Shown piece after piece: positions 1 through 64,000 of a stretch of 64,000 bases of DNA. The first letter of the stretch is position 1; each line of letters opens with the position of its first letter. The notes beneath the pieces were generated by a model. It saw nothing but the letters and a program-made list of their open reading frames with translations, was not told where the DNA came from and ran no database searches. Both the position numbers and the translations under genes were made by a program. The DNA is from Mauremys mutica (taxonomy: Eukaryota > Chordata > Testudines > Geoemydidae), in assembly GCF_020497125.1 (NCBI RefSeq), contig NC_059081.1:14541105-14605104 (forward strand), given 5' to 3'.

Positions 1-447
1 TTATATCCGCGGATGAGGATATCCATGGATATAAAGTGGTATCCCTGGAACTGCAGGGCTCTCCCGGGAACCGCAGCGGCGAATGGAGCAGAATGTGGAC
101 CTGTCACTCCCAGGAGCCTCCAGCGTGGATGTACTGTCCCTGGCCTCGCCCACTGGGGTAGGCACCAGGCTCACTGGCAGCTTTCTCTGGTTGCGCTCTT
201 GTGTTCAAGTGGGGTGCATGTCCCCAGACAGGAGATGCAGACAGCTGCGTGGAAGGGACGGGGGCGAGGCTGGGGGTGGAGCTGGAGGAGGTACAGCCGC
301 ACCGGAGGAGCTGCCGGCGTGGGACGCTGGCTCCTGGGAGCAACAGCTCCACATTCTGCTCCTTTCTCCGCTGCGGTTCCCGGGAGAGCCCTGCAGTTCC
401 ATGGATACCGATTTATATCTGTGGATATAAATTTGTATCCGCACAGG
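1..447. repeat. Element with ~118-bp inverted terminal arms, cut or ending at the window edge
   Basis: Bases 1-118 and 329-447 are imperfect reverse complements. Both contain GGAACTGCAGGGCTCTCCCG, followed by the ACCGCAGCGG and AGCAGAATGTGGA blocks, and both outer ends carry repeated GGATATAA/TATCC motifs. The 210-bp middle is GC-rich. Several overlapping frames of 80-156 codons are open on both strands here, as expected for a GC-rich palindrome, and none resembles a protein. This is probably a non-autonomous DNA transposon. The true left end and its TSD may lie outside the window. Confidence 0.7.
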
Positions 448-477
448 ACTCTAGCGCTAGCTGTCACAGCGCCTAAC

Positions 478-1620
478 TTTTAGGTGCCTAGAAAAATCAC
501 AGGACCAACAATGGGATCCACAAAGCCTGAGTCTAGGGGGCTAGGCTCCCTGTACCATGAAGTGGAGAGATAAGGGCCTCAGAATATGATGCACAAAAGG
601 CAGTGTGCTAGGTGGCTCCCCGCTTAAGCTAGTCAGTGGAAGATGCTGATGACTAAGCCCTGCTCTTCTCACAGAGCTATGTGCCTAAAAGTCCAGGATA
701 CAAGGAGGTGCCTATCTCTGCTTAGCAATCCACAAACAGGCTCCCTGCTGCTGGAGTCAGGCAGGTTAGGCACCTAAGTACTTTCTTGTGGCAATGAGTT
801 AGATGCCTGTCTGGCTCCACACACAATGGCCAGAGGAGGAGGCAGTGCCACTGTTCACCTTATAACTTGTAGCCCAGTGCTTAGAGCGCTCACCTGGGAA
901 ATATGGGAGACTCAGGTTCAGTTCTGCCAGAGGCAGAGAGAGGATTTGAAGAGGGGTCACCTTCCTCTCAGGAGAGTGCTCTAACACTGAGCTCCTCCTT
1001 CAGTCTCTCCTGTTAAGCAATTTCACTGTGGAGAAAGAATGATTGGCATACGGGGACTAGACCCTGGGTCTCCCATCTGCCCAGTGGGTGCCCTAACCCC
1101 CAGCCTTGCTTGCTGGACCAGTAACTCTTTATTTAATTCTGAGTGCAACTGCTGCAACAGGAGAGACTGAGGGAGCCCCACAACTGCATATCCCATAGCT
1201 CAGTGGTTAGAGCCCTCTCCTAAGAGGTAGGATTTGAACAGGACTCTCCCACCTCTCAGGAGGGGACTGTAATTACTGTGCTAAAAGTTATAATCACCAC
1301 CACCTCCTCCGGCCTCTAAGCCCAGCTGCTGGATTGAGCTCCTCATGTCTTTGTCCTCCTATCTTCCCCTGGTTTGTGAATCCCTCCGGGGCTGGGGTAG
1401 GATATAGGTGTATGGACACCTAGAGAGAAGCAGTAGTGCACATGCTCAGATCCAGAAACATAGGTGCCTAGGGAGCTTTTGCCCTGAAAACTTACTTCCC
1501 AACTAAGTTTAGGCACCTACAGGGTTAGGTGAGAGTGTTGTGGATCGTAGTAGAGCCTGACTGGAAGTTAGGTCCCTCACCCTGAGATTTAGGTGCCTAA
1601 GTGTCTCTGTGGATTGGAGG
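478..1620. repeat. Old repeat block with many TAGGTGCCTA-type motifs
   Basis: TAGGTGCCTA or its near-variants recur at about 481, 681, 706, 765, 797, 1463, 1507 and 1588. Two stretches, about 868-1000 and 1185-1270, share a pattern of the form CAGTG(C/G)TTAGAGC followed by CACCTG/CTCTCC and 'CTCTCAGGAG'. This indicates an internally repeated, old interspersed repeat. I cannot name the family and see no reading frame of note. Confidence 0.45.
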
Positions 1621-1639
1621 CAAAGTGCTTTAGAAAGGG

Positions 1640-1765
1640 AGGCAAGTATTTTACAGATTTGGGAAATGGAGGCACAGAGCATGAAGTGATTTGCCCAAGG
1701 CCACCCAAATCAAGGGGAGTTTTTCTGGTGTCTTCAGTGGAAACAGGATCAGGCCCTCAGTGCTT
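1640..1765 (-). repeat. MIR-like CORE-SINE fragment
   Basis: Read on the minus strand this has the MIR signature order: a 'GGCCTTGGGCAAATCACTTC'-like box, then 'TGTGCCTCCATTTCCC', then 'AAATCTGTAAAATAC'. The plus strand shows TTTACAGATTTGGGAAATGG and GGCACAGAGC. It is an old, short copy without a recognisable TSD. Confidence 0.6.
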
Positions 1766-2187
1766 AATTTAGGAACATGAATGAATTATTAAACACTAAT
1801 TACTATAACAGTTCACCTATTGTCTCCCTTCAACTGTGCCATGTTAAAACTGGTTCCTCTCTGTTTAAAGCAGGGATACAGACCTAAGCACTCATCATGC
1901 ACTCCTTTAAGGGGCTTGCACAATATTGGGACCACTCGCATCTAATTCTGCTTTCACATTTATTATTCATACAATTTACCAGTGCCTATGGGGCTTTGCA
2001 GAAATACCAGCACACAATGTTCCCTGAATATTTTACAGTATAAACGCAAGTGGTGACAATGGACAGTGGTGTGGGGAGTTAATAATTTTATAACCAAAGA
2101 ATTATCAGATAATTTGACCAGTCATCCTCCAGCTGAAGTCAATGGGTGCTCAGCACCTTTGAAAATCAGGCCACTTTGATTTAGGTA

Positions 2188-2800
2188 CCTGTGATGGGGC
2201 ATTCGCTGGAGACTTGCCCTGAAGGGGTTAATGTTGGCTAAGAAAGAGCCAGTTAACCAGACAGGTGAGGTGAATAGAGTGGTTTGAATAATGAGGGAGC
2301 CCAGCTGAGGAGGAACTGAGTTTATAAAGACAGGATGTTGGTAGCAGAGTGGGAGTTGCAAGGAAGTAGTCTGCAGTCACTCCCTAGGAGAAGGGAGGTG
2401 CCTTTGGGGGCTACAGCACTATAGCCGTCTACAGTTACTCCCTAGGAGGAGGGAGTTTTGGGGCTGGCAAACCCAGAGAAGGTGGGGAACCAGAATGAAA
2501 GGATCAGAGAAAGGCATTAAGATCCAGAATGGGACAGACCTTGGCTGCTGATTAGAGGGCCCTGGAGCTGGAAGCTGGAGCAGAGGGCAGGCTCAGGTTC
2601 CCCCACCAGTCGCTGGGGGAGTAGCATTGACTGGGCAGTGGATAGGAAGCCTGCCTAAGCCACTATGTAAGAAGGGGAGGATCTATGTGGCTTGGCTGGA
2701 GGGCTAAGCAATGAAACCAGAGCATCCAGCCTTGCTGAGAACCAGGACTAGAAGGCAGGGAATGCAGCGTCAGACCTGGAATCAGCTAATCCCCAGCACT
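2188..2800 (+). repeat. LTR-like sequence, probably a solo LTR
   Basis: The block begins near TGTGATGGGGCATTC and has a TATA-like GTTTATAAAGAC at about 2320. It continues into GC-rich sequence with a duplicated CACTCCCTAGGAG(A/G)AGGGAG motif (about 2379 and 2436). The later segment GGGCAGGCTCAGGTTCCCC (about 2587) recurs as GGGCAGGCCCAGGTTCCCC at about 21654, so the two blocks appear related. I see no gag or pol. I found no convincing TG...CA ends or TSD, so the limits are approximate. Confidence 0.4.
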
Positions 2801-5800
2801 ACCAAGAGGAGGTGCACTAATGGTGAGCAAATTGCATGATAGTACCTAAATATTTGTTTAGCTGCCATGTTAGAAAATGCTTATGGTTTCTAAGATGATG
2901 TGGTTTTATCCTTGTGTGGTCAAGAGGAGATTTTTTTTTTTTTTTAGTGTTCAGGAGCAGTTGTTTGTGGCTGAAGTTGCAATCTCTCATTATATTGTTG
3001 CATGGATTAATTCTAGATTGCGCCAAGCTCCTTGGAATTATAAAACGGTGTTCAGCACAATGCTGTGAGGTGGTTATGGGGATATTTGTGGTCATAGTCC
3101 CCGTGCCTGGTTAAAATAGCAATCCTCTGCAGGTGTATGAGTGTCTCGCTGTCTCATACATGCACACATTGAACAACCCCAGTGGTGACATAACAGAATT
3201 ATTGCTCCTTAGTTTTATTCTTCCACAGTTTCTCCTGCATTTGGAGTAAATTATAGATGTATTCAGTTTTAATAGCCACTATATTTTTGAAAACCGTAAG
3301 TAATGGATATTAGAGGTGAGAGCCTTACCCTCTTGGGCCCTTTTCATGCTTCTCTGGCTTTTTTTATGTGGTCTAAAAAGACTTAAAATCCCCAGGTCAG
3401 GCTGTAAGAGATCCCTCCCCAGCTCAGACACAGTGGAAGACAGCAATAAGGTTGTCTTTTGAGGACCCCTTTAAAAGCCCTGGCGCAGGCGATATGCTAG
3501 AGATGGGGGCAGGAAGGGGAAGGCTTGTCAGGGGCGCTGATGCAGAGATTCTTGGCAGTACTTTCATTAAGGCTGCCATAACTTAGTTAGCCCTCTGGGC
3601 CTGTCAGTTATGATAATGGTTTCTCCAGCCTGGGAGCAGCCCAGGAGTGAAAAGGTGCAAAGGTGATGTAAAGCCATCCAACCCCCTTGCTCCTCCCTCT
3701 TGGGCTGAGAGGGAGGAGCACAGAATCTCACTGAAGGCATCTATGCCAGTTGCCAGCCCTGGTAATAATGGAAAAAACACAGTGACGCCTGTGCGTGCTC
3801 AGCAACTCCAACAATCAGGCCACTTTAAGTTAGATGCTTTAGTATAAATTTGAGTGTTTAACTTTAGGCATCCAATTTTATGAATTTTGGCTACAGTCTG
3901 TAACAACAACAACAACAAGCCCAGCAATAGGAGAGGACTGGCCTATCTCAGCACAAAACACAGCTGTCAACAAAATGGAATTGCTTCCTCCCCCACCCTG
4001 CCCCAAGCTCTCGAACTGTACGCATCTCAGCTGCTAAAATAGATAAGCCTCGCAGTATGACTTAATGGTCAACAAACTCAGGTTGCATTAGACCCAGGTA
4101 GCTCTCAGGGCTGGGAAATGTGACCCTAAATATTTTCACATGTCAGAGGCACACTGTGACTATAGAAAACATGGTCAGACTGTGTAAATAACCAGCTCTA
4201 TTCTTGTGAGTTACTTATTGTTGTGAAAATAGCCTTTATCTTTAGAATCAGTAGTTTGGTTTGCATAAGGTACAGGAGCATTTTAATATTGTACGATAGT
4301 ATGAGATCCAGATACTGGAGTGGTAATAATGGGGGTGATGGCATGGAGAGAACACAACCTATTGGAAGATACGAGAGGTTAGGGCTTCGTTGTTCTATTT
4401 CTGGCTCAGCCCTGAATCACTGTGACTTTTCAGAAGGACAGCCTCCCTGTTGTAAGTGCCATTTGCGGGAAGGGAAGAAGGACAGGAACAATAGTAAAAT
4501 TAAAGAGGAGCAGAGAGAGGGACTCGCTAGGCCTGAGCTAGGGGCATCTGTGAGAGAACTGACTGTACTTGGGAGGGGGGAAACTTGTGCTGAGGATGAG
4601 GAGAAGGCTTTTTGCAGACAGCCACCAGGAAGCCAGGCAACAATTGTGATCTGTGTTGAGAAGACTTCTGAAGTTTTGGTTAAGCATCTAAACATTTGGG
4701 GGCTTTTCTGAACCCTTTGAGGTCCCCCCCCATCACTCATTCATAGTGCTTAATGAGACACTAATGTTTGTTGTGCTTGTTGAGGGCCCACGCCTGACTG
4801 ATGAGAAAGCCAGACTGAGTGTTCTGAACATACCAAAAAACAAGCAAAGAATAATTATTACAGAGAACTCTTTGGAAGATCTGAAAAATGTGAGCTTTAG
4901 AAATGACTCTGCTGCAGCAGAGAATGGGAAAGAAAGTATGTAAGTGGCAGGTTTGAAAGCACTCAGACCCATTTTACTATGGAGAGATCCAACCAAGAGA
5001 TGCACAGACATTTAAAAAAAAATATTGCAGACATGTCTACCTTCTGGACAGTGTTCCCCCCCCCCCCCATACCCACAGTTGGAAGGAACTATTGGTAGCT
5101 ACTCACACCCAGTGTCACTATCCCCTTGTTGTCTTCATCTTGGAAGCAGATGAAGGTGGCGCTATTGGCAATGAAGAATGGCTGGCATCATAACATCTGT
5201 GAAAGCTGCAGGAAGGATTCCGTAGTGAGAGAGAGGGGTAATTTGAAACGCATGGATACTTTGTACAGAATCGGGCTCCTGATGGCTAGTGGATATTTGC
5301 TTAGTTTGCTTAGACAAATGTGCATAATCTTGATGGCTGAAATTCACTCCTGCAGGGGCCACCCAAGGCTTATGCACCACTTCAGTCTTCAAACTAGGGC
5401 TTGCTAGGCCCTGTGCTCTTCCTCTGCTAAGGGGCAAATTTTACCCATTGTGAATAAACGTTCCGACAGCGTCATACTTCTTATCGGTAATAAAGAGCTT
5501 CATGCCGGGTATTGATGTAAAAGGATGACAAGATATTGGTTTATGGACAGTGGAATCAGTAAATTTAATAAGTCTCTCCTGTAGTTAGTCAAACTAATTA
5601 ACACAAGGGCAGCATGAGCCAGCAGACTCTGGCACTGAGAACGCAGACTGAAAGAGCTATTAGCACGCGATTAAGAAGTTTATCATCAGAAGGCAGCCCT
5701 TGAAGTCCTAAGTATTTATATTTATTTCTGGCTGGATCTAGGCACATCCAGAGGTAATACATAATGTACTTCCCTAAGAGCACTGGGCTGTAGTGTAATG

Positions 5801-6098
5801 ACTTTATACATGGAAAATGGGTCCTATTGGTGGTCCAGTGGCTAGCATCCTGCACTGCTATGTGGTTTGTGGGTGCGTTGGGGCTAGGGATACTTTGACA
5901 TGCAGTGTTCTCATCCTTGGGGTCAGGGAGTGATTTGAATCATTCTCCAGAACTGGGAGTGCTGGGCTCTGTAGAGAGTCTTGTCCATGGTACCGGGGCT
6001 GAGGAAAGACACGGTGATGCAGAGGGCAAAGGAAGCAACGAGAGGTGACATGAGGAAGGAATGGAGAATGGAATTCTATGAAGGTGGAGAGCTCTTCA

Positions 6099-6100
<2 letters not shown>
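2801..6100. other. Mostly single-copy-looking DNA without a recognised gene
   Basis: Nothing here supports a gene. Frames of up to 162 codons (4223-4711) have no family-like motifs, biased composition or splice context. Small features are a T-run near 2931-2945, (CAA)n at about 3901-3918, a C-run at about 5057-5068, and a fragment near 3815-3900 (CAGGCCACTTTAAGTTAGATGC) that resembles an old 'TTTTCAAAATCAGGCC' palindromic repeat also seen at 2158-2185. Confidence 0.5.

Positions 6101-6168
<68 letters not shown>
6101..6168. repeat. (AC)34 microsatellite, uninterrupted
   Basis: Thirty-four perfect AC dinucleotides in a row. The open frames that cross it encode only Thr-His or Val-Cys runs and are artefacts. 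The length and lack of interruption suggest a polymorphic locus. Confidence 0.97.
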
Positions 6169-6171
<3 letters not shown>

Positions 6172-6257
6172 CTACAGAGGTACCAGAGAAAGGATGGTTA
6201 TTGTTGGGAGAAGGGAAAGATTAATCTCTAGGGGGTCAGGTGGAAGTAGGTCAAATT

Positions 6258-6570
6258 AGATTGTGTACATTAGAGTGGGACAGTGTAAATTCCAGCTCCA
6301 GGAGTCATACCTATGCTAGCTCTGATGGAGCTTGTGTGATACAAAATAGAAGTGTAGCTGCAGTGGTGAAAATGGTGGGAGGTACTAGCCACATTGCATA
6401 TGTGCCTAAGATCTCAGATGGGTACATCTTCAGGGTGGCTACCCCCTTCCACTGCTTGTGCTGCAGTGGCTACACTTCTATTGAGTGCAATATCTTGATC
6501 AGAGCTAGCATAGATGTGTCTTCTCAACCTGGGATTTACGCTGTCCAGCTCCAGTGTAGGCGTGCCCGAA
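6258..6570. repeat. Palindromic MITE, possibly Harbinger-type
   Basis: The left end (GTGTACATTAGAGTGGGACA, then GTGTAAATTCCAGCTCC) and the reverse complement of the right end (GCCTACACTGGAGCTGGACA, then GCGTAAATCC) align imperfectly. Two internal copies of a 'GTGTAGCTGCAGTGG / CCACTGC..TGCAGTGGCTACAC' motif face each other. The TCTACAC-like outer motif resembles turtle Harbinger MITEs. No clear TSD was seen. Confidence 0.4.
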
Positions 6571-6588
6571 ATGTAGAGGTAGCCTTCT

Positions 6589-6740
6589 CATAGAGCTTAA
6601 AGCCAGAAGGGACCACCAGATTTTTCTAGTCTTACCTTGCAATTCACAGGCCCCTAACCACCACCCAGCTACCACTCCTGCACCAAAACCACCAACCAGG
6701 ATTAGATTGAAGTATTACAACCTTCAGGAGACTAACCTCA
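6589..6740 (-). mobile_element. CR1 LINE 3' end fragment
   Basis: The left edge (CATAGAGCTTAAAGCCAGAA, then GGGACCACCAGATTTTTCTAG) is the reverse complement of the CR1 3' terminus, which on its sense strand reads CTAGATGATC...GGTCCCTTCTGGCCTT...CTATG. It continues into decayed 3' UTR and has no coding sequence left. Confidence 0.7.
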
Positions 6741-9520
6741 TCAGTTTACTATCTTAGGAGGTCTGGGGGCTGGGAACTGAAGAGGTAGATTATAGGGCAG
6801 GAGGCAGCTGCCTGGCTTGCAGAGGTGAGACATCTGCATTTTCTGACTCTAAACTCCCCAGAAATAATATTTTAATTTACTATTTATTACTGCAGTAGGT
6901 GTGTAATTGGGTAATAATGGTGGGGAAAAAATGGGTTAGGGAACTTGGAGTGCAGGCTGTTTGAATGCGGGGATGCAGTACTGAACTGCCAGAGTTTCAG
7001 TGAACTCCAGTTCCATAAGTTGGAATGTACTGTATTTTGCCAGATGAGTTTGTGAACCAAAGGAAACAACCAAGGAATATCAGCAGAAGCCTCCTTTGTT
7101 AAACTTCTATCTCTAGCCAATCTTCTATTCTTCAAGCACAAAGAAATACCTCCTTAATAGAACAAAATTCACAGTGCCAGTCCACTGGCTGCTGGAAGAT
7201 GGAAAATTTGGATGAAAAATAAAGTACTGTAAAATGTGCATAAAGTCTCCCACATCATAACACTAATGGAGAATGCCAGATCTCCAGCTGACATGACTCT
7301 GATTACTCAGGAGTGGGTGAGAAAAGAAGTGTAGAACATGCGGGTACCTTTTTAATGTTCACTAATTTAATGCCACCTGAAGAATTTGAAAGGAAACCTG
7401 TTTTAAATAAATCTTCAGGTTAGTTTTTTATATATTACAGGGCTGCTCACACTACCTGTTTTGAAGATTGCCTGACACATTTTTAAACTCTTCAGTTGCT
7501 AATAACTTTGTCAAACTTAATCATTTGAGCTTGACGTTTTTCATGCCAGATGTCCACACAATGGCAATTCTGGCATTTTGTAACTTTCCAATGCTTGACT
7601 TTGCAACCTTAATAATGTGCTTTCAACATTATATCGTGCGCACACAAAGATTTTGAGAGAACTATCCAATAGCAAACTTCTGCGTACTCCACCCAATGTT
7701 GAAAGCCTTCCCTTAGATCTGTTCCTCCAAAAAAGATTTGCATCAAGGAGATACACAATGACAGTAGCATCTGAGTTACAAACACCTTGGGAATGGAGGT
7801 TGTTTGTAACTCTGAACAATATGGTACGGCGATTCTTTCAAAAGTTTACAAATGAACATGGATTTAATATAGCTTTGAAACTTTACTGTGCTGAAGAAAA
7901 ATGCAGCTTTTAACCATCTTAATTTAAACAAAACAAACATAGAAACAGTTTCTTTGACTTGTCAAATCTTTTAACTTTCCCTTTATTTTCTTTAGTAGTT
8001 TGCATTTAACATAGTACTGTGTTGTATGTACTTTTTGTGTGTGTCTGCTGCGTTGTGATTGCATACGTCTGGTTCCAAATGAGGTCTGTGGTTGATTGGT
8101 CAGTTCGTATCTTTTGTGTTTGTAACTCTGAGGTTCTACTTTATAACCATCTAAGGATGGGCACTACCTGGAGATATGTGGTGCAGCATTTGATAAAGAA
8201 AGTAACTTCAGATATTGACACTGACTTGACAGTATAGTCTATCAAAAGATGTACACACTTTTCAATGAAGTGTGTTCTGAGCCCGATATTCTTTTGTACG
8301 CAGAGAGCTAATGTTTTAATAAGTTTCATGACATACAGTATCTCCAGACTTGTATAAGAAATGCCCCCTAGACATATCCTCTTTCTGTGCCTTTTGGAGA
8401 TGTCCTCCTGTAATTCAAAGGTTCTGTCCAGGGTCCATAAATTCCAGTTTGATAACAGTCTCTGTGTATTTAAAATTTTGGTCAAATGGTTTTCAGCTTA
8501 GGGCACTTAAAGGTGACGTTAAAAAAAACAAACCACTGCAATAAAAAAAAATTGTGCATGTCTGTAACGGTCCTAGTGTGCTAACAAAACACCAGCCATT
8601 AATGATTAGGGACCTCTTTATTTTACATACATGCTAATTAAAAGCATTCTTCACTGAGAAGAGTATATGCATGTGGATTAAATTGCCAGTCTGAGGCAGA
8701 TGGCCCAGAGACTAAAATTGGGAGTGTTGCAGGTGACTATGCAAAGTGTGCAGATACAGTCAGTGCTCAGCTGAGGGTGCTGCTGGCTTAAGTATCACCT
8801 GCACGTATTTCATTATTTAACTGAAAATGCTAAACATAGAACCCTCATTTTGTTAATAATCAGGACTCCGTATGCTATTAATTGGAAATAGCTTTATTCA
8901 TGGGATGGACCTGTGCAGAATTTTGGTAATGAGTGAACAATTTAATTTTAAGTGATGACACATACGTCCTAACTTAGTGTTGTGCCAATTGTTAAGTGTA
9001 TAAGAAGGATACTTCATTGCTTTGAAAAGTAAGTAAACGTTATTTAAACATGGGAAAGACTTGAGTGCTTTTGAGGAAAATTTCATTATGCTGAATTTGA
9101 GGGGAAAATGCTAAACCAATAGATAACTTCTCCTGTTGTCCCATCGCAGCCTGTCCCTGTCTTGGATCTGTCTTAGCTTCTGAAATAGAAAGGGACACAA
9201 AAGCAATGTACATTTACTCTTTAATGGGGCAAGATTTGTGGATTGGCCCTTTGAGCCAATCTTTTATTACCTAGTACAGATGGGTTTCCAATAAAATGTC
9301 AGCCTTGTTCCTCCCCTTGGTTGGGGGTTTAATATTTTCTGCATCAGAAACCTCTGTAGACCAGGATTCAGTCTAACCTTGATGCTGGACTCCTACTGTG
9401 CCTCCCTCTAATGATTCTTTTTATATTCATTGACTTCTCATCTTCCCACACAACTTACCCACTTTCAAAATGATCTTGTGCTGCTCATTATCACAAATAA
9501 GGTGAGGGATGTTATAATTA
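6741..9520. other. AT-rich stretch, no gene recognised
   Basis: No repeat family or coding pattern could be supported. The open frames (for example 7617-7913 and 8141-8485) look like chance. The low visible repeat content makes this a fair place to look for conserved non-coding elements, but conservation cannot be judged from one sequence. Confidence 0.4.
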
Positions 9521-9529
9521 CTGTAGTGT

Positions 9530-9690
9530 TTAGAAGTCCCAGCTGAGACTGGGATTCCATTATGTACGGCACTATACATACATATTGTAAGAAGTAGTGT
9601 CTGCCCTGAAGATCTTACACTCTAAATAGATAATAGAGATACAAGAAGTAGTAACATCCCCCTTTTACAGAAAGGGAACTGAGGCACAGA
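9530..9690 (-). repeat. MIR-like CORE-SINE
   Basis: On the plus strand the order is GTGTCTGCCCTGAAGATCTT, ACACTCTAAATAGAT, then CCCCTTTTACAGAAAGGGAA and CTGAGGCACAGAAC. This is the reverse of a CORE-SINE whose sense strand has a '...CCTCAGTTTCCC...AAAAGGGG...TTAGAGTGTAAG' order. The same tail occurs at about 13400, 19935 and 61050. Confidence 0.6.
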
Positions 9691-9694
9691 ACAC

Positions 9695-9775
9695 GGTTGG
9701 TATTTTTCAAAGAGTCAGGCACCCAAATCCCATTGAAGTTCAGCATCTAACTCCCTGAGGTTCATTTGAAAATCC
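9695..9775. repeat. Small palindromic repeat (TTTTCAAAG...CTTTGAAAA type)
   Basis: TATTTTTCAAAGAGTCAGGC and TTCATTTGAAAATCC bracket a centre with CCCATTGAAGTTCAG. It is a half-decayed copy of the palindrome seen more intact at about 54726-54825. Confidence 0.45.
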
Positions 9776-10980
9776 TTGGCAGTCTCTCTGGCAGATCTGG
9801 AAACAGAACCCATATCTGTTGTGGCTAAGGCACTGGGCCTAGAACACGAGACCATACTCCTTCTCAGTGAACCTTGTGGTTGGTAGCTTGGTTTGCACTA
9901 GAATTTGGGAGCTAATGTGCTCATCTGCATTCATCCCACTTCTAACTTTATCAGAGAACCAGAATGAAAAAATATGCAGGTGTAAATTCTTTTGTTCATT
10001 ATTCAATATCGCACTACAAAGGGGTGGACTTTCTGTGCAGCATGAAAGAAATTGGGTATGGTGGCATAATGGAAGCTTTAAATATCTAATTCCCGCTGCA
10101 CCATGCTGACAATATAGCCCAAAGTAATGTTCTTCACTAATTACGTACTGTGCTGTCCATGGGAGCCTTCTGCTATCACATGGCAGAATGGAAGGGTTCC
10201 TACTGTTTTTCTATTTAATTGAAAGGAAGGACAAGGGTCTGTTACTTTTCAGGATATGGCATCATGGAAAGCTTCTTTGGACAGCATCGTAATTCTAATA
10301 AAATGCTGGTGCTATATCATTTGCTAAGCTAGCCCTTGTCTGGGTTTGGGAAATCACATAATGAAATCAAAGTATGTTCCTTAACTAATTGAATTCAGAA
10401 AATGTCATGTTATGCGTAAACTGAGCAAACACATGAATACTTAGTTATTGTTACATTCTATAGTTCAGGACCAAAGAAAAATATATCAGAACAATTCCAA
10501 TGATGGGTTACTTTCTTGAAATGATGTGCTTGGAAAGCACAACCAGGCCATCTCTTTAAATGTTGGATTACATTTTCTGGAAAGATGTTTTTATGCTGTT
10601 AGCCAACGCAGGCTGATTGTGCTACATTGGACACCACAAACAAGCTGTTGGAAATTTAATTGTTCAAGTGCCTGATCTTGCTTCCACTGAATTAACTTCA
10701 AGTAGAGCAGGGTCAGATCCTAATGTATGCAATAGTTATATCCAGTTTAGCCAAGAAAAAGTAGAAACTGAGCCCTTTGTTGAAAACATAGTACAAAGAT
10801 TTGTCATGTATATGTACATCACCATAGTATTTGGGTGTCTACATTTACCTTAACCCTTCTGCTTGCATTCTGTATTAATTCAATATTCACCGGTTTTTGT
10901 GCATAGAATTTACATGAGTGAAAATCTACGGAGACTGGAGTACAAGGAGATAGAAGCAGGGTTTAACAATCTGGCATGAA
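9776..10980. other. No gene recognised
   Basis: AT-rich sequence in which I recognised no repeat. Open frames of 78-80 codons (9867-10109, 10617-10853) carry no family features. Confidence 0.4.
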
Positions 10981-10984
10981 AGAG

Positions 10985-11115
10985 CCAAAAATGCCATAGC
11001 TTTTATCTCAGCTCTGTGTCTCTTTGACCTTAGGGAAGACACTTTGCCTGCCTCTGCCTCAGTTACTCTATCAATCAAGTGGGGATAATAGAACCATACA
11101 GTTCCCGTTGCCATT
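10985..11115 (+). repeat. MIR-like CORE-SINE fragment
   Basis: Sense-strand MIR order is visible: CTTTGACCTTAGGGAAGACA, CTTTGCCTGCCTCTGCCTCA, GTTACTCTATCAATCAAGTG, GGGATAATAGAACC. Divergence is high. Confidence 0.6.
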
Positions 11116-11413
11116 TCTTTGAGGAGTTACTTGGTTTGCTAATTATACTGAGGCGAATTCAACAGTAATCAGGAATTACGTATGAAGAAGAATATGGATG
11201 AAGGAGATTAGATCACAAAACCTTTGGCGAAGTGGGATATCTTATTTTTGGTTCTGTTTTCACAGCCGGTAGTACAATGGAGTCTTGATCCATGATTTGA
11301 TTTTTGATTGAATTTTGAATTTTTTGCCAAAAAGCAAAATTTTCCATGGGTGGTGGCGGCAGCAGCAGAGGGAGCTATTTCCCAAACGGCGCTAGTCTAA
11401 ATACCCATTTACA

Positions 11414-11562
11414 CAGTGCTTAATTGGTAATGAAAGAGGTGCTGGGGCTGAAGCAAGTTTTTTTTACATCCGTAACTGATGCAGCAAGCCCAGAGGTGCC
11501 ATGGCTATGAACTGTGAAGCCTAGAAGTGCTGGGGCTCAGCCCTGGCACAAATTAAGCACTG
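11414..11562. mobile_element. hAT-type MITE, 149 bp, with perfect 8-bp TSD
   Basis: The element opens with CAGTGCTTAATT and closes with AATTAAGCACTG, and the inner arms (GGTGCTGGGGCTGAAGC and AAGTGCTGGGGCTCAGCC) show further symmetry. It is flanked by CATTTACA at 11406-11413 and 11563-11570. CAG...CTG ends with 8-bp duplications are typical of hAT. It has no coding capacity, so it would have depended on a transposase from elsewhere. Confidence 0.88.
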
Positions 11563-11570
11563 CATTTACA

Positions 11571-12140
11571 TATACAGCTGAGGTAATTGCATGCAAACGT
11601 AGACATATGACTGTGCACACTCTCCTTGTAGACTGCTTATTGCAGACATGGTCCTGCAATTATGAGAAGCAAAAGACTCTGTCCATTTGACCTAGTTGTC
11701 AGCTGGGTACTTTGAAATAAAATCTAGCATTTGCAAAGACAACTGGAATAGCTCACACAGAAGACTATTTTAGGAACCATGGAAAAAAATTACAAAGGTG
11801 TGAGTGTTTTAAAAGGCAATATTCAGATGCAAGTTAATTCAGAGATTTCTAGGGTTTTAATATACTAGTTTATATGCTTGAGGCACTTAGTAATCAGATA
11901 TCTAAGTACCATATGTACCAACATTTATAAATCACAAACAGCAGCTTTGTATATTGTGATCCCAGAGCTTTATCACAATAAAGTCATACTCTGATGGTTA
12001 GAACAGAAGATTGAGGGAGAATTAAAAATTTGCTCTTGCAAGAACGTATGCAGCTGCCTGGGGCTTATTAATCAGGACGAAGTGGTGGTGGTGGGCGGGG
12101 GGGGGGAGGAGAGAAAGGAATGTATTTGTGACTTAGAGAA
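11571..12140. other. No gene recognised
   Basis: AT-rich DNA. A purine-rich, G-run segment at about 12080-12125 is simple sequence. Confidence 0.4.
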
Positions 12141-12164
12141 AGAGGAGCTTTGTGGTTTATTACT

Positions 12165-12300
12165 TCACCATGACTCAGATGACCTGGGCTCAGTTACTGG
12201 CTCTGCCACAGCTTTGTACATGACCTTGGGCAAAACACTTAATCTCTTTGTGGCTCAGTTTCCCTTTTGTAAGATGGGGATGATAGGGTTTCCTTTCTGC
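12165..12300 (+). repeat. MIR-like CORE-SINE
   Basis: A well-preserved sense-strand MIR core: GACCTGGGCTCAGTTACTGG, CTCTGCCACAGC, ATGACCTTGGGCAAAACACT, TGGCTCAGTTTCCC, TGTAAGATGGGGATGATAGG. The surrounding open frame (12082-12474) is an artefact of this repeat. Confidence 0.75.
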
Positions 12301-12734
12301 CATGAAACTATTGTAATAGGGAGGTACCCACCTCTAGCAAGTGCCCCCTGGTCAAGTGTGTGCACGCCTACAGTTTTTTCTTTATTCAGGTTGTCCCCAT
12401 CAGCCACTGTGCTTGTCAGGTGGGATTTTAGTGACTCAGCTGTGTCCATGTGCAAAACAAACACAAGCTTCTAGGGTACAAGTCCAAAATGTCCTGCAGC
12501 CTTCCCTGGCCTGTTCAACAGGGGCCTATTGCAGTGTGTGGTGGTGGGGGAAGGTTTCCTCATGGGGAACTTTGACAAAAATATTTTCCATTTTAATTGA
12601 AACTGTCAGAGGAAAACTTTTTTTTGGTTTTCTAACAACAATATTGTGGAAAGCAGACACGTTCTGCAAAAGACCCATTTAGTCAAAACCCAATTTTCCA
12701 TTTTAAAAAGAGTTGATGGAAGATTTTCTACCTC

Positions 12735-12815
12735 ATGTTGACTGGGTTTAATCCAATGCTCACTGAAGTCAACACAAGGATTTCCACCGACTCCAGCGGG
12801 CAAAGGATCTGGTCT
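12735..12815. repeat. Small 'CACTGAAGTCAA' repeat fragment
   Basis: TCCAATGCTCACTGAAGTCA and GACTCCAGCGGGCAAAGGAT form an imperfect palindrome. They resemble the 'GGATCAGGCC...CTTCAGTGGG' family seen at about 32500-32575. Confidence 0.35.
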
Positions 12816-13330
12816 TCTAAGTTCCGTGCCATACAGGCTCTAAAGTGCAAGAATGTTCAATGTTAAGTATGTGACGCTGATGATTTATAGTACCATTCAT
12901 TTAAACCTATTTTGTTTTTCTTCTATTTGAGCTCATTCTTTCTTAAACTATGTTTTTAACAACTCATCACTGTTTAAGCTCAGGTTTTTTAATAAAATGA
13001 GAGTCCTATTTATAAGCGCAACTAATTATAAAATGAATGTCTTTTACAGTACTGTAATTTCTAACACAATGAAAGCGAGTTTATTTTATGAGCAAGCATC
13101 TTGTCAATTTTCATTCTTTTCCCTTGCCACTTGTTCTTTTTTTTGTATTTGATCCCACAGTAACTTTAATTTTTTTTGCAGAAAGTTTGGAATTTTTGGA
13201 GTTGTTCCTGGTCTTTTTGAAACACATTTTAGAAGGTTTATTCTAAGGGAAATGTAACTGAATCTAACTAATATGCTGAAAACAGAATTCTCATGCTGGG
13301 GTGAAATTAGCAAGTACCATGCAGAACCAG
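12816..13330. other. No gene recognised, AT-rich
   Basis: No repeat, RNA gene or coding segment supported. A 69-codon minus-strand frame (13104-13313) is Lys-rich from AT composition. Confidence 0.4.
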
Positions 13331-13339
13331 TATAATTAT

Positions 13340-13600
13340 CATATTACAGTAGAACCTAGAGGTCCCAACCAAGGGACCAATGTGCAAGGCATTTTACAAG
13401 CACGCAGGAAGAGATAAATCCCTGCCCCAAAGATGTTAGTCTGGATAGAGACAAAGGGTGGGAAAACAGAGGCAGAGAGAAGTGAAATGTTTGCCCAGGG
13501 TGTCACAGTGAGTCTGGGGCTGAGGCAGGAACAAAATCCAAGTCTACCTGAGTCCTAGACTAGTCCTCTATCTGCTTTACCAACTCTCTCTCCTGCAACA
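13340..13600 (-). repeat. Long MIR-like CORE-SINE, tail included
   Basis: On the plus strand: GTAGAACCTAGAGGTCCCAA, TGTGCAAGGCATTTTACAAG, AAATCCCTGCCCCAAAGATG, then AACAGAGGCAGAGAGAAGTG, TTTGCCCAGGGTGTCACAGT, GTCCTAGACTAGTCCTCTAT. Read in reverse this is a full CORE-SINE with its tail (sense form ...GGGGCAGGGA...TGTACAGCGCCTAGCAC). It is among the longer copies in the window. Confidence 0.65.
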
Positions 13601-14349
13601 AGAAAAAGGAAGGGAGCCTTGGAGGGACAAGAGTGGGCATGGGTGATAGGAAGCTGTGTGAAAAGGAGCAGTGTGCACCCCAGCAAGCAGACACTTCACA
13701 CTGCAGCATGTGTTAGCTCGCTGTGGTCTGGACAAGATGCCTCATTGGCAGATTGTAGCGCATTGGTGCTGTGATTTGCAGACCAACGTGAGACCTGTAT
13801 AGGTAGGTGGTGAGCCTGATGCTCTTTTTAACATCAGATATAAACTGTACCCTGCAACTTGCATAAGCAAGAGGGTTGGAGGAAGAAAAATTGATTTTGT
13901 GCAGTAGAAGGCAAGATCTAGCATTAATTAGTTTTGTGGACAATGTGGGTAATGCAGTGCATCTTAAGTGACCCATAAACATTAGCTTAGGCCCTAATAG
14001 TACTTTCTTCCCTTAAATAATGGATAATTTTATTTCCATAATTTACTATATTTTATTTGATCCAATACAATTTCATGTTTTCTACTTCATACTTTTATCT
14101 TGAGGATTACAATAGTGCTGAACAGCAAACTGGGTAAGATCAAGTGCAAATCAGTTTAAGATCTGATATGCTCTCTCGCCGCACTACAGTATATCCAGCA
14201 TTGGCAGAACATGATGCTCTAAGATGACTTTTTCCGTCACTCGCTTGTCAGCTATTTTAAAAAGAGGTAACTCTGTTATCTTTTTTTAAAGATAGCTTTT
14301 CAAAAAGTGGCGGTGTCACTCTTTCAAGCTACAGACAGTGATCAGTCCA

Positions 14350-14445
14350 TGAAGTCTGAGGGCCAGATTCACAGATGTAAATTGTCACAACTCCGTTGAC
14401 CTCATTTGGGTTATGACAATTCATACTAATAGAGGGTCTGTCCCT
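14350..14445. repeat. Palindromic MITE fragment
   Basis: GATGTAAATTGTCACAACTC on the left pairs with GGGTTATGACAATTCATAC on the right around TTGACCTCATTT. The outer motifs GGGCCAGATTC and GGGTCTG also face each other. It belongs to a set of short palindromes in this window whose centres resemble 'CATTGACTTCA'. Confidence 0.5.
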
Positions 14446-14569
14446 TATTGTCTGATAAACTCAACCATGTTGGCCTAAAACGTGCTCTTGTATACACTTG
14501 GGTAAATCCAGGGTAAGACCATTGTCTTGAGTTACTTCAGTGGAAAGATGTTTTATGTTCAAGGCACTG

Positions 14570-14720
14570 AACTGGAATGCTGGAGCTCTGTAGATTCTCT
14601 TTGACATGGGGCAAGCCAATATTCCGCGTCTTAGCTCCTCATCTGTACAACTGAGAGAATATTACTGAACTATCTCACCGGAGTGATAAGAATATAAACT
14701 CTTTAATATCTTTGTGCTCA
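14570..14720 (+). repeat. MIR-like CORE-SINE fragment
   Basis: Sense-order blocks GACATGGGGCAAGCCAATAT, TCTTAGCTCCTCATCTGTAC, GAGTGATAAGAATATAAACT are recognisable but strongly diverged. Confidence 0.5.
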
Positions 14721-15580
14721 GATATGACAGCCATATAAACAGCGAGGCAGGTAGACTACTGAGCAGAATTTGGCATATTTTCTCTAAATATAGTATTAAA
14801 ATTTTAGTTCTCCCTAAACATCCTGACCAACTTATGCCCCATTGGCCTAGGCATTGTATATACATATAGTGAGACAGTCCCCTAGTCCTTCACAGTTAAC
14901 TTATTTCTTAAGTAAAATTCCAGCAATGCCAGTAGTTTGTAATAAACTTCAGTCAGTACAGATGTGCTAGTAAGCTACCAAAATAGAGGTTTACATTGAA
15001 ACACCTGTTCATTTAAGGCAAAAATCCTGCTCACTTTTCTCCCACTGATGTCAGAGGGCTTGAGTGTTCATGGTAATAAGGCCATAAGTTTGGTATATTC
15101 AAAAAAGCATATTTAAAATATACCAGTAGTTCCAATGAAAGCTTAATGTAATTCCTGTAGCCAAAGCAGTGCTGAAACTTAGAATGAGAAGATCAATAAC
15201 AGTGGATTTATTTAAGAACTGCAGGAAGACATGGAGGAAGTGTCTGTTAATCTGATGATATTTGTGCTATCATTGAAAGGTCATTATTTAATTTTGACAT
15301 CTCTCCGTGAAAAAGGATGAACTGTGAGGTGTTATGCAATGCCAACAGGAACTGTGGCTGGAGCATATTAGTGTGTATATAAATTACAGTGGAAGACTGT
15401 CAGCACCATATGTAGCCAAGATGTGGGAGTGTTAGAGGACTGAAGAAACTTTTCAGTACTCATTTTCCCCAAATGATATGATATGTCACATTCACACTGA
15501 TATATGGAAGGGGCTGAATCCTCTCACTGGGGACAGCTACTACCTCATTTTTTCTTTCAGTTAGGTAGTTTAATTTAGTC
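14721..15580. other. No gene recognised
   Basis: AT-rich sequence with no supported feature. Confidence 0.4.
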
Positions 15581-15588
15581 CTCTAGCT

Positions 15589-15698
15589 CAGTGTTTCTCA
15601 ACCTTTTTGATACCAGTGATTGGCTTCCTGCCATTCAGTGTTTCAGGGAGATCTTTGGGACCAGTGCTGGTCCACGGACCGGTTGTTCAGAAACACTG
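15589..15698. mobile_element. hAT-type MITE, 110 bp
   Basis: It starts CAGTGTTTCTCAACC and ends TTCAGAAACACTG, so the terminal CAGTGTTTCT is inverted at the other end. Flanks are CTCTAGCT (15581-15588) and CTTTAGCT (15699-15706), 7 of 8 identical. It contains GGTCCACGGACCGG, also characteristic of the 20464-21069 element. Non-coding. Confidence 0.82.
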
Positions 15699-15706
15699 CT
15701 TTAGCT

Positions 15707-18000
15707 AAATTAAGACTCCACTCCTTCTAGGATAACACAGTCCAAATAAAAAACCCAATCTTCCCCCTCCCTGAGCCACAGCCCCCTCTCTAGGATCCAG
15801 GCATAACCACACTGCCTCTAAGTAGTGCTTTAGAGGCGGCCATGTTCTTCCTCTACTCTTGGCTCCAGCTGTGGGACCATAAGCAGTGGAGCAGTTGTGC
15901 CCTGTTTCCCTTTCCCCTATGCCAGCTTATCTGATTTTTTTTAGGCCTTCTTCAAGCTTGTTTCCTTAGGGAGTGTACTCTCTGTGGTCCCTCCTTATTG
16001 GAGAGCCCCACCAGCACCACTTTGCAAGCCTCATTTGTGAGGGAAGAGACCTTATTTATAGCCTCATTACTGCTTCCCAGCAGGTTTTTTCTCTTCTGCA
16101 ATTCTCATCAGTCCAATTTTGAATTACAACACGCAAATAGCCTTGACCCTGGGCTGAAATAGCCATGGGGCGCTCAAGGTAGGGTTTGTCCTTGAAGACC
16201 TTTTAACAAACAGCCAGTACTCCATGTTAGAGCTCTTGTGGTTCAGAGGCTGCCATTCTCAGGCACTTGCAGCACTGTGAAAAGAGCTTGTTTCTGGCTG
16301 GAACTCCAAAAACAGGAGCACGTTTTTTGTAAGCTTTGAATGAAATCTCTTCACCCATTTTTATTTAAGTGATATAAGGGTAAGTTTCAGATCAGAGATC
16401 ATCCATAACTGGAATCTTGAATCAAATTCCCGTCACATTTTAGGGCTGAGTGTGATTTGGATTTGAATGTTTGGATCCAAATCCAACCTTAAAGCTTTGG
16501 TTCTAGGTCAGATCCAAAATTAGTAAGAGGCCTGTTTTCTAGTTCCAGCTCAGGTTTGACTAAAATCTCCCGAGAAGACTGGATCTTGTGAGAATTTTGT
16601 CACTTCATTTTGAAGTCCTGAGAGAGCAGCTTGCTAAGTTTTGGTGCCATCAATATAAACCTAAATGCTAGCCCTGGTTTGGTTTTGAATTGAAACCTGA
16701 AAACTGCCCTAGATGAAATTAATATCCAGAACTACCTCTAGTTCCATTTTACATTTATTTTTCTTGGTTCAGTAGCTAGTATACACCTCATGAGGAAAAG
16801 TGCCTTTTTATACTTAAAAAAATGGTTATTTGGTACGTGCACACTTTTCTATTGTATAATCAAATGAGAGGTGAGGGTCCAACACCATTGATCTCAACAG
16901 AAAATGTAACAGGCAGCCCTTCATGGTCAATGGTTGCTTCCCCTCCCCTTTCTTTTGAGTCTCATGCAGATGGAGTGTTTTTGCCCTTGAATCATAGATA
17001 GTAGGAGTTAATACCCACTTGTATTAACTCAGCTGATGGAAAAACCACACAGAGGGAGTCTGACTCAGATATCCAGTCAGCCCTGCTTGTCCATCTCTAA
17101 TCATGTCATTATTTCAGACTATTAATGCTTTCAGGTGCTCTATTTCACTCCCTGCTGCGGTGCTTTGAGGCTCTGCAGAAATGTGTTGAGCTTGGGGGTT
17201 AAAATGAAAATCAGAAAAATCATGAAGCACGATGCCATGGATGGAAATTAAGATGCACAGTAACAGAGTATAGTAATTAAACAGTTTGACATGCTATGTG
17301 TGTGTATGTGGGAGGGGGGAGAGATCTATCATAAACACTACATGTGTGTTTAGATGGAGGAGCAGTACAGGATTAGGGGAGCCTTCATGCCAAAGAAATC
17401 TCTCTCACCCTAGTGCAGAGGGGGCTTGGGATGTTCCATGATCATGCAATGCTTAAGGCACTTGCAAGAGCTCAGCTTTATTCTGTGCCCAGTTCCAGCT
17501 CACTGGGCATAAACTTGAGTTTCTGCCCAGACTCTGTCTGCAAAGCTCAGCTCTTGAAGATTGCATGCATAACTCTTTGCAGTCACTAGCCAAACAATTC
17601 CATATGGAGGGGATGGGTGTGCTGGAGGCTATGAGATTAGACCCCCCCCCCCACACTTATGCTTAGTTACACTCCCTTAAACCTACATATACCTGTTCAT
17701 TATGTTTGTATGGGGGATGAGTTACACCTTCTTACTTCTGGCTCAGAACTCAGTTCTGGCTTCTGAGTTATTACTCAGAATCTATATGCAAGTCATATTT
17801 TGTCCTGTGCTCTTTTCTGTTCCACTTTAAACTACTAGCATTTTTCTGGTTATTTAATCCATTTTAGTTAAACAGTTGAGTGTCAAACAGAAAAAAGGCG
17901 AGAGGCTGGCTCACAAGTGTATTTTTGAGGAGTTCAGTGATGACTGACTGGGAATATCCATGAGAGTATTTGAAACTATAAATACCAAAGTGGGAGAAAA
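15707..18000. other. No gene recognised; possible old repeat at 16380-16720
   Basis: The 16380-16720 part has repeated GGATCCAAATCCA / GTCAGATCCAAAAT-type words and may be an old DNA-transposon fragment. The rest shows no feature I can support. A short C-run lies at about 17642-17652. Confidence 0.35.
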
Positions 18001-18011
18001 ATGGCTTAGGG

Positions 18012-18685
18012 CAGTGCTTTTCAAAGTTCGGGTCATGACCCAGTACTGGGTCTCAGCATGTAAGGCACTGGGTCACCCTGCTCAGCACCCAGGGACCCTG
18101 GCAGCTCTGGTCAGCACCGCCAACCGAGACGTTAAAAGTTCAGATAATGCCTATCTGTTCTGATACTGCACTGGCCAGCAGTGGGTCTGTCTTCCAAGCA
18201 AGCTGGGGGCGGAGTCATGGGGCTCCGTGCACTGCCCCCACCCTGATCACCAGCTCCATACTCCAATTGGCCTGTTCCCGGCTAATGGGAGCTGGTGGGG
18301 ATGGTGCCTGCAGGCAAGAGCTGCTTGCGTGCTTCCACCTAGGAGCTAGACCTACTGCTGGCTCCTTCTGGGACACAGCGCGGTCCGCGGTGCCAGGACA
18401 GGTGGGAAGCCTGCCTTAGCACCTCCACTGCATCACTGACTGGGAGCTGCTGGAGCTAAGTCTGTGCCCCGGCCCTGAGCCTCTTCTTCACCCCAAACTC
18501 CTCATCCCTGGCCCCAGGCCAGACCCCCCCACACCCTGAGCCTCTCATTCCTAGCCCCACCCCACAGCCCTCACTCCAACCTTCTGCCCCAGCCCTGAGC
18601 ACCTCCCACACCCCTAACTGCTCATCCTCAGTTCTGCTGGGTTGCGGGCATCAACAATTTTCAACTGGGTCCCCAGAAAAAGTTT
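18012..18685. mobile_element. hAT-type non-autonomous element with shortened right end
   Basis: The left end is CAGTGCTTTTCAAAGTTCGG, a classic hAT terminus. The right end stops at AGAAAAAGTTT without the expected GAAAACCACTG-like close. Nevertheless GGCTTAGGG flanks both sides perfectly (18003-18011 and 18686-18694), which fits an 8-bp TSD plus one matching base. The GC-rich interior contains GACCCTGGCAGCTCTGGTCA, a palindromic segment around CTAATGGGAGCTGG, and repeated CCCAGCCCTGAGC tracts, shared in part with the 36308-37523 and 55010-55497 elements. Its open frames are composition artefacts. Confidence 0.75.
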
Positions 18686-18819
18686 GGCTTAGGGTATGTA
18701 GCCTGATCCATAGATTATATATTAATTATATTGATTACCTAAGAATTTCCAGTTATCACTTTGAGGGTAGACAGGTTCTTGTCCCAAGATCAGGCCCAGT
18801 ATTATTAAAGTTACTATAT

Positions 18820-19620
18820 AGTTGGGAACCCCAATGTGCACAGTTGCAAAACTCACACTATAGGAACTCTTCTGTATTTTCAAATAGTTTCTTAATACAT
18901 TAGCGAAGTCACAAACACTAACTCAGTAAGGTAGACATAGAGACTACAGCATATCCATATGCTCTCACCATCCCTTGCAGGATGACCTGAAATTCATCAC
19001 CTTGATCTTCCTCCACATCACCAGTTGCCATCATTCTGGCCCCTTCCAAGGGCTTCATCTCTTTCTCTACTGCCCACAGGCTGGGATATGACTTTTATAA
19101 TATGTTATGCTGATGCCACTATAGCTAATGCATATTCAGTAGGAGTTCCCCTTTTTCCTTATTTATATTGCCTCATCCTACTAACGTTGAGGTGTCCTCC
19201 TATAGGTCAGTATATGGATACATGTAACTACCATTTCATCTCACAATCCTGTCCATCACCCCTTGCTTAAGGAGATTTGTGGTTATTGCTTCCATGTTCC
19301 TTGCGATCAGGGCTTTGGAGCTGTGCTTTGGCTCCACTCCAGCTCCAGGCAAACACCTGCAGCTCCGGAGCTGTTCCGCACTCCAGCTCCGGGCTCCGCT
19401 CCAAAGCCCTGCTTGCGATAGCACTTACTGGAAGATTCTGCCTCCTACCATTCACCAAGCTCTTCTCAGGTCCTAAAATTTAAAGGTAACCATTGATCTA
19501 CACCACGGGTTACAGCCTACTTAACCACACTTAGGCTTGTTTCAGCTAATGTCTTACAGGCTACTGTAGGTTTCTTGCATTGCAGCTAAATATAACGAAG
19601 GCAAGGCAGTGAATATAGTA
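18820..19620. repeat. LTR-like repeat related to 49195-49650
   Basis: The right part (CTACTGTAGGTTTCTTGCAT, then TGCAGC) matches 49605-49640 (GCCTGTAGGTTTCTTGTGTT, then GCTAAGC). The left part (GGGAACCCCAATGTGCAC) resembles 49198 (GGGAACTGTGGTGTGCAC). Length and layout suggest an old LTR, probably minus-oriented, but ends and TSDs are not clear. The hAT MITE 19308-19411 is inserted in it. Confidence 0.35.
19308..19411. mobile_element. hAT-type MITE, 104 bp, with perfect 8-bp TSD
   Basis: It opens CAGGGCTTTGGAGC and closes GCTCCAAAGCCCTG, a 14-bp perfect terminal inverted repeat. Inner GCTCC/GGAGC symmetry makes nearly the whole element a hairpin. CTTGCGAT lies on both sides (19300-19307 and 19412-19419). 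The several frames open across it are palindrome artefacts. Confidence 0.92.
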
Positions 19621-19789
19621 AAGGCAAGCCTCCAGCCTGCAGGTGATACAAGAAAAGTAGTAAGATGAGGCTAAATAAAGGAAATGTAAGGATGAAGCTC
19701 AGAAAACATTTCCTAAGTGGGAAGCATCTACTAGACTTGGAATAGTCTCCCTGGGGAATTGAGGGTCTCATGATTGTCTGTCTTGGCAT

Positions 19790-20050
19790 TGGACTGAGAA
19801 TCAGGAGACTTAGGTACATTTCCCAGCTCTGCTACAGACTTTGATAACATTGGGCAAGTCCCTAGTTATGCTGTGCCTCCTTTTTCACTTGTAATATGGG
19901 GGGGAATAACGCTTCCCTTCTCCCTCCTTTCGTCTACTTAGATTGTAAATTTGTTGGGGTGTGGACTTGCTAGGCTTTTGTACAGCACCTAGCACAGTGG
20001 GGCTCTGAACTTGACTGGAGTCTTTAAATGCTATTGTAGTACGTATTTAA
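19790..20050 (+). repeat. MIR-like CORE-SINE, nearly full length
   Basis: Sense order is intact: GAGAATCAGGAGACTTAGGT, CAGCTCTGCTACAGAC, CATTGGGCAAGTCCCTAG, GTGCCTCCTTTTTCACTTGT, then the tail TTAGATTGTAAATTTGTTGG, GTACAGCACCTAGCACAGTG, GGGCTCTGAACTTGACTGGA. It gives the sense layout of the family whose tail appears reversed at 60985-61085. Confidence 0.75.
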
Positions 20051-20463
20051 AAAAGGGTGGAAGTGCCATTGCTTGGTCCATTTAAAAATGGGCTGCATGA
20101 AACCTTTATAAAGTTAATTGCTTTTCATTATGATTTCATTTATAAAGTGCTTCCTGTTGAGTAACTTGGGTGCTGTCCAAACACTTAAACTTTCTAATTG
20201 TACTAGATTTTAATCAGAATTGGCCAAAATACTACAGTATACATTTTCATCAGAGCATTAAATATTAATATATTGTAGGGGATAATCGAGCATGGTCAGG
20301 GGGATGTTCTATTAATAGGCCTTTCCATCTCTGATTTCCATCCTCTCTTGAACTGGAGGGGTGTGCATGCAACCTCCAGGGGGAGAAAAGTTACCCAGCT
20401 GAGAATTGTCAGTGACTATATAACATTCTGTTTGGTTTTCTTTGCTTCATCATTGATGTAAAT

Positions 20464-21069
20464 CAATGGCTCTCAAACTTTTTTTCATGAACCACTTAAA
20501 AATTGCTGAGGGTCTCAACAGACTACTTAACCTTCCCAAATGTTTTTACCCTTAGCAAAGTATTGTAAAGCGCTTTGGATAAAAGCGCTATATAAAAACG
20601 TAATTATTAACTGATTTGCTTCTACAAATAAAAGCACACAACTCGTATTTTAATATCCATAGTCTTACCTTTCTAATGCGATGGATCTGCCCTCTCTTCC
20701 CTGCTGCAGCAGCCCCTGAGCTAGGGCTGGGAAGGAGGTAGGGGTGTCTCTCCTGCCACAGAGCTTAGTCTGGGAAGGAGGACACTCTCTCCCCAGCAGC
20801 CGCAGCCCTGGAGCTGGGGAAGTCATCTCTTTCTCTGGCCACTGCAGCCCTGAATATCCCAAATTCCCCCCACCCCCTCTCCTCACCCCGCTGCGCCTTC
20901 CCACCTACCCCTATTCCTCACAAGGCCACCACCTCACCTTACCTGCGCGGCTCCACTAATTAGGTGGGTGGCCCTTCATTCTCTTGTGTGTGGCTGCCTA
21001 GGTGCACATCTTAGAGGGAGCTATCCATGGACCACTGGTGGTCCACGGACAACAGTTTGAGAACCTCTG
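20464..21069. mobile_element. hAT-type non-autonomous element, 606 bp
   Basis: The left end CAATGGCTCTCAAACTTTTT and the right end AACAGTTTGAGAACCTCTG are inverted relative to each other (CTCTCAAACT / AGTTTGAGAAC). Flanks ATGTAAAT (20456-20463) and ATGTAAAC (21070-21077) match at 7 of 8. It contains GGTGGTCCACGGAC near the right end. Overlapping frames at 20665-20959 are due to C-rich sequence. Confidence 0.85.
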
Positions 21070-21129
21070 ATGTAAACTAAACAATTGTTAGCAATGATGA
21101 CCCTGAAGAGTGGTTCCCCTGGTTAGGCA

Positions 21130-21900
21130 GCAGCTGTTATCGCATACCTTGGTATTTGGTCATACTTGTGGGTCTGTATGTGAGCCAGCCTGAGACAGGG
21201 TATATTGACCCCACACTGGTGAAACAAGGATTAAACAGCATTTTTTGGCCCAAGAGGCCACACCTCTCACCCCTGCTGGGCATGCTCCCAGTGGAGGGAG
21301 CATTAAAAAGGGAGCAGCTCAACTCAGTCTGGGCTGTCTGAGGAGGAGACTGGTAGTGTGCAGCAGCCTTCTGCCAGGTCTCCCAGCCCCCAGGGCTGAG
21401 GCTCCTAGCTGCACTGTTGGAAGCCATCTGAGAGTGGGAACTAAAAGGGATGACTTGCTGTTGCCAGCAGAGGAGCTGCCAGATGAAGCAGAACACAAAA
21501 GAGGGACCCCATGTCCAACTTCAGAGGTGCCATCGGAGGGACTGGGATGAGGATAGGAAGCAACCCAGGGAATGTGCTTGGGAATACGGGGACCTGAGCT
21601 CTGTGTCAGGGTACCCTGTTTTGAAGGGCACTGGGTTGGAACCTGCTGGAGTAGGGCAGGCCCAGGTTCCCCTCCCTTCTCCATGCTCACCGTTAGGTGA
21701 TTCATCTAGCAGCAATATCAAGGGAAGAAGTGGGCCCCTTGGACTCACCAGTGGGTGACACTGCCTTGCACCATAGCCGCTAAGCAACGTGGCCTTTGAA
21801 CTCCCGCCAGTAAGCATTATGCCCTGGAGTCTTGCTATTCGGTTATAGTGCTGAGCTGGGGCACCCAGCCAACCCTGACAGCCCTCAGTGCTTGCAACTG
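21130..21900 (+). repeat. LTR-like sequence
   Basis: A U3-like segment leads to a TATA-like GCATTAAAAAGGGAGCAGC at about 21300, then GC-rich sequence ending near GCTGAGCTGGGGCACCC. GGGCAGGCCCAGGTTCCCC (about 21654) recurs in the 2188-2800 block. No gag or pol is adjacent, so it is probably a solo LTR. Ends are approximate. Overlapping 100-135-codon frames on both strands are not credible genes. Confidence 0.4.
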
Positions 21901-24900
21901 TAAATGGGGGAGGGGGTGAAGCAAACAAATGAAGATTTCTGTTCTTTTACAGTTGTGCTGGTAATTCAAATGTCTGCTGTATGTGAGCCAGGACTATTTT
22001 TTTTTTCTGTTTGTAAAAGGAGGAAAAAACACTGAGGGCCAAGGGCAGAGATGAGCTGATGAGTGTATGAAAGTCTAGAGGGAGTCAAAGCTGGTTTGTC
22101 TATCTTCACTGCAGTGTTAATTCAAGTATTGACCGTAACCTGGCTCCCCTCCCCACCTCCACCCCTCTGCTGTGAGCTTAGTGGCGCTTTCAATCTGAGC
22201 GAGCTGTTTTGTCTGGGGCTATCCACTAAATTCCGAGTGCTACTTATGCTTGGGCTGCTACTCTACCCACTTTGCAGTGAGGATGCAGGCTAAGTTACTC
22301 TAGTGCTGATAGTCTTCCAGTGCCACCCCACAATAACCTCTGTGTGGCCAGAAGACCGCTAATTTCTCCCACAACTCACAGAGTGGCACAGCTTACTGCT
22401 ACACTCAGAACAATGGGGTGTGCCCCAGAAGTCCTAGTACTGAATGCAGCATGATTGCAGAGCCACACTTGAGTTACTAGGTCCACAATGCGACTGCTCA
22501 CTCCTAAACTGCTAATCCAGTTCTTGCTGTTTGTTCCCCAGACTCCTGACAGTTATGTATAGGCATCTAAAATGTTGAGCAGGTTCCCCCACTGTTATGC
22601 CTCTTGTTGATTCCCTCTAACACTTGATCTTTCTCACAATAGTGATTTGTTTGTCAGCATTTAATCATTCTCCACTCAGGTGTGTCTCTCTCAAGATAAG
22701 AAAGCTCAAGAAATATATGGGCCAATTTTTCTTCCTGTGTAACTCATTCAAGTCAGTACAGTGACACCAGGAGTGAATTTGACCTGTATATATATATTAA
22801 TTGTCAGCCACCCTAAAGACATTCATGCTACTGCAAGAGAAACTAAAAGGGCAGTTGAAATGTGAGGATCTCTGTAAGTTGGTTGCTCTTTAACAACAAA
22901 TTCTAAACAGCTGATGAAAAATGTCAGTGTCAAATGATAAAACAAAATTAAAACAAGCACATAACTCCTGTTATCAAGCACACTTTAAACAGCTAGTCCC
23001 AAAAGCAGTTTGTGGGTGGCATAAGAGAAGAAAAACACTTCTATGGATCTGTGGCTGCTACTGCTAAATTGACCTTTTGACCCAAGCGGCTATTCAAAAC
23101 TTGAGGTTTGTAGATTATTCCAGTTGGGAGGAGAAATTGATGATGGAGTCTTGTGCATGTGATTCAATCTTGTTTATATAAAACAAAATTATAAAAGATT
23201 CAGCCCTATTTCCCTGAACATGAGAGGAACCAGTTTCTCATGGCTCTAAACTTCTTTCCATCAGCTTTCATTCTAGGCTTTTTTACACATACACATTCCT
23301 GTGTGCACACGCAAGCACACCCTTTAGCCAAAACAATATCCAACAAAGCCCCTCTGCTCAGATTATTTGAATTCCTGAATCAACTCCTATATCCCTTTTG
23401 TTTTGGGTGGTGGCATTTGCTCGACAGTCTTAACTATCTTAAATGATGTATCACAGTTAAACCTATAACTCTACTAATATATGTACTGTTATAAATAGCC
23501 CAAATCGAAGACCAGCATCATGTTTTGCGGTGTTCCGAGGAATAACTCAGGTAGGGTATTCACTCTCTGATCAGAGAGGGGAGGGGCAATCAGAGTTGCC
23601 TCTGTCTGGAGTCACACTGCCAAAGGGTTGCACTGTGAACTGCATCATCCGCTCTTCTCTCCCTCCCTCCCCCCCACCACAAAAACCCTGTCCTGACTTT
23701 TCTTCTGCTAAAAGGCTGCTGGAAGAGCAGGAATTGAGATGCAGGAGGGTAAGATGCTGGAGGATGTGGCTGAGAAGACAGGATGTGTTTCTTAGTTAAA
23801 TGGATACTGCTGACTAAAAATCATCCAAAAAACAAAGGATATTTAAAGTCAATTTTTTTTCGTCTTTTGTGCTGTTTGATTACATTTTGCAGGGTGTTCA
23901 GCTTAGACAAGTAGAGCAGACAGGTCATTTTCACTTTCGGGCTCCCAAGCAATAGACCAATGATGAAATTTTGGATTACAAACACTGCAGGGAAATGTTT
24001 CCATCCAGTGAAAAAACGTCTGTTACAGTATATACATGAATAGTTACCTTAGACACTGTAGACCATGTTCTCATCAAACGAATGGCCAGACTATAAGTCT
24101 GGATGTATATTAGCTAGAGACTCAAGGAAGTCCATTAGGGACTTCATTGTTGCTCCTGACTTTTAGATGGAAGTTGTTTAAATACTATGGGAGCTGTATA
24201 AAACTCCAAGACCCAGGCTGATTGTTACTTTACTTAAACATCTTTAATGTCCAAAATGGAACTGGAACACTTACGGGTCAGTCTTCCTTGAGAGATCTTT
24301 GGCACATCCCATTTAATGCTGATTCAGGAATACAGCAAGAACAGCTTCTTGTGGTGTCTTGCCTTTCTGTTCCTGGTCTTTGTGGACCCACAGAAGGCTC
24401 CCCAATTCATGCTATATATGTAGGATACACTTTCAAGAGCAACATTGTTACTTCTCCAGCATTAAGTTCCATCCCTTCAATTTGTTGTTGCTGTTTGTTG
24501 AATCCATTTGGCATCTCATTTTACCAGAATTAAGTTTGGGGGCTGGATTGGAATGAACAATCTGTTGTGCTTCCTCATGCATTTCTGTTCACTGTCCATG
24601 TGTTACTATGCCCCCTTTGCCTGTTATAACACAATGCTTTGGCAGTGACTGGCAATATCTTGTAAAGATGCCCGGGCTAATTTGAATAAATTTACCTAAA
24701 GGCTGTCAATGGCTTTTTGGCAACTCATTCTTCAGCAATACATCCTTCCAGTAGTGCTAGATGTTGAGAAACCACTCTCTTGAGTGGACCAGTCCAGTAA
24801 AGCGTAGCCATGCTGCAGAATGACTGCCAGTGTGTTAATCCTGGGAAGTGATTTTGTTAAAATGGCCATACTGTGAACAGAACCTTCTTGAATTCTGCTT

Positions 24901-25430
24901 TTCTGTAACTTGCACGTCTCTTGCATTTACATGAGGGAAAAGCAACCTCTGGCAGAGATGACTTCTGTGGCACTTCCCCCTGCCTTATTATTGGGGCCAG
25001 CAGGAGAAAGTGCCACCCCCAGACCTGAGTGGAGAGCTCTCTAATAAAGCCAGGGGCTCAAGAACATCAATTACGTATTCCCCAAAACAGGAGAACCCAG
25101 CAAGCAGGCCACCCAGTCTACTTTCCCTCCTCACAATCTCCTAGGGAGGAAGCAAGTAGGAAAGAATAAACCTTCCAGTTGTCTCCACTCCAGGAAGAGG
25201 AACTACTTGTGCGCCTGCTCCTTGAACCTCTTTTTCCCCTCCTGAAGAACCTAGGTTGTGGGAGATGGGGGTTGCCAGCACTATTCTACTTTCCCATCAG
25301 ATCATCTACGACAGGGGCGGGAGCTCATGGACACTGTCTGTAGGCAGGAGAAGCAGCTTGGTGGTACCCTACTCCTTTATCTTCAACTACTTTAGGAGGC
25401 AGCCAGCTGCTCTTCTGTCCTTTCTAGATC
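21901..25430. other. No gene recognised
   Basis: The segment 22075-22320 has weak Harbinger-MITE character (CACTGCAGTGTTAATTCAAG, then later GCTACTCTACCCACTTTGCAGTG) and 22720-22790 resembles a half of the short palindromic family. Otherwise there is no supported feature. Frames such as 24222-24533 show no protein-like pattern. Confidence 0.35.
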
Positions 25431-25436
25431 TCCAGG

Positions 25437-25545
25437 ATGTCCGCTTGTCTGCTTCCTTCATCCCAGATCTTTGGAGGCTAGGGATGAAAACCTAATCCCC
25501 CCTCTCAAATCCAGCTGGAGCCATCTTCAGGAGAACAGGGATTTT
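25437..25545 (+). repeat. Dispersed repeat, copy 1
   Basis: CTGCTTCCTTCATCCCAGAT, CTAGGGATGAAAACCTAATC and GGAGCCATCTTCAGGAGAAC match copy 2 at about 27320-27425 with a few substitutions and small gaps, in the same orientation 1.9 kb apart. I do not know the family. Confidence 0.75.
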
Positions 25546-27230
25546 GCTTTTAGTTTGGTGGATGCTGGGTTACCTTAACCTGCGAACTTGACAGAGCCAG
25601 TATAATTGCAACACTGGGTGCAGGAGGAGTGGGGTCCCCCTGCAGAGGAATAGAGAGGTGGTATGTGGGTCAGCCACTCACCAGAAGATGTTTCCAAATG
25701 GCTTTTTCCTTCATCCCCTGGATAGGGGAGCACTGCCCACAAAATATACTAGTGAGGAGAAGGGATAATAGGCCCCCAGATCTCCTGTCCCTGCACCAAG
25801 TGTGAGCTCATGTAAGGAAGAAGCTCAGAAGTAGGATGTCTTAGGGTGCAGGAGTGCTGGTATTTGGGGATCTGAACATCAGGACTCTGAACATTAGCCC
25901 TTCTATCCAGGACTGATCAGCTATGGTCTTGTGCTCATTCATGTAAAAATCTGAGATATGCAGTACACCGTGGACAACACATTTCAGTGTCTGACAGCCA
26001 AAATCCACCTCTTACCTGAGCATATAACTCTGGTTGATATTACTGGGAGTTGCATATATGTTCACAAGGGCACAACTGGGTCCCACAACAGCAGTAAAAG
26101 GAGAGCCCTCATAAAAAACTTCACAAAAATAACTTTTTTTAATGCAGATCACTTTTTTGCGCAGACTATTTTTTTCTTTAGCTCTTACTGACTACACAAC
26201 AAATGATAATATGAAATCAAACATGACACCTTACGTGCAGGACCTGACTCTGACAGATGGAGCTGTGTTTAAATGGTTTCATGTTGCCAGTTCCAATAAA
26301 GCAAAATACACAAACGCTAAAGCCTAATGGGAAAAATAAAAATGTTCAGTTCTTGGAAGTGGACCAGGAAAAGGTAGAAGCAAAGAGCAGGGAGAAGAAA
26401 ACTCTAATACAATACAATAGGAACAAGCTTGTCACCAGGTTAACAACTATGAAGGGGGGAGTAAGGTATTTCTGGTGTATCGGAATTACTGATTATTAAA
26501 GGGAACAAGAATGTTTCAAGTCCAACTTGGGTTTCGTTTTGCCCGAGTATTATGGGGCAGAGGGGATGCCAATTTACAGGCTTCTTATTGGCTCTGCAAA
26601 GTGATGAATGTCACTTACGGAATTCAACCATGGTTCTTGACAACTGTGTGCTCTGGGATCCTCAGATGCTATAAATCAGTATAGCACCATTGAAGTCAAT
26701 GTGCTTACTCCCATTTACAATAGCTGGGGATCTGCCCCTCAAAGTCCTAAGGCTAAGATTAGCCCCCCAAAAAATCCAAAAAACCCAAGAAATGACTTTT
26801 TTGTGGGCCTAACCTGTAAGAGGCCTGACTTTTTGAATCAATAGGAACTTGCTGAAGTCTTGGCCTAAGCCGTCTCAAGGTACATGAGGCTGTTTGAACC
26901 TCAGAATCAGTTTTGTTTTAAGCAGGTGAGAAAATCCTATAAATCCTGAGGAAAAGAGTAATTCACCTGAAAAGAAGGAAGCTACCTTCACCCAGTGAAT
27001 TTGTATGGATGTCCATTTACACACCATGAATAACATTGCTTGAAAAACAGATTGTGTGTGTGTGTGAAAACTGCTTGAAATGATTCAGTGGGAAAACTAG
27101 TGAGAATAATCTCAATTTAAAAAGAAAAGGCAAAAATTGCTGGTTCTACTTTTGATATGAAACTTTGTACTACTACTGGTGCCTCATTTGGCCTCTTAAG
27201 ATGGTGATTGATGCATCCTTCCCAACGGTA
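25546..27230. other. No gene recognised
   Basis: A fragment at about 26660-26745 (GATCCTCAGATGCTATAAAT, CACCATTGAAGTCAATGTGC, TAGCTGGGGATCTGCCCC) is an imperfect palindrome of the 'CATTGACTTCAATG' type. The rest shows no supported feature. Confidence 0.4.
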
Positions 27231-27319
27231 GTGCCTCAGTGTTGCCAACTCTTTTGATTTTTTGTCTCGTGTTATTTGATGGGTCTTGTTAAGCCACTAA
27301 TCCACGTGATTACGGTTTG

Positions 27320-27425
27320 CCTGCTTCCTTTATCCTAGATCTTTAGAGGATAGGGATGTGAGCCTAATCCCCCCCTCAAATCCAAATGGAGCCATCTTCA
27401 GGAGAACAGGGATTTCCCTTTAGCC
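27320..27425 (+). repeat. Dispersed repeat, copy 2
   Basis: Partner of the 25437-25545 copy: CTGCTTCCTTTATCCTAGAT, ATAGGGATGTGAGCCTAATC, GGAGCCATCTTCAGGAGAAC. The upstream flank (GTTGCCAACTCTTTTGATTT) differs from copy 1's flank, which favours two insertions over one local duplication. Confidence 0.75.
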
Positions 27426-27579
27426 TGCTGCATTAGTAAAATAAGTTTCTAGCCCTTGTTGTGGAGAAAAGCTTGAAAAAGTGAATCAATTGAACATTAA
27501 AGACTCAAATCAGAAGGCAAATAAAAACATCTGATTTTTAAGCTGTATTTGTTAAATAAATAAATTTGAAGAGTCCCAT

Positions 27580-27740
27580 TATTTTGTGGGGCCCAGGACT
27601 GGTGGAAGCTCACTAAAAGTGGAGGAGCCACCAGTGCCCAAACCGTGGCCCCATCCCTTCTCCCGAGCCCCTGCCCTCATACTGCTGCTTGCCCCCCCAC
27701 CCCCACTCCCCCTCACTCCTCCCCTGTGTTCTGGCACTCC
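27580..27740. repeat. C-rich hAT-like fragment
   Basis: GTGGAAGCTCACTAAAAGTG, GAGGAGCCACCAGTGCCCAA and a long CCCC-rich tract with CCGAGCCCCTGCCCTC resemble the GC-rich interiors of the hAT elements elsewhere in the window. No ends or TSD could be fixed. Confidence 0.35.
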
Positions 27741-27905
27741 TAGTGAGACCTGATGCTTGAGTATTGAATTCTTGGGATTGGCAATATTGGTACCTGGATG
27801 TTGGGGACAGCGGACAGAGCAGCAGGATTTAGTCCTGTGCTACAGGAGTATTCTGTGCTGCCTTGCCAGATTCCCACCAGGCCCAGACATCCCATTTAGG
27901 AGCTG

Positions 27906-27978
27906 CATCTGAAGAAGTGGGGGTTTTTACCCACGAAATAAATCTGCTAGTCTTTAAGGTGCCATTGGACTCCTCGTT
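27906..27978 (-). mobile_element. 5'-truncated turtle tRNA-type SINE with 12-bp TSD
   Basis: On the plus strand: CATCTGAAGAAGTGGGGGTT, TTTACCCACGAAATAAATCT, GCTAGTCTTTAAGGTGCCAT, TGGACTCCTCGTT. This is the reverse of the SINE tail. ATTTAGGAGCTG flanks both sides exactly (27894-27905 and 27979-27990). The tRNA-like head is missing, as in a truncated LINE-mobilised insertion. Confidence 0.9.
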
Positions 27979-28072
27979 ATTTAGGAGCTGTTGGCTCTGC
28001 TAGTTGAACTACCCACTTTCCTGTTTTCCTTCCAACGTTTGAATCCAAATTACAGCTATTCCATTCACATAT

Positions 28073-28800
28073 GTGCTAGGAGGGGGCAAGGTCTCATTTG
28101 CCCTCTGCATCTATGCTAGTAGTCAGAATGGGGTCATGGTGGATGATCAGGAGAACATGAACTCCCTGTGTGACACTGTGGCCAAAAGAGCTAAGATGAT
28201 CTTTGGGTGCATAAACAGGGGAATCTCAAGTAGGGTAGGGAAATTATTTTTACCTCTGCATGAGGCACTGGTGCAGCTACTATTGGAATACTGTGTCCAG
28301 TTCTGGTGTCAACAATTCAAGAAGGATGTTACTAAATTGAAGAGGGTTTAGAAAAGAGCCACAAAAATGATTAAAGGATTAGCTGTATAGTGATAGATTT
28401 AAGGAGCTTAATCTATTTTATTTCAACAAAGAGAAGGTTAAGGGGAGACTCAATTAGCCTATAAGTACCTATGTGGGGAACAAATATTTGATAATGGGTT
28501 CTTCAATCTAGCAGAGAGAAGTAGAACATGATCCAAAGGCTGGAAGTTGAAGCTAGACCAATCCAGAATGGAAATAAAATTAAAGCGGGCGGAGGGGTGG
28601 TAATTAACCATTAGAACAATTTATCAAGGGACATAGTGGATTTGCCATTGCTGGAAATTTTAAAATCAAGATTGGATGACTTTTTAAATGGTATGGTAGT
28701 TCCAAAGGAATTATTTTAGAGAGGTTCTAGGTCCTCTGTCAAACAGGTGGTCAGACTACATAATCGCAATGGTCCCATCTGGCCTTGAAATCTATACATT
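28073..28800 (+). mobile_element. CR1 LINE 3' fragment with end of reverse-transcriptase ORF
   Basis: The open frame 28073-28351 ends the CR1 ORF2-like protein: NGVMVDDQENMNSLCDTVAK, RAKMIFGCINRGISSRVGK and LLEYCVQFWCQQFKKDVTKL are typical of the C-terminal part after the reverse-transcriptase domain. A stop interrupts it, with RATKMIKGLA continuing after. The 3' UTR follows (AATATTTGATAATGGGTTCT, GGTCAGACTACATAATCGCA, GGTCCCATCTGGCCTTGAAA) and ends near 28800. It is 5' truncated and cannot be active. Confidence 0.9.
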
Positions 28801-29033
28801 CAGCAAATCTTTCTGTAGGACAGACTGCCCAGTTCTTTCTGCAATCCTTGATGTATTTTAGGTATGGTAATGCACATCATTCTGTAATAGGGTGTCACTG
28901 TGTGCATGGCCAAGAGACCGTGAAACAAAGGTGATTAGCTCCACCATAACCATGCAAAATTATCAGTAATATTTGAATATCCCTTTTCAGAGCACCTAGT
29001 CTGAATAACATTACTACTGATTCACCACCTCAC
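28801..29033. other. No feature recognised between CR1 and Harbinger
   Basis: Short AT-rich spacer with no supported feature. Confidence 0.4.
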
Positions 29034-29360
29034 TAAGGGTACATCTACAGTATGAAATTGTTTCAAACTTATTCTATTCAAATTTTTGGAAGCAATTTTA
29101 TACATTCAGTGTTGTGTGTGTGTCCCCACTAAAGTGTGTGAATTCGGCGGAGTGTGTCCACAGTACTGAGGCTAGCATCGAATGTTGGAGTGATGCACTA
29201 TGGGAAGCTATCCCGCAGTACCTGCTGCCTATTGGAATTGTGCCATATTGCCAGTAGACAGTGCAGTACGGTGCACCGCCTGTCTCCTGGTACTATGAAT
29301 CCACCTCGCATGTCCTCTCATCTTTCTATCTACTCTTTTATCTAACCATTTCCAGCCTTT

Positions 29361-29645
29361 TTTCTGCTACCATGAACCGAGCAGCACAGCTTCCGCCAAT
29401 AACTCTGCTCTCCCGCTCTTGCATCGCTAGCTAACTTTTCTATGTTGTCTGTCCTGGGCTCCCGTGGAAGCTACAGAAGGCAACAATTCCCCGCCGTTTT
29501 TCAGCCATCGTGAACAGAGCCACAGAGCTTCCGCCACAAACTCTGATCTCCCGCTCTTGCAGCTCTAGCGAGCTTCCCCACTCCATGAAAGCTACAGAAG
29601 ACAACAATTTACTGCCGTTTATTGGCCATCTTGAACAGAGCAGCT
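29361..29645 (+). repeat. Tandem duplication in the Harbinger 5' region
   Basis: Units begin at about 29361, 29499 and 29620 (third partial), giving spacings of 138 and 121 bp. Shared words are TGAAC(C/A)GAGC, CAGAGCTTCCGCC / CACAGCTTCCGCC, CTCCCGCTCTTGCA, and AGCTACAGAAG(G/A)CAACAAT. Differences between the units show the duplication is old. Confidence 0.75.
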
Positions 29646-29705
29646 CTCCTACGTTTCGCGCCCTCTTTCCAGGATTACCCATGCAGGCACCATAGCACGG
29701 CAATC

Positions 29706-30728
29706 ATGGAGCCCACTCACCTCTCCGCTGCAGTTTTGACCATTGTAAATACCATGCATATTATCCAGCAGTATGTGCAGTAACTGCAAAACCAGGCGAG
29801 GAAGCGACAACAACGCAATTACTATATTGATGAGGACATGGGCACAGACATTCCTAGAAGCACGGCATGTGGCAATTGGGAGATCATGGTGGCATTGGGC
29901 CAGGTTCATTCCGTGGAATGCTGATTCTGGGCCTGGGAAACAAGCACAAACTGGTGGGACCACATAGTGTTGCAGGTCTGGGATGATTCCCAGTGGCTGC
30001 GAAACGTTTTGTATGTGTAGGGCCACTTTCATGGAACTTTGTGATTTGCTGTCTCCTGCCCTGAAGTGAAAAGACACCAAAATGAGAGCAGCCCTCACAG
30101 TTGAGAAGCGAGTGGCCATAGCACTGTGGAAGCTTGCAACGCCTGACAGCTCCCGGTCAGTTGGGAATCAGTTTGGAGTGGACAAATCTACTGTGGGGGC
30201 TGCTGTGCTGCAAGAGGCCAATGCAATCATTGAGCAGCTGCTATCAAGGGTTGTGACTTTGGGAAATGTGCAGACCATTGTGGATGGCTTTAATGCGCTG
30301 GGGTTCCCTAACTGTGGTGGAGCGATAGAAGGAACGCATATCCCTATCTTGGCCCTGGCACACCAGGGCGGCCAGTACGTAAATCACAAGGGATACTTTT
30401 CCATGGTGCTGCAAGCACTGGTGGATCACAAGGGATGTTTCACTGACATCAATGTGGGATGGCCGGGAAAGGTACTTTTGGAGGTTTGAAAGCACGCTGG
30501 TGCAGTTTACTAACTCGGTTAGATCTTAGCACAACCAACATTCCAATTGTAATTGCTGCTTGTTGTGTGCTCCACAATATCTGTGATAGTAAGGGGGAGA
30601 CATTTATGGTGGGGTGGGAGGTTGAGGCAACTTGCCTGGTGGCCAATTTCGCACAGCCAGACAACAGGGTGATTAGAAGAGTGCAGCAGGGTGCACTGCG
30701 CATCAGAGAAGCTTTTAAAGTTTCATGA
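29706..30728 (+). pseudogene. Harbinger (HARBI1-like) transposase pseudogene
   Basis: The intact protein would be a DDE nuclease that cuts and joins transposon ends. The first part (from ATG at 29706) has stops and frameshifts but retains QVWDDSQWLRN and, from 30082, MRAALTVEKRVAIALWKLAT, QFGVDKSTVGAAVL and FPNCGGAIEGTHIPIL. The last motif normally carries the first catalytic Asp (GAIDGTHI-like); here it is Glu. VDHKGCFTDINVGWPGK follows, with the second-Asp region. The frame then jumps at about 30475: a second frame (30459-30728) resumes at GTFGGLKARWCSLLTRLDL and AACCVLHNICDSKGE, the C-terminal region. The segment expected between them (HDARVF-like onward) is missing, and the usual Glu before FGRLKARW is not seen. 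This is a dead copy. Confidence 0.9.
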
Positions 30729-31367
30729 CTGGCCAGGGTATGATGTGACAGTTGTGTGCTTCTCTTGAAGTTACCTGCCCCCTATATATATGAAAAGAAA
30801 TAAAGTCAAAATTGTTTAAAAACTGTTCTTTATTTATTGCACAACACATTGAGAGAAATCCAAAGGTAGACTGGGGAGGGGATGGGGGCATTGGGTTGGG
30901 GAGTGGAGGAGGAGGGAAGGACAAGTCCAGAAACCAAATCAAGTTTGCATATGCCAGATTTCTGCTGCTTGGGCAATCCTCTGGGGTTGAGTGTGTGGGT
31001 CCCAATAGCCTCCCCCCCTCATGTTCTTGGGTGTCTGGGTGAGGAGGCTATGGAACTTGGGGAGGAGGGCTTTTCCTGCACACCTGGCTAGTGCATTGGA
31101 GTTGAGTGTTGTCCAGAGCGGTCACAAGGGAGCATTCTGGGATAGCTCCTGGAGGCCAATAATGTTGAATTACATCCACAATACCTTTAACTCGGGATTG
31201 CGATCTCGATTTAAGCGCTACTCAACTTGCCAAGGTGGAGTACAGAAATCAGATTAAAAAAACATTTAAATTAAAAAAAATAAAGTTTGGTCGTGTGGAT
31301 GGAATCTTTTTTTTCCAAATTAACTCTGCTAATTCTGAAATAACAGTCTAGTGTAGACCAGGCCTAA

Positions 31368-32490
31368 ATTACACATGGAGTGCTTAATTCTGCTGAGTCA
31401 CAGTGGTGCAATCCCAGGGAACAGGGGCTTGCTCTCCCCCTGTCCAATGACCTTGCTGCATGTCATGCCCCTTCATGATTCTGTTACAGGAGTCTATAGA
31501 CAATGCCCTTTTTATTGTGCTTGAAAAAGATTAACAACGGTTCTGTCAAACTTAGTCCAGTAGCTTCCATTCTTTGTGATAAACTGGGAGCCATGACCAT
31601 TCAGTGTCTGCATGCTGCAGTGGTTGGTGGGGGACATTCTCAGTTTTAACTGACCAGCTGGGTACAAACTTGCCCATATAGTATGTCATTAAACTCTACT
31701 TTAAATTTGTTATGGATGTTTAACACTGTTTAGCTGTATGCAGTGGAGTTGCAGTCACGTCAGTCCCAGGATATTAGAGACATTACCTCGCCTACCGTGT
31801 CTCTCTACTATGCTTACTGTTTTACCAGCCTTCATTATTGTTAACCAGGTCTTTCTGTGTGAGTTACGTTCCTTTTTCTTACATCTGTTAACTTTCTCCT
31901 TTGCTGCCCTTGTCTGGTGCCACAGGTTTTCTTACGAGCCACTCCGGCAGGCAGTTAGCCATCTTGTTTGAAGTATGAGTTATTTCTTCTGTAGGATTTA
32001 ACTACAATCTTCTGGAATTCCAGAAACACACTAATTTCAGATGAACACTAAGCAACATTTCATTCATTTGGGAACAATATTGAACAGTGACTTGAAAGTC
32101 TGTATTGTGGGTGCCTCAGCAGGAATCTCACAGGTATAGAGAATATTTCTTGTACACAAATGTACCCCTCTACTTGTAAAATGTTTATTTCTTAGCACTT
32201 ATTTGTAGTTGCACACTCTAAAAGGGATTAAAATAGGTTTTACATTTGCTAGTGATTTAATTATGAGAGCACACAAAGCCAAAATCTCTCATGCGGGAGC
32301 AAATGAGATACAAAGCTAGCTTACTGTCACTAAGTGCTTTATCAAGACTATAAGCACAGACTACAGATATATAAATGAACAAGTGGGAAAAACGTTATGC
32401 AAGGAGGGTGGAGAATGTTTCAGGAGATGTGGAGCTCTTTTTATCTTTAGCCCATGGTTCAGATTCAGACAGGATGATTAGGATGGAAGT
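31368..32490. other. No gene recognised
   Basis: AT-rich DNA without a supported feature. The 77-codon frame at 31738-31971 looks like chance. Confidence 0.4.
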
Positions 32491-32499
32491 TGTTACTCT

Positions 32500-32575
32500 T
32501 GGGGCCTGAGTCAAAGCCACTTAAGTTGAGGCATCTTTTCCATTGATTTCAGTGTGCTTTGGATCAGGTCCCTAA
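32500..32575. repeat. Palindromic 'GGATCAGG' repeat
   Basis: GGGGCCTGAGTCAAAGCCAC on the left faces GTGCTTTGGATCAGGTCCC on the right around TTCCATTGATTTCA. It is an imperfect hairpin of about 75 bp, a common type in this window. Confidence 0.55.
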
Positions 32576-32867
32576 TCACTTATGGCTATCTCTTGTCTTC
32601 TCAGGCTTCTAGTAGACAAACATCCTCATCAGGAAAAGCACCATAATTACTGTGGCAATGGTGTTCATGATCAGCAGACACTCCTGGGTCAAGTGGCCCT
32701 GGTGACTGAATAATCTAACTCTTCAATGTGGGACCTTTGGGACAAGATTTGGGCACACTGGCAGGGCTTGCACTGCCACTGCTTGTTCCGTCCCTGCTCT
32801 GGGGAATAAGATCTATGCACACCTATATTTTTGTGGGTGCAAATATTAGTGGGACAGTACAATGTAA

Positions 32868-32950
32868 AGTATCAGGGGGTAGCCGTGTTAGTCTGTATCC
32901 ACAAAAACAAAAAGGAGTCCGGTGTGTTAGTCTTTAAGGTGCCACCAGAC
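32868..32950 (+). mobile_element. Turtle SINE with internal inversion
   Basis: The plus-strand head (GGGGGTAGCCGTGTTAGTCT, GTATCCACAAAAACAAAAAG, GAGTCCGGTG) is followed at 32925 by TGTTAGTCTTTAAGGTGCCA, the reverse complement of what should come next (GGTGGCACCTTAAAGACTAACA in the family). A normal tail is absent. The flanks AGTACAATGT (32856-32865) and ACATTGTACT (32951-32960) are a 10-bp inverted match rather than a direct TSD. Confidence 0.8.
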
Positions 32951-33765
32951 ACATTGTACTAAAACAAGGAAAGACATCGAGTTTCCTGATTGCATCCACA
33001 AATTGGTGATTTTGATATCTATAAAGCCTCAATTGCAGATGTAGTTTTGTGCCCAGGGTTAAGTCTCTCTATGCACTAACCAAAAATGAGGCCAGTCTCT
33101 AAAAACCTATAAAGGTTTTTAACTTTAAAAGGAAAAAGATATTGTGATGGGTATACTCTGATCTTTCCCCTTTGACTGAGAGTCACATCATGGCTGGCCT
33201 GTTACCTCCATATGATATCCTGTCATTTGCATTAAACATGTCCAAAACTGAACTCTCTTTTTCCCCATTAAATGATCTCCTACTTCTTCGCTGACAACTC
33301 CACTAGCCTCCCATTCATTCATACGCCACTTATTTTTGACTCCTCCAAGTTTGTCTCCTCTCATCCAAATCATGCCACTTCTCCTTCTGTTACCATAAAT
33401 CACCTTTCACTCTGTTCCCAGTGGTCTATTTCATCTATTGCTTCTTTGCCACCCATGGGGGTTCATGACTTGCTCCAATCCAGTTAATTTATCATGCTAT
33501 TGCTAAATTAATCTGCCTTGCTTACTGCTCCATCCTCTGGTTCCTTCAGGCTGACTTTGTTTCATTCTGCATCAAGTTCAAACTCAAGGCTCTTCAATGA
33601 TGCCATCTCCTCTCCCCTTGCATGCTATCTGCCAGATACTGAGAACCCTTCATTTCCTTTCCCCACTTGAAAATGTATAGCTGGAAAAGCTTTGTTTCTT
33701 CATTACACAAAGGAACCTCACTCCCTTCCTTACAGTCTATCCTCAAAACTACCTCCTGAAAGCTA

Positions 33766-33900
33766 GATTTCAGTGGTAGCCATGTTAATCTGTATCAGCA
33801 AAAAAACCGAGGAGTCCTTGTGGAACCTTAGAGGCTATGCCCAAATAACCTTGTTAGTCTATAAGATGCCCCAAGGACTCCTCATTTCCCCCCGCCCCCC
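33766..33900 (+). mobile_element. Turtle SINE with fold-back arms
   Basis: The plus-strand head (GTGGTAGCCATGTTAATCTG, then CGAGGAGTCCTTGTGGAACC, TTAGAGGCT) is followed by TTGTTAGTCTATAAGATGCC and CCAAGGACTCCTCATTT, a reverse-complement copy of the same segment (33804-33840 against 33851-33887, several mismatches). Flanks AAAGCTA (33759-33765 and 33901-33907) may be a short TSD. It is older than the 57.4-kb fold-back because the arms have diverged. Confidence 0.78.
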
Positions 33901-33907
33901 AAAGCTA

Positions 33908-35386
33908 ATCTTCCACAACTAATCATCCAGACCTTCTCATGTTTTGCATGATGATTTGTCTGTGCTTCCCTGCTCCCTTGCAGGATTACCACTCACAGGC
34001 AGGATTACTGTCCAGAACACCCTCTTTTTCTAGGTGTTTTCATTTATTCTAAACTTAAATAAAGACATCAGCTTTAACCTGAGCTTTTTCTGACTTAGGT
34101 GTTTTTAGGGTTTTTTGTCTGCAAGAATTTTTGTTTCATCCTTTGCCTCTCTGATTCAGAAGGGATTGAACACAAATCCTTTACTACTTGGATTGGAGGT
34201 AATGAAGACCTATTTGGTCTGGCAGCCAGCAGCATACGTGTGCATCTTCATGCAGAGTCCTGACAGTTTCTCACACCTTACTTCAACTTGCATTACAATA
34301 TAAACACACACATGCATGCACCCAACCACCTGAGAATGAAGACTTGTCCTAAATTTAAATGCACAACCACTTCTACTTCTATATTATATTTCTTCCAGTC
34401 TTTTTTGCCTGGGTAGGATATGCGCTCTGGGGAATTTGAAGATTCAGAAGTGATATCCAAGGAGGTGCAATTTGTACTCTTACATTCAGCTGGACTCCAA
34501 CTTTGTCCCCTAGACCAACTTACACCCAGTGTACTGACCTTGTTAAAGAGATTTAGTTGGTGTCATTTGCCCATCAAGGAGCCTGAAGAAAGGGCAAGAT
34601 AATACAACTTGAGGCTGCTTGATTCTTGATGTTTGGCCATAAAATGTGATTTATAAGAGTGACGACGTTTAGAATCCTCTCTCTTTTATGCCATAGCTGG
34701 TTGTTTACTGAGACTTCAGTATAAAGGTGCTACATGCGGAAAGCAAAACATAATTGCTGCAGTAGTTATTGCTGTTTTCCACACTTAGCCTAGATTTCTC
34801 TTTGTATGTATTAGAAGTAAATGCAGTAGAAGGACTCCTGATTTCCTGACAGTGTCACTTTTTAGCACAATCAGATAAATAAAAATAGGTGCTTTCATTC
34901 AACAGTGACAAGCTGAAGAGGCAAGGGGAGACAACACAATTTTCACAGTAACAAGTTAACAGAAACCAATGCAAAATGCAATATATAATCTTTCTACCAC
35001 ATCTTCATCATGTCAGAAACTGACATAAAACTATCATCTTGAAGGGTTTTCTTGTATCTGCTCATACATTACATCTGCTTGTTATTAAACTAGACTTTTC
35101 TTTCAGAAATATTACATTGATTCATTTCTGTTCCATTCCTTTCACCTCTAAAATTGCTCAACAGCAAAACTAATAAAAAGCTTTTCTTGGACAAAATAAG
35201 AGACATTACACCTTTTAAATCACCTAGTGCTTTCTGTCCTCCCACAGGATTTCTTGCTTCTATTGATACAAACTATAGAATAATTGAGGCTGAGCGTCTA
35301 GCTTTTTTCAAACCGCTATTTCATCTCTGTTTTATCTTTGGTAATATAGAACTGGCACCTTTATTCATTATTACAAGATTGTACTA
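33908..35386. other. No gene recognised
   Basis: AT-rich with low visible repeat content. No supported feature. Confidence 0.4.
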
Positions 35387-35566
35387 CAGTGGAAACTTCT
35401 AATAACCATTTTTTCCACAGGACAGCTTCACTATAAGCAGAGGCTCATTATAACCAGAAAGGCAGTTTCCACATTACAATGCATTAAAACAATCTGTGGC
35501 TTTCATATTTGACTTCATCATTATCCGAGTTTCGTTGTCATTGCTCCCTTTAAGGGGACTTCATTG
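35387..35566. mobile_element. pogo/Tigger-like MITE, ~180 bp
   Basis: It starts CAGTGGAAACTTCTAATAAC after TA and ends AAGGGGACTTCATTG before TA. The terminal blocks are imperfect inverted repeats, and internal words (TCATTATAACCAGAAAGG, CATTATCCGAGTTTCGTTGT) are of the kind seen in Tc1/mariner-pogo relatives. TA duplication at 35385-35386 and 35567-35568. Non-coding. Confidence 0.55.
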
Positions 35567-35568
35567 TA

Positions 35569-36299
35569 TTGTTATCTAAGCAAGAGTGTATTATTTGACA
35601 TAGATGAGACATGGCACACAAGATTTGACACCTGGGGTGTCACAGATAAAAAGCAGCCATTGGCCAAATTGTTTCCATTGAATTGCATGTAAAGACATGT
35701 AGGACTAAAGATTCTAAATGGCTGCCAAACTTGTGCTTTATATCTTGTTGCATCTAAATTCTGCAAGACGCCGAGCACCTCCACTCAAGGAAATTGCCAA
35801 AGATCCTCCACTCAAGGAATTGCCTTCCAAGAGGCACTCAGCAATTTTGCAAGACTGAGATGCACGAAGACTTAGGGGCAGATGATAAAATGTCTTAGGC
35901 TTGCAAGGGGTTCTCATTTAGCTGATGGAAATTGTGAACATGTAGCACCTTATAGAATTGGGCCCTTAGCTGCAAAATAGTAAGGCTTTTGTGTGTGCGC
36001 AATATCTCAGATATCAGTGAGCAAACTGTATTTAATTACACAGCTTTTTTTCCCAATGCACTTTTCATTTGCACGTGCAAACTGGATTGTTAGACATCTA
36101 ATTACCAAATGTACATGCATAATTATAGTTAATGTATCCTCACCAGATATCGTGCACTGACAACATAGGTGCCAAAGAGAGATTTGTGCAAAATCAAAGA
36201 CCAGTTTGAATCCCCTTAGAATATTTGGTCAATGAGGTTCAGCTACAGAGCTCTGTGTGATACTTTGTTGAATGCTCACTCTTTTATAAACTCTGAAGC
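35569..36299. other. No gene recognised
   Basis: AT-rich. A local near-repeat CCTCCACTCAAGGAA(A)TTGCC occurs twice at about 35776 and 35806. Nothing else supported. Confidence 0.4.
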
Positions 36300-36307
36300 C
36301 CTCAAGG

Positions 36308-37523
36308 TAGGATTGCCAACTTTCTAATCACACAGAACTGAACACCCTCCCCGAGGCTCCACCCACTACATTCCCCGTCCCTCAGTGGCTCACTCTCCCT
36401 GCCACCACCCAAGTGAGGGTGGAGGTATTGGGGCATGCAGGGCCGGCTCCAGACCCCAGCGTGCCAAGCGTGTGCTTGGGGCGGCGTGCCGCGGGATGGC
36501 GGCAGGCGGCTCCGGTGGACCTCCCGCAGGCATGCCTGGGGAGGGTCCACTGGTCCCGCGGCTTCGGTGGAGCATCCGCAGGCGTGCCTGTGGGAGGTCC
36601 ACCAGAGCCGCGGGACCAGCGGACCCTCTGCAGGCACGTCTGCAGGAGGTCCACCAGAGCTGCGGGACTGGCAACCGCCAGAGCGCCCCCCGCGGCGTGC
36701 CGCCCTGCTTGGGGCGGCGCAATTCCTGGGGGCATGGGAGGGGTTGGGGGCTCTAAATGGGGATGTGGGCTCTTGGGTGGGGCCAGAAATGAGGGGCTCA
36801 GGGTGCAGGAGGGGGCTCTGGGCTGGGACAGGGAATTGGGGTGCAGGAGGGAGTGAGGACTCTGGCTGGGGGTGTGGGCTCTGGGGTGGGGCCGGGGATG
36901 AGAGGTTTGGGATGCAGGAGGGGCTCCAGGATAGGGGGTGGGGCTGAGGGATTTGGAATGTGGGAGGGGGCTGTAGTTTGAAGCAGGGGGGGTTGGGGTG
37001 TAGAAGAGGTGAGGGCTTGGGGTGTGGGAGGCTTTGGGGTGCAGGAGGGGCTCCAGGTGTTGGGCGGGGGGCTCAGGGCTGGGGTAGGGGGCTGGGGCAT
37101 GGGCTTACCTTGGGCAGCTCCTGGTCAGTGGTGCAGCAGGGCTAAGGCAGGCTGCCTGTCTGTCCGTCCTGGCTCCGTGCTGCACCCTGCAACCGTCCAG
37201 CAGGTCTGGCTCCTAGGTGGGGGGGCAGACAGCTCCAGGACATGCTGCTCCCCCCCAGCTCCCATTGGCCGAGTGCCGAGCCATTGCTCGGGCAGCACAT
37301 GGAGCCCTGTGGCCCCCTGGCCTAGAAGCCAGACCGTCTGGTCGCTTCTGGGGGACAGCGTGGTGCCCCAGGACAGGTAGGAACTAGTCTGCCTGAATGC
37401 CACAGCACCACTGACTGGCTTTTAACGGACCAGTCGGCGATGCTGACTGGAGCCACCAGGGTCCCTTTTCGGCAGGGTGTTCTGGTTTAAAAAAAAAAAA
37501 AAAGTGGACACCTGGTCATCCTA
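36308..37523. mobile_element. hAT-type element, GC-rich, with nested insertion
   Basis: The left end TAGGATTGCC and the right end GGTCATCCTA are inverted relative to each other. The flanks are CCTCAAGG on both sides exactly (36300-36307 and 37524-37531), an 8-bp TSD. The interior has long GGGGTGCAGGAGGGG-type tracts and, near the right, TGACTGGAGCCACCAGGGTC, which in reverse matches the 18012 element. A second element (36438-36728) is inserted in it. Overlapping frames of 100-170 codons on both strands come from GC-rich repetition and show no protein family. Confidence 0.87.
36438..36728. mobile_element. Nested hAT-like insertion, 291 bp
   Basis: It begins CAGGGCCGGCTCCAGACC and ends GCGGCGCAATTCCTG, flanked exactly by GGGGCATG (36430-36437 and 36729-36736). 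The TIRs beyond CAGG/CCTG are weak. The interior carries three or four imperfect repeats of a GTCCACC(A/G)GAGC...GCAGG unit of about 50-60 bp and mirror copies of CTTGGGGCGGCG near both ends. Confidence 0.75.
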
Positions 37524-37733
37524 CCTCAAGGTTTAATTCAACTTAGAGCTTCACTTACTTTTTAATTAGAGGTGAGTGAACTCTGGAAACAATTGTCCCA
37601 AAAAGCTATTTTTGAAGATGCTCTTCAGCTTTGACTTTTTTTTTTTTTGCAGCCTCAAGTCAATGACTAGTGTCAAAGTGCAACAATACTCAAACAATCA
37701 GATGAAAACTCTATAGGGCACTGTAGCGAGTCG

Positions 37734-38342
37734 GTGTGGCTCCCCTCCTGCCCAGCAGAGGGCGCTCCCTCCCAGAAGCCAAGCTGGGCTGAGCCACCAC
37801 TTCCTGTCCCCGCCCCCCGGAAGTCAAGGGGCGGGACAGGAAGTAGAAAAGGAGAACGCCAGAGCTCAGTCAGGAGCCAGCCACCGCCGCGAGCAGACGT
37901 GCCGGCGGGAGCTCCGGACTGGGAACCCTCCAGGACCCGAGGCGGCGATCCGGACTGGCCTCCACTGCCCCGCGCCCGGTACGAAGAGGAACCTGCGGAA
38001 CTTCCCCGGGATTGGAACCCGGAGCAGCCGCCAGGACTTCCTCCCGCCCGGTACGAGGAGGAGCCGCCGCCGCCGTTTCCGCCCTGCTGTTACCCAGAGG
38101 AGCCGTCGGAGGCAGCCGGGCCGGACTTCCCGCAGGAGTTGCCGGACCTGCCCCCAAGCCCTGGTCCCGAGGAGCCCATGCAGATGGACTGGCCCGATCT
38201 CCCGGAGACCGAGGAGCAGGTACCCACGGAGGGGGAGATGGACTGTAGCCCGGGGATAGCCGACCCCTGTCAGGCTATAGGCACCGAGGTGCCCATGTCG
38301 GTGTGTTTCGGTCAGGACCCCACTGACCAGCGGCCGTGCTAG
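37734..38342 (+). other. GC-rich open frame of unknown meaning, 202 codons
   Basis: The frame starts at GTG, not ATG, and lies inside the LTR-like element. The predicted product is Pro/Glu-rich with a repeated RYEEEP motif (about residues 81 and 104) and an acidic PMQMDWPDLPETEEQ segment. There is no known domain, signal peptide or membrane segment. It could be relict gag-like or leader sequence or a composition artefact. The frame matches that of the 38604-38849 and 38868-39563 open stretches downstream. Confidence 0.3.
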
Positions 38343-38655
38343 CCGCTAATAGGGCCCCGGGCTGGGACACAGTGGAGTGGGTGGGCCTGTGTCCCCCCTG
38401 CCACCCCACTCACGGGTGGCAGTCTCCCCCTCTCCCCAGCGCTCAGACTTAGGCTTAACTGAACTACTGCTCAGCCCTGCCTAAGGGACTGAGCCCTCTG
38501 TGTGTTGTTGCCCGCCCTGAGCTAGGGCTTGGGCTCATAGACTTGAACTGCTGTTGCCCCGCCCTGACTGAGGGCCTGGGCTTCCACTAACTGGCTGGGT
38601 GCCTTGTGTTCAGCCCCTGCCAGAGGGTCTGAACCTGTGAACCTTCAGATATTGG

Positions 38656-38859
38656 GACTGATTGCTGTTACCCAAGCCCCTGCTTCAGAGGGCCTGGGTC
38701 TATTGAGACTGGTTGCTGTTACCCAAGCCCCTGCGCCAGAGGGCCTGGGTCTATTGAGTTTGGTTGCTGTTACCCAAGTCCCTGTTCCAGAGGGCCTGGG
38801 TTTATTAGGACTGATTGCTGTTACCCAAGCCCCTGCCCCAGAGGGCTAGGGCTTATCTG
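38656..38859 (+). repeat. Minisatellite, four 51-bp units
   Basis: Units begin GACTG(A/G)TTGCTGTTACCCAA or variants at 38656, 38707, 38758 and 38809, exactly 51 bp apart. Each includes CAGAGGGCCTGGG. More degenerate units extend upstream to about 38450. Confidence 0.92.
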
Positions 38860-38880
38860 AACTGCTGTTGCCCTGCCCTG

Positions 38881-39555
38881 CTCCTGAGGGCCAGGGCTTC
38901 TCTGAACTGCTGGTGCCCGGCCCTGCTCCAGAGGGCCAGGGCTTAGCTGAACTGTTGTTGCCCTGCCCTGCTCCAGAGGGCCAGGGCTTAGCTGAACTGT
39001 TGTTGCCCTGCCCTGCTCCAGAGGGCCGGGGCTTATTCGAACTGCTGTTGCCCGGCCCTGCTCCAGAGGGCCGGGGCTTATTCGAACTGCTGTTGCCCTG
39101 CCCTGCTCCTGAGGGCCAGGGCTTCTCTGAACTGCTGGTGCCCGGCCCTGCTCCAGAGGGCCAGGGCTTAGCTGAACTGTTGTTGCCCTGCCCTGCTCCA
39201 GAGGGCCAGGGCTTAGCTGAACTGTTGTTGCCCTGCCCTGCTCCAGAGGGCCGGGGCTTATTCGAACTGCTGTTGCCCTGCCCTGCTCCAGAGGGCCGGG
39301 GCTTATTCGAACTGCTGTTGCCCTGCCCTGCTCCAGAGGGCCGGGGCTTATTCGAACTGCTGTTGCCCTGCCCTGCTCCAGAGGGCCAGGGCTTAGCTGA
39401 ACTGTTGTTGCCCTGCCCTGCTCCAGAGGGCCAGGGCTTGTTCGAACCGCTGTTGCCCTGCCCTGCTCCAGAGGGCCGGGGCCTATTCGAACTGCTGTTG
39501 CCCTGCCCTGCTCCAGGGGGCCAGGGCTTATCTGGGCTACTGTTGCCCAGCCCCT
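38881..39555 (+). repeat. Minisatellite, fifteen 45-bp units with higher-order repeat
   Basis: Units of 45 bp start at CTCC(A/T)GAGGGCC, in perfect register from 38881 to 39511. A five-unit block (types by the codons after GAGGGC: CAGGGCTTC, CAGGGCTTA twice, CGGGGCTTA twice) recurs 225 bp later (38881 and 39106). The open frame 38868-39563 merely reads the array (15-residue period, APEGQGLAELLLPCP type). The other plus-strand frames contain a stop in units of the CTTAGCTGAAC type. Confidence 0.95.
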
Positions 39556-39734
39556 GCTCCTGAGGGCCTGGGCCTATTTGAACTGCTGTTGGCCAGCCCC
39601 TGCACCAGAGGGCCTGGCGGTCTAACGTTGTTCCCTGTGACTCCTAAAGGACCAGCAGAAGAAAAGAAGCGAGTCGGTGTGGCTCCCCTCCCGCCAGCCG
39701 GAGAGTTGAGCCCCGACCAACAGCTTACAGGCAC

Positions 39735-42680
39735 CTATCCAGACTTATTTTAAAATATGTGATTGTGACACAGGGTCAGCTGGATCTCCGAGATCAGAGC
39801 CTAAAAATTCAAGGGATACGAGGTTATATACCAGTGCATTGGCAGCAAGATTACAATACCAAAAAAAGAAAAGAAAAAAGGGGAAAAAGCACAACCCCGT
39901 GCACTAGCAACAATATTTAAAAAAACAAAAACAGACACAACCCCTATCTCTGAACAGACTTCCTTTCCTGTGCCTTTGTGTAGCGATCACTAGAAGTCTA
40001 TCCTTGGACGGACATACCCCAGACTGCCTGTCCTCTCCAATCCCTTTACTTTCTCTCATTTTATATCCTGGACTAGCTTATCAGAGATCATAAATTGATT
40101 AGAATATGAACAGATAGGGTCTGATCCTGTCAGTTGTGATGTATCCTTGACTCCTGTTCCTTTCAATTTGAGCTGAGTGTGCTCTGCATCTTGTAGGGCT
40201 GAGCCACTAAAGAGTAAAGCACTGATGCCTTGTGGTGTCAGGGCAAGATGCAGAGTGCCCATCTGGTTTAGATATTTATACATTTAAGAAAAGGGGCAGC
40301 CCTCTTTTAGCTTGGGTGGAAACACTAATGTTACAAAGTCCCAGGGTGGCTTTTTAAAAGCCAGAACGTAACTGAGTTCTATTGGAATAGAACAAGACCC
40401 AATCCTAACTCAGAGAACCCAAGCCTTCGGGGCAAATTATTGTCTGATCATTTCTAATTCTCCCTACTATTCCAGTCTAGATGATGGGGGGCACTGTGCT
40501 TTGATATATGGTAAATTCCTTCTTCATTCAAATTGAGACTGTTTTCCAATCACATCTCTCACTGTGTTCTTCCTCTCAGGCAGTCTATTTGATTAAAAGG
40601 CTGTGCAAGTTAGCATACATTGTAAAATATTCAGAAGGCTGAGGGAATCCATAAGTGAATATAAAAGCACAATTAGATAAATCAGGATTAGCTCCTTGCA
40701 AGTACATTAGCAGCACTAGTAGGAGGTGGTATATTCTTAAGAGTCTGTCAACATTTCCATTATAAACTGTGCCCTAAAGGTATGACCCAGGTATTAATTC
40801 ATATTGAGTTGTAACTTGGACTATGAATTATTTTAGGCTAAATTCAGATAAATAGCTCTAGTTAAAAACAAACACCTGTGTAAGGATGTTTCAGGACCAC
40901 CAACCAGGTCTACAGGTTACCATGCAAACCTAGCAAAGCAGACAGCCACTGCTTGCTGTTGCAGACAAAAAGGACTGCTAGCTCCAAGTTCAAATCTAAG
41001 CAACAGGTTTATTTCGGCATAGATATAGAATGCTGCACCCCTGTGATCAGGTGAGATATGGCAGGCCACTTTGGCTACACTTACATCAACGCAGGCTTGC
41101 ATCACAATACGCTCCCTTTATACCCAAGATAACACCCTACTTTTATCAACACTCTCTCTCCCCTCTGCTTTGTTATATAATTGATATTTGTGACCCCTAA
41201 TGACCTTCTGCTTATTAGCATTAACAAAACTTATTATTTGACAGGGACTTCCCTTGTTTTCCCTGATTATGTTTAGCAGGCTGTCTCTTTGGTTTGTACC
41301 AAGTCAGGGATATTCCAAAAATAGAATAATGGAATATTTAGTAAGCTAAAAAGGCTGTTTCCATTTATTCAGAAGTCGTACTGACACTAAATTATGCCAA
41401 CATTTATATTTGTTACTTTCACATTTACGTATATATTACTAGCCAATATACATCCATTACATATTTAGGCCCTTACCATCTTACGTGAGTAAGTTCATCT
41501 AATCATAGCATCACTTCCCTACAGCCTGTATGCAGTTCCCTCCCTCAGATCCTCACCACTCTTGAGGGTTCTGTGGGTTTTAGTTAAATGCCCCAGGTCC
41601 TGTCTCCTGGACCCCATTCCCCTGGATCAGCATTTTCTTCCTGATTATGGAGTCTCCTCTCACTCCTGCAGCAAGCTTTCCTCCTCCTTCAGCTCTGGCA
41701 GTCAATAGGTTTCCCTCACATGGAGAGCAGATCCCTTTGTGTTCCCTGAAACTCCCAGAGGCTTTTTTTAAAAGCCATTTCTAGCACCTTGTTTTTATTT
41801 ACTTTTTTTCCTACTGCTCCAACCCCTTGTCCTGCAGACTACCTGAACAGAGCTGGTATTTTCTCCTGGGCTGAAGCCACCATATCATAACTTGGTGCTC
41901 CATTTGAAAGAAATACTGTTCCAGTAATCACTCTCAATTATTCCTAGTCTGGGAGATACGTGACACCAGCCTGAGTAGCAAATGGCTGATTCAATATACA
42001 CTGAGGCATTTCATGATACAACAATTTCACAAAGCCAACCAGAGTTCATGTTTCACAGAGACGAATTTCTCAAACTGTCAGTCTTACCCTCTCACAAATG
42101 CTTCAGAAATTTAGCTTGCTTTTCCCATTTGTTTTTCACTGAATTATGTGGAACGTCTGGTGGACTGGAAATTTAAAATGAAATATGTTACTCTTCCAAA
42201 TGTGGAGCAGTTCAAAGCCATCCTAACAAAATAGACTGCAGGTGTGATGTGCTTTTATTCTCCCCTTATAGCATAGTTTCCTTCTCTTAATATACCATTC
42301 ATATACATTAAAAATGCCCTGGATGATGATTTCAAGTCATTCACTCACGCGTTGACTGTGGCCTGGCTCCTGAATGCTGTTCTGTGCAGGTATAACCTTG
42401 GGCCTATCTGCATTCTATGGACTTTGGTGTACCTGGACAAAATGTCTTGCAGGATCAAGGCCTGATGTCAGAGCTATTTTAAACAATCCTATGTGGGTGA
42501 TATACCTTAATTTTTTAAAATTCAGTTTCCACATTAATAAAACTTGGCTGTTTTTGAATGTATTCTAATGTTTCCAGTGTTTGTCATGCGCCAAACACTT
42601 TTCCCTGTTCTCTGTTTTTGCTATGTTGTGAACAGCCAAGGAAAATCTCAATAGTTATTAAACAAGCACCCTCGTCTTAA
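39735..42680. other. No gene recognised; possible LTR-like stretch at 40900-41480
   Basis: The 40900-41480 stretch (GGTTTATTTCGGCATAGATA, CGCTCCCTTTATACCCAAGA, GACAGGGACTTCCCTTG) could be an old minus-oriented LTR, but I found neither ends nor a partner. A-rich runs lie at about 39865-39930. The rest shows nothing supported. Confidence 0.3.
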
Positions 42681-42689
42681 AGCAGATTG

Positions 42690-42960
42690 ACTTGGGGAAA
42701 AAAATCCAGGAACTCTCTGTATTCCCAGAGTGTGACTGTGTAACACTTTTCTGAAATGGAAGATTTGATGCAGGTTTATTGGGAAGATTGTGAATGGTGA
42801 GAGCTGGCTTATTGAGCAGAGGCCTCACCATTGCTTTCTTCAGGGCATGTGACACAGTACCCTCCTTTAACACACTGCTCCAATAATGAGCCCAGTATCG
42901 CTCTGCCAACATTAACCTGCCAAGATAGGCATTGATCCAAATCAGAGGGCGATGCCCCTA
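42690..42960 (-). pseudogene. Fossil non-LTR reverse-transcriptase fragment
   Basis: On the minus strand one frame reads VLKEGTVSHALKKAMVRPLL, NKPALTIHNLPN and KPASNLPF. This pattern of a KxAxVxPLLKKP segment followed by an RPxSNLPF-like segment is typical of Jockey-superfamily (CR1/L2/Rex-like) LINE reverse transcriptases. Just upstream, in another frame, DLDQCLSWQV resembles the LDPCPSWL motif that precedes it in such elements, so there is at least one frameshift. Catalytic-domain motifs (the YxDD region) are not seen. Old and dead. Confidence 0.6.
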
Positions 42961-43661
42961 AGCACTTCCAGTAAATAAATCACGCTGGCTGATAGTCAAG
43001 ACGAGAAAACCCTACTGTCAAGACGTTGCTCTGGAATCATAAAGCTCAGTCCAGGCCATCTGCAAAATATCACACAAATTCCCCACACTGCAAAACTTTG
43101 ATTGTTTCCAAGTGGAGGCAGTTCACATTAACCAGGCCAGCTAGGACTCAGAAGTAGTTGGCTGTGAGAGCTTCTATGGCTACCCCGCTTTAATATATAT
43201 TTTCTGGCTCTCCAGTGGCAAAGTTATATCAGCTTAGAATCCCTTACTCTCGCTTACACATAGGTGAGAGACTCTTTTAGACTATCTAGTTTTAAAGTGC
43301 CAGGTTCTGATACCCTAACTCATAGTGAGCAGCATCTTACTCCATCAGTCTTCTCATTGATGTCAGTAGAATTGTCTATGGGATAAGCTGTTACTGAACA
43401 TGAGGAGTCTGGCCCTCAATGAGTGCTATGAAATCTAACTTACACCTTCTTATGCATAACTTTTTTGCATTAATGGGCACTAGTGTTTGTTCTTGCTCTA
43501 ATTTGCTTAGTCTTTCATCTCTATGCAGGGATTAAAAATATTTTTAAAAGCTGCTTCCCACTATCTTTTTCTCATCTCCATTGCAACGTTTCAATTTTTG
43601 TATAATACAAAGAATAATCACTTTGCCAGGTTTGGAACAGGAATTTTGCATCAAGTGGTAG
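42961..43661. other. No gene recognised
   Basis: No supported feature. The upstream part of the LINE fragment may extend a little into it. Confidence 0.35.
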
Positions 43662-43673
43662 GTGATAGAACTG

Positions 43674-43821
43674 CCCCTGGAAATTTCCACTACATGCATC
43701 CGACGAAGTGGGTATTCACCCACGGACGCTCATGCTCCAAAACGTCTGTTAGTCTATCAGGTGCCACAGGACACTCTGCTGCTTTTACAGATCCAGACTA
43801 ACACGGCTACCCCTCTGATAC
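43674..43821 (-). mobile_element. Turtle tRNA-type SINE with perfect 12-bp TSD
   Basis: On the plus strand: CATGCATCCGACGAAGTGGG, TATTCACCCACGGACGCTCA, ACGTCTGTTAGTCTATCAGG, TGCCACAGGACACTCTGCTG, CAGATCCAGACTAACACGGC, TACCCCTCTGATAC. This is a nearly complete SINE in reverse, head at the right. GTGATAGAACTG flanks both sides exactly (43662-43673 and 43822-43833). It gives the normal, non-folded layout of the family. Confidence 0.95.
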
Positions 43822-43833
43822 GTGATAGAACTG

Positions 43834-46800
43834 GACGCCTTTGCAGCAAACAAATTTTTCAGAGACTATGACTTAAAGCAGATGCATCAAGTTTCTTGGT
43901 GGACATTTTTCTTTTGAAAAGTTATTTTATCAGTCTGTAAAGCTGTGCTTAATATGAGACTTCTGCCTGATAGGAACGTATAGTATGCCAAAAAGGTCAA
44001 TTTCGCCAAATATCTTCAACTTATATACAAGATAGAGTATCAAGAAACGTGCAGTATTTTTTGCAGGAAAATTATGAGCTCAATTTGAAAGCAGTCTGAA
44101 GGTATCATTCTTAAGCTGCCTAGAGGCTGCTGAATACGTGAAATGTTTGGCATAAAGAATGTGTTAGTGAGCTGACAACATTTCTTCTCTCACATCAGAA
44201 AGGGAAGATTCAAACCATATTTCCTTAGGTGGAGTTGTGGGATGAAAGGACATTGCTTATAAGCAAAGTGATACAGGTGATGTGATTCATGATTGACCTG
44301 GCTTCCACTGAGTCAATGGGAGCCTTTTCATTGATTCTAATGGGAGCTGGATAAAGCCTTTAGTTCCTTGTGCCAGCAGCAAGTACGTGAAGTTAAAGAA
44401 CCGAAATCTCTGCAAGAAATCATTGTAGCTAATTCTAGTGAAGCTACATTAAGAGAACCTGATAAGGGAAAACAATGCTTTACTCAGATATAGTTTCTAC
44501 CAAATTCTGAGACACTCTAGGCTATGTACACAGTAGTTCATATGAACACTGATGTGACTGCAAATGTAATGTTCTTAAAAGACTTATGAATGGTGCTCTA
44601 ACTGCTGTTTAGTTATAAAACAATTGGTGCCACTTAAATGCAAGTGTTGGTTACTCCCCCTCCCCCAAAACCCTCCTCCTGCTTGATGTTTTTATTTTAG
44701 AAAATAGCGTTCGAAAAATAACGATTTCAGATTCCACTCACATTGGCACTGACCATTATCTAGAATTTAGAAAATGTCAAGTATCCATTTGTAAATATTT
44801 TTTTTCAAAAGTGAACAACTCCTTGCTTCTCTAGGTTATACCCTAAAGGTACTGGGGCAAGCCTACGAGGGGAAACTGGCTTGCACCAATCTAACAGGAA
44901 TTTGGACCATGAAGAATGGTGGTGACTCTCTGACACAAGCACAGTGTATATGGAGTTTAACTAGGAGCAATAGAATTGAATTAAGGAAATGAAAAAATAA
45001 GGCTGAATAATAGTAAAAATTTCCTGATAGAAATATCTGGAAACTCGTTGCTAGGGTCAATTTAAATCTTTAAACCTAGTCTGGAGAAAGTTATAGGAAT
45101 TAGATTGCCTGTAGGCAGACCCCAGGCCAAGGGTACCACAAGCGTAGGCTTTGGGCCAATGTGCCAGTCACTCCTCTGAGGTACTATATCTTCCCTGAGT
45201 CCCTGTGTGTCTGTGTGTAAAAGTGGGGCTTGGGACTAATTTACTGCTCGCCTACTTCAGCATGAAGCTATGCTGGCCAGTAAGTAGGAAGGGCAGAAGA
45301 TTCCTTTACTCTGTCTTGTCCACCTGCCTTGGATAGGGGAATAAGTAAGCTCACAGTAACTGCTTGCTCCCACCCAAGGTCCAGACAGCCTTGGCAAGGA
45401 TTCTTACTTGCCTGCACTGGCGTATAGTCCAAGTCCCAATCCAGACCTATGAAAAGCACGATAGGTAACCATCCTGCACTGGCTGGGGGTGGGAGTATGG
45501 AGTAGAAGATCATCTCTAACTTCTCTGATTCTGTTACGTATATTCCCCACAGCTGATTAAAGCAATGGTTTTAATGCTGGCATTTCCAAGCAATGCCCTG
45601 CTTCCATATCAATCAAGTGAAATTTACATACAATCTGTTTTTGAAGATGTCCTGCTTATTATTTCCCTCACAACAGTACATTTCCCAGGACTTCTGCCAA
45701 GGCTCCATTGCTCTGACCCTAATTCCTTATTCTCTCTTCCCAGTCTCTCATTGGCCTGTTTAGGAGTGCAGATTATTTTATTTTTGTTATAGTAAAATAT
45801 TAGTTTTGTTTTGTTATAGCTAGATTGTCTCTGCAGAGCTAGACTTTTCCTGCTTGGCTGCACCTTACCATGTCTAGAGAGATCTGCTTTTTTCCATTAG
45901 TTTTCATATAGAATGTTTTATTAGTCTTCCTACAAGTTTAGAAATATAAATTGAAGCAACCAGGGTCAAATGACTTTGAGTACGGCTGAGGCTTCCGCAT
46001 GGTCTCATCAAAGCTGCACTAATGCATCTTGTATTTTCATCTTGTATTTTTGCCCTTCCCTTGCTATTCTTGCACTAAAGTCATTTTGTATAACTGTATC
46101 AAGTTTTCTAAATGCAAACATGATCCTAGTGTTTGAACAATGCTAGTCAGTTGTTACTGTTAACATTAATTGAACCAAATAAATCAGTTTTCTGGGTATG
46201 GCAGCATGTTATAGTTCCAAGAGCTGCCAACTGTGGGTTGCAATTTGGGGCCATTATTTGCACCTGCAGTTTAGGTTACTGGGATATCTGATTTGAAGCC
46301 TTTGCCAGGTACACCATAGTTGGCAGTGCAAAACTGAACTCACAATTTGCAGGTGTGAAAATGGATGTTAGCTTATGACAATAAAGCTCTAAGAATTACA
46401 ACCTGTTTTCAGGAAAGAAATAGGAACATTTATTAGAGGATGGAACTTGATTTGATGTAACTTGATCAAACGGAAAACATTTTTCATGCTCCTAAGACCT
46501 TATCCAAAGCCTGGTATCATTAGTATGTGTCTTTCCATTGACTTTGGCGAGCTCCTAGTAAAGAAATGGGCTTTAAAGTGTGATATTCAGAGGGGAGAAG
46601 CTGCCTAACACGTTATTCAGTAACTAGGGTAATCGCATAAGTGTGGGTGAAATATGGCCTTTGAGTTTTAAATCAACCCAGGCCCCATTTCAGGAACCTG
46701 AAACTCACTGACACGTCAGATAGCTTATCTGCCCTTATGCTGCTTTTAGAGGACATCTGTCTCTGCAACACAGCTATAATTATGAGTAGAGGCTTCTATT

Positions 46801-46890
46801 AGTCTCAAAGATTTTTTCCACTCTTTGACAAACACTGTGAGGTTATGAGGTCAAACTTGAAAGCAAAAGTTCACAAAACAGCCAGTGACA
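43834..46890. other. No gene recognised
   Basis: The only repeat-like pieces are 44290-44360 (CAATGGGAGCC ... AATGGGAGCTGGATAAAGCC) and 46490-46570, weak copies of the short palindromic family. Frames such as 45565-45792 lack coding character. Confidence 0.35.
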
Positions 46891-46924
46891 TAATCTGTTA
46901 ATAGCACAATTTACTGCACAGTTA

Positions 46925-47370
46925 ACCCAGGTTTTAGCCTAAACCACCCTACCATCTACACAGAAAAACCTCTAACCTGGGTTTGGAGGCGCTTTAAGCC
47001 AAGGCAGCTGCTATAGGTTAAAGCCTGGTGTAGTTTTCACTGGAACTCACTAATGTTGCAGTGAGGATTCAGGCAAAATAAATTGCTAATAGTCCTTGAA
47101 TGCCCTTCCCACAATCTCCCCCCACCACCCAAAGGACAGACAAGTTCTCTTGCAATTGTCTTAGGGAAGAATCCTAGAGTACCTCCAGACAAAGAACCAT
47201 GGGAAATGCCCCCAGACATACACAGGAAAGTGCAGAAACAATGAGGACACAGTAATGCAGGTACGGCTTTTTCATGGGGATGCTCACACCCTGGCTAGGC
47301 TAATGCACATACTCAGACCTTTGTATTGAACAGCCAGATTGACTGATCAGTGTAGACATAGCCTTAGATA
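46925..47370. repeat. Possible Harbinger-type MITE
   Basis: The right end TCAGTGTAGACATAGCCTTA matches the GTGTAGAC-A-GCC close of Harbinger MITEs. The left part has CCATCTACACAGAAAAACCT and opposed CCAGGTTTTAGCC / GGTTAAAGCCTGG motifs. The left terminus and TSD are not certain. Confidence 0.4.
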
Positions 47371-47489
47371 GATGTATATTCATTATGGCCATATATGTGC
47401 AGATGCCAGTCATCAATAGGGATCGAACCTGACACATCTAGCACCAAAACAGCATATGCCTTGGAACTAATTTTATTTGGGGTTTGTAC

Positions 47490-47720
47490 AGAGCAGGCTT
47501 TTTACAAATGTAGTTGGTGACAAATTATTACATTTTTGTCAAATTTTGACACATGCCTATTTTCGACCAAAATGTGAACACTCGCAGAAAAATTTGAAAA
47601 CCAAAAGTTTAGTTTCTGGTTTTTTGAAAGTTGAAACATTTGATTTTCTTTTTGTATTTCTTTAAAAGAAAAAATATTTTCACAGCAATTTTTGAATACT
47701 CTTCCCTCCACAGCTTCTTG
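47490..47720. repeat. TTTTT/AAATTTTGAAA-rich repeat
   Basis: Repeated words such as TTGTCAAATTTTGACAC, GAAAAATTTGAAAACC and TTTGAAAGTTGAAACATTTG mark an AT-rich interspersed repeat that resembles 50790-51110 and parts of 60545-60935. Minus- and plus-strand frames here are chance. Confidence 0.45.
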
Positions 47721-48231
47721 GTAAAAATACCTTTTTAAACCAGTTCTAATTACAGATTCTTGGTCTGGTCAATAGAAGGTGACATGATCACATATGCGGA
47801 GTCATTCCTTTACACTGTCTTGTTAATTATTTTTGGTACTTTTTCATAACTAATAAAAATGGCTACTTTTAAATGTTATCATGTATAGCTTTAATATGAT
47901 ATGTAACCAACTGAGTAACACACTCTGAAGCATATAGTGGCAGTTATTGCTTCCTCCCTCTTTCTTTGATAATGAAATGCCTACATTTAGTCACAAATAG
48001 CCTGATACATGCCTATCAAAATCCACAGAGACACCTGTTGATATGAGTGGACTTTGGATCAGTACCAAATTGATCTTTCATGGATGATTTTATTTTGGAT
48101 TTTCTTTTTTCTGTTGTAAACTACATGCACATAGTTGCATCCTTTTTGACCAAAGCAGTTAGCCACAGTTCAGGGTCTTATTTCTACTAGGGGGAGAAAT
48201 TGATGGAGTCAGGTATTTCTTTGATGAAATC
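47721..48231. other. No gene recognised
   Basis: AT-rich, no supported feature. Confidence 0.4.
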
Positions 48232-48284
48232 TGTGTGTGTGTGTGTGTGTATATTCTCTGTAAAACAGACACACACACACACAC
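48232..48284. repeat. (TG)n and (AC)n microsatellites facing each other
   Basis: TG repeats at about 48232-48250 and AC repeats at about 48270-48284 are separated by about 20 bp and could form a hairpin. Confidence 0.85.
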
Positions 48285-49194
48285 TCCTGTTTCCCTGAAC
48301 ACAGTAGGAATCAGATAGCATGAGACAGGTGGTTTGTGGGTTTTTTTTTCTTTTCTTTTTTTGCTTGCAATTCCAAGCCCCTTTCCAGCTAGCACTTAAT
48401 TTAAAAACTCTCTTGGGTTTTTTCTCATGCTACCAGTGCTTCATACCTGTCTCTGGCACTTCTCTCTCTCCTTCTGTGGTGGCATTGCTTGTTTTCTCAC
48501 ACTTACACCTCCAACAGTACTCACCAAAACTTCTCCACTCACATAGCTCCGTTTCTGACTGGCCCTGTATAGCTTGTATTTTGGGGTGTGGTTCCTATTG
48601 TTCCATCTGTTTCTTATTTCTCTCCTGAATGAAGGTCAGCTATTACACCCTCCAGCTTCAATTATGTTTAACGCAACTCCCAGCATAACACACACATACA
48701 CTTGCACATTACATATACATGGAATTTATGTATGTTCTAAGGACCAAAGTATCTTGCTGTGCAAAATTTTGCTTATGCTATAATACCTACTGTAGGACTT
48801 GTTACTCTGCTGGCCACTTGAATCCATGGATTGACATGGGGAGATGAATTTGGACCATTGTGTGTTTAGCTTAAATACCCCGTCTTTTGAATTTTAAAAT
48901 CTTTAAAAATTTCTTACCTGTCCTATTAAGCCTCTCGGAACCTATTTTCATAAACATTTTTTCAACTTAATTTGGTTTAAATGGACTATTGGGTATAATG
49001 TGTAATGATGAATATAGTATATGTTGATGGATATTTATTCTGCAACCTGCTCGTCCTTTTCCTTCATCCACATACTTAGCACTTGTGGCCTGATTCTTTA
49101 GTAATTTTTGGTTACATTTCCAATTAATTCTAATTCAAAGTGAGGGTTCTAGTCGCAGAATCGACCTTGATTCTGTTGTGCCTAAGTTCAGTAT

Positions 49195-49650
49195 CTGGGA
49201 ACTGTGGTGTGCACAATGAAGACACTGACTGAGGGCAAAGCTTTAACCACTTTCATTAGCACAATTAATAGAGACAGAAAAGCTCCTGGTCACATAAAAA
49301 GATAGCAAAAACATTATTAAGGTGATATCTTGTATCATTTTTCTCTCACATGCTCATGTACACACACCTCCTTTGGGGATCTGGTGGTAGCAGACACAGG
49401 TCCAGCCTTGTCCCAGGCATGCCAAATGAGTCCAACGATCCAGGTCCAGATTCACCGATGACCAGCATTTTAAATAGTTCCCCCCTCCCACCCCCCGTAC
49501 AGTATTCCCAGTATTCCCAGTTCCCCAAAACTCAGGATAACCATTTATGTTAAAGGTCATAGGTCTCAAAGCCTCATACTAACTGCTTAAACCAATAACT
49601 TGCAGGATACAGGCCTGTAGGTTTCTTGTGTTGCTAAGCAAAATAAAATG
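49195..49650. repeat. LTR-like repeat related to 18820-19620
   Basis: Shared left motif GGGAACTGTGGTGTGCAC and right motif GCCTGTAGGTTTCTTGTGTT with the 18.8-19.6 kb block. A tandem CAGTATTCC pair lies at 49500-49520. Ends are not defined by a TSD. Confidence 0.35.
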
Positions 49651-50785
49651 CTAAAGCTGGCTCTATGGGCTACCCATTCCATTATGAAGGTAGTTGGCAA
49701 AAGACTCTTCCTAAAATTATCAGGCCAGATATTGCGCTTCATTGAAGTCCGACTGATGTCAAGTGAAAAGCTGGTTTGCAAAATTGTCCTCTACTTCTCG
49801 GGGCTCCATAGTTATCAATCTGAACCAAGATTTTTGTCCTGAAAAGCCACAACATGAAATGTAATATTTCACTTTGGAGATGACTGATACTTTATAAGAA
49901 TGATACATTACAGTGATTAATAATGGTACAGTAGCATATTGAGAAAATAGTGAGCTGTCTAAATGGTCAGGAAGACTTTACCTCCTTTCTGTCACTTATT
50001 TCAGTTCTCTACAGTACAGATTAATTTACAAGACTGTGTACCTCTTAACATGGTAATATATTAGACTTTGGATGTCATGACACTAATAGCAAAAAATTCT
50101 AGGGTTCTGCCATAAATTGAGACTCAGATGTATCAGATTGGGCTTTTTGTGCTTTACTCACATCAAAAGGCAATTACATTCTGTGAAGACTTAATCCTGC
50201 CAGTTTAATGGGGCCTGTAAAATATGCCTTGCAATTTGTCCTTTATTAATACGGTAAACAAGTGTTTTTCGTAATGGGAGGTATCTAATGATTTTGATTC
50301 TTAAATATTAGGGTGCCCTTCAATAACATAATTTTATTTTAACTTAGGAGCCTGAAATGAATATTGTGTTCTTAATAGTCACATCACAACACATCCTGCT
50401 TTCATTACTCAGATGGGTGGTCTCAACGAAGCCAAAGGAACTACAGTACTGTGAATACCAGAAAAAGGATTTTGTCATTGAGGCTTCATGGAAAGCGGAC
50501 AAATATAGAGGAGACACTGCTTTATGTAGCATAGGTTTTTCTGTATTTCTCTTCCCTGGTCTTTTTAAATCAAGAGACATTTGTATGAGAACAGATGCAG
50601 GGATATGTGTACTACTTCCTCAAGTCTGTAGCAGGAAGCCAAGCAGGAGTAAGGCTGTGGAAAGTTCTAGGCAGAAATTGCATAGTGAAGGGGAGAGATT
50701 GAGTGGGTTTAGGGAAAATAGTGTTTTCACCAGCAGAACTGAAAATAAAACCCTGATTTCTTGATCACTAGTCCTCTGTCCTAAT
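49651..50785. other. No gene recognised
   Basis: The longest frame (50357-50764, 135 codons) has no domain-like pattern and unremarkable composition. Confidence 0.4.
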
Positions 50786-50789
50786 CAAG

Positions 50790-51110
50790 AGATAGGAGCT
50801 GGTTGGAACTATTTTCCATGAAAAAGTTCGGGGAAAAAAATGAACAGAACTTTTCCCCCAACATTTTTTGAGGAAAACTTTCAGTTTTTCAGTGAAATCT
50901 GAACATTTTTTTTTTCAAAAGTAGAAAACACCAAAATAGATTCTCAATTTCCAAAAATTAAGACTGGTGGGAATGTGTTTTGGTTTTCAAACTGATTTTT
51001 CCCGTTTTCAGCTATTTTTATTTTTTCTTGAATAACTGGAAATTTTTGAAAGAAATGAGAAAACTGACCAATTTTTCTAAGTCCATTTAAAAAAAACCCA
51101 AAACTAAAAA
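50790..51110. repeat. GAAAATTTTT-rich interspersed repeat
   Basis: Starts near GAGCTGGTTGGAACTATTTT and continues with CATGAAAAAGTTCGGGG, AACATTTTTTGAGGAAAACT, TTGAAAGAAATGAGAAAACT. The opening GAGCTGGTTGGAA..TTTTCCATGAAAAA is typical of an AT-rich DNA-transposon family in reptiles, as I recall it. No TSD fixed. Confidence 0.5.
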
Positions 51111-52470
51111 CATTGACCAGTTGTATAATACAGCATGTATGCCATTCTGGTGTGGATGAGAGTATAATTCAGGCATTTATTTCAGTTTTCAAATAGTGGG
51201 CATTCAACCTAAATGAATTTGCAAAAGTATTTCAGGAGAAGCATATGTGACCTCCTCTAAGTAAGCTGAGATAGGTATTAATTCAATGTCATTCAAATGG
51301 CCAGGCTTGTCTAGTCAGAAGCTGCACACAGAATTCTATTCAGAGCCCACAGAGAAAGTAATGATCAGTAATTTCATATGTCATATCTACTGTAATTGCA
51401 GAATGGGGAAAATGGATTATTTAAATGCATGCTGAAAATAAAGTTAGCAATATTTCATCCATTAGGCCTCCTTCAGAAATGATTAATGAAAAACAGTTAA
51501 CTTCTCTTTGAAGGCCGCTCACAGAGAAGACTTTGTGGTGCATCCATTCTTGGCAACTTTATTTTCGGAATAAATTTAAATCGCCCATTTTGACCATTTG
51601 CAGTCTATGTATTTAAGCATTGTCTGCCCTTTTTTTGTTCCTTTAGTGACATAATATCACTAACCTTTTTTGTGTGTGATATAGATCTGTTCACTTGGGC
51701 TCCAGTCCTGCACCATTGAAACCAGAGGCAAAATTGTCATTGGCTTCAGGCCTTTGGAACTGGACTAAAGCCACTTAACACACCCTGTTTGTCAGAAGGT
51801 AACAAGTTTTGGCCTCTGCTGAAATAGGCCAGATTGAGACCTGTGATTGAAACACAAGTGCGATGTCTATATCTAAGTGCTGGTCCTCTCAACCTTTCCA
51901 GACTACCCTACCCCTTTCAGGAGTCTGATTAGTCTTGTGTACCCCAAGCATCACCTCACTTAAACTATTTGCTTTCAAAATCAGACATAAAAATACAAAA
52001 ATGTCACAGCACACTGACTTCAAAAATGCTTCCTTTGTAATTATATGGTAAAAATGAGAAAATAAATCAATTGGAATATAAACATTGTACTTGCATTTCA
52101 GTGTACCCAAAGCCTAAGCCCTGCTACCCAGGCCTGAAGCATATAACTTAGCTTCATGGGACCTCCTGTGGCATGAGGCCCTAGGCAATTGCCCTGCTTG
52201 CCTCCCCTTAATGCCTGCCCTGCACTTCTGATCTCCCCCACCCCGCCCAACCTGTCCCACAACCGTGAGGTTGACACACTGAACTAGACAAATCTAGAGG
52301 AGTTGGCATACCCTCTGGTTGAGAACCACTGCTCTGCATCATTCAGTCTTAGTTATTATCACATTCACTGTGTGTCTGTGTACATGATAAAGAAACCTCT
52401 CATTAGCCACCTAATATTCATGTAACAGTTAACTGATACCATTTTGATCACCTTTTTCTGGGCTAGGACC
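51111..52470. other. No gene recognised
   Basis: A fragment near 52250-52335 (GAGGTTGACACACTGAACTA, TGGTTGAGAACCACTGCTCT) contains a hAT-like terminus AGAACCACTG, but I could not find its partner end. Nothing else supported. Confidence 0.35.
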
Positions 52471-52474
52471 AATA

Positions 52475-52640
52475 TTTTCAGAAATGGCTAGTGATTTTTG
52501 GGTGCCTCCTATTTTGAGTGTCCAATTTATGTCCTAAAAAGAGCATCTGCCTTCTAAAAATGGGTGCGTCTTTTTTTTTAAAAAGACTTCTCAAGTTAGG
52601 CACCCAGAAATCACTGACACTTTTGGAAATCTGGGTCTAA
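52475..52640. repeat. Palindromic MITE, ~165 bp
   Basis: AATATTTTCAGAAATGGCTA, GTGATTTTTGGGTGCC on the left face GGCACCCAGAAATCACTGAC, ACTTTTGGAAATCTGGG on the right. The middle (GTCCAATTTATGTCC ... AAAATGGGTGCG) is less symmetric. Confidence 0.65.
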
Positions 52641-52784
52641 ATCCCCAGCTGGTATAAATCGGCATAGTGAAAATGAACAGAGCTTAATTTTTCTATTGTA
52701 TGGATTTGGGGCTCAGAAAGGTAGATGTTAAAATAGGTCCTGATCCTGCTCTGTTGATATTAATGGCAAAAATCATTAGGCCTG

Positions 52785-52965
52785 ATTCTTATTTACACTA
52801 AGGCCATTTCACATCTCTCTGATGGTGTAGCGAGGCCTTATAGTGGGGATAAACTGCTTTTACATTAATTTTAAAGCCTCTTTGCTCTTCCAGAGTGGTG
52901 TATAGTGTAGTCTTAGTGTAAATGAGAATTCACACTCATTGACTTATCTGGGAGCCAGACCTAAT
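52785..52965. repeat. Palindromic MITE, ~180 bp
   Basis: TGATTCTTATTTACACTAAG, GCCATTTCACATC on the left face GTAGTCTTAGTGTAAATGAG, AATTCACACTC on the right; inner AGCGAGGCCTTA faces AAAGCCTCTTTGCT. Arms are about 60 bp with substitutions. Confidence 0.65.
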
Positions 52966-54725
52966 AAGGGATGTTTTTTTGGATGAGTCACTCAAAGAAA
53001 TGTATTCACCTGTGTAACCAAGATGGGAATCCTTCAGAAATACAATAACAGTTATTTATTTATAGAATGTTGTGCATGATAGGAAGAGAGAATGAATGTT
53101 CCAAAGCATGAAAATCAGCAGGTGGGCAGCTGAATGATCATTTTAAAATACCGGTTTTCACTCGACTGTACTTTGTTAAATTGCCTAGGATGAAGGTGGA
53201 TGAAGAATTTCATCCATTCGAAAAAATGAATATATATTCATGTGCACTTCAGAATTCTCCATTTGTTACTTTAAAGCTGAGCCAAAGTAATATTAGACCT
53301 AATTTAGACTAATGGGAAATTAAAGTCTCCACAGGCTCGAAAAATTATTTAAAAACTTACAAAATACTCCCTCTCCCTATAAAGCTACTAAAATGTATTC
53401 AATTGGTGTAAGACCACTAAATAAAAACATCCACTTTATAGTTATATTGCAGACTTAAATGGGAATGAATAGCTGAAATACAACACATTTTAAAGAAATA
53501 AGCAGAAAAGTATTTCCTTTCCAGAGTAATAAATCGGGGGGAGGAAATGGAATATAAGCCATTCTATTCTATAGAGGCTTGTAGAAATGCCATTGAATCA
53601 GTCACTTAATCCCTTTAAGTACAAACATTATCACCTTGAACTCTAAAACAAAGAATAAACAGAACAGGTTGGATCTCACTGGTTTCAAACACTCTGCCAA
53701 ATTGTCACCAGGAACATCAGAATCCAGGAAAAGGAGATGGCAAAATCCCATTATGATATTTTTAGCTTTGTTTACATCACTTAATCCCATCAGTTATTCT
53801 TGTTCATGACACATAGCCCAGCCTCACTTGATCACACCACAGGACTGATTGCACTGCTTGAGCCTTATCCCAACAAGGGTTTGACCAGATCCTGGGTATT
53901 TAACAAGTATTTAATACATGTTGCAGAGAAGACATTCTATCCATGGGAAAGGGTTTGACCTTCCCTCATGGTCTCATTCCCCACAATGTTGCAGAGGGCT
54001 GTGTATGGGTTTAGGGTTCTATGCAGCTGGCGTGAATAGGAAGGTGATGGGTAGACTAAGGGCAGGAATGGGAAAGAGGGAAGTATTGTTTTCCACCAGT
54101 TCCATGGAGTTCCCTATGGAAAGATAATCTACCCTTAGATGTAATATCTTTCTGCTTCTCCTGCATGCACTTGGTTTGGGAGCAGTACTGCTAGGTATGG
54201 CAAGTGGTATCCCAGGTCAGTATGATCATGGCCTCTGGATGCTATTATAATAGTTAGTGAATGGAACTGGTTAAAAATGGGGAGTCTTGAAAAATTTCTC
54301 TATCCCTTTTTCATTGAACATTTTCAAGCAGCTTAATTAATATATTACTTTGTATATTTATGTAGCTCTCCACATCCATCCACATTAGTTTTTACTGCAG
54401 ATTGTGGAGGCAATTTCTTGAAGAAATTCATCAGATTTCAATGGGAGTTCTGCATGATTAAGGCCTGCAGAAATGTACCGTATGTAATTTAGAAGGAAGG
54501 TGGTTTGCTAGAAGTATTTCTTTGCTTCGCTGCTGATAAATAGACATGAACTGGGAGCAAGGTCAATGTGCTCCTTGTCTTTGCTGATGGAATTTAACAG
54601 GTTCCATGTCTGCTTGGTCTGTCGAGTGACTTCAAGAACAGATTCAGAGAATTCCAGTTACCGGCAAATAAACAGAGGTTATCAGCTATGCTTCTGTGAG
54701 CAGCAGCAGAAAAGGATTAGACTGA
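52966..54725. other. No gene or repeat recognised
   Basis: One of the longer stretches without a recognisable repeat. No exon supported. Comparative alignment would be needed to know whether any part is constrained. Confidence 0.4.
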
Positions 54726-54825
54726 AGTTTTCAAAGCTCCCTATAGGATTTGGACATCTAATTCCCATTAAAATGAATGAGAACTGGGCATCCCAGCCAC
54801 CTAGGGGACTTTGAAAATCTCCCTC
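54726..54825. repeat. Palindromic MITE, 100 bp
   Basis: AGTTTTCAAAGCTCCCTATA, GGATTTGGACATC on the left faces GGCATCCCAGCCACCTAGGG, GACTTTGAAAATCT on the right, around CCCATTAAAATGAATGAG. It is the clearest copy of the TTTTCAAAG...CTTTGAAAA type in the window. Confidence 0.7.
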
Positions 54826-55009
54826 TTAAAATATAAGGATTAGCTCATGGCATTTAGCCCCTAGTATCCTGTAAGGCTATTGCCATACCATAGTGCAGAA
54901 TATACTTTTCACATTTGAAAAAAATCTTTTTTAGTCTTCCCCAGCTCAAATATGGCCCAAGGGATATTGCTCAACATTTGCAAAATGAATAAAAATAATA
55001 AACAGCTCT

Positions 55010-55497
55010 GCGCAGCTCCTGGAAGCAGTTGCATGTCCCCCTTCCAGCTCCTACACATAGGGGCAGCCAGGGGGCGCTGCACACTGCCTGCATCCCAAGT
55101 GCTGCCCCCGCAGCTCCCATTGATGGGGAACCATGGCTAATGGGAGCTGCAGGAGTGGCACCTGCAGACAGGGCAGTGAGCAGAGCTGCCTGGCTGCACC
55201 TCCGCATAGGAGCTGGATGGGGATATGCCGCTGCTTCTGGGAGCTGCATGAGGTAAGCACTGCCTACAGCCTGCACCTCAACCCCCTGCCCCAGCCCTGA
55301 TCCCCGTCCTGACCTCAAAACGCTCGGTCTCAGCCCAGAGCACCCTCCTGCATGCCCAACCCCTCATCCCCAGCCCTGATCCCCCTCCTGCCCTCACTTC
55401 CTCCCACACTCCAACCTCCAATTTTGTGAGCACTCATAGCCCACCATACAATTTCCATACGCAGATGTGGCCCTCGGGCCAAAAAGTTTGCCCATCC
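55010..55497. mobile_element. hAT-type element fragment, left end missing
   Basis: The right end CGGGCCAAAAAGTTTGCCCA, then TCCCGG, is that of a GC-rich turtle hAT family as I recall it. The centre 55110-55150 is a hairpin (GCAGCTCCCATT...AATGGGAGCTGC). It is followed by CACCTGCAGACAGGGCAGTG and C-rich CCCCAGCCCTGATCC tracts as in the 18012 and 36308 elements. The matching left terminus and a TSD were not found. The frames on both strands are artefacts. Confidence 0.65.
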
Positions 55498-55549
55498 CGG
55501 TCTAGACCAATCGTGGAAGAATGGAGCCCCAAAAGATGAATGTTTCAGA

Positions 55550-55870
55550 AAATTATAAGCAGTACTCCTGTCAGGCCAGGTCGGGAGGTGGGCTATGGGG
55601 AGGGGGGAGACAGACAGTGTTGGGTGCTGGGGGGAGGTCATAAAGGCTAGTGAAGGAGGACAGACTGGGGCAGGGGATGAATGGGAGTGGAGGCACAGGG
55701 CTGGGTAGGGGTGGGGGTGGAGGTGCACATAGTGATGAGGGAGGAGAGGCAGAGCTACAGAGGATGGCTGAGTGGGGACACTGGGACACACGGCGGTGGA
55801 GGGACACAGGGGGTGCAAGGACACATGGGGGTGAACGGACACATGGGGACAGGGACAGATGTGCCTGACA
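55550..55870. repeat. G-rich simple and minisatellite-like sequence
   Basis: GGGGAGGGGGG-type runs and, at about 55780-55860, repeated GGACAC(A/T)(C/G)GGG / GGACACATGGGG units of roughly 15-25 bp. The 216-codon minus frame across it is low-complexity (Pro/His/Ser-rich) and not a credible protein. Confidence 0.6.
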
Positions 55871-56820
55871 GAATGGAAGAAGCTAGGGGTCAGCCAGGGT
55901 CTGTATCGGAGAAGCTCCCTAACAATCCCTCTCTGCCCCTCAAAAAACTGTTTCATACTTTTCCCACCCATACCCAACAACTCTCCAGGTTCACACCCAG
56001 CCTGCCTCCCAGCAATTTACTTCCCTCTTCCCTCATCTCTTCCATTACCCTTGACTACTCCAAGCCTTTGCACCGCTTCTGAGGGGTGCGGGAAATATAG
56101 TTCTGTATTGTAGTTTAAATTAATTATTACTCGAGTTCTGTGTTAATATGCCTAGTACGGAATCTATTTGTCAAACATTTCCTGAATCTTTTTTGTTGTC
56201 TGTATTGTTACAGACATAATTGCTGACAGGTATTCTGAAATAAATGACCAAAAATAATTGGAACTGGTGTGATTATATTGTTGTTTTGACAAATAAAATA
56301 TGCAGACTTTTGCAGAATTCCCCCAGGAGTAAAGCATATGAAAACAACTGTATAATAGAAACTGTTTTGTAGGTTTAACCATAGTGGTAATCTATGCTAT
56401 GAAGTGAATGCTGTAATTGTAGATTTTTACAGTAAGGCAGGCGTAATAACCTATATCATTCATAAGAGGCCAATTTTTCCTTCAAAATATTCAGTCTATC
56501 CTGTTCACCATTCTCATCACTGTCTAGGGCCTGTAGTGATCAAAGACTGTTTCACAGATACTTCTAGAAACACTGTGTAGTAGAGGAAATGAGATTGCAT
56601 ACGTCTTTTAACCACTTCCATGTAAAGAAAACAAGATTCATTGTCCAGCCACAATGAATAGCAAACTTGTATATAATTTTCATTTAAAGATGGGATCTGT
56701 TCAATATATGTTCTGAAACAGTCTAATCACACATGGATTTAAAAAAAATTCACCTCTGCCGAAGTATTTTAAAAGAGAAAAAATACTGGGTAAATATTAA
56801 CATTTGTGACTTAGATGATA
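55871..56820. other. No gene recognised
   Basis: No supported feature in this AT-rich stretch. Confidence 0.4.
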
Positions 56821-56822
56821 AT

Positions 56823-56949
56823 GCCCTGATCCAGCAAAGCACTTAATCATATGCTTAACTTTAAGCATATGAGTAATCCTATTCACTTCAGTGGGAGTAC
56901 TCATACTTAAAATTAAGCACGTGCTTAAGTGCTTTGCTAAATCAGTGCA
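56823..56949. repeat. Palindromic MITE, ~127 bp
   Basis: CCCTGATCCAGCAAAGCACT, TAATCATATGCTTAACTTTA faces AATTAAGCACGTGCTTAAGT, GCTTTGCTAAATCAGTG around CACTTCAGTGGGAG. Arms of about 58 bp with roughly ten differences. Very abundant type in sauropsids to my knowledge. Confidence 0.8.
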
Positions 56950-57343
56950 TGATGTATAAGCTGAATTTTTTTTAATTAAAACAATATGTAGCAACACTAG
57001 TTATAGTGAAGGTGTCTATTTATAGATCCTTAATAACTTTCCAGAAAATAAAGCTCACTCCAGTCAGTAAATTTCTGTTTCTTATGTCTTTTCTCAGCTC
57101 AAAGATGATGATTTTTTTTAATTGGGGTGGGTGGGTGTGTGTGTGGAGTGGAGGGGGGAAGGCCTGGCTAAGATATGTTTGGCTGCTTTGAATTATTTGA
57201 GCATGAATACAGAAGGGTTTGTCATGCAATAATACTGATGCTCTTGATTTCAGTGGGCTTTAGATGCGGCTTTGGGTGAAGTTACCCAGCTGTCTGTCAG
57301 TGGACATGTATCGGTATATCCTTTGGTTTCCTATGTGAAATGA

Positions 57344-57582
57344 ACATGAGTACTTGTGGCACCTTGGAGACTAACAAATTTATTTGATCATAAGCTTTCG
57401 TGGGCTAAAACCCACTTCATCAGATGCATGCAGTGGAAAATACACTGCATGCATCTGATGAAGTGGGTTTTAGCCCACGAAAGCTTATGATCAAATAAAT
57501 TTGTTAGTCTCCAAGGTGCCACAAGTACTCATGTTCTTTTTGCAGATACAGACTAACATGGGTGTTACTCTGAAACCGTCAT
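57344..57582 (-). mobile_element. Fold-back turtle SINE: perfect 94-bp inverted arms inside one TSD pair
   Basis: The minus-strand SINE has its head at the right (57537-57580: GCAGATACAGACTAACATGG, TGTTACTCTGAAACC) and runs leftward through the body. At 57443 it reaches a 7-nt spacer and then continues as an exact reverse complement of the same body: 57342-57435 and 57443-57536 are identical inverted arms, 94 of 94. TATGTGAAATGA lies on both sides of the whole structure (57332-57343 and 57583-57594), so it behaves as one insertion. Lack of any arm difference means it is recent, kept identical by conversion, or an assembly artefact. Confidence 0.93.
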
Positions 57583-57594
57583 TATGTGAAATGA

Positions 57595-58240
57595 GTTGGT
57601 GATCTTAGTCAAGGACTTAGTTGATAGGTGTCTGTTTAAATTAAAAAAAAATGCAAGCTGCCAGATCAACTGTCACCGTTGTTGTCAGGGTGAGAGAAGT
57701 CAAAGATTGATACAGTATAGAAAAGTGAACTCTCTCCATAACCTTTTAAGTGCTCTCATTCCACTGAATGCTTAAGATTTCAGATAATTTTTCATCTGCA
57801 CAGAGGTGCTGCTCCAAATGAACTGGGAAAAATCCCTCTATTTTGCCCAAGACACTATAGTGTTTTGTAGGCTCATGTGGCTTAGTGAATTCTTTTGTTT
57901 GTGCTTATTGTGGTCCCTGAAGAAGTATTATTTTTTAACAAATATAAACTCCAGAAATCAAACTAAATGAATACAAATTTTTTTTATTAAAAGAAGAAAA
58001 TAGATCACATTATCCACAATCGGCATCTTGACAAGTGTGCCAACACAAAATGAAATATCCCCAGTATGCCTTGTCACTAAGTTGCAGGGATCACCTTTTG
58101 GTGGTTGAAGGGATAGTTTTAAATTTGATCTTTTGGCTGATGTTACCAGTCATAATAGTGGTATTTGTGGTGCAGAAGAGCCCTGTTTACGTGTGAGAAG
58201 CAGTGTATTCTGGAGAAATGAGCACAGAGTTGGAAACAGA
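57595..58240. other. No gene recognised
   Basis: AT-rich, no supported feature. Confidence 0.4.
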
Positions 58241-58420
58241 TTCATACATTCTAAGGCCTGCCACTGTGAACATCTAATCTAACTTCCTGTATAACGCAGG
58301 CCAAAGAACAACCATAAAACAATTCCCTCTGAACTAAACCATATCTTCTGGGGGGAAAAAAAAATCTGGTCTTGATTATAAAATTGCCAGTGATGGAGAC
58401 ACTTGCCTCACAAAGGTGTT
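58241..58420 (-). mobile_element. CR1 LINE 3' UTR fragment
   Basis: TTCATACATTCTAAGGCCTG, CCACTGTGAACATCTAATCT and TCCTGTATAACGCAGGCCAA are the reverse of the CR1 3' end; AATTGCCAGTGATGGAGACA belongs to its 3' UTR. No coding part. Confidence 0.75.
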
Positions 58421-59805
58421 CTGAAGGTGAACTAGTTAATGCCTTTTTAATGCTTTGAACATGTAAAGTGCTATTTATATGCTTAGTATTATCACTAAAA
58501 CCTGGTCTGAGAGCAGTATCTTATTTCTCATAGACCATCACTACTGAGTCCCATTTCAACATGTCACATAGCAATGAGAGGTTCTGTTCCCAGTAGCAAT
58601 TCCAGGTTATCTAGTCTCCTCCTATTTACCAGCTTTTACAATTACCATGACAACACTGCTTACTCTAGCAAGCTTTTCACACCTTTCTTGTGGATACCTT
58701 ATGCTTCCTAAATGACACAGAATTGAAAACCAGGACATAAAGGCACATAACAATTGCCAGAACATAAGAGAGCTGCATTTTTCTTTGTCCGGCTTGTGGT
58801 GTTCCCCTCTGTTACTTTCTTTTTTCTAGTTGGAAGCAGATCAATAGATTTGTAGCTGGATCAAGACAAATGGCTTGATTGTGTAGTAAATGAATTACTT
58901 TGACTAGTTTTCTCATTCAAGCTTGTATTGTCATAGCTAATGTTGCCCGTGGAAGTAGGTCCTTTTTTTTCCTATCTCCATGTCATTGAGTTGTGTTTGG
59001 TTTTTGAATATTTGGAAAGATAAAATACTCATTAAATCATATGGAGATAAAAGAAATAAAATTACCTCTGCAGAATCTAATTGGTCTTTGCCGTGATGTA
59101 TTAGTCAGTCACAGGAATGCTCCCCTGACTGCCCTCATCTCAGCCGCTTGATATTCTCTAAGCAAATACTTCATATGCCAGCCTCAGAATAAAACAGGCA
59201 GCAGAGAAAGATCTCATGCAGGGGAATGGAATATACCTAGAGTCCTTGTTTAGGGTCAGCTGTAATAATAAAATACACCCACACCTCCACACCGTGGAAA
59301 CCTGACACATTTGTTAATTGAATCTGGATCCTTAATTTGTATTTATGGAGAAAAAATGTGCCCATGGATCCTATATATGGAAAGCAAGGGTGGGAAAGAT
59401 ACATTAGAAATCATTCATTCTGTCATGATTCTGACTTTTATTCTCCATTGGGTCCTTTTTAGATTGTATTTTACAACCCACATCAAAGACCAATACTGGT
59501 CAAGACCTATTGCACACAAATGAACTATAAACAGGAGACATTTGAGGCTACTGTAAATATATATATTGCGCTATGTGCTACTAAAATACCTATTGCCTAG
59601 GAGTTTTATTGGGCTATGGTTTCATTATTGCACTGCTCTGCTTTCAGGCAACTGTTTCAATCTATGCTTCAGAGCTTTGAGGTGAACCCAAGTGCGCAAG
59701 CATCACCAACTCAACTGGACTCATTCTCAGACCACTACAGCATGCACTGAAGTGGAAGTTCCTGAAAGCATTCTTTACACCTAAGCATTTATCCAATGCT
59801 CATAT
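58421..59805. other. No gene recognised
   Basis: No supported feature. Confidence 0.4.
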
Positions 59806-59809
59806 ACTG

Positions 59810-59912
59810 AGCTTGATTCTCTTCTCACTTGAACTAGTTTTACACAGGTGCAACTGCATTGACTTCCGCTGACTTACACTGATGTGAGAGGAAAATAAGA
59901 TCCCATTTTATT
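59810..59912. repeat. Palindromic MITE, ~100 bp
   Basis: GATTCTCTTCTCACTTGAAC, TAGTTTTACACAGGTGC faces CTGACTTACACTGATGTGAG, AGGAAAATAAGATCCC around GCATTGACTTC. Same general type as 14350-14445. Confidence 0.6.
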
Positions 59913-60544
59913 TCTCTCCTTAAAATGTAAAATGAAATGATTGAGATTGTTATATGTAGTACAGAAATGCTGTCAGGAGCCACTTCCCTGAAGGCAGTTT
60001 AGTAAAGGGAAATAGTGGCCTTTTTGAAAGCATATCTTTTAGGAAGGGTACTTTTAGCTTCACTTTGATATGGAGCAATAAGGGGAAATGATCTGCCATT
60101 TTGACAGTGAAGTTCTTTGAGGCATTCTCTGTAGTTGAAAATTATTTGCCAGCCTCTTTTGAAGAAGAAATTTTCAGTGAAGAGCAACAACAAAAAATGG
60201 CCACTAAGCCTACACATTTTTTCCAAATGTAGCCAATGCACAAGATTTCAGTGAAATATTGGAAGTTTAAAGCATCTGTGTTAAAATGCTATTAAGATCA
60301 TTTGAGTGGTTTTTTGAAAATCTAGCACAGGGTGCTAAATTTCATAAAAGAGCTATTTAAAAATCTCAACTCAGACTAAATTACTGATTTACTTGTAAAT
60401 TCTCAGAGTTCATTCTGAATTCATATGTAACAACATGGTTGAATCCTTTTTAAGTGGAAAAACTCAGTCTTAGCTATGAAACTCAACCAGCACTTCCATA
60501 ATTAGCAGAAATGATCACAAGTTGGAATTTCCATGTAGCTAGAA

Positions 60545-60935
60545 ATTCTGATAGTTCAACATTTGGTTTTTTCCTGAACGGAGACAAAAAAAATCATATT
60601 TAAATTTGTGGAATGCAGTGCACCATGGGAGATGTAGTCTGACTGGGGAGGCCAGCCCATAGGAGAGTATGCGGACATGAGATTCTGACTCCACAATTCC
60701 CATGAGGTGTCATGGCAGTTTAGGTGGGCACAGATTAATGTGGATTTGACCTGAAACAAGGTTTTAAATTCAGTTCAACAAAGTGAAATGTTAACATTGG
60801 AGATGACTTGACCTGAAATGAAATCTTGACATTTTCCTGAAAACTTTGATTTTTGGGAAAACTGCATTTTGTGTTTGGGGGGAAAAAAAACAACCCATTT
60901 TGATGGAAAATTCTCCATTTGTTTTAATTAGCCCA
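60545..60935. repeat. Diverged DNA-transposon-like repeat
   Basis: A central CAGTGCACCATGGGAGATGT, AGTCTGACTGGGGAGGCCAG, CCCATAGGAGAG segment is embedded in GAAAATTTT/TTTTCC-rich flanks (CTTGACATTTTCCTGAAAAC, TTTTGATGGAAAATTCTCC). It looks like a member of the AT-rich family at 50790-51110 with a longer interior. Confidence 0.45.
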
Positions 60936-60984
60936 GTTGGGAATTGGAACATACATGATAAACACATTATTTATTATATGCATT

Positions 60985-61085
60985 ACCATACACCTAGCAG
61001 CACCAGTCATGGACCAGTACCCCATTGTGTTAGGCGCTGTTCAAACAGAACAAAAAGACGATCCCTTCCCCAAAAGCTTGCTAAA
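60985..61085 (-). repeat. CORE-SINE tail
   Basis: CACCTAGCAGCACCAGTCAT, GGACCAGTACCCCATTGTGT, TAGGCGCTGTTCAAACAGAA, AAGACGATCCCTTCCCCAAA is the reverse of the tail seen in sense at 19935-20030. The internal MIR-like core is absent or beyond recognition. Confidence 0.7.
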
Positions 61086-61400
61086 ACCAGAGTGACACAC
61101 ACCAAATTAGTTTATTTTGTCTGTTTAATTACATGAAATCCAGATAAACTTGTAATTTTTTTCAACTGGTTGGAATAGGCTAGTCATAACCATGAAAAAC
61201 ATTATATGGAACCTAAAAAGAAGAGAACTACAGGTAAATTCTTTCCCCTTCTATCACTAGCAATGTTTAGCTTCTCAGAGATGCCTTTCTATATGTCTTT
61301 ATAAAATCTTAGGAAAGCTTCTCTCAGCATTTATCTCCTTATATGGACTTTTTTTCTACTAAGGCCATACTGTATTTAATCATCTCCTATCTTTATTTTA

Positions 61401-63350
61401 TTCATAGTCTAGATTCCAAAGTCAGCAGGGACCAGTGTGATCATTTAGTCTGTTCTCTATAACAGACTATCAACATCTCCAAATAATTCGTAGAACATAT
61501 CTTTCAGAAAAATATTCAATCTTGATTTAAAAATGGCTAGTGATGGAAAATCTCCCATGGCCTTTGGTAAATAATCGTTGGAACAATGGCCATAATTGTT
61601 AAAAATGTACACCTTATTTTCACTTTAAATTTCCAGCCATTGTATCATGTTATACCTTTCTTTGCTAGATTGAAGAGCCCATTATCAAATATTTGTTCCT
61701 CATGCAGGGACTTACTCATAGACTTTAAGGCCTGAAGGGACCATCAGGATCATCTACTCTGATCTCCTGCACATCACAGGTCACAGAACCTTGCCCACCC
61801 ACTCTTGTAATAGGCCCATAACCTCTGTCTGAATTAGCAAAGTCCTCAAATCTTGATTTAAACACTTGAAGCTACAGAAAAGCCAGCAATTAATTCAAAC
61901 CAGCAAGTAACCCATGCACTCTGCTGCAGAGGAAACTAGAAAATCCCCAGGTCTCTGCAATGTGATCTGATGGAAAATTCCTTCCTGACCCCAAATACTT
62001 AAACTGTAATCAAATCATCCCTTAACTTTCTGTAAGCTAAATAGACGGAGCTCCTTGTCTGTCATTATAAGGCATGTTTTCTACTCCTCTAATCATTCTT
62101 AGGGCTCTTCACTGAACCCTCGTTAACTTATCAACCTCCTCCTTCAACTGTGGACACAAGAACTGGACACAGTATTCCAGCAGCTGATGCACCAGTGCCA
62201 AATACAGAGGTAAAATAACCTGTCAACTCCTACTTAAAAGTTGCCTGTTTATGCAAGGATCACATTAGCCCTTTTGGACCCAGGGTTGTACTGGGAGCTC
62301 ATGTTCTGATGGCTATCCACCATGACCCCCATATCTCTTTTCATTGTCCATGCTTCCCAGGATAGTCTCCAACATGTAAGTATTCTTTGTAGATGTATAT
62401 ATTTACATTTAGCTGTATAAAATGCATCACTTGCTTGTGTCCAGCTTACTAAGTGATCCAGATTGCTCTGTATTAGTGACCTTTCCACTTCATCATTTAC
62501 CACTCCCCTAATTTTTGTCACCTGGAAACTTTTTTTATCAGTGATAAAAATGTTAAATAGAATAGGGCCAAGAACCAATCTCTGAAGGACCCCACTAGAA
62601 ACATACCAACTTGATGATGATTCACTGTTTAGTTACTTTTTAAGAGGTATCAGTTAGCTATGAATCCATTTAATATGTACCATATTAATTTTAATTTCCA
62701 GTTTTTAATCAAACTGTCATGCAGTATCAAGTCAAATTACTAACAGAAGTTTAAGTATATTACATCAATACTATCACTTTCATCAATCAAACTTGCAATC
62801 TCATAAAAAGATACTCAGTCTATCAATCTATTTTTCATAAACTTGTTGATTGGCATTAATTACAGAATCAAAGGAGGTCAATATATTTATTGAATCCACT
62901 ATCGGCTGCTCCATTGTTACCTGGGATCAATGCCAGATTGATAAGTCTATAATTGCTGGGGTCATCCTGTTAACTCTTAAAATATGTGCATAATATTAGC
63001 TTTCTTCTAGTCTTCTGGAACTTCCCCAATTTTTCAAGGCTTAAACTCAACATTAACAGGCCAAGAGCACCTCAGCGAACTCTTTGAAAACTTTTGGATG
63101 CAAGTTATCTGCATTTGCCGATTTAAAATGTCTAACTTAAATAGCTGTGGTTTAACATCCTCCCATGCTACTAGTTGAATGGAAAGAGTTATGATATGAA
63201 TAAAACACCTGTTTTTCCCATATACAGGGCAACGATTTATTGAACACTTCCATGGTGTTCATGATTTCACCATTTCCATCTAGCAATGGACCACTAGCTT
63301 TAAGGACCACTGTTACTCTTTGGTAGTTGTCAAGCAAATACCTCATGGCA
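61401..63350 (-). mobile_element. Old CR1/L3-type LINE, interrupted by another CR1 end
   Basis: The 3' terminus is at 61401 (TTCATAGTCTAGATTCCAAA on the plus strand). Upstream on the minus strand come the 3' UTR (61460-61713), then, after a nested insertion, coding relics. The frame 62249-62578 has GPILFNIFITD, RGVVNDEVERSLIQSNLDHL, AKCKYIHLQRI, RDMGVMVDSHQNMSSQ and SKRANVILA, the end of the reverse-transcriptase domain and the region after it. Further upstream (62590-63350) the reading frame is broken. The usual ADDT segment after FNIFI is deleted. It cannot be active. Confidence 0.85.
61714..62003 (-). mobile_element. CR1 3' end nested in the older CR1
   Basis: ACTCATAGACTTTAAGGCCT, GAAGGGACCATCAGGATCAT, CTCCTGCACATCACAGGTCA mark a second CR1 3' terminus of a different subfamily; TGGAAAATTCCTTCCTGACC closes it. 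Outer CR1 sequence precedes 61714 and resumes at about 62001. ACTTA occurs at both joints and may be a short TSD. Confidence 0.75.
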
Positions 63351-64000
63351 TTTTATATGGTCAGTGGTTATAAGAATCATACTTGGAAAATCAGCTTGTT
63401 TAGGGGAACATGGAGTAGAAAGATTGCATATATGTTCTGGGAGCTGAACTCTTGAATTTCTTGGATTAGAAATGTGACTATATTCCATAGTTGCTGAAGC
63501 CTGGAATAAATATAAAGCTGTGACCAGAAATCCCTATAGCTGATATAGACTTCATTTAGTCCTAAACTTACTTCAACACTAGTGCAAAAATGTCCCCAAG
63601 ATGTGGTCCATTGAAGTTGCCACTCACTTCTACAGAGACAGCTGCAACACAGCTAATGCCTGGGCCAGAATAAAAGGGAGTGGAGGAAATATTATTCCAT
63701 TTCCCTGCTATTTCTAAGGCAGCAAAGCCATCTCACAAAGCTTCAGCCAAACCTTGTTGGCTGTAGCTGGCTTGTGTTAATGGTGTGTGTGTGTGGTTTT
63801 TTTAAAAGTTACACTGACATATTGGAAATTCTGCCTGTGTATCTGCTTTCCATATATTGGAAACGTGCATTTGTCCGTGATCGATAGACCTGAGGAGAGA
63901 GTATTTAAGCACGAAGGAAAAAAAAAAGCAAGCTATCTAATCAAGCTACAACTGCAGATATATATTTAATACATGCAATTGCGTTTTGCCACTCGCAGAA
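63351..64000. other. No gene recognised
   Basis: A short (GT)n at about 63784-63795 and an A-run at about 63919-63929. No supported gene. Confidence 0.4.

Follow-up and report, generated by a model that had tools for sequence, protein, structure and literature searches.

The integration of Penelope-like elements (PLEs) is still poorly understood (PMC11167929). In a typical animal PLE, an inverted pseudo-LTR (pLTR) on the 5' side, shorter than the direct pLTRs, completes the element, and a head-to-head layout is typical of several PLE families, while the Pen1 family is described mostly with direct pLTRs only (PMC3846280). The figures given in that source are an inverted pLTR 37 bp shorter than the full one, an optional 31-bp tail on one of them, and a target-site duplication (TSD) of 9 bp; its authors attribute the palindromes at PLE junctions to self-priming. 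A second system that bears on the present locus is PAc, the Poseidon element of Anolis carolinensis, in which the AUG of the ORF begins at the last A of the hammerhead CUGAGGA, reverse transcription starts most often 111-118 nt into the ORF, and a tail of 30-40 bp corresponds to the stretch between two start sites (PMC11167929). In vitro, both strands were cleaved and extended in the PAc system, and the choice of start site was not apparently strand-dependent (PMC11167929). The hammerheads of PLEs are of the minimal type I, without helix III or tertiary loop contacts (PMC7761336). A third point of comparison is offered by the 5'-inverted L1 insertions explained by twin priming, in which two cDNAs from both nicked strands are joined, with microhomology at the junction and a TSD; of the two priming ends, one anneals at the 3' terminus of the RNA and its partner inside that same molecule (PMC2912911).

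The window considered here, the whole stretch of 64,000 nucleotides of Mauremys mutica DNA, contains near 57.3 kb an insert that is probably a short, 5'-truncated PLE insertion with head-to-head pLTRs, one of them tailed, primed from both nicked strands. The preferred reading is that of an ordinary inserted PLE end. Two inverted arms, 57342-57435 and 57443-57536, are perfect over 94 bp each and are separated by a 7-nt spacer (GAAAATA, 57436-57442), and ungapped extension of the pair reaches 98 nt at 99% identity. The flanking TSD is short and lies in an AT-rich target, with a G+C of 3 in 12 (by count), as in PLE insertions. The runner-up among perfect inverted repeats in the window (seeds of 14 exact bases, spacers of at most 200 nt) measures 16 bp, and of the 63,737 pairs of 12-mers spaced 251 nt apart the TSD pair alone matches at all 12 positions, four others matching at 11, so that chance is excluded for the arms and the TSD. 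Both structures had been described in an earlier, sequence-only reading and are confirmed. As one TSD surrounds both arms, the single insertion event proposed there is supported as well, and the two inverted arms agree with its statement that the body is present twice, head-on. The long hairpin that it expected has its counterpart in a strong computed fold of the insert as single-stranded DNA (-128.4 kcal/mol, z = -31.8 over 200 shuffles).

The two arms are of unequal length, the right arm carrying a 46-nt extension. Within the left arm, the 2 bp farthest out (GA, 57342-57343) are part of the TSD, which leaves 92 bp of inserted perfect arm and a microhomology of 2 nt. The spacer is better matched to the family when read as an extension of the left, antisense arm: in the sense direction TATTTTCCAC of that arm agrees with AAATTTCCAC of the 43.7-kb copy at 8 of 10 positions, against 6 of 10 if the spacer is assigned to the right arm (by eye).

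Features of the 57.3-kb insert and of related copies in the window, named according to the preferred reading as a probable PLE
Feature	Position	Strand	Remarks
Left TSD TATGTGAAATGA	57332-57343	.	final GA also compatible with the element (microhomology of 2 nt)
Right TSD TATGTGAAATGA	57583-57594	.	12/12 match to left TSD
Tailless antisense pLTR arm on the 5' side	57344-57442	-	includes the spacer
Sense pLTR arm with tail	57443-57582	+	from family alignment
PLE 'tail' ('SINE head' of the sequence-only reading)	57537-57582	+	family end CTCTGAAACC at 57577, then GTCAT
Minimal type I hammerhead-like motif	57452-57489	+	scan of 64 kb, both strands
Hammerhead-like motif in antisense arm	57389-57426	-	motif scan; sequence same as + copy
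Single arm without tail	27894-27990	+	TSDs ATTTAGGAGCTG 27894-27905 and 27979-27990, 12/12; marks no-tail 3' end
Head-to-head copy	32866-32951	.	tail arm 32866-32922 (-); no-tail arm from ~32923 (+)
Head-to-head copy	33766-33883	.	tail arm 33766-33837 (-); no-tail arm to 33883 (+)
Single arm with tail	43662-43833	+	TSDs GTGATAGAACTG 43662-43673 and 43822-43833, 12/12; decayed hammerhead-like motif

Each arm contains a hammerhead-like motif, GCATCTGATGAAGTGGGTTTTAGCCCACGAAAGCTTATG, whose parts follow the type I order (stem I, CUGANGA, stem II, GAAA, UH, stem I) and comprise stem I CAU/AUG, CUGAUGA, A, stem II GUGGGU/GCCCAC, GAAA, GC and UU^AUG. A scan of both strands of the 64 kb returned two sites, one per arm, each with a gap of 1 nt, a stem II of 6 bp, a linker of 2 nt and a stem I of 3 bp, which is the geometry of PAc; the stretch of PAc submitted to the same scan yielded one site. 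The tolerances of the scan were chosen to admit the published PAc hammerhead, after both motifs had been seen. Simulation under a first-order Markov model gave 3 hits per 200 windows, a rate that serves as a guide rather than a p-value, since the tolerances were set post hoc and the two arms are one sequence. Among the other copies, those at 43.7 kb and 27.9 kb were missed even with the relaxed core CYGANGA, their GAAA or linker being mutated or deleted, and the 57.3-kb locus is therefore the only one to pass; the 43.7-kb copy keeps a stem I of 4 bp (GCAT/ATGC) and stem II and has lost GAAA (by eye). Rfam called no hammerhead in either copy of the motif. In the minimum-energy RNA fold of the sense arm the motif is absent, and this fold is no better than those of shuffles (z -0.49), which counts against a stable ribozyme fold by itself. 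In view of the fold and of the silence of Rfam, the claim is limited to a motif: the arms appear, from their sequence, to carry a hammerhead motif of the PLE type, and an active ribozyme is not claimed. The motif also sets the strand. By this measure the right arm is sense (+) and the supposed SINE head is a 3' tail, which reverses the orientation under which the extra copy had been placed on the side of the SINE's 3' end.

BLAST and a profile search of the window gave eight matches at five loci, the recovery of the BLAST-found copies by the profile being by construction, as the profile was built from them. A weak BLAST match at 3895-3919 (25 nt, 84%, E 0.008) stands outside the five-locus count and is absent from the profile list. 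Three of the five loci are head-to-head and two have a single arm; every head-to-head locus (3/3) has exactly one arm with the tail and one without. The extent of duplication varies. The 32.9-kb copy has an arm overlap of only about 7 nt, and in the 33.8-kb copy the inverted stretches measure 29 nt, at 83%, separated by 17 nt. The latter is flanked by AAAGCTA at 33759-33765 and 33901-33907 (7/7), and a C-rich filler of 17 nt, ATTTCCCCCCGCCCCCC (33884-33900), lies between its no-tail arm and the right AAAGCTA. Around the 32.9-kb insert there is a perfect 10-bp inverted repeat, AGTACAATGT/ACATTGTACT (32856-32865/32951-32960), or alternatively a direct repeat of 8 bp in which one position differs (by eye), so the TSD is ambiguous there. 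The upstream arm ends at 27906, 43674, 57442 and 57443 lie 3, 26, 19 and 12 nt upstream of the hammerhead-like core; four ends so near the core, at the three loci reaching it, are unlike random 5' truncation.

The opposite ends of the arms fall into two groups. In the second block of the alignment, arms without the tail end at columns 21 (32.9 kb), 27 (33.8 kb), 28 (57.3 kb) and 30 (27.9 kb), a spread of at most 10 columns with three of the four within 4, and arms with the tail end at columns 70 to 77, a spread of at most 8. Each type of end is also represented by a single-arm copy that a 12/12 TSD encloses, and in the alignment the no-tail end of the 57.3-kb insert lies about 2 columns or less from the 3' end of the 27.9-kb copy, which has one arm only. 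Counting the last A of CTGATGA as position 1, the tail end lies at 117-122 in the 57.3-kb insert, the value for the 43.7-kb copy being 116; the no-tail arm of the insert stops at 74-76, 41-48 nt short of the tail end. This spacing is near but above the published 30-40, and the tail is here counted as an optional tail of the PLE kind. The position of the tail end, at 117-122, agrees with the 111-118 of PAc; matching that figure to the outer site is our own choice, the PAc text consulted being silent on whether it refers to the inner or the outer site, and the agreement is suggestive only. In the 43.7-kb copy the tail is connected with the body of the pLTR by a 9-nt inverted pair, TGTTAGTCT/AGACTAACA (43747-43755/43795-43803), which recurs at 57502-57510/57550-57558 (by eye). 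The no-tail end falls within the loop of this pair, and the stem-loop could be the family counterpart of the start-site stem-loop of PAc.

Features shared with PLEs include the hammerhead-like motif in the arm, the inverted, head-to-head arrangement at three of the five loci, the tail on one arm and the short TSD in an AT-rich target. Like the insert, Pen2a_Av and its relatives in Adineta vaga have a shorter inverted pLTR on the 5' side, head-to-head with a direct one, a short optional tail on one inverted pLTR, a TSD (of 9-10 bp) and junction palindromes; they differ in having an ORF and a second direct pLTR, whereas the insert would represent the end only, without the ORF (PMC3846280). With PAc it shares the geometry of the hammerhead, a similar distance from hammerhead to reverse-transcription start and a tail lying between two start sites, a likeness at the level of motif and geometry. 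The PAc hammerhead coincides in part with the beginning of a long ORF (PMC11167929), whereas here the same ATG frame stops after 10 codons (by eye). No PLE ORF (telomerase-like RT, GIY-YIG nuclease) was recognised by eye among the 106 stop-to-stop ORFs of at least 80 aa in the window, of which up to 150 residues each were read, and the four run on Pfam showed neither an RT nor a GIY-YIG domain. Truncated PLE copies need not carry the ORF.

A pattern of the hammerhead stretch had no matches in viral and genome contig collections, where reptile DNA is not expected, strings of the family did not occur in the paper texts in which they were sought, and no description of the repeat as a PLE was found among the papers searched. 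As of 2018 Penelope had been unreported from any amniote (PMC5753468), yet PAc is an element of a lizard. Repbase holds a protein named Penelope-2_CPB (PMC9004415), CPB standing for the painted turtle (PMC5753468), and the repeat may well have been catalogued already.

How would a PLE give rise to such a palindrome? In the sequence of events proposed here, the nuclease of the element would make staggered nicks 12 bp apart, and the 3' end of the bottom strand would prime an antisense cDNA at the outer start site on the RNA, thereby including the tail. The 3' end of the top strand, ending in AAATGA and with its GA pairing with UC of the RNA at what is now the left junction, would prime another antisense cDNA, which would start about 41-48 nt inside the first and lack the tail. 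Whether made on two RNAs or on a single RNA used twice, the two cDNAs would stop at almost identical positions a short way upstream of the hammerhead-like motif, and they would then be joined 3' to 3' through about 2 nt of microhomology, with a CA possibly common to both at the centre. The spacer would represent the left cDNA extended 7 nt further upstream. These steps would yield precisely the product observed. This scheme resembles the twin priming of L1 and departs from it in that both start sites recur between loci and that one stretch is copied twice.

The principal alternative accepts a PLE and derives the palindrome from snap-back synthesis, in which a single cDNA folds near the 5' end of its template and copies itself. 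Identical arms over 94 bp around a 7-nt loop are what such an event would leave, there is a possible 2-nt priming pair at the turn (by eye), and self-priming is the explanation preferred in print for the palindromes of rotifer PLEs (PMC3846280). Self-copying would, however, have to stop near one and the same no-tail site in all three head-to-head loci, a site at which the single-arm copy at 27.9 kb has its 3' end as well, which points to reverse transcription beginning there rather than to self-copying that broke off at random; moreover, the overlap of about 7 nt at 32.9 kb leaves almost nothing to be self-copied. We regard this alternative as distinctly unlikely, and the snap-back origin suggested in the sequence-only reading is disfavoured on the same ground. 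The match between the outer ends of the insert and the 3' ends of single-arm copies nearby favours two-strand priming at two RNA start sites over snap-back. Since the head-to-head form is common here (3/5) and typical of several PLE families, no exceptional event needs to be invoked, although five loci are too few to settle the mechanism for the family as a whole.

That reading had taken the insert for a fold-back SINE, made by template switching or snap-back synthesis, and in being short, TSD-flanked and repeated within the window the insert does resemble one, tRNA-derived SINEs being likewise short dispersed retroposons flanked by a TSD. The sequence features tested as defining such SINEs are all absent: the insert contains on neither strand the simple consensuses of box A and box B or a run of at least six A, Rfam searches of it with E up to 10 gave no tRNA, 5S or 7SL, and ARAGORN (with bacterial settings) found no tRNA in the window. 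In one Rfam run the insert drew 16 matches, every one below its gathering score, to microRNA hairpin families, a plastid UTR hairpin, two snoRNAs and ST7-OT4_3; of two further runs one returned ST7-OT4_3 alone and the other nothing, and these families were rejected as matches to any long hairpin or to chance. The behaviour of the family also differs from that of an Alu-type SINE, for among human- and chimpanzee-specific insertions 5' inversion was recorded in 1 of 5,554 Alu and 639 of 2,068 L1 elements (PMC2912911), against three of five loci here. The SINE identity is not supported, and the fold-back SINE is a highly improbable reading. The case cautions that a PLE end can be mistaken for a SINE, and that what is called a 'fold-back SINE' in reptiles may be the footprint of a PLE.

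A DNA transposon of the fold-back or MITE type, bounded by long terminal inverted repeats, would also be expected to show a TSD and long inverted arms. Such an origin is hardly tenable, given that the arms are unequal, with the 46-nt extension on one side, that two of the five loci are single-arm copies with TSDs of their own, that the arm overlap ranges from about 7 to 94 nt, and that the flanking repeats vary in length and sequence; symmetric terminal inverted repeats are not common to all five copies. The least credible reading is an assembly or library artefact from a chimeric fold-back read, for although perfect inverted repeats are a recognised form of artefact, here both arms lie within one TSD, they differ in length and stop at the family ends, and two diverged head-to-head copies occur elsewhere in the window.

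The asymmetry between an arm with and an arm without the tail provides a reusable test of two-strand priming. In young, perfect head-to-head insertions both cDNA starts and both cDNA ends are legible, and a genome-wide catalogue could for this reason separate two-strand priming from self-priming without a cell assay. One may go further and propose, tentatively and with considerable doubt, that two-strand priming of PLEs always pairs an outer with an inner start site, perhaps by way of a protein dimer that would keep each of the two RNAs (or start sites) in a state of its own. All three head-to-head loci fit such a rule, where a free choice at equal odds would be expected to do so one time in eight.

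Other features of the window include a pair of inverted arms of 100 nt at 19-118/329-428, 90% complementary and 210 nt apart, which is possibly a MITE-like element, and minisatellites with periods of 51 and 45 bp at 38650-39614, in which several frames are open. A DDE_Tnp_4 transposase remnant (Pfam), which we take to be of the Harbinger type, lies at 30070-30486.
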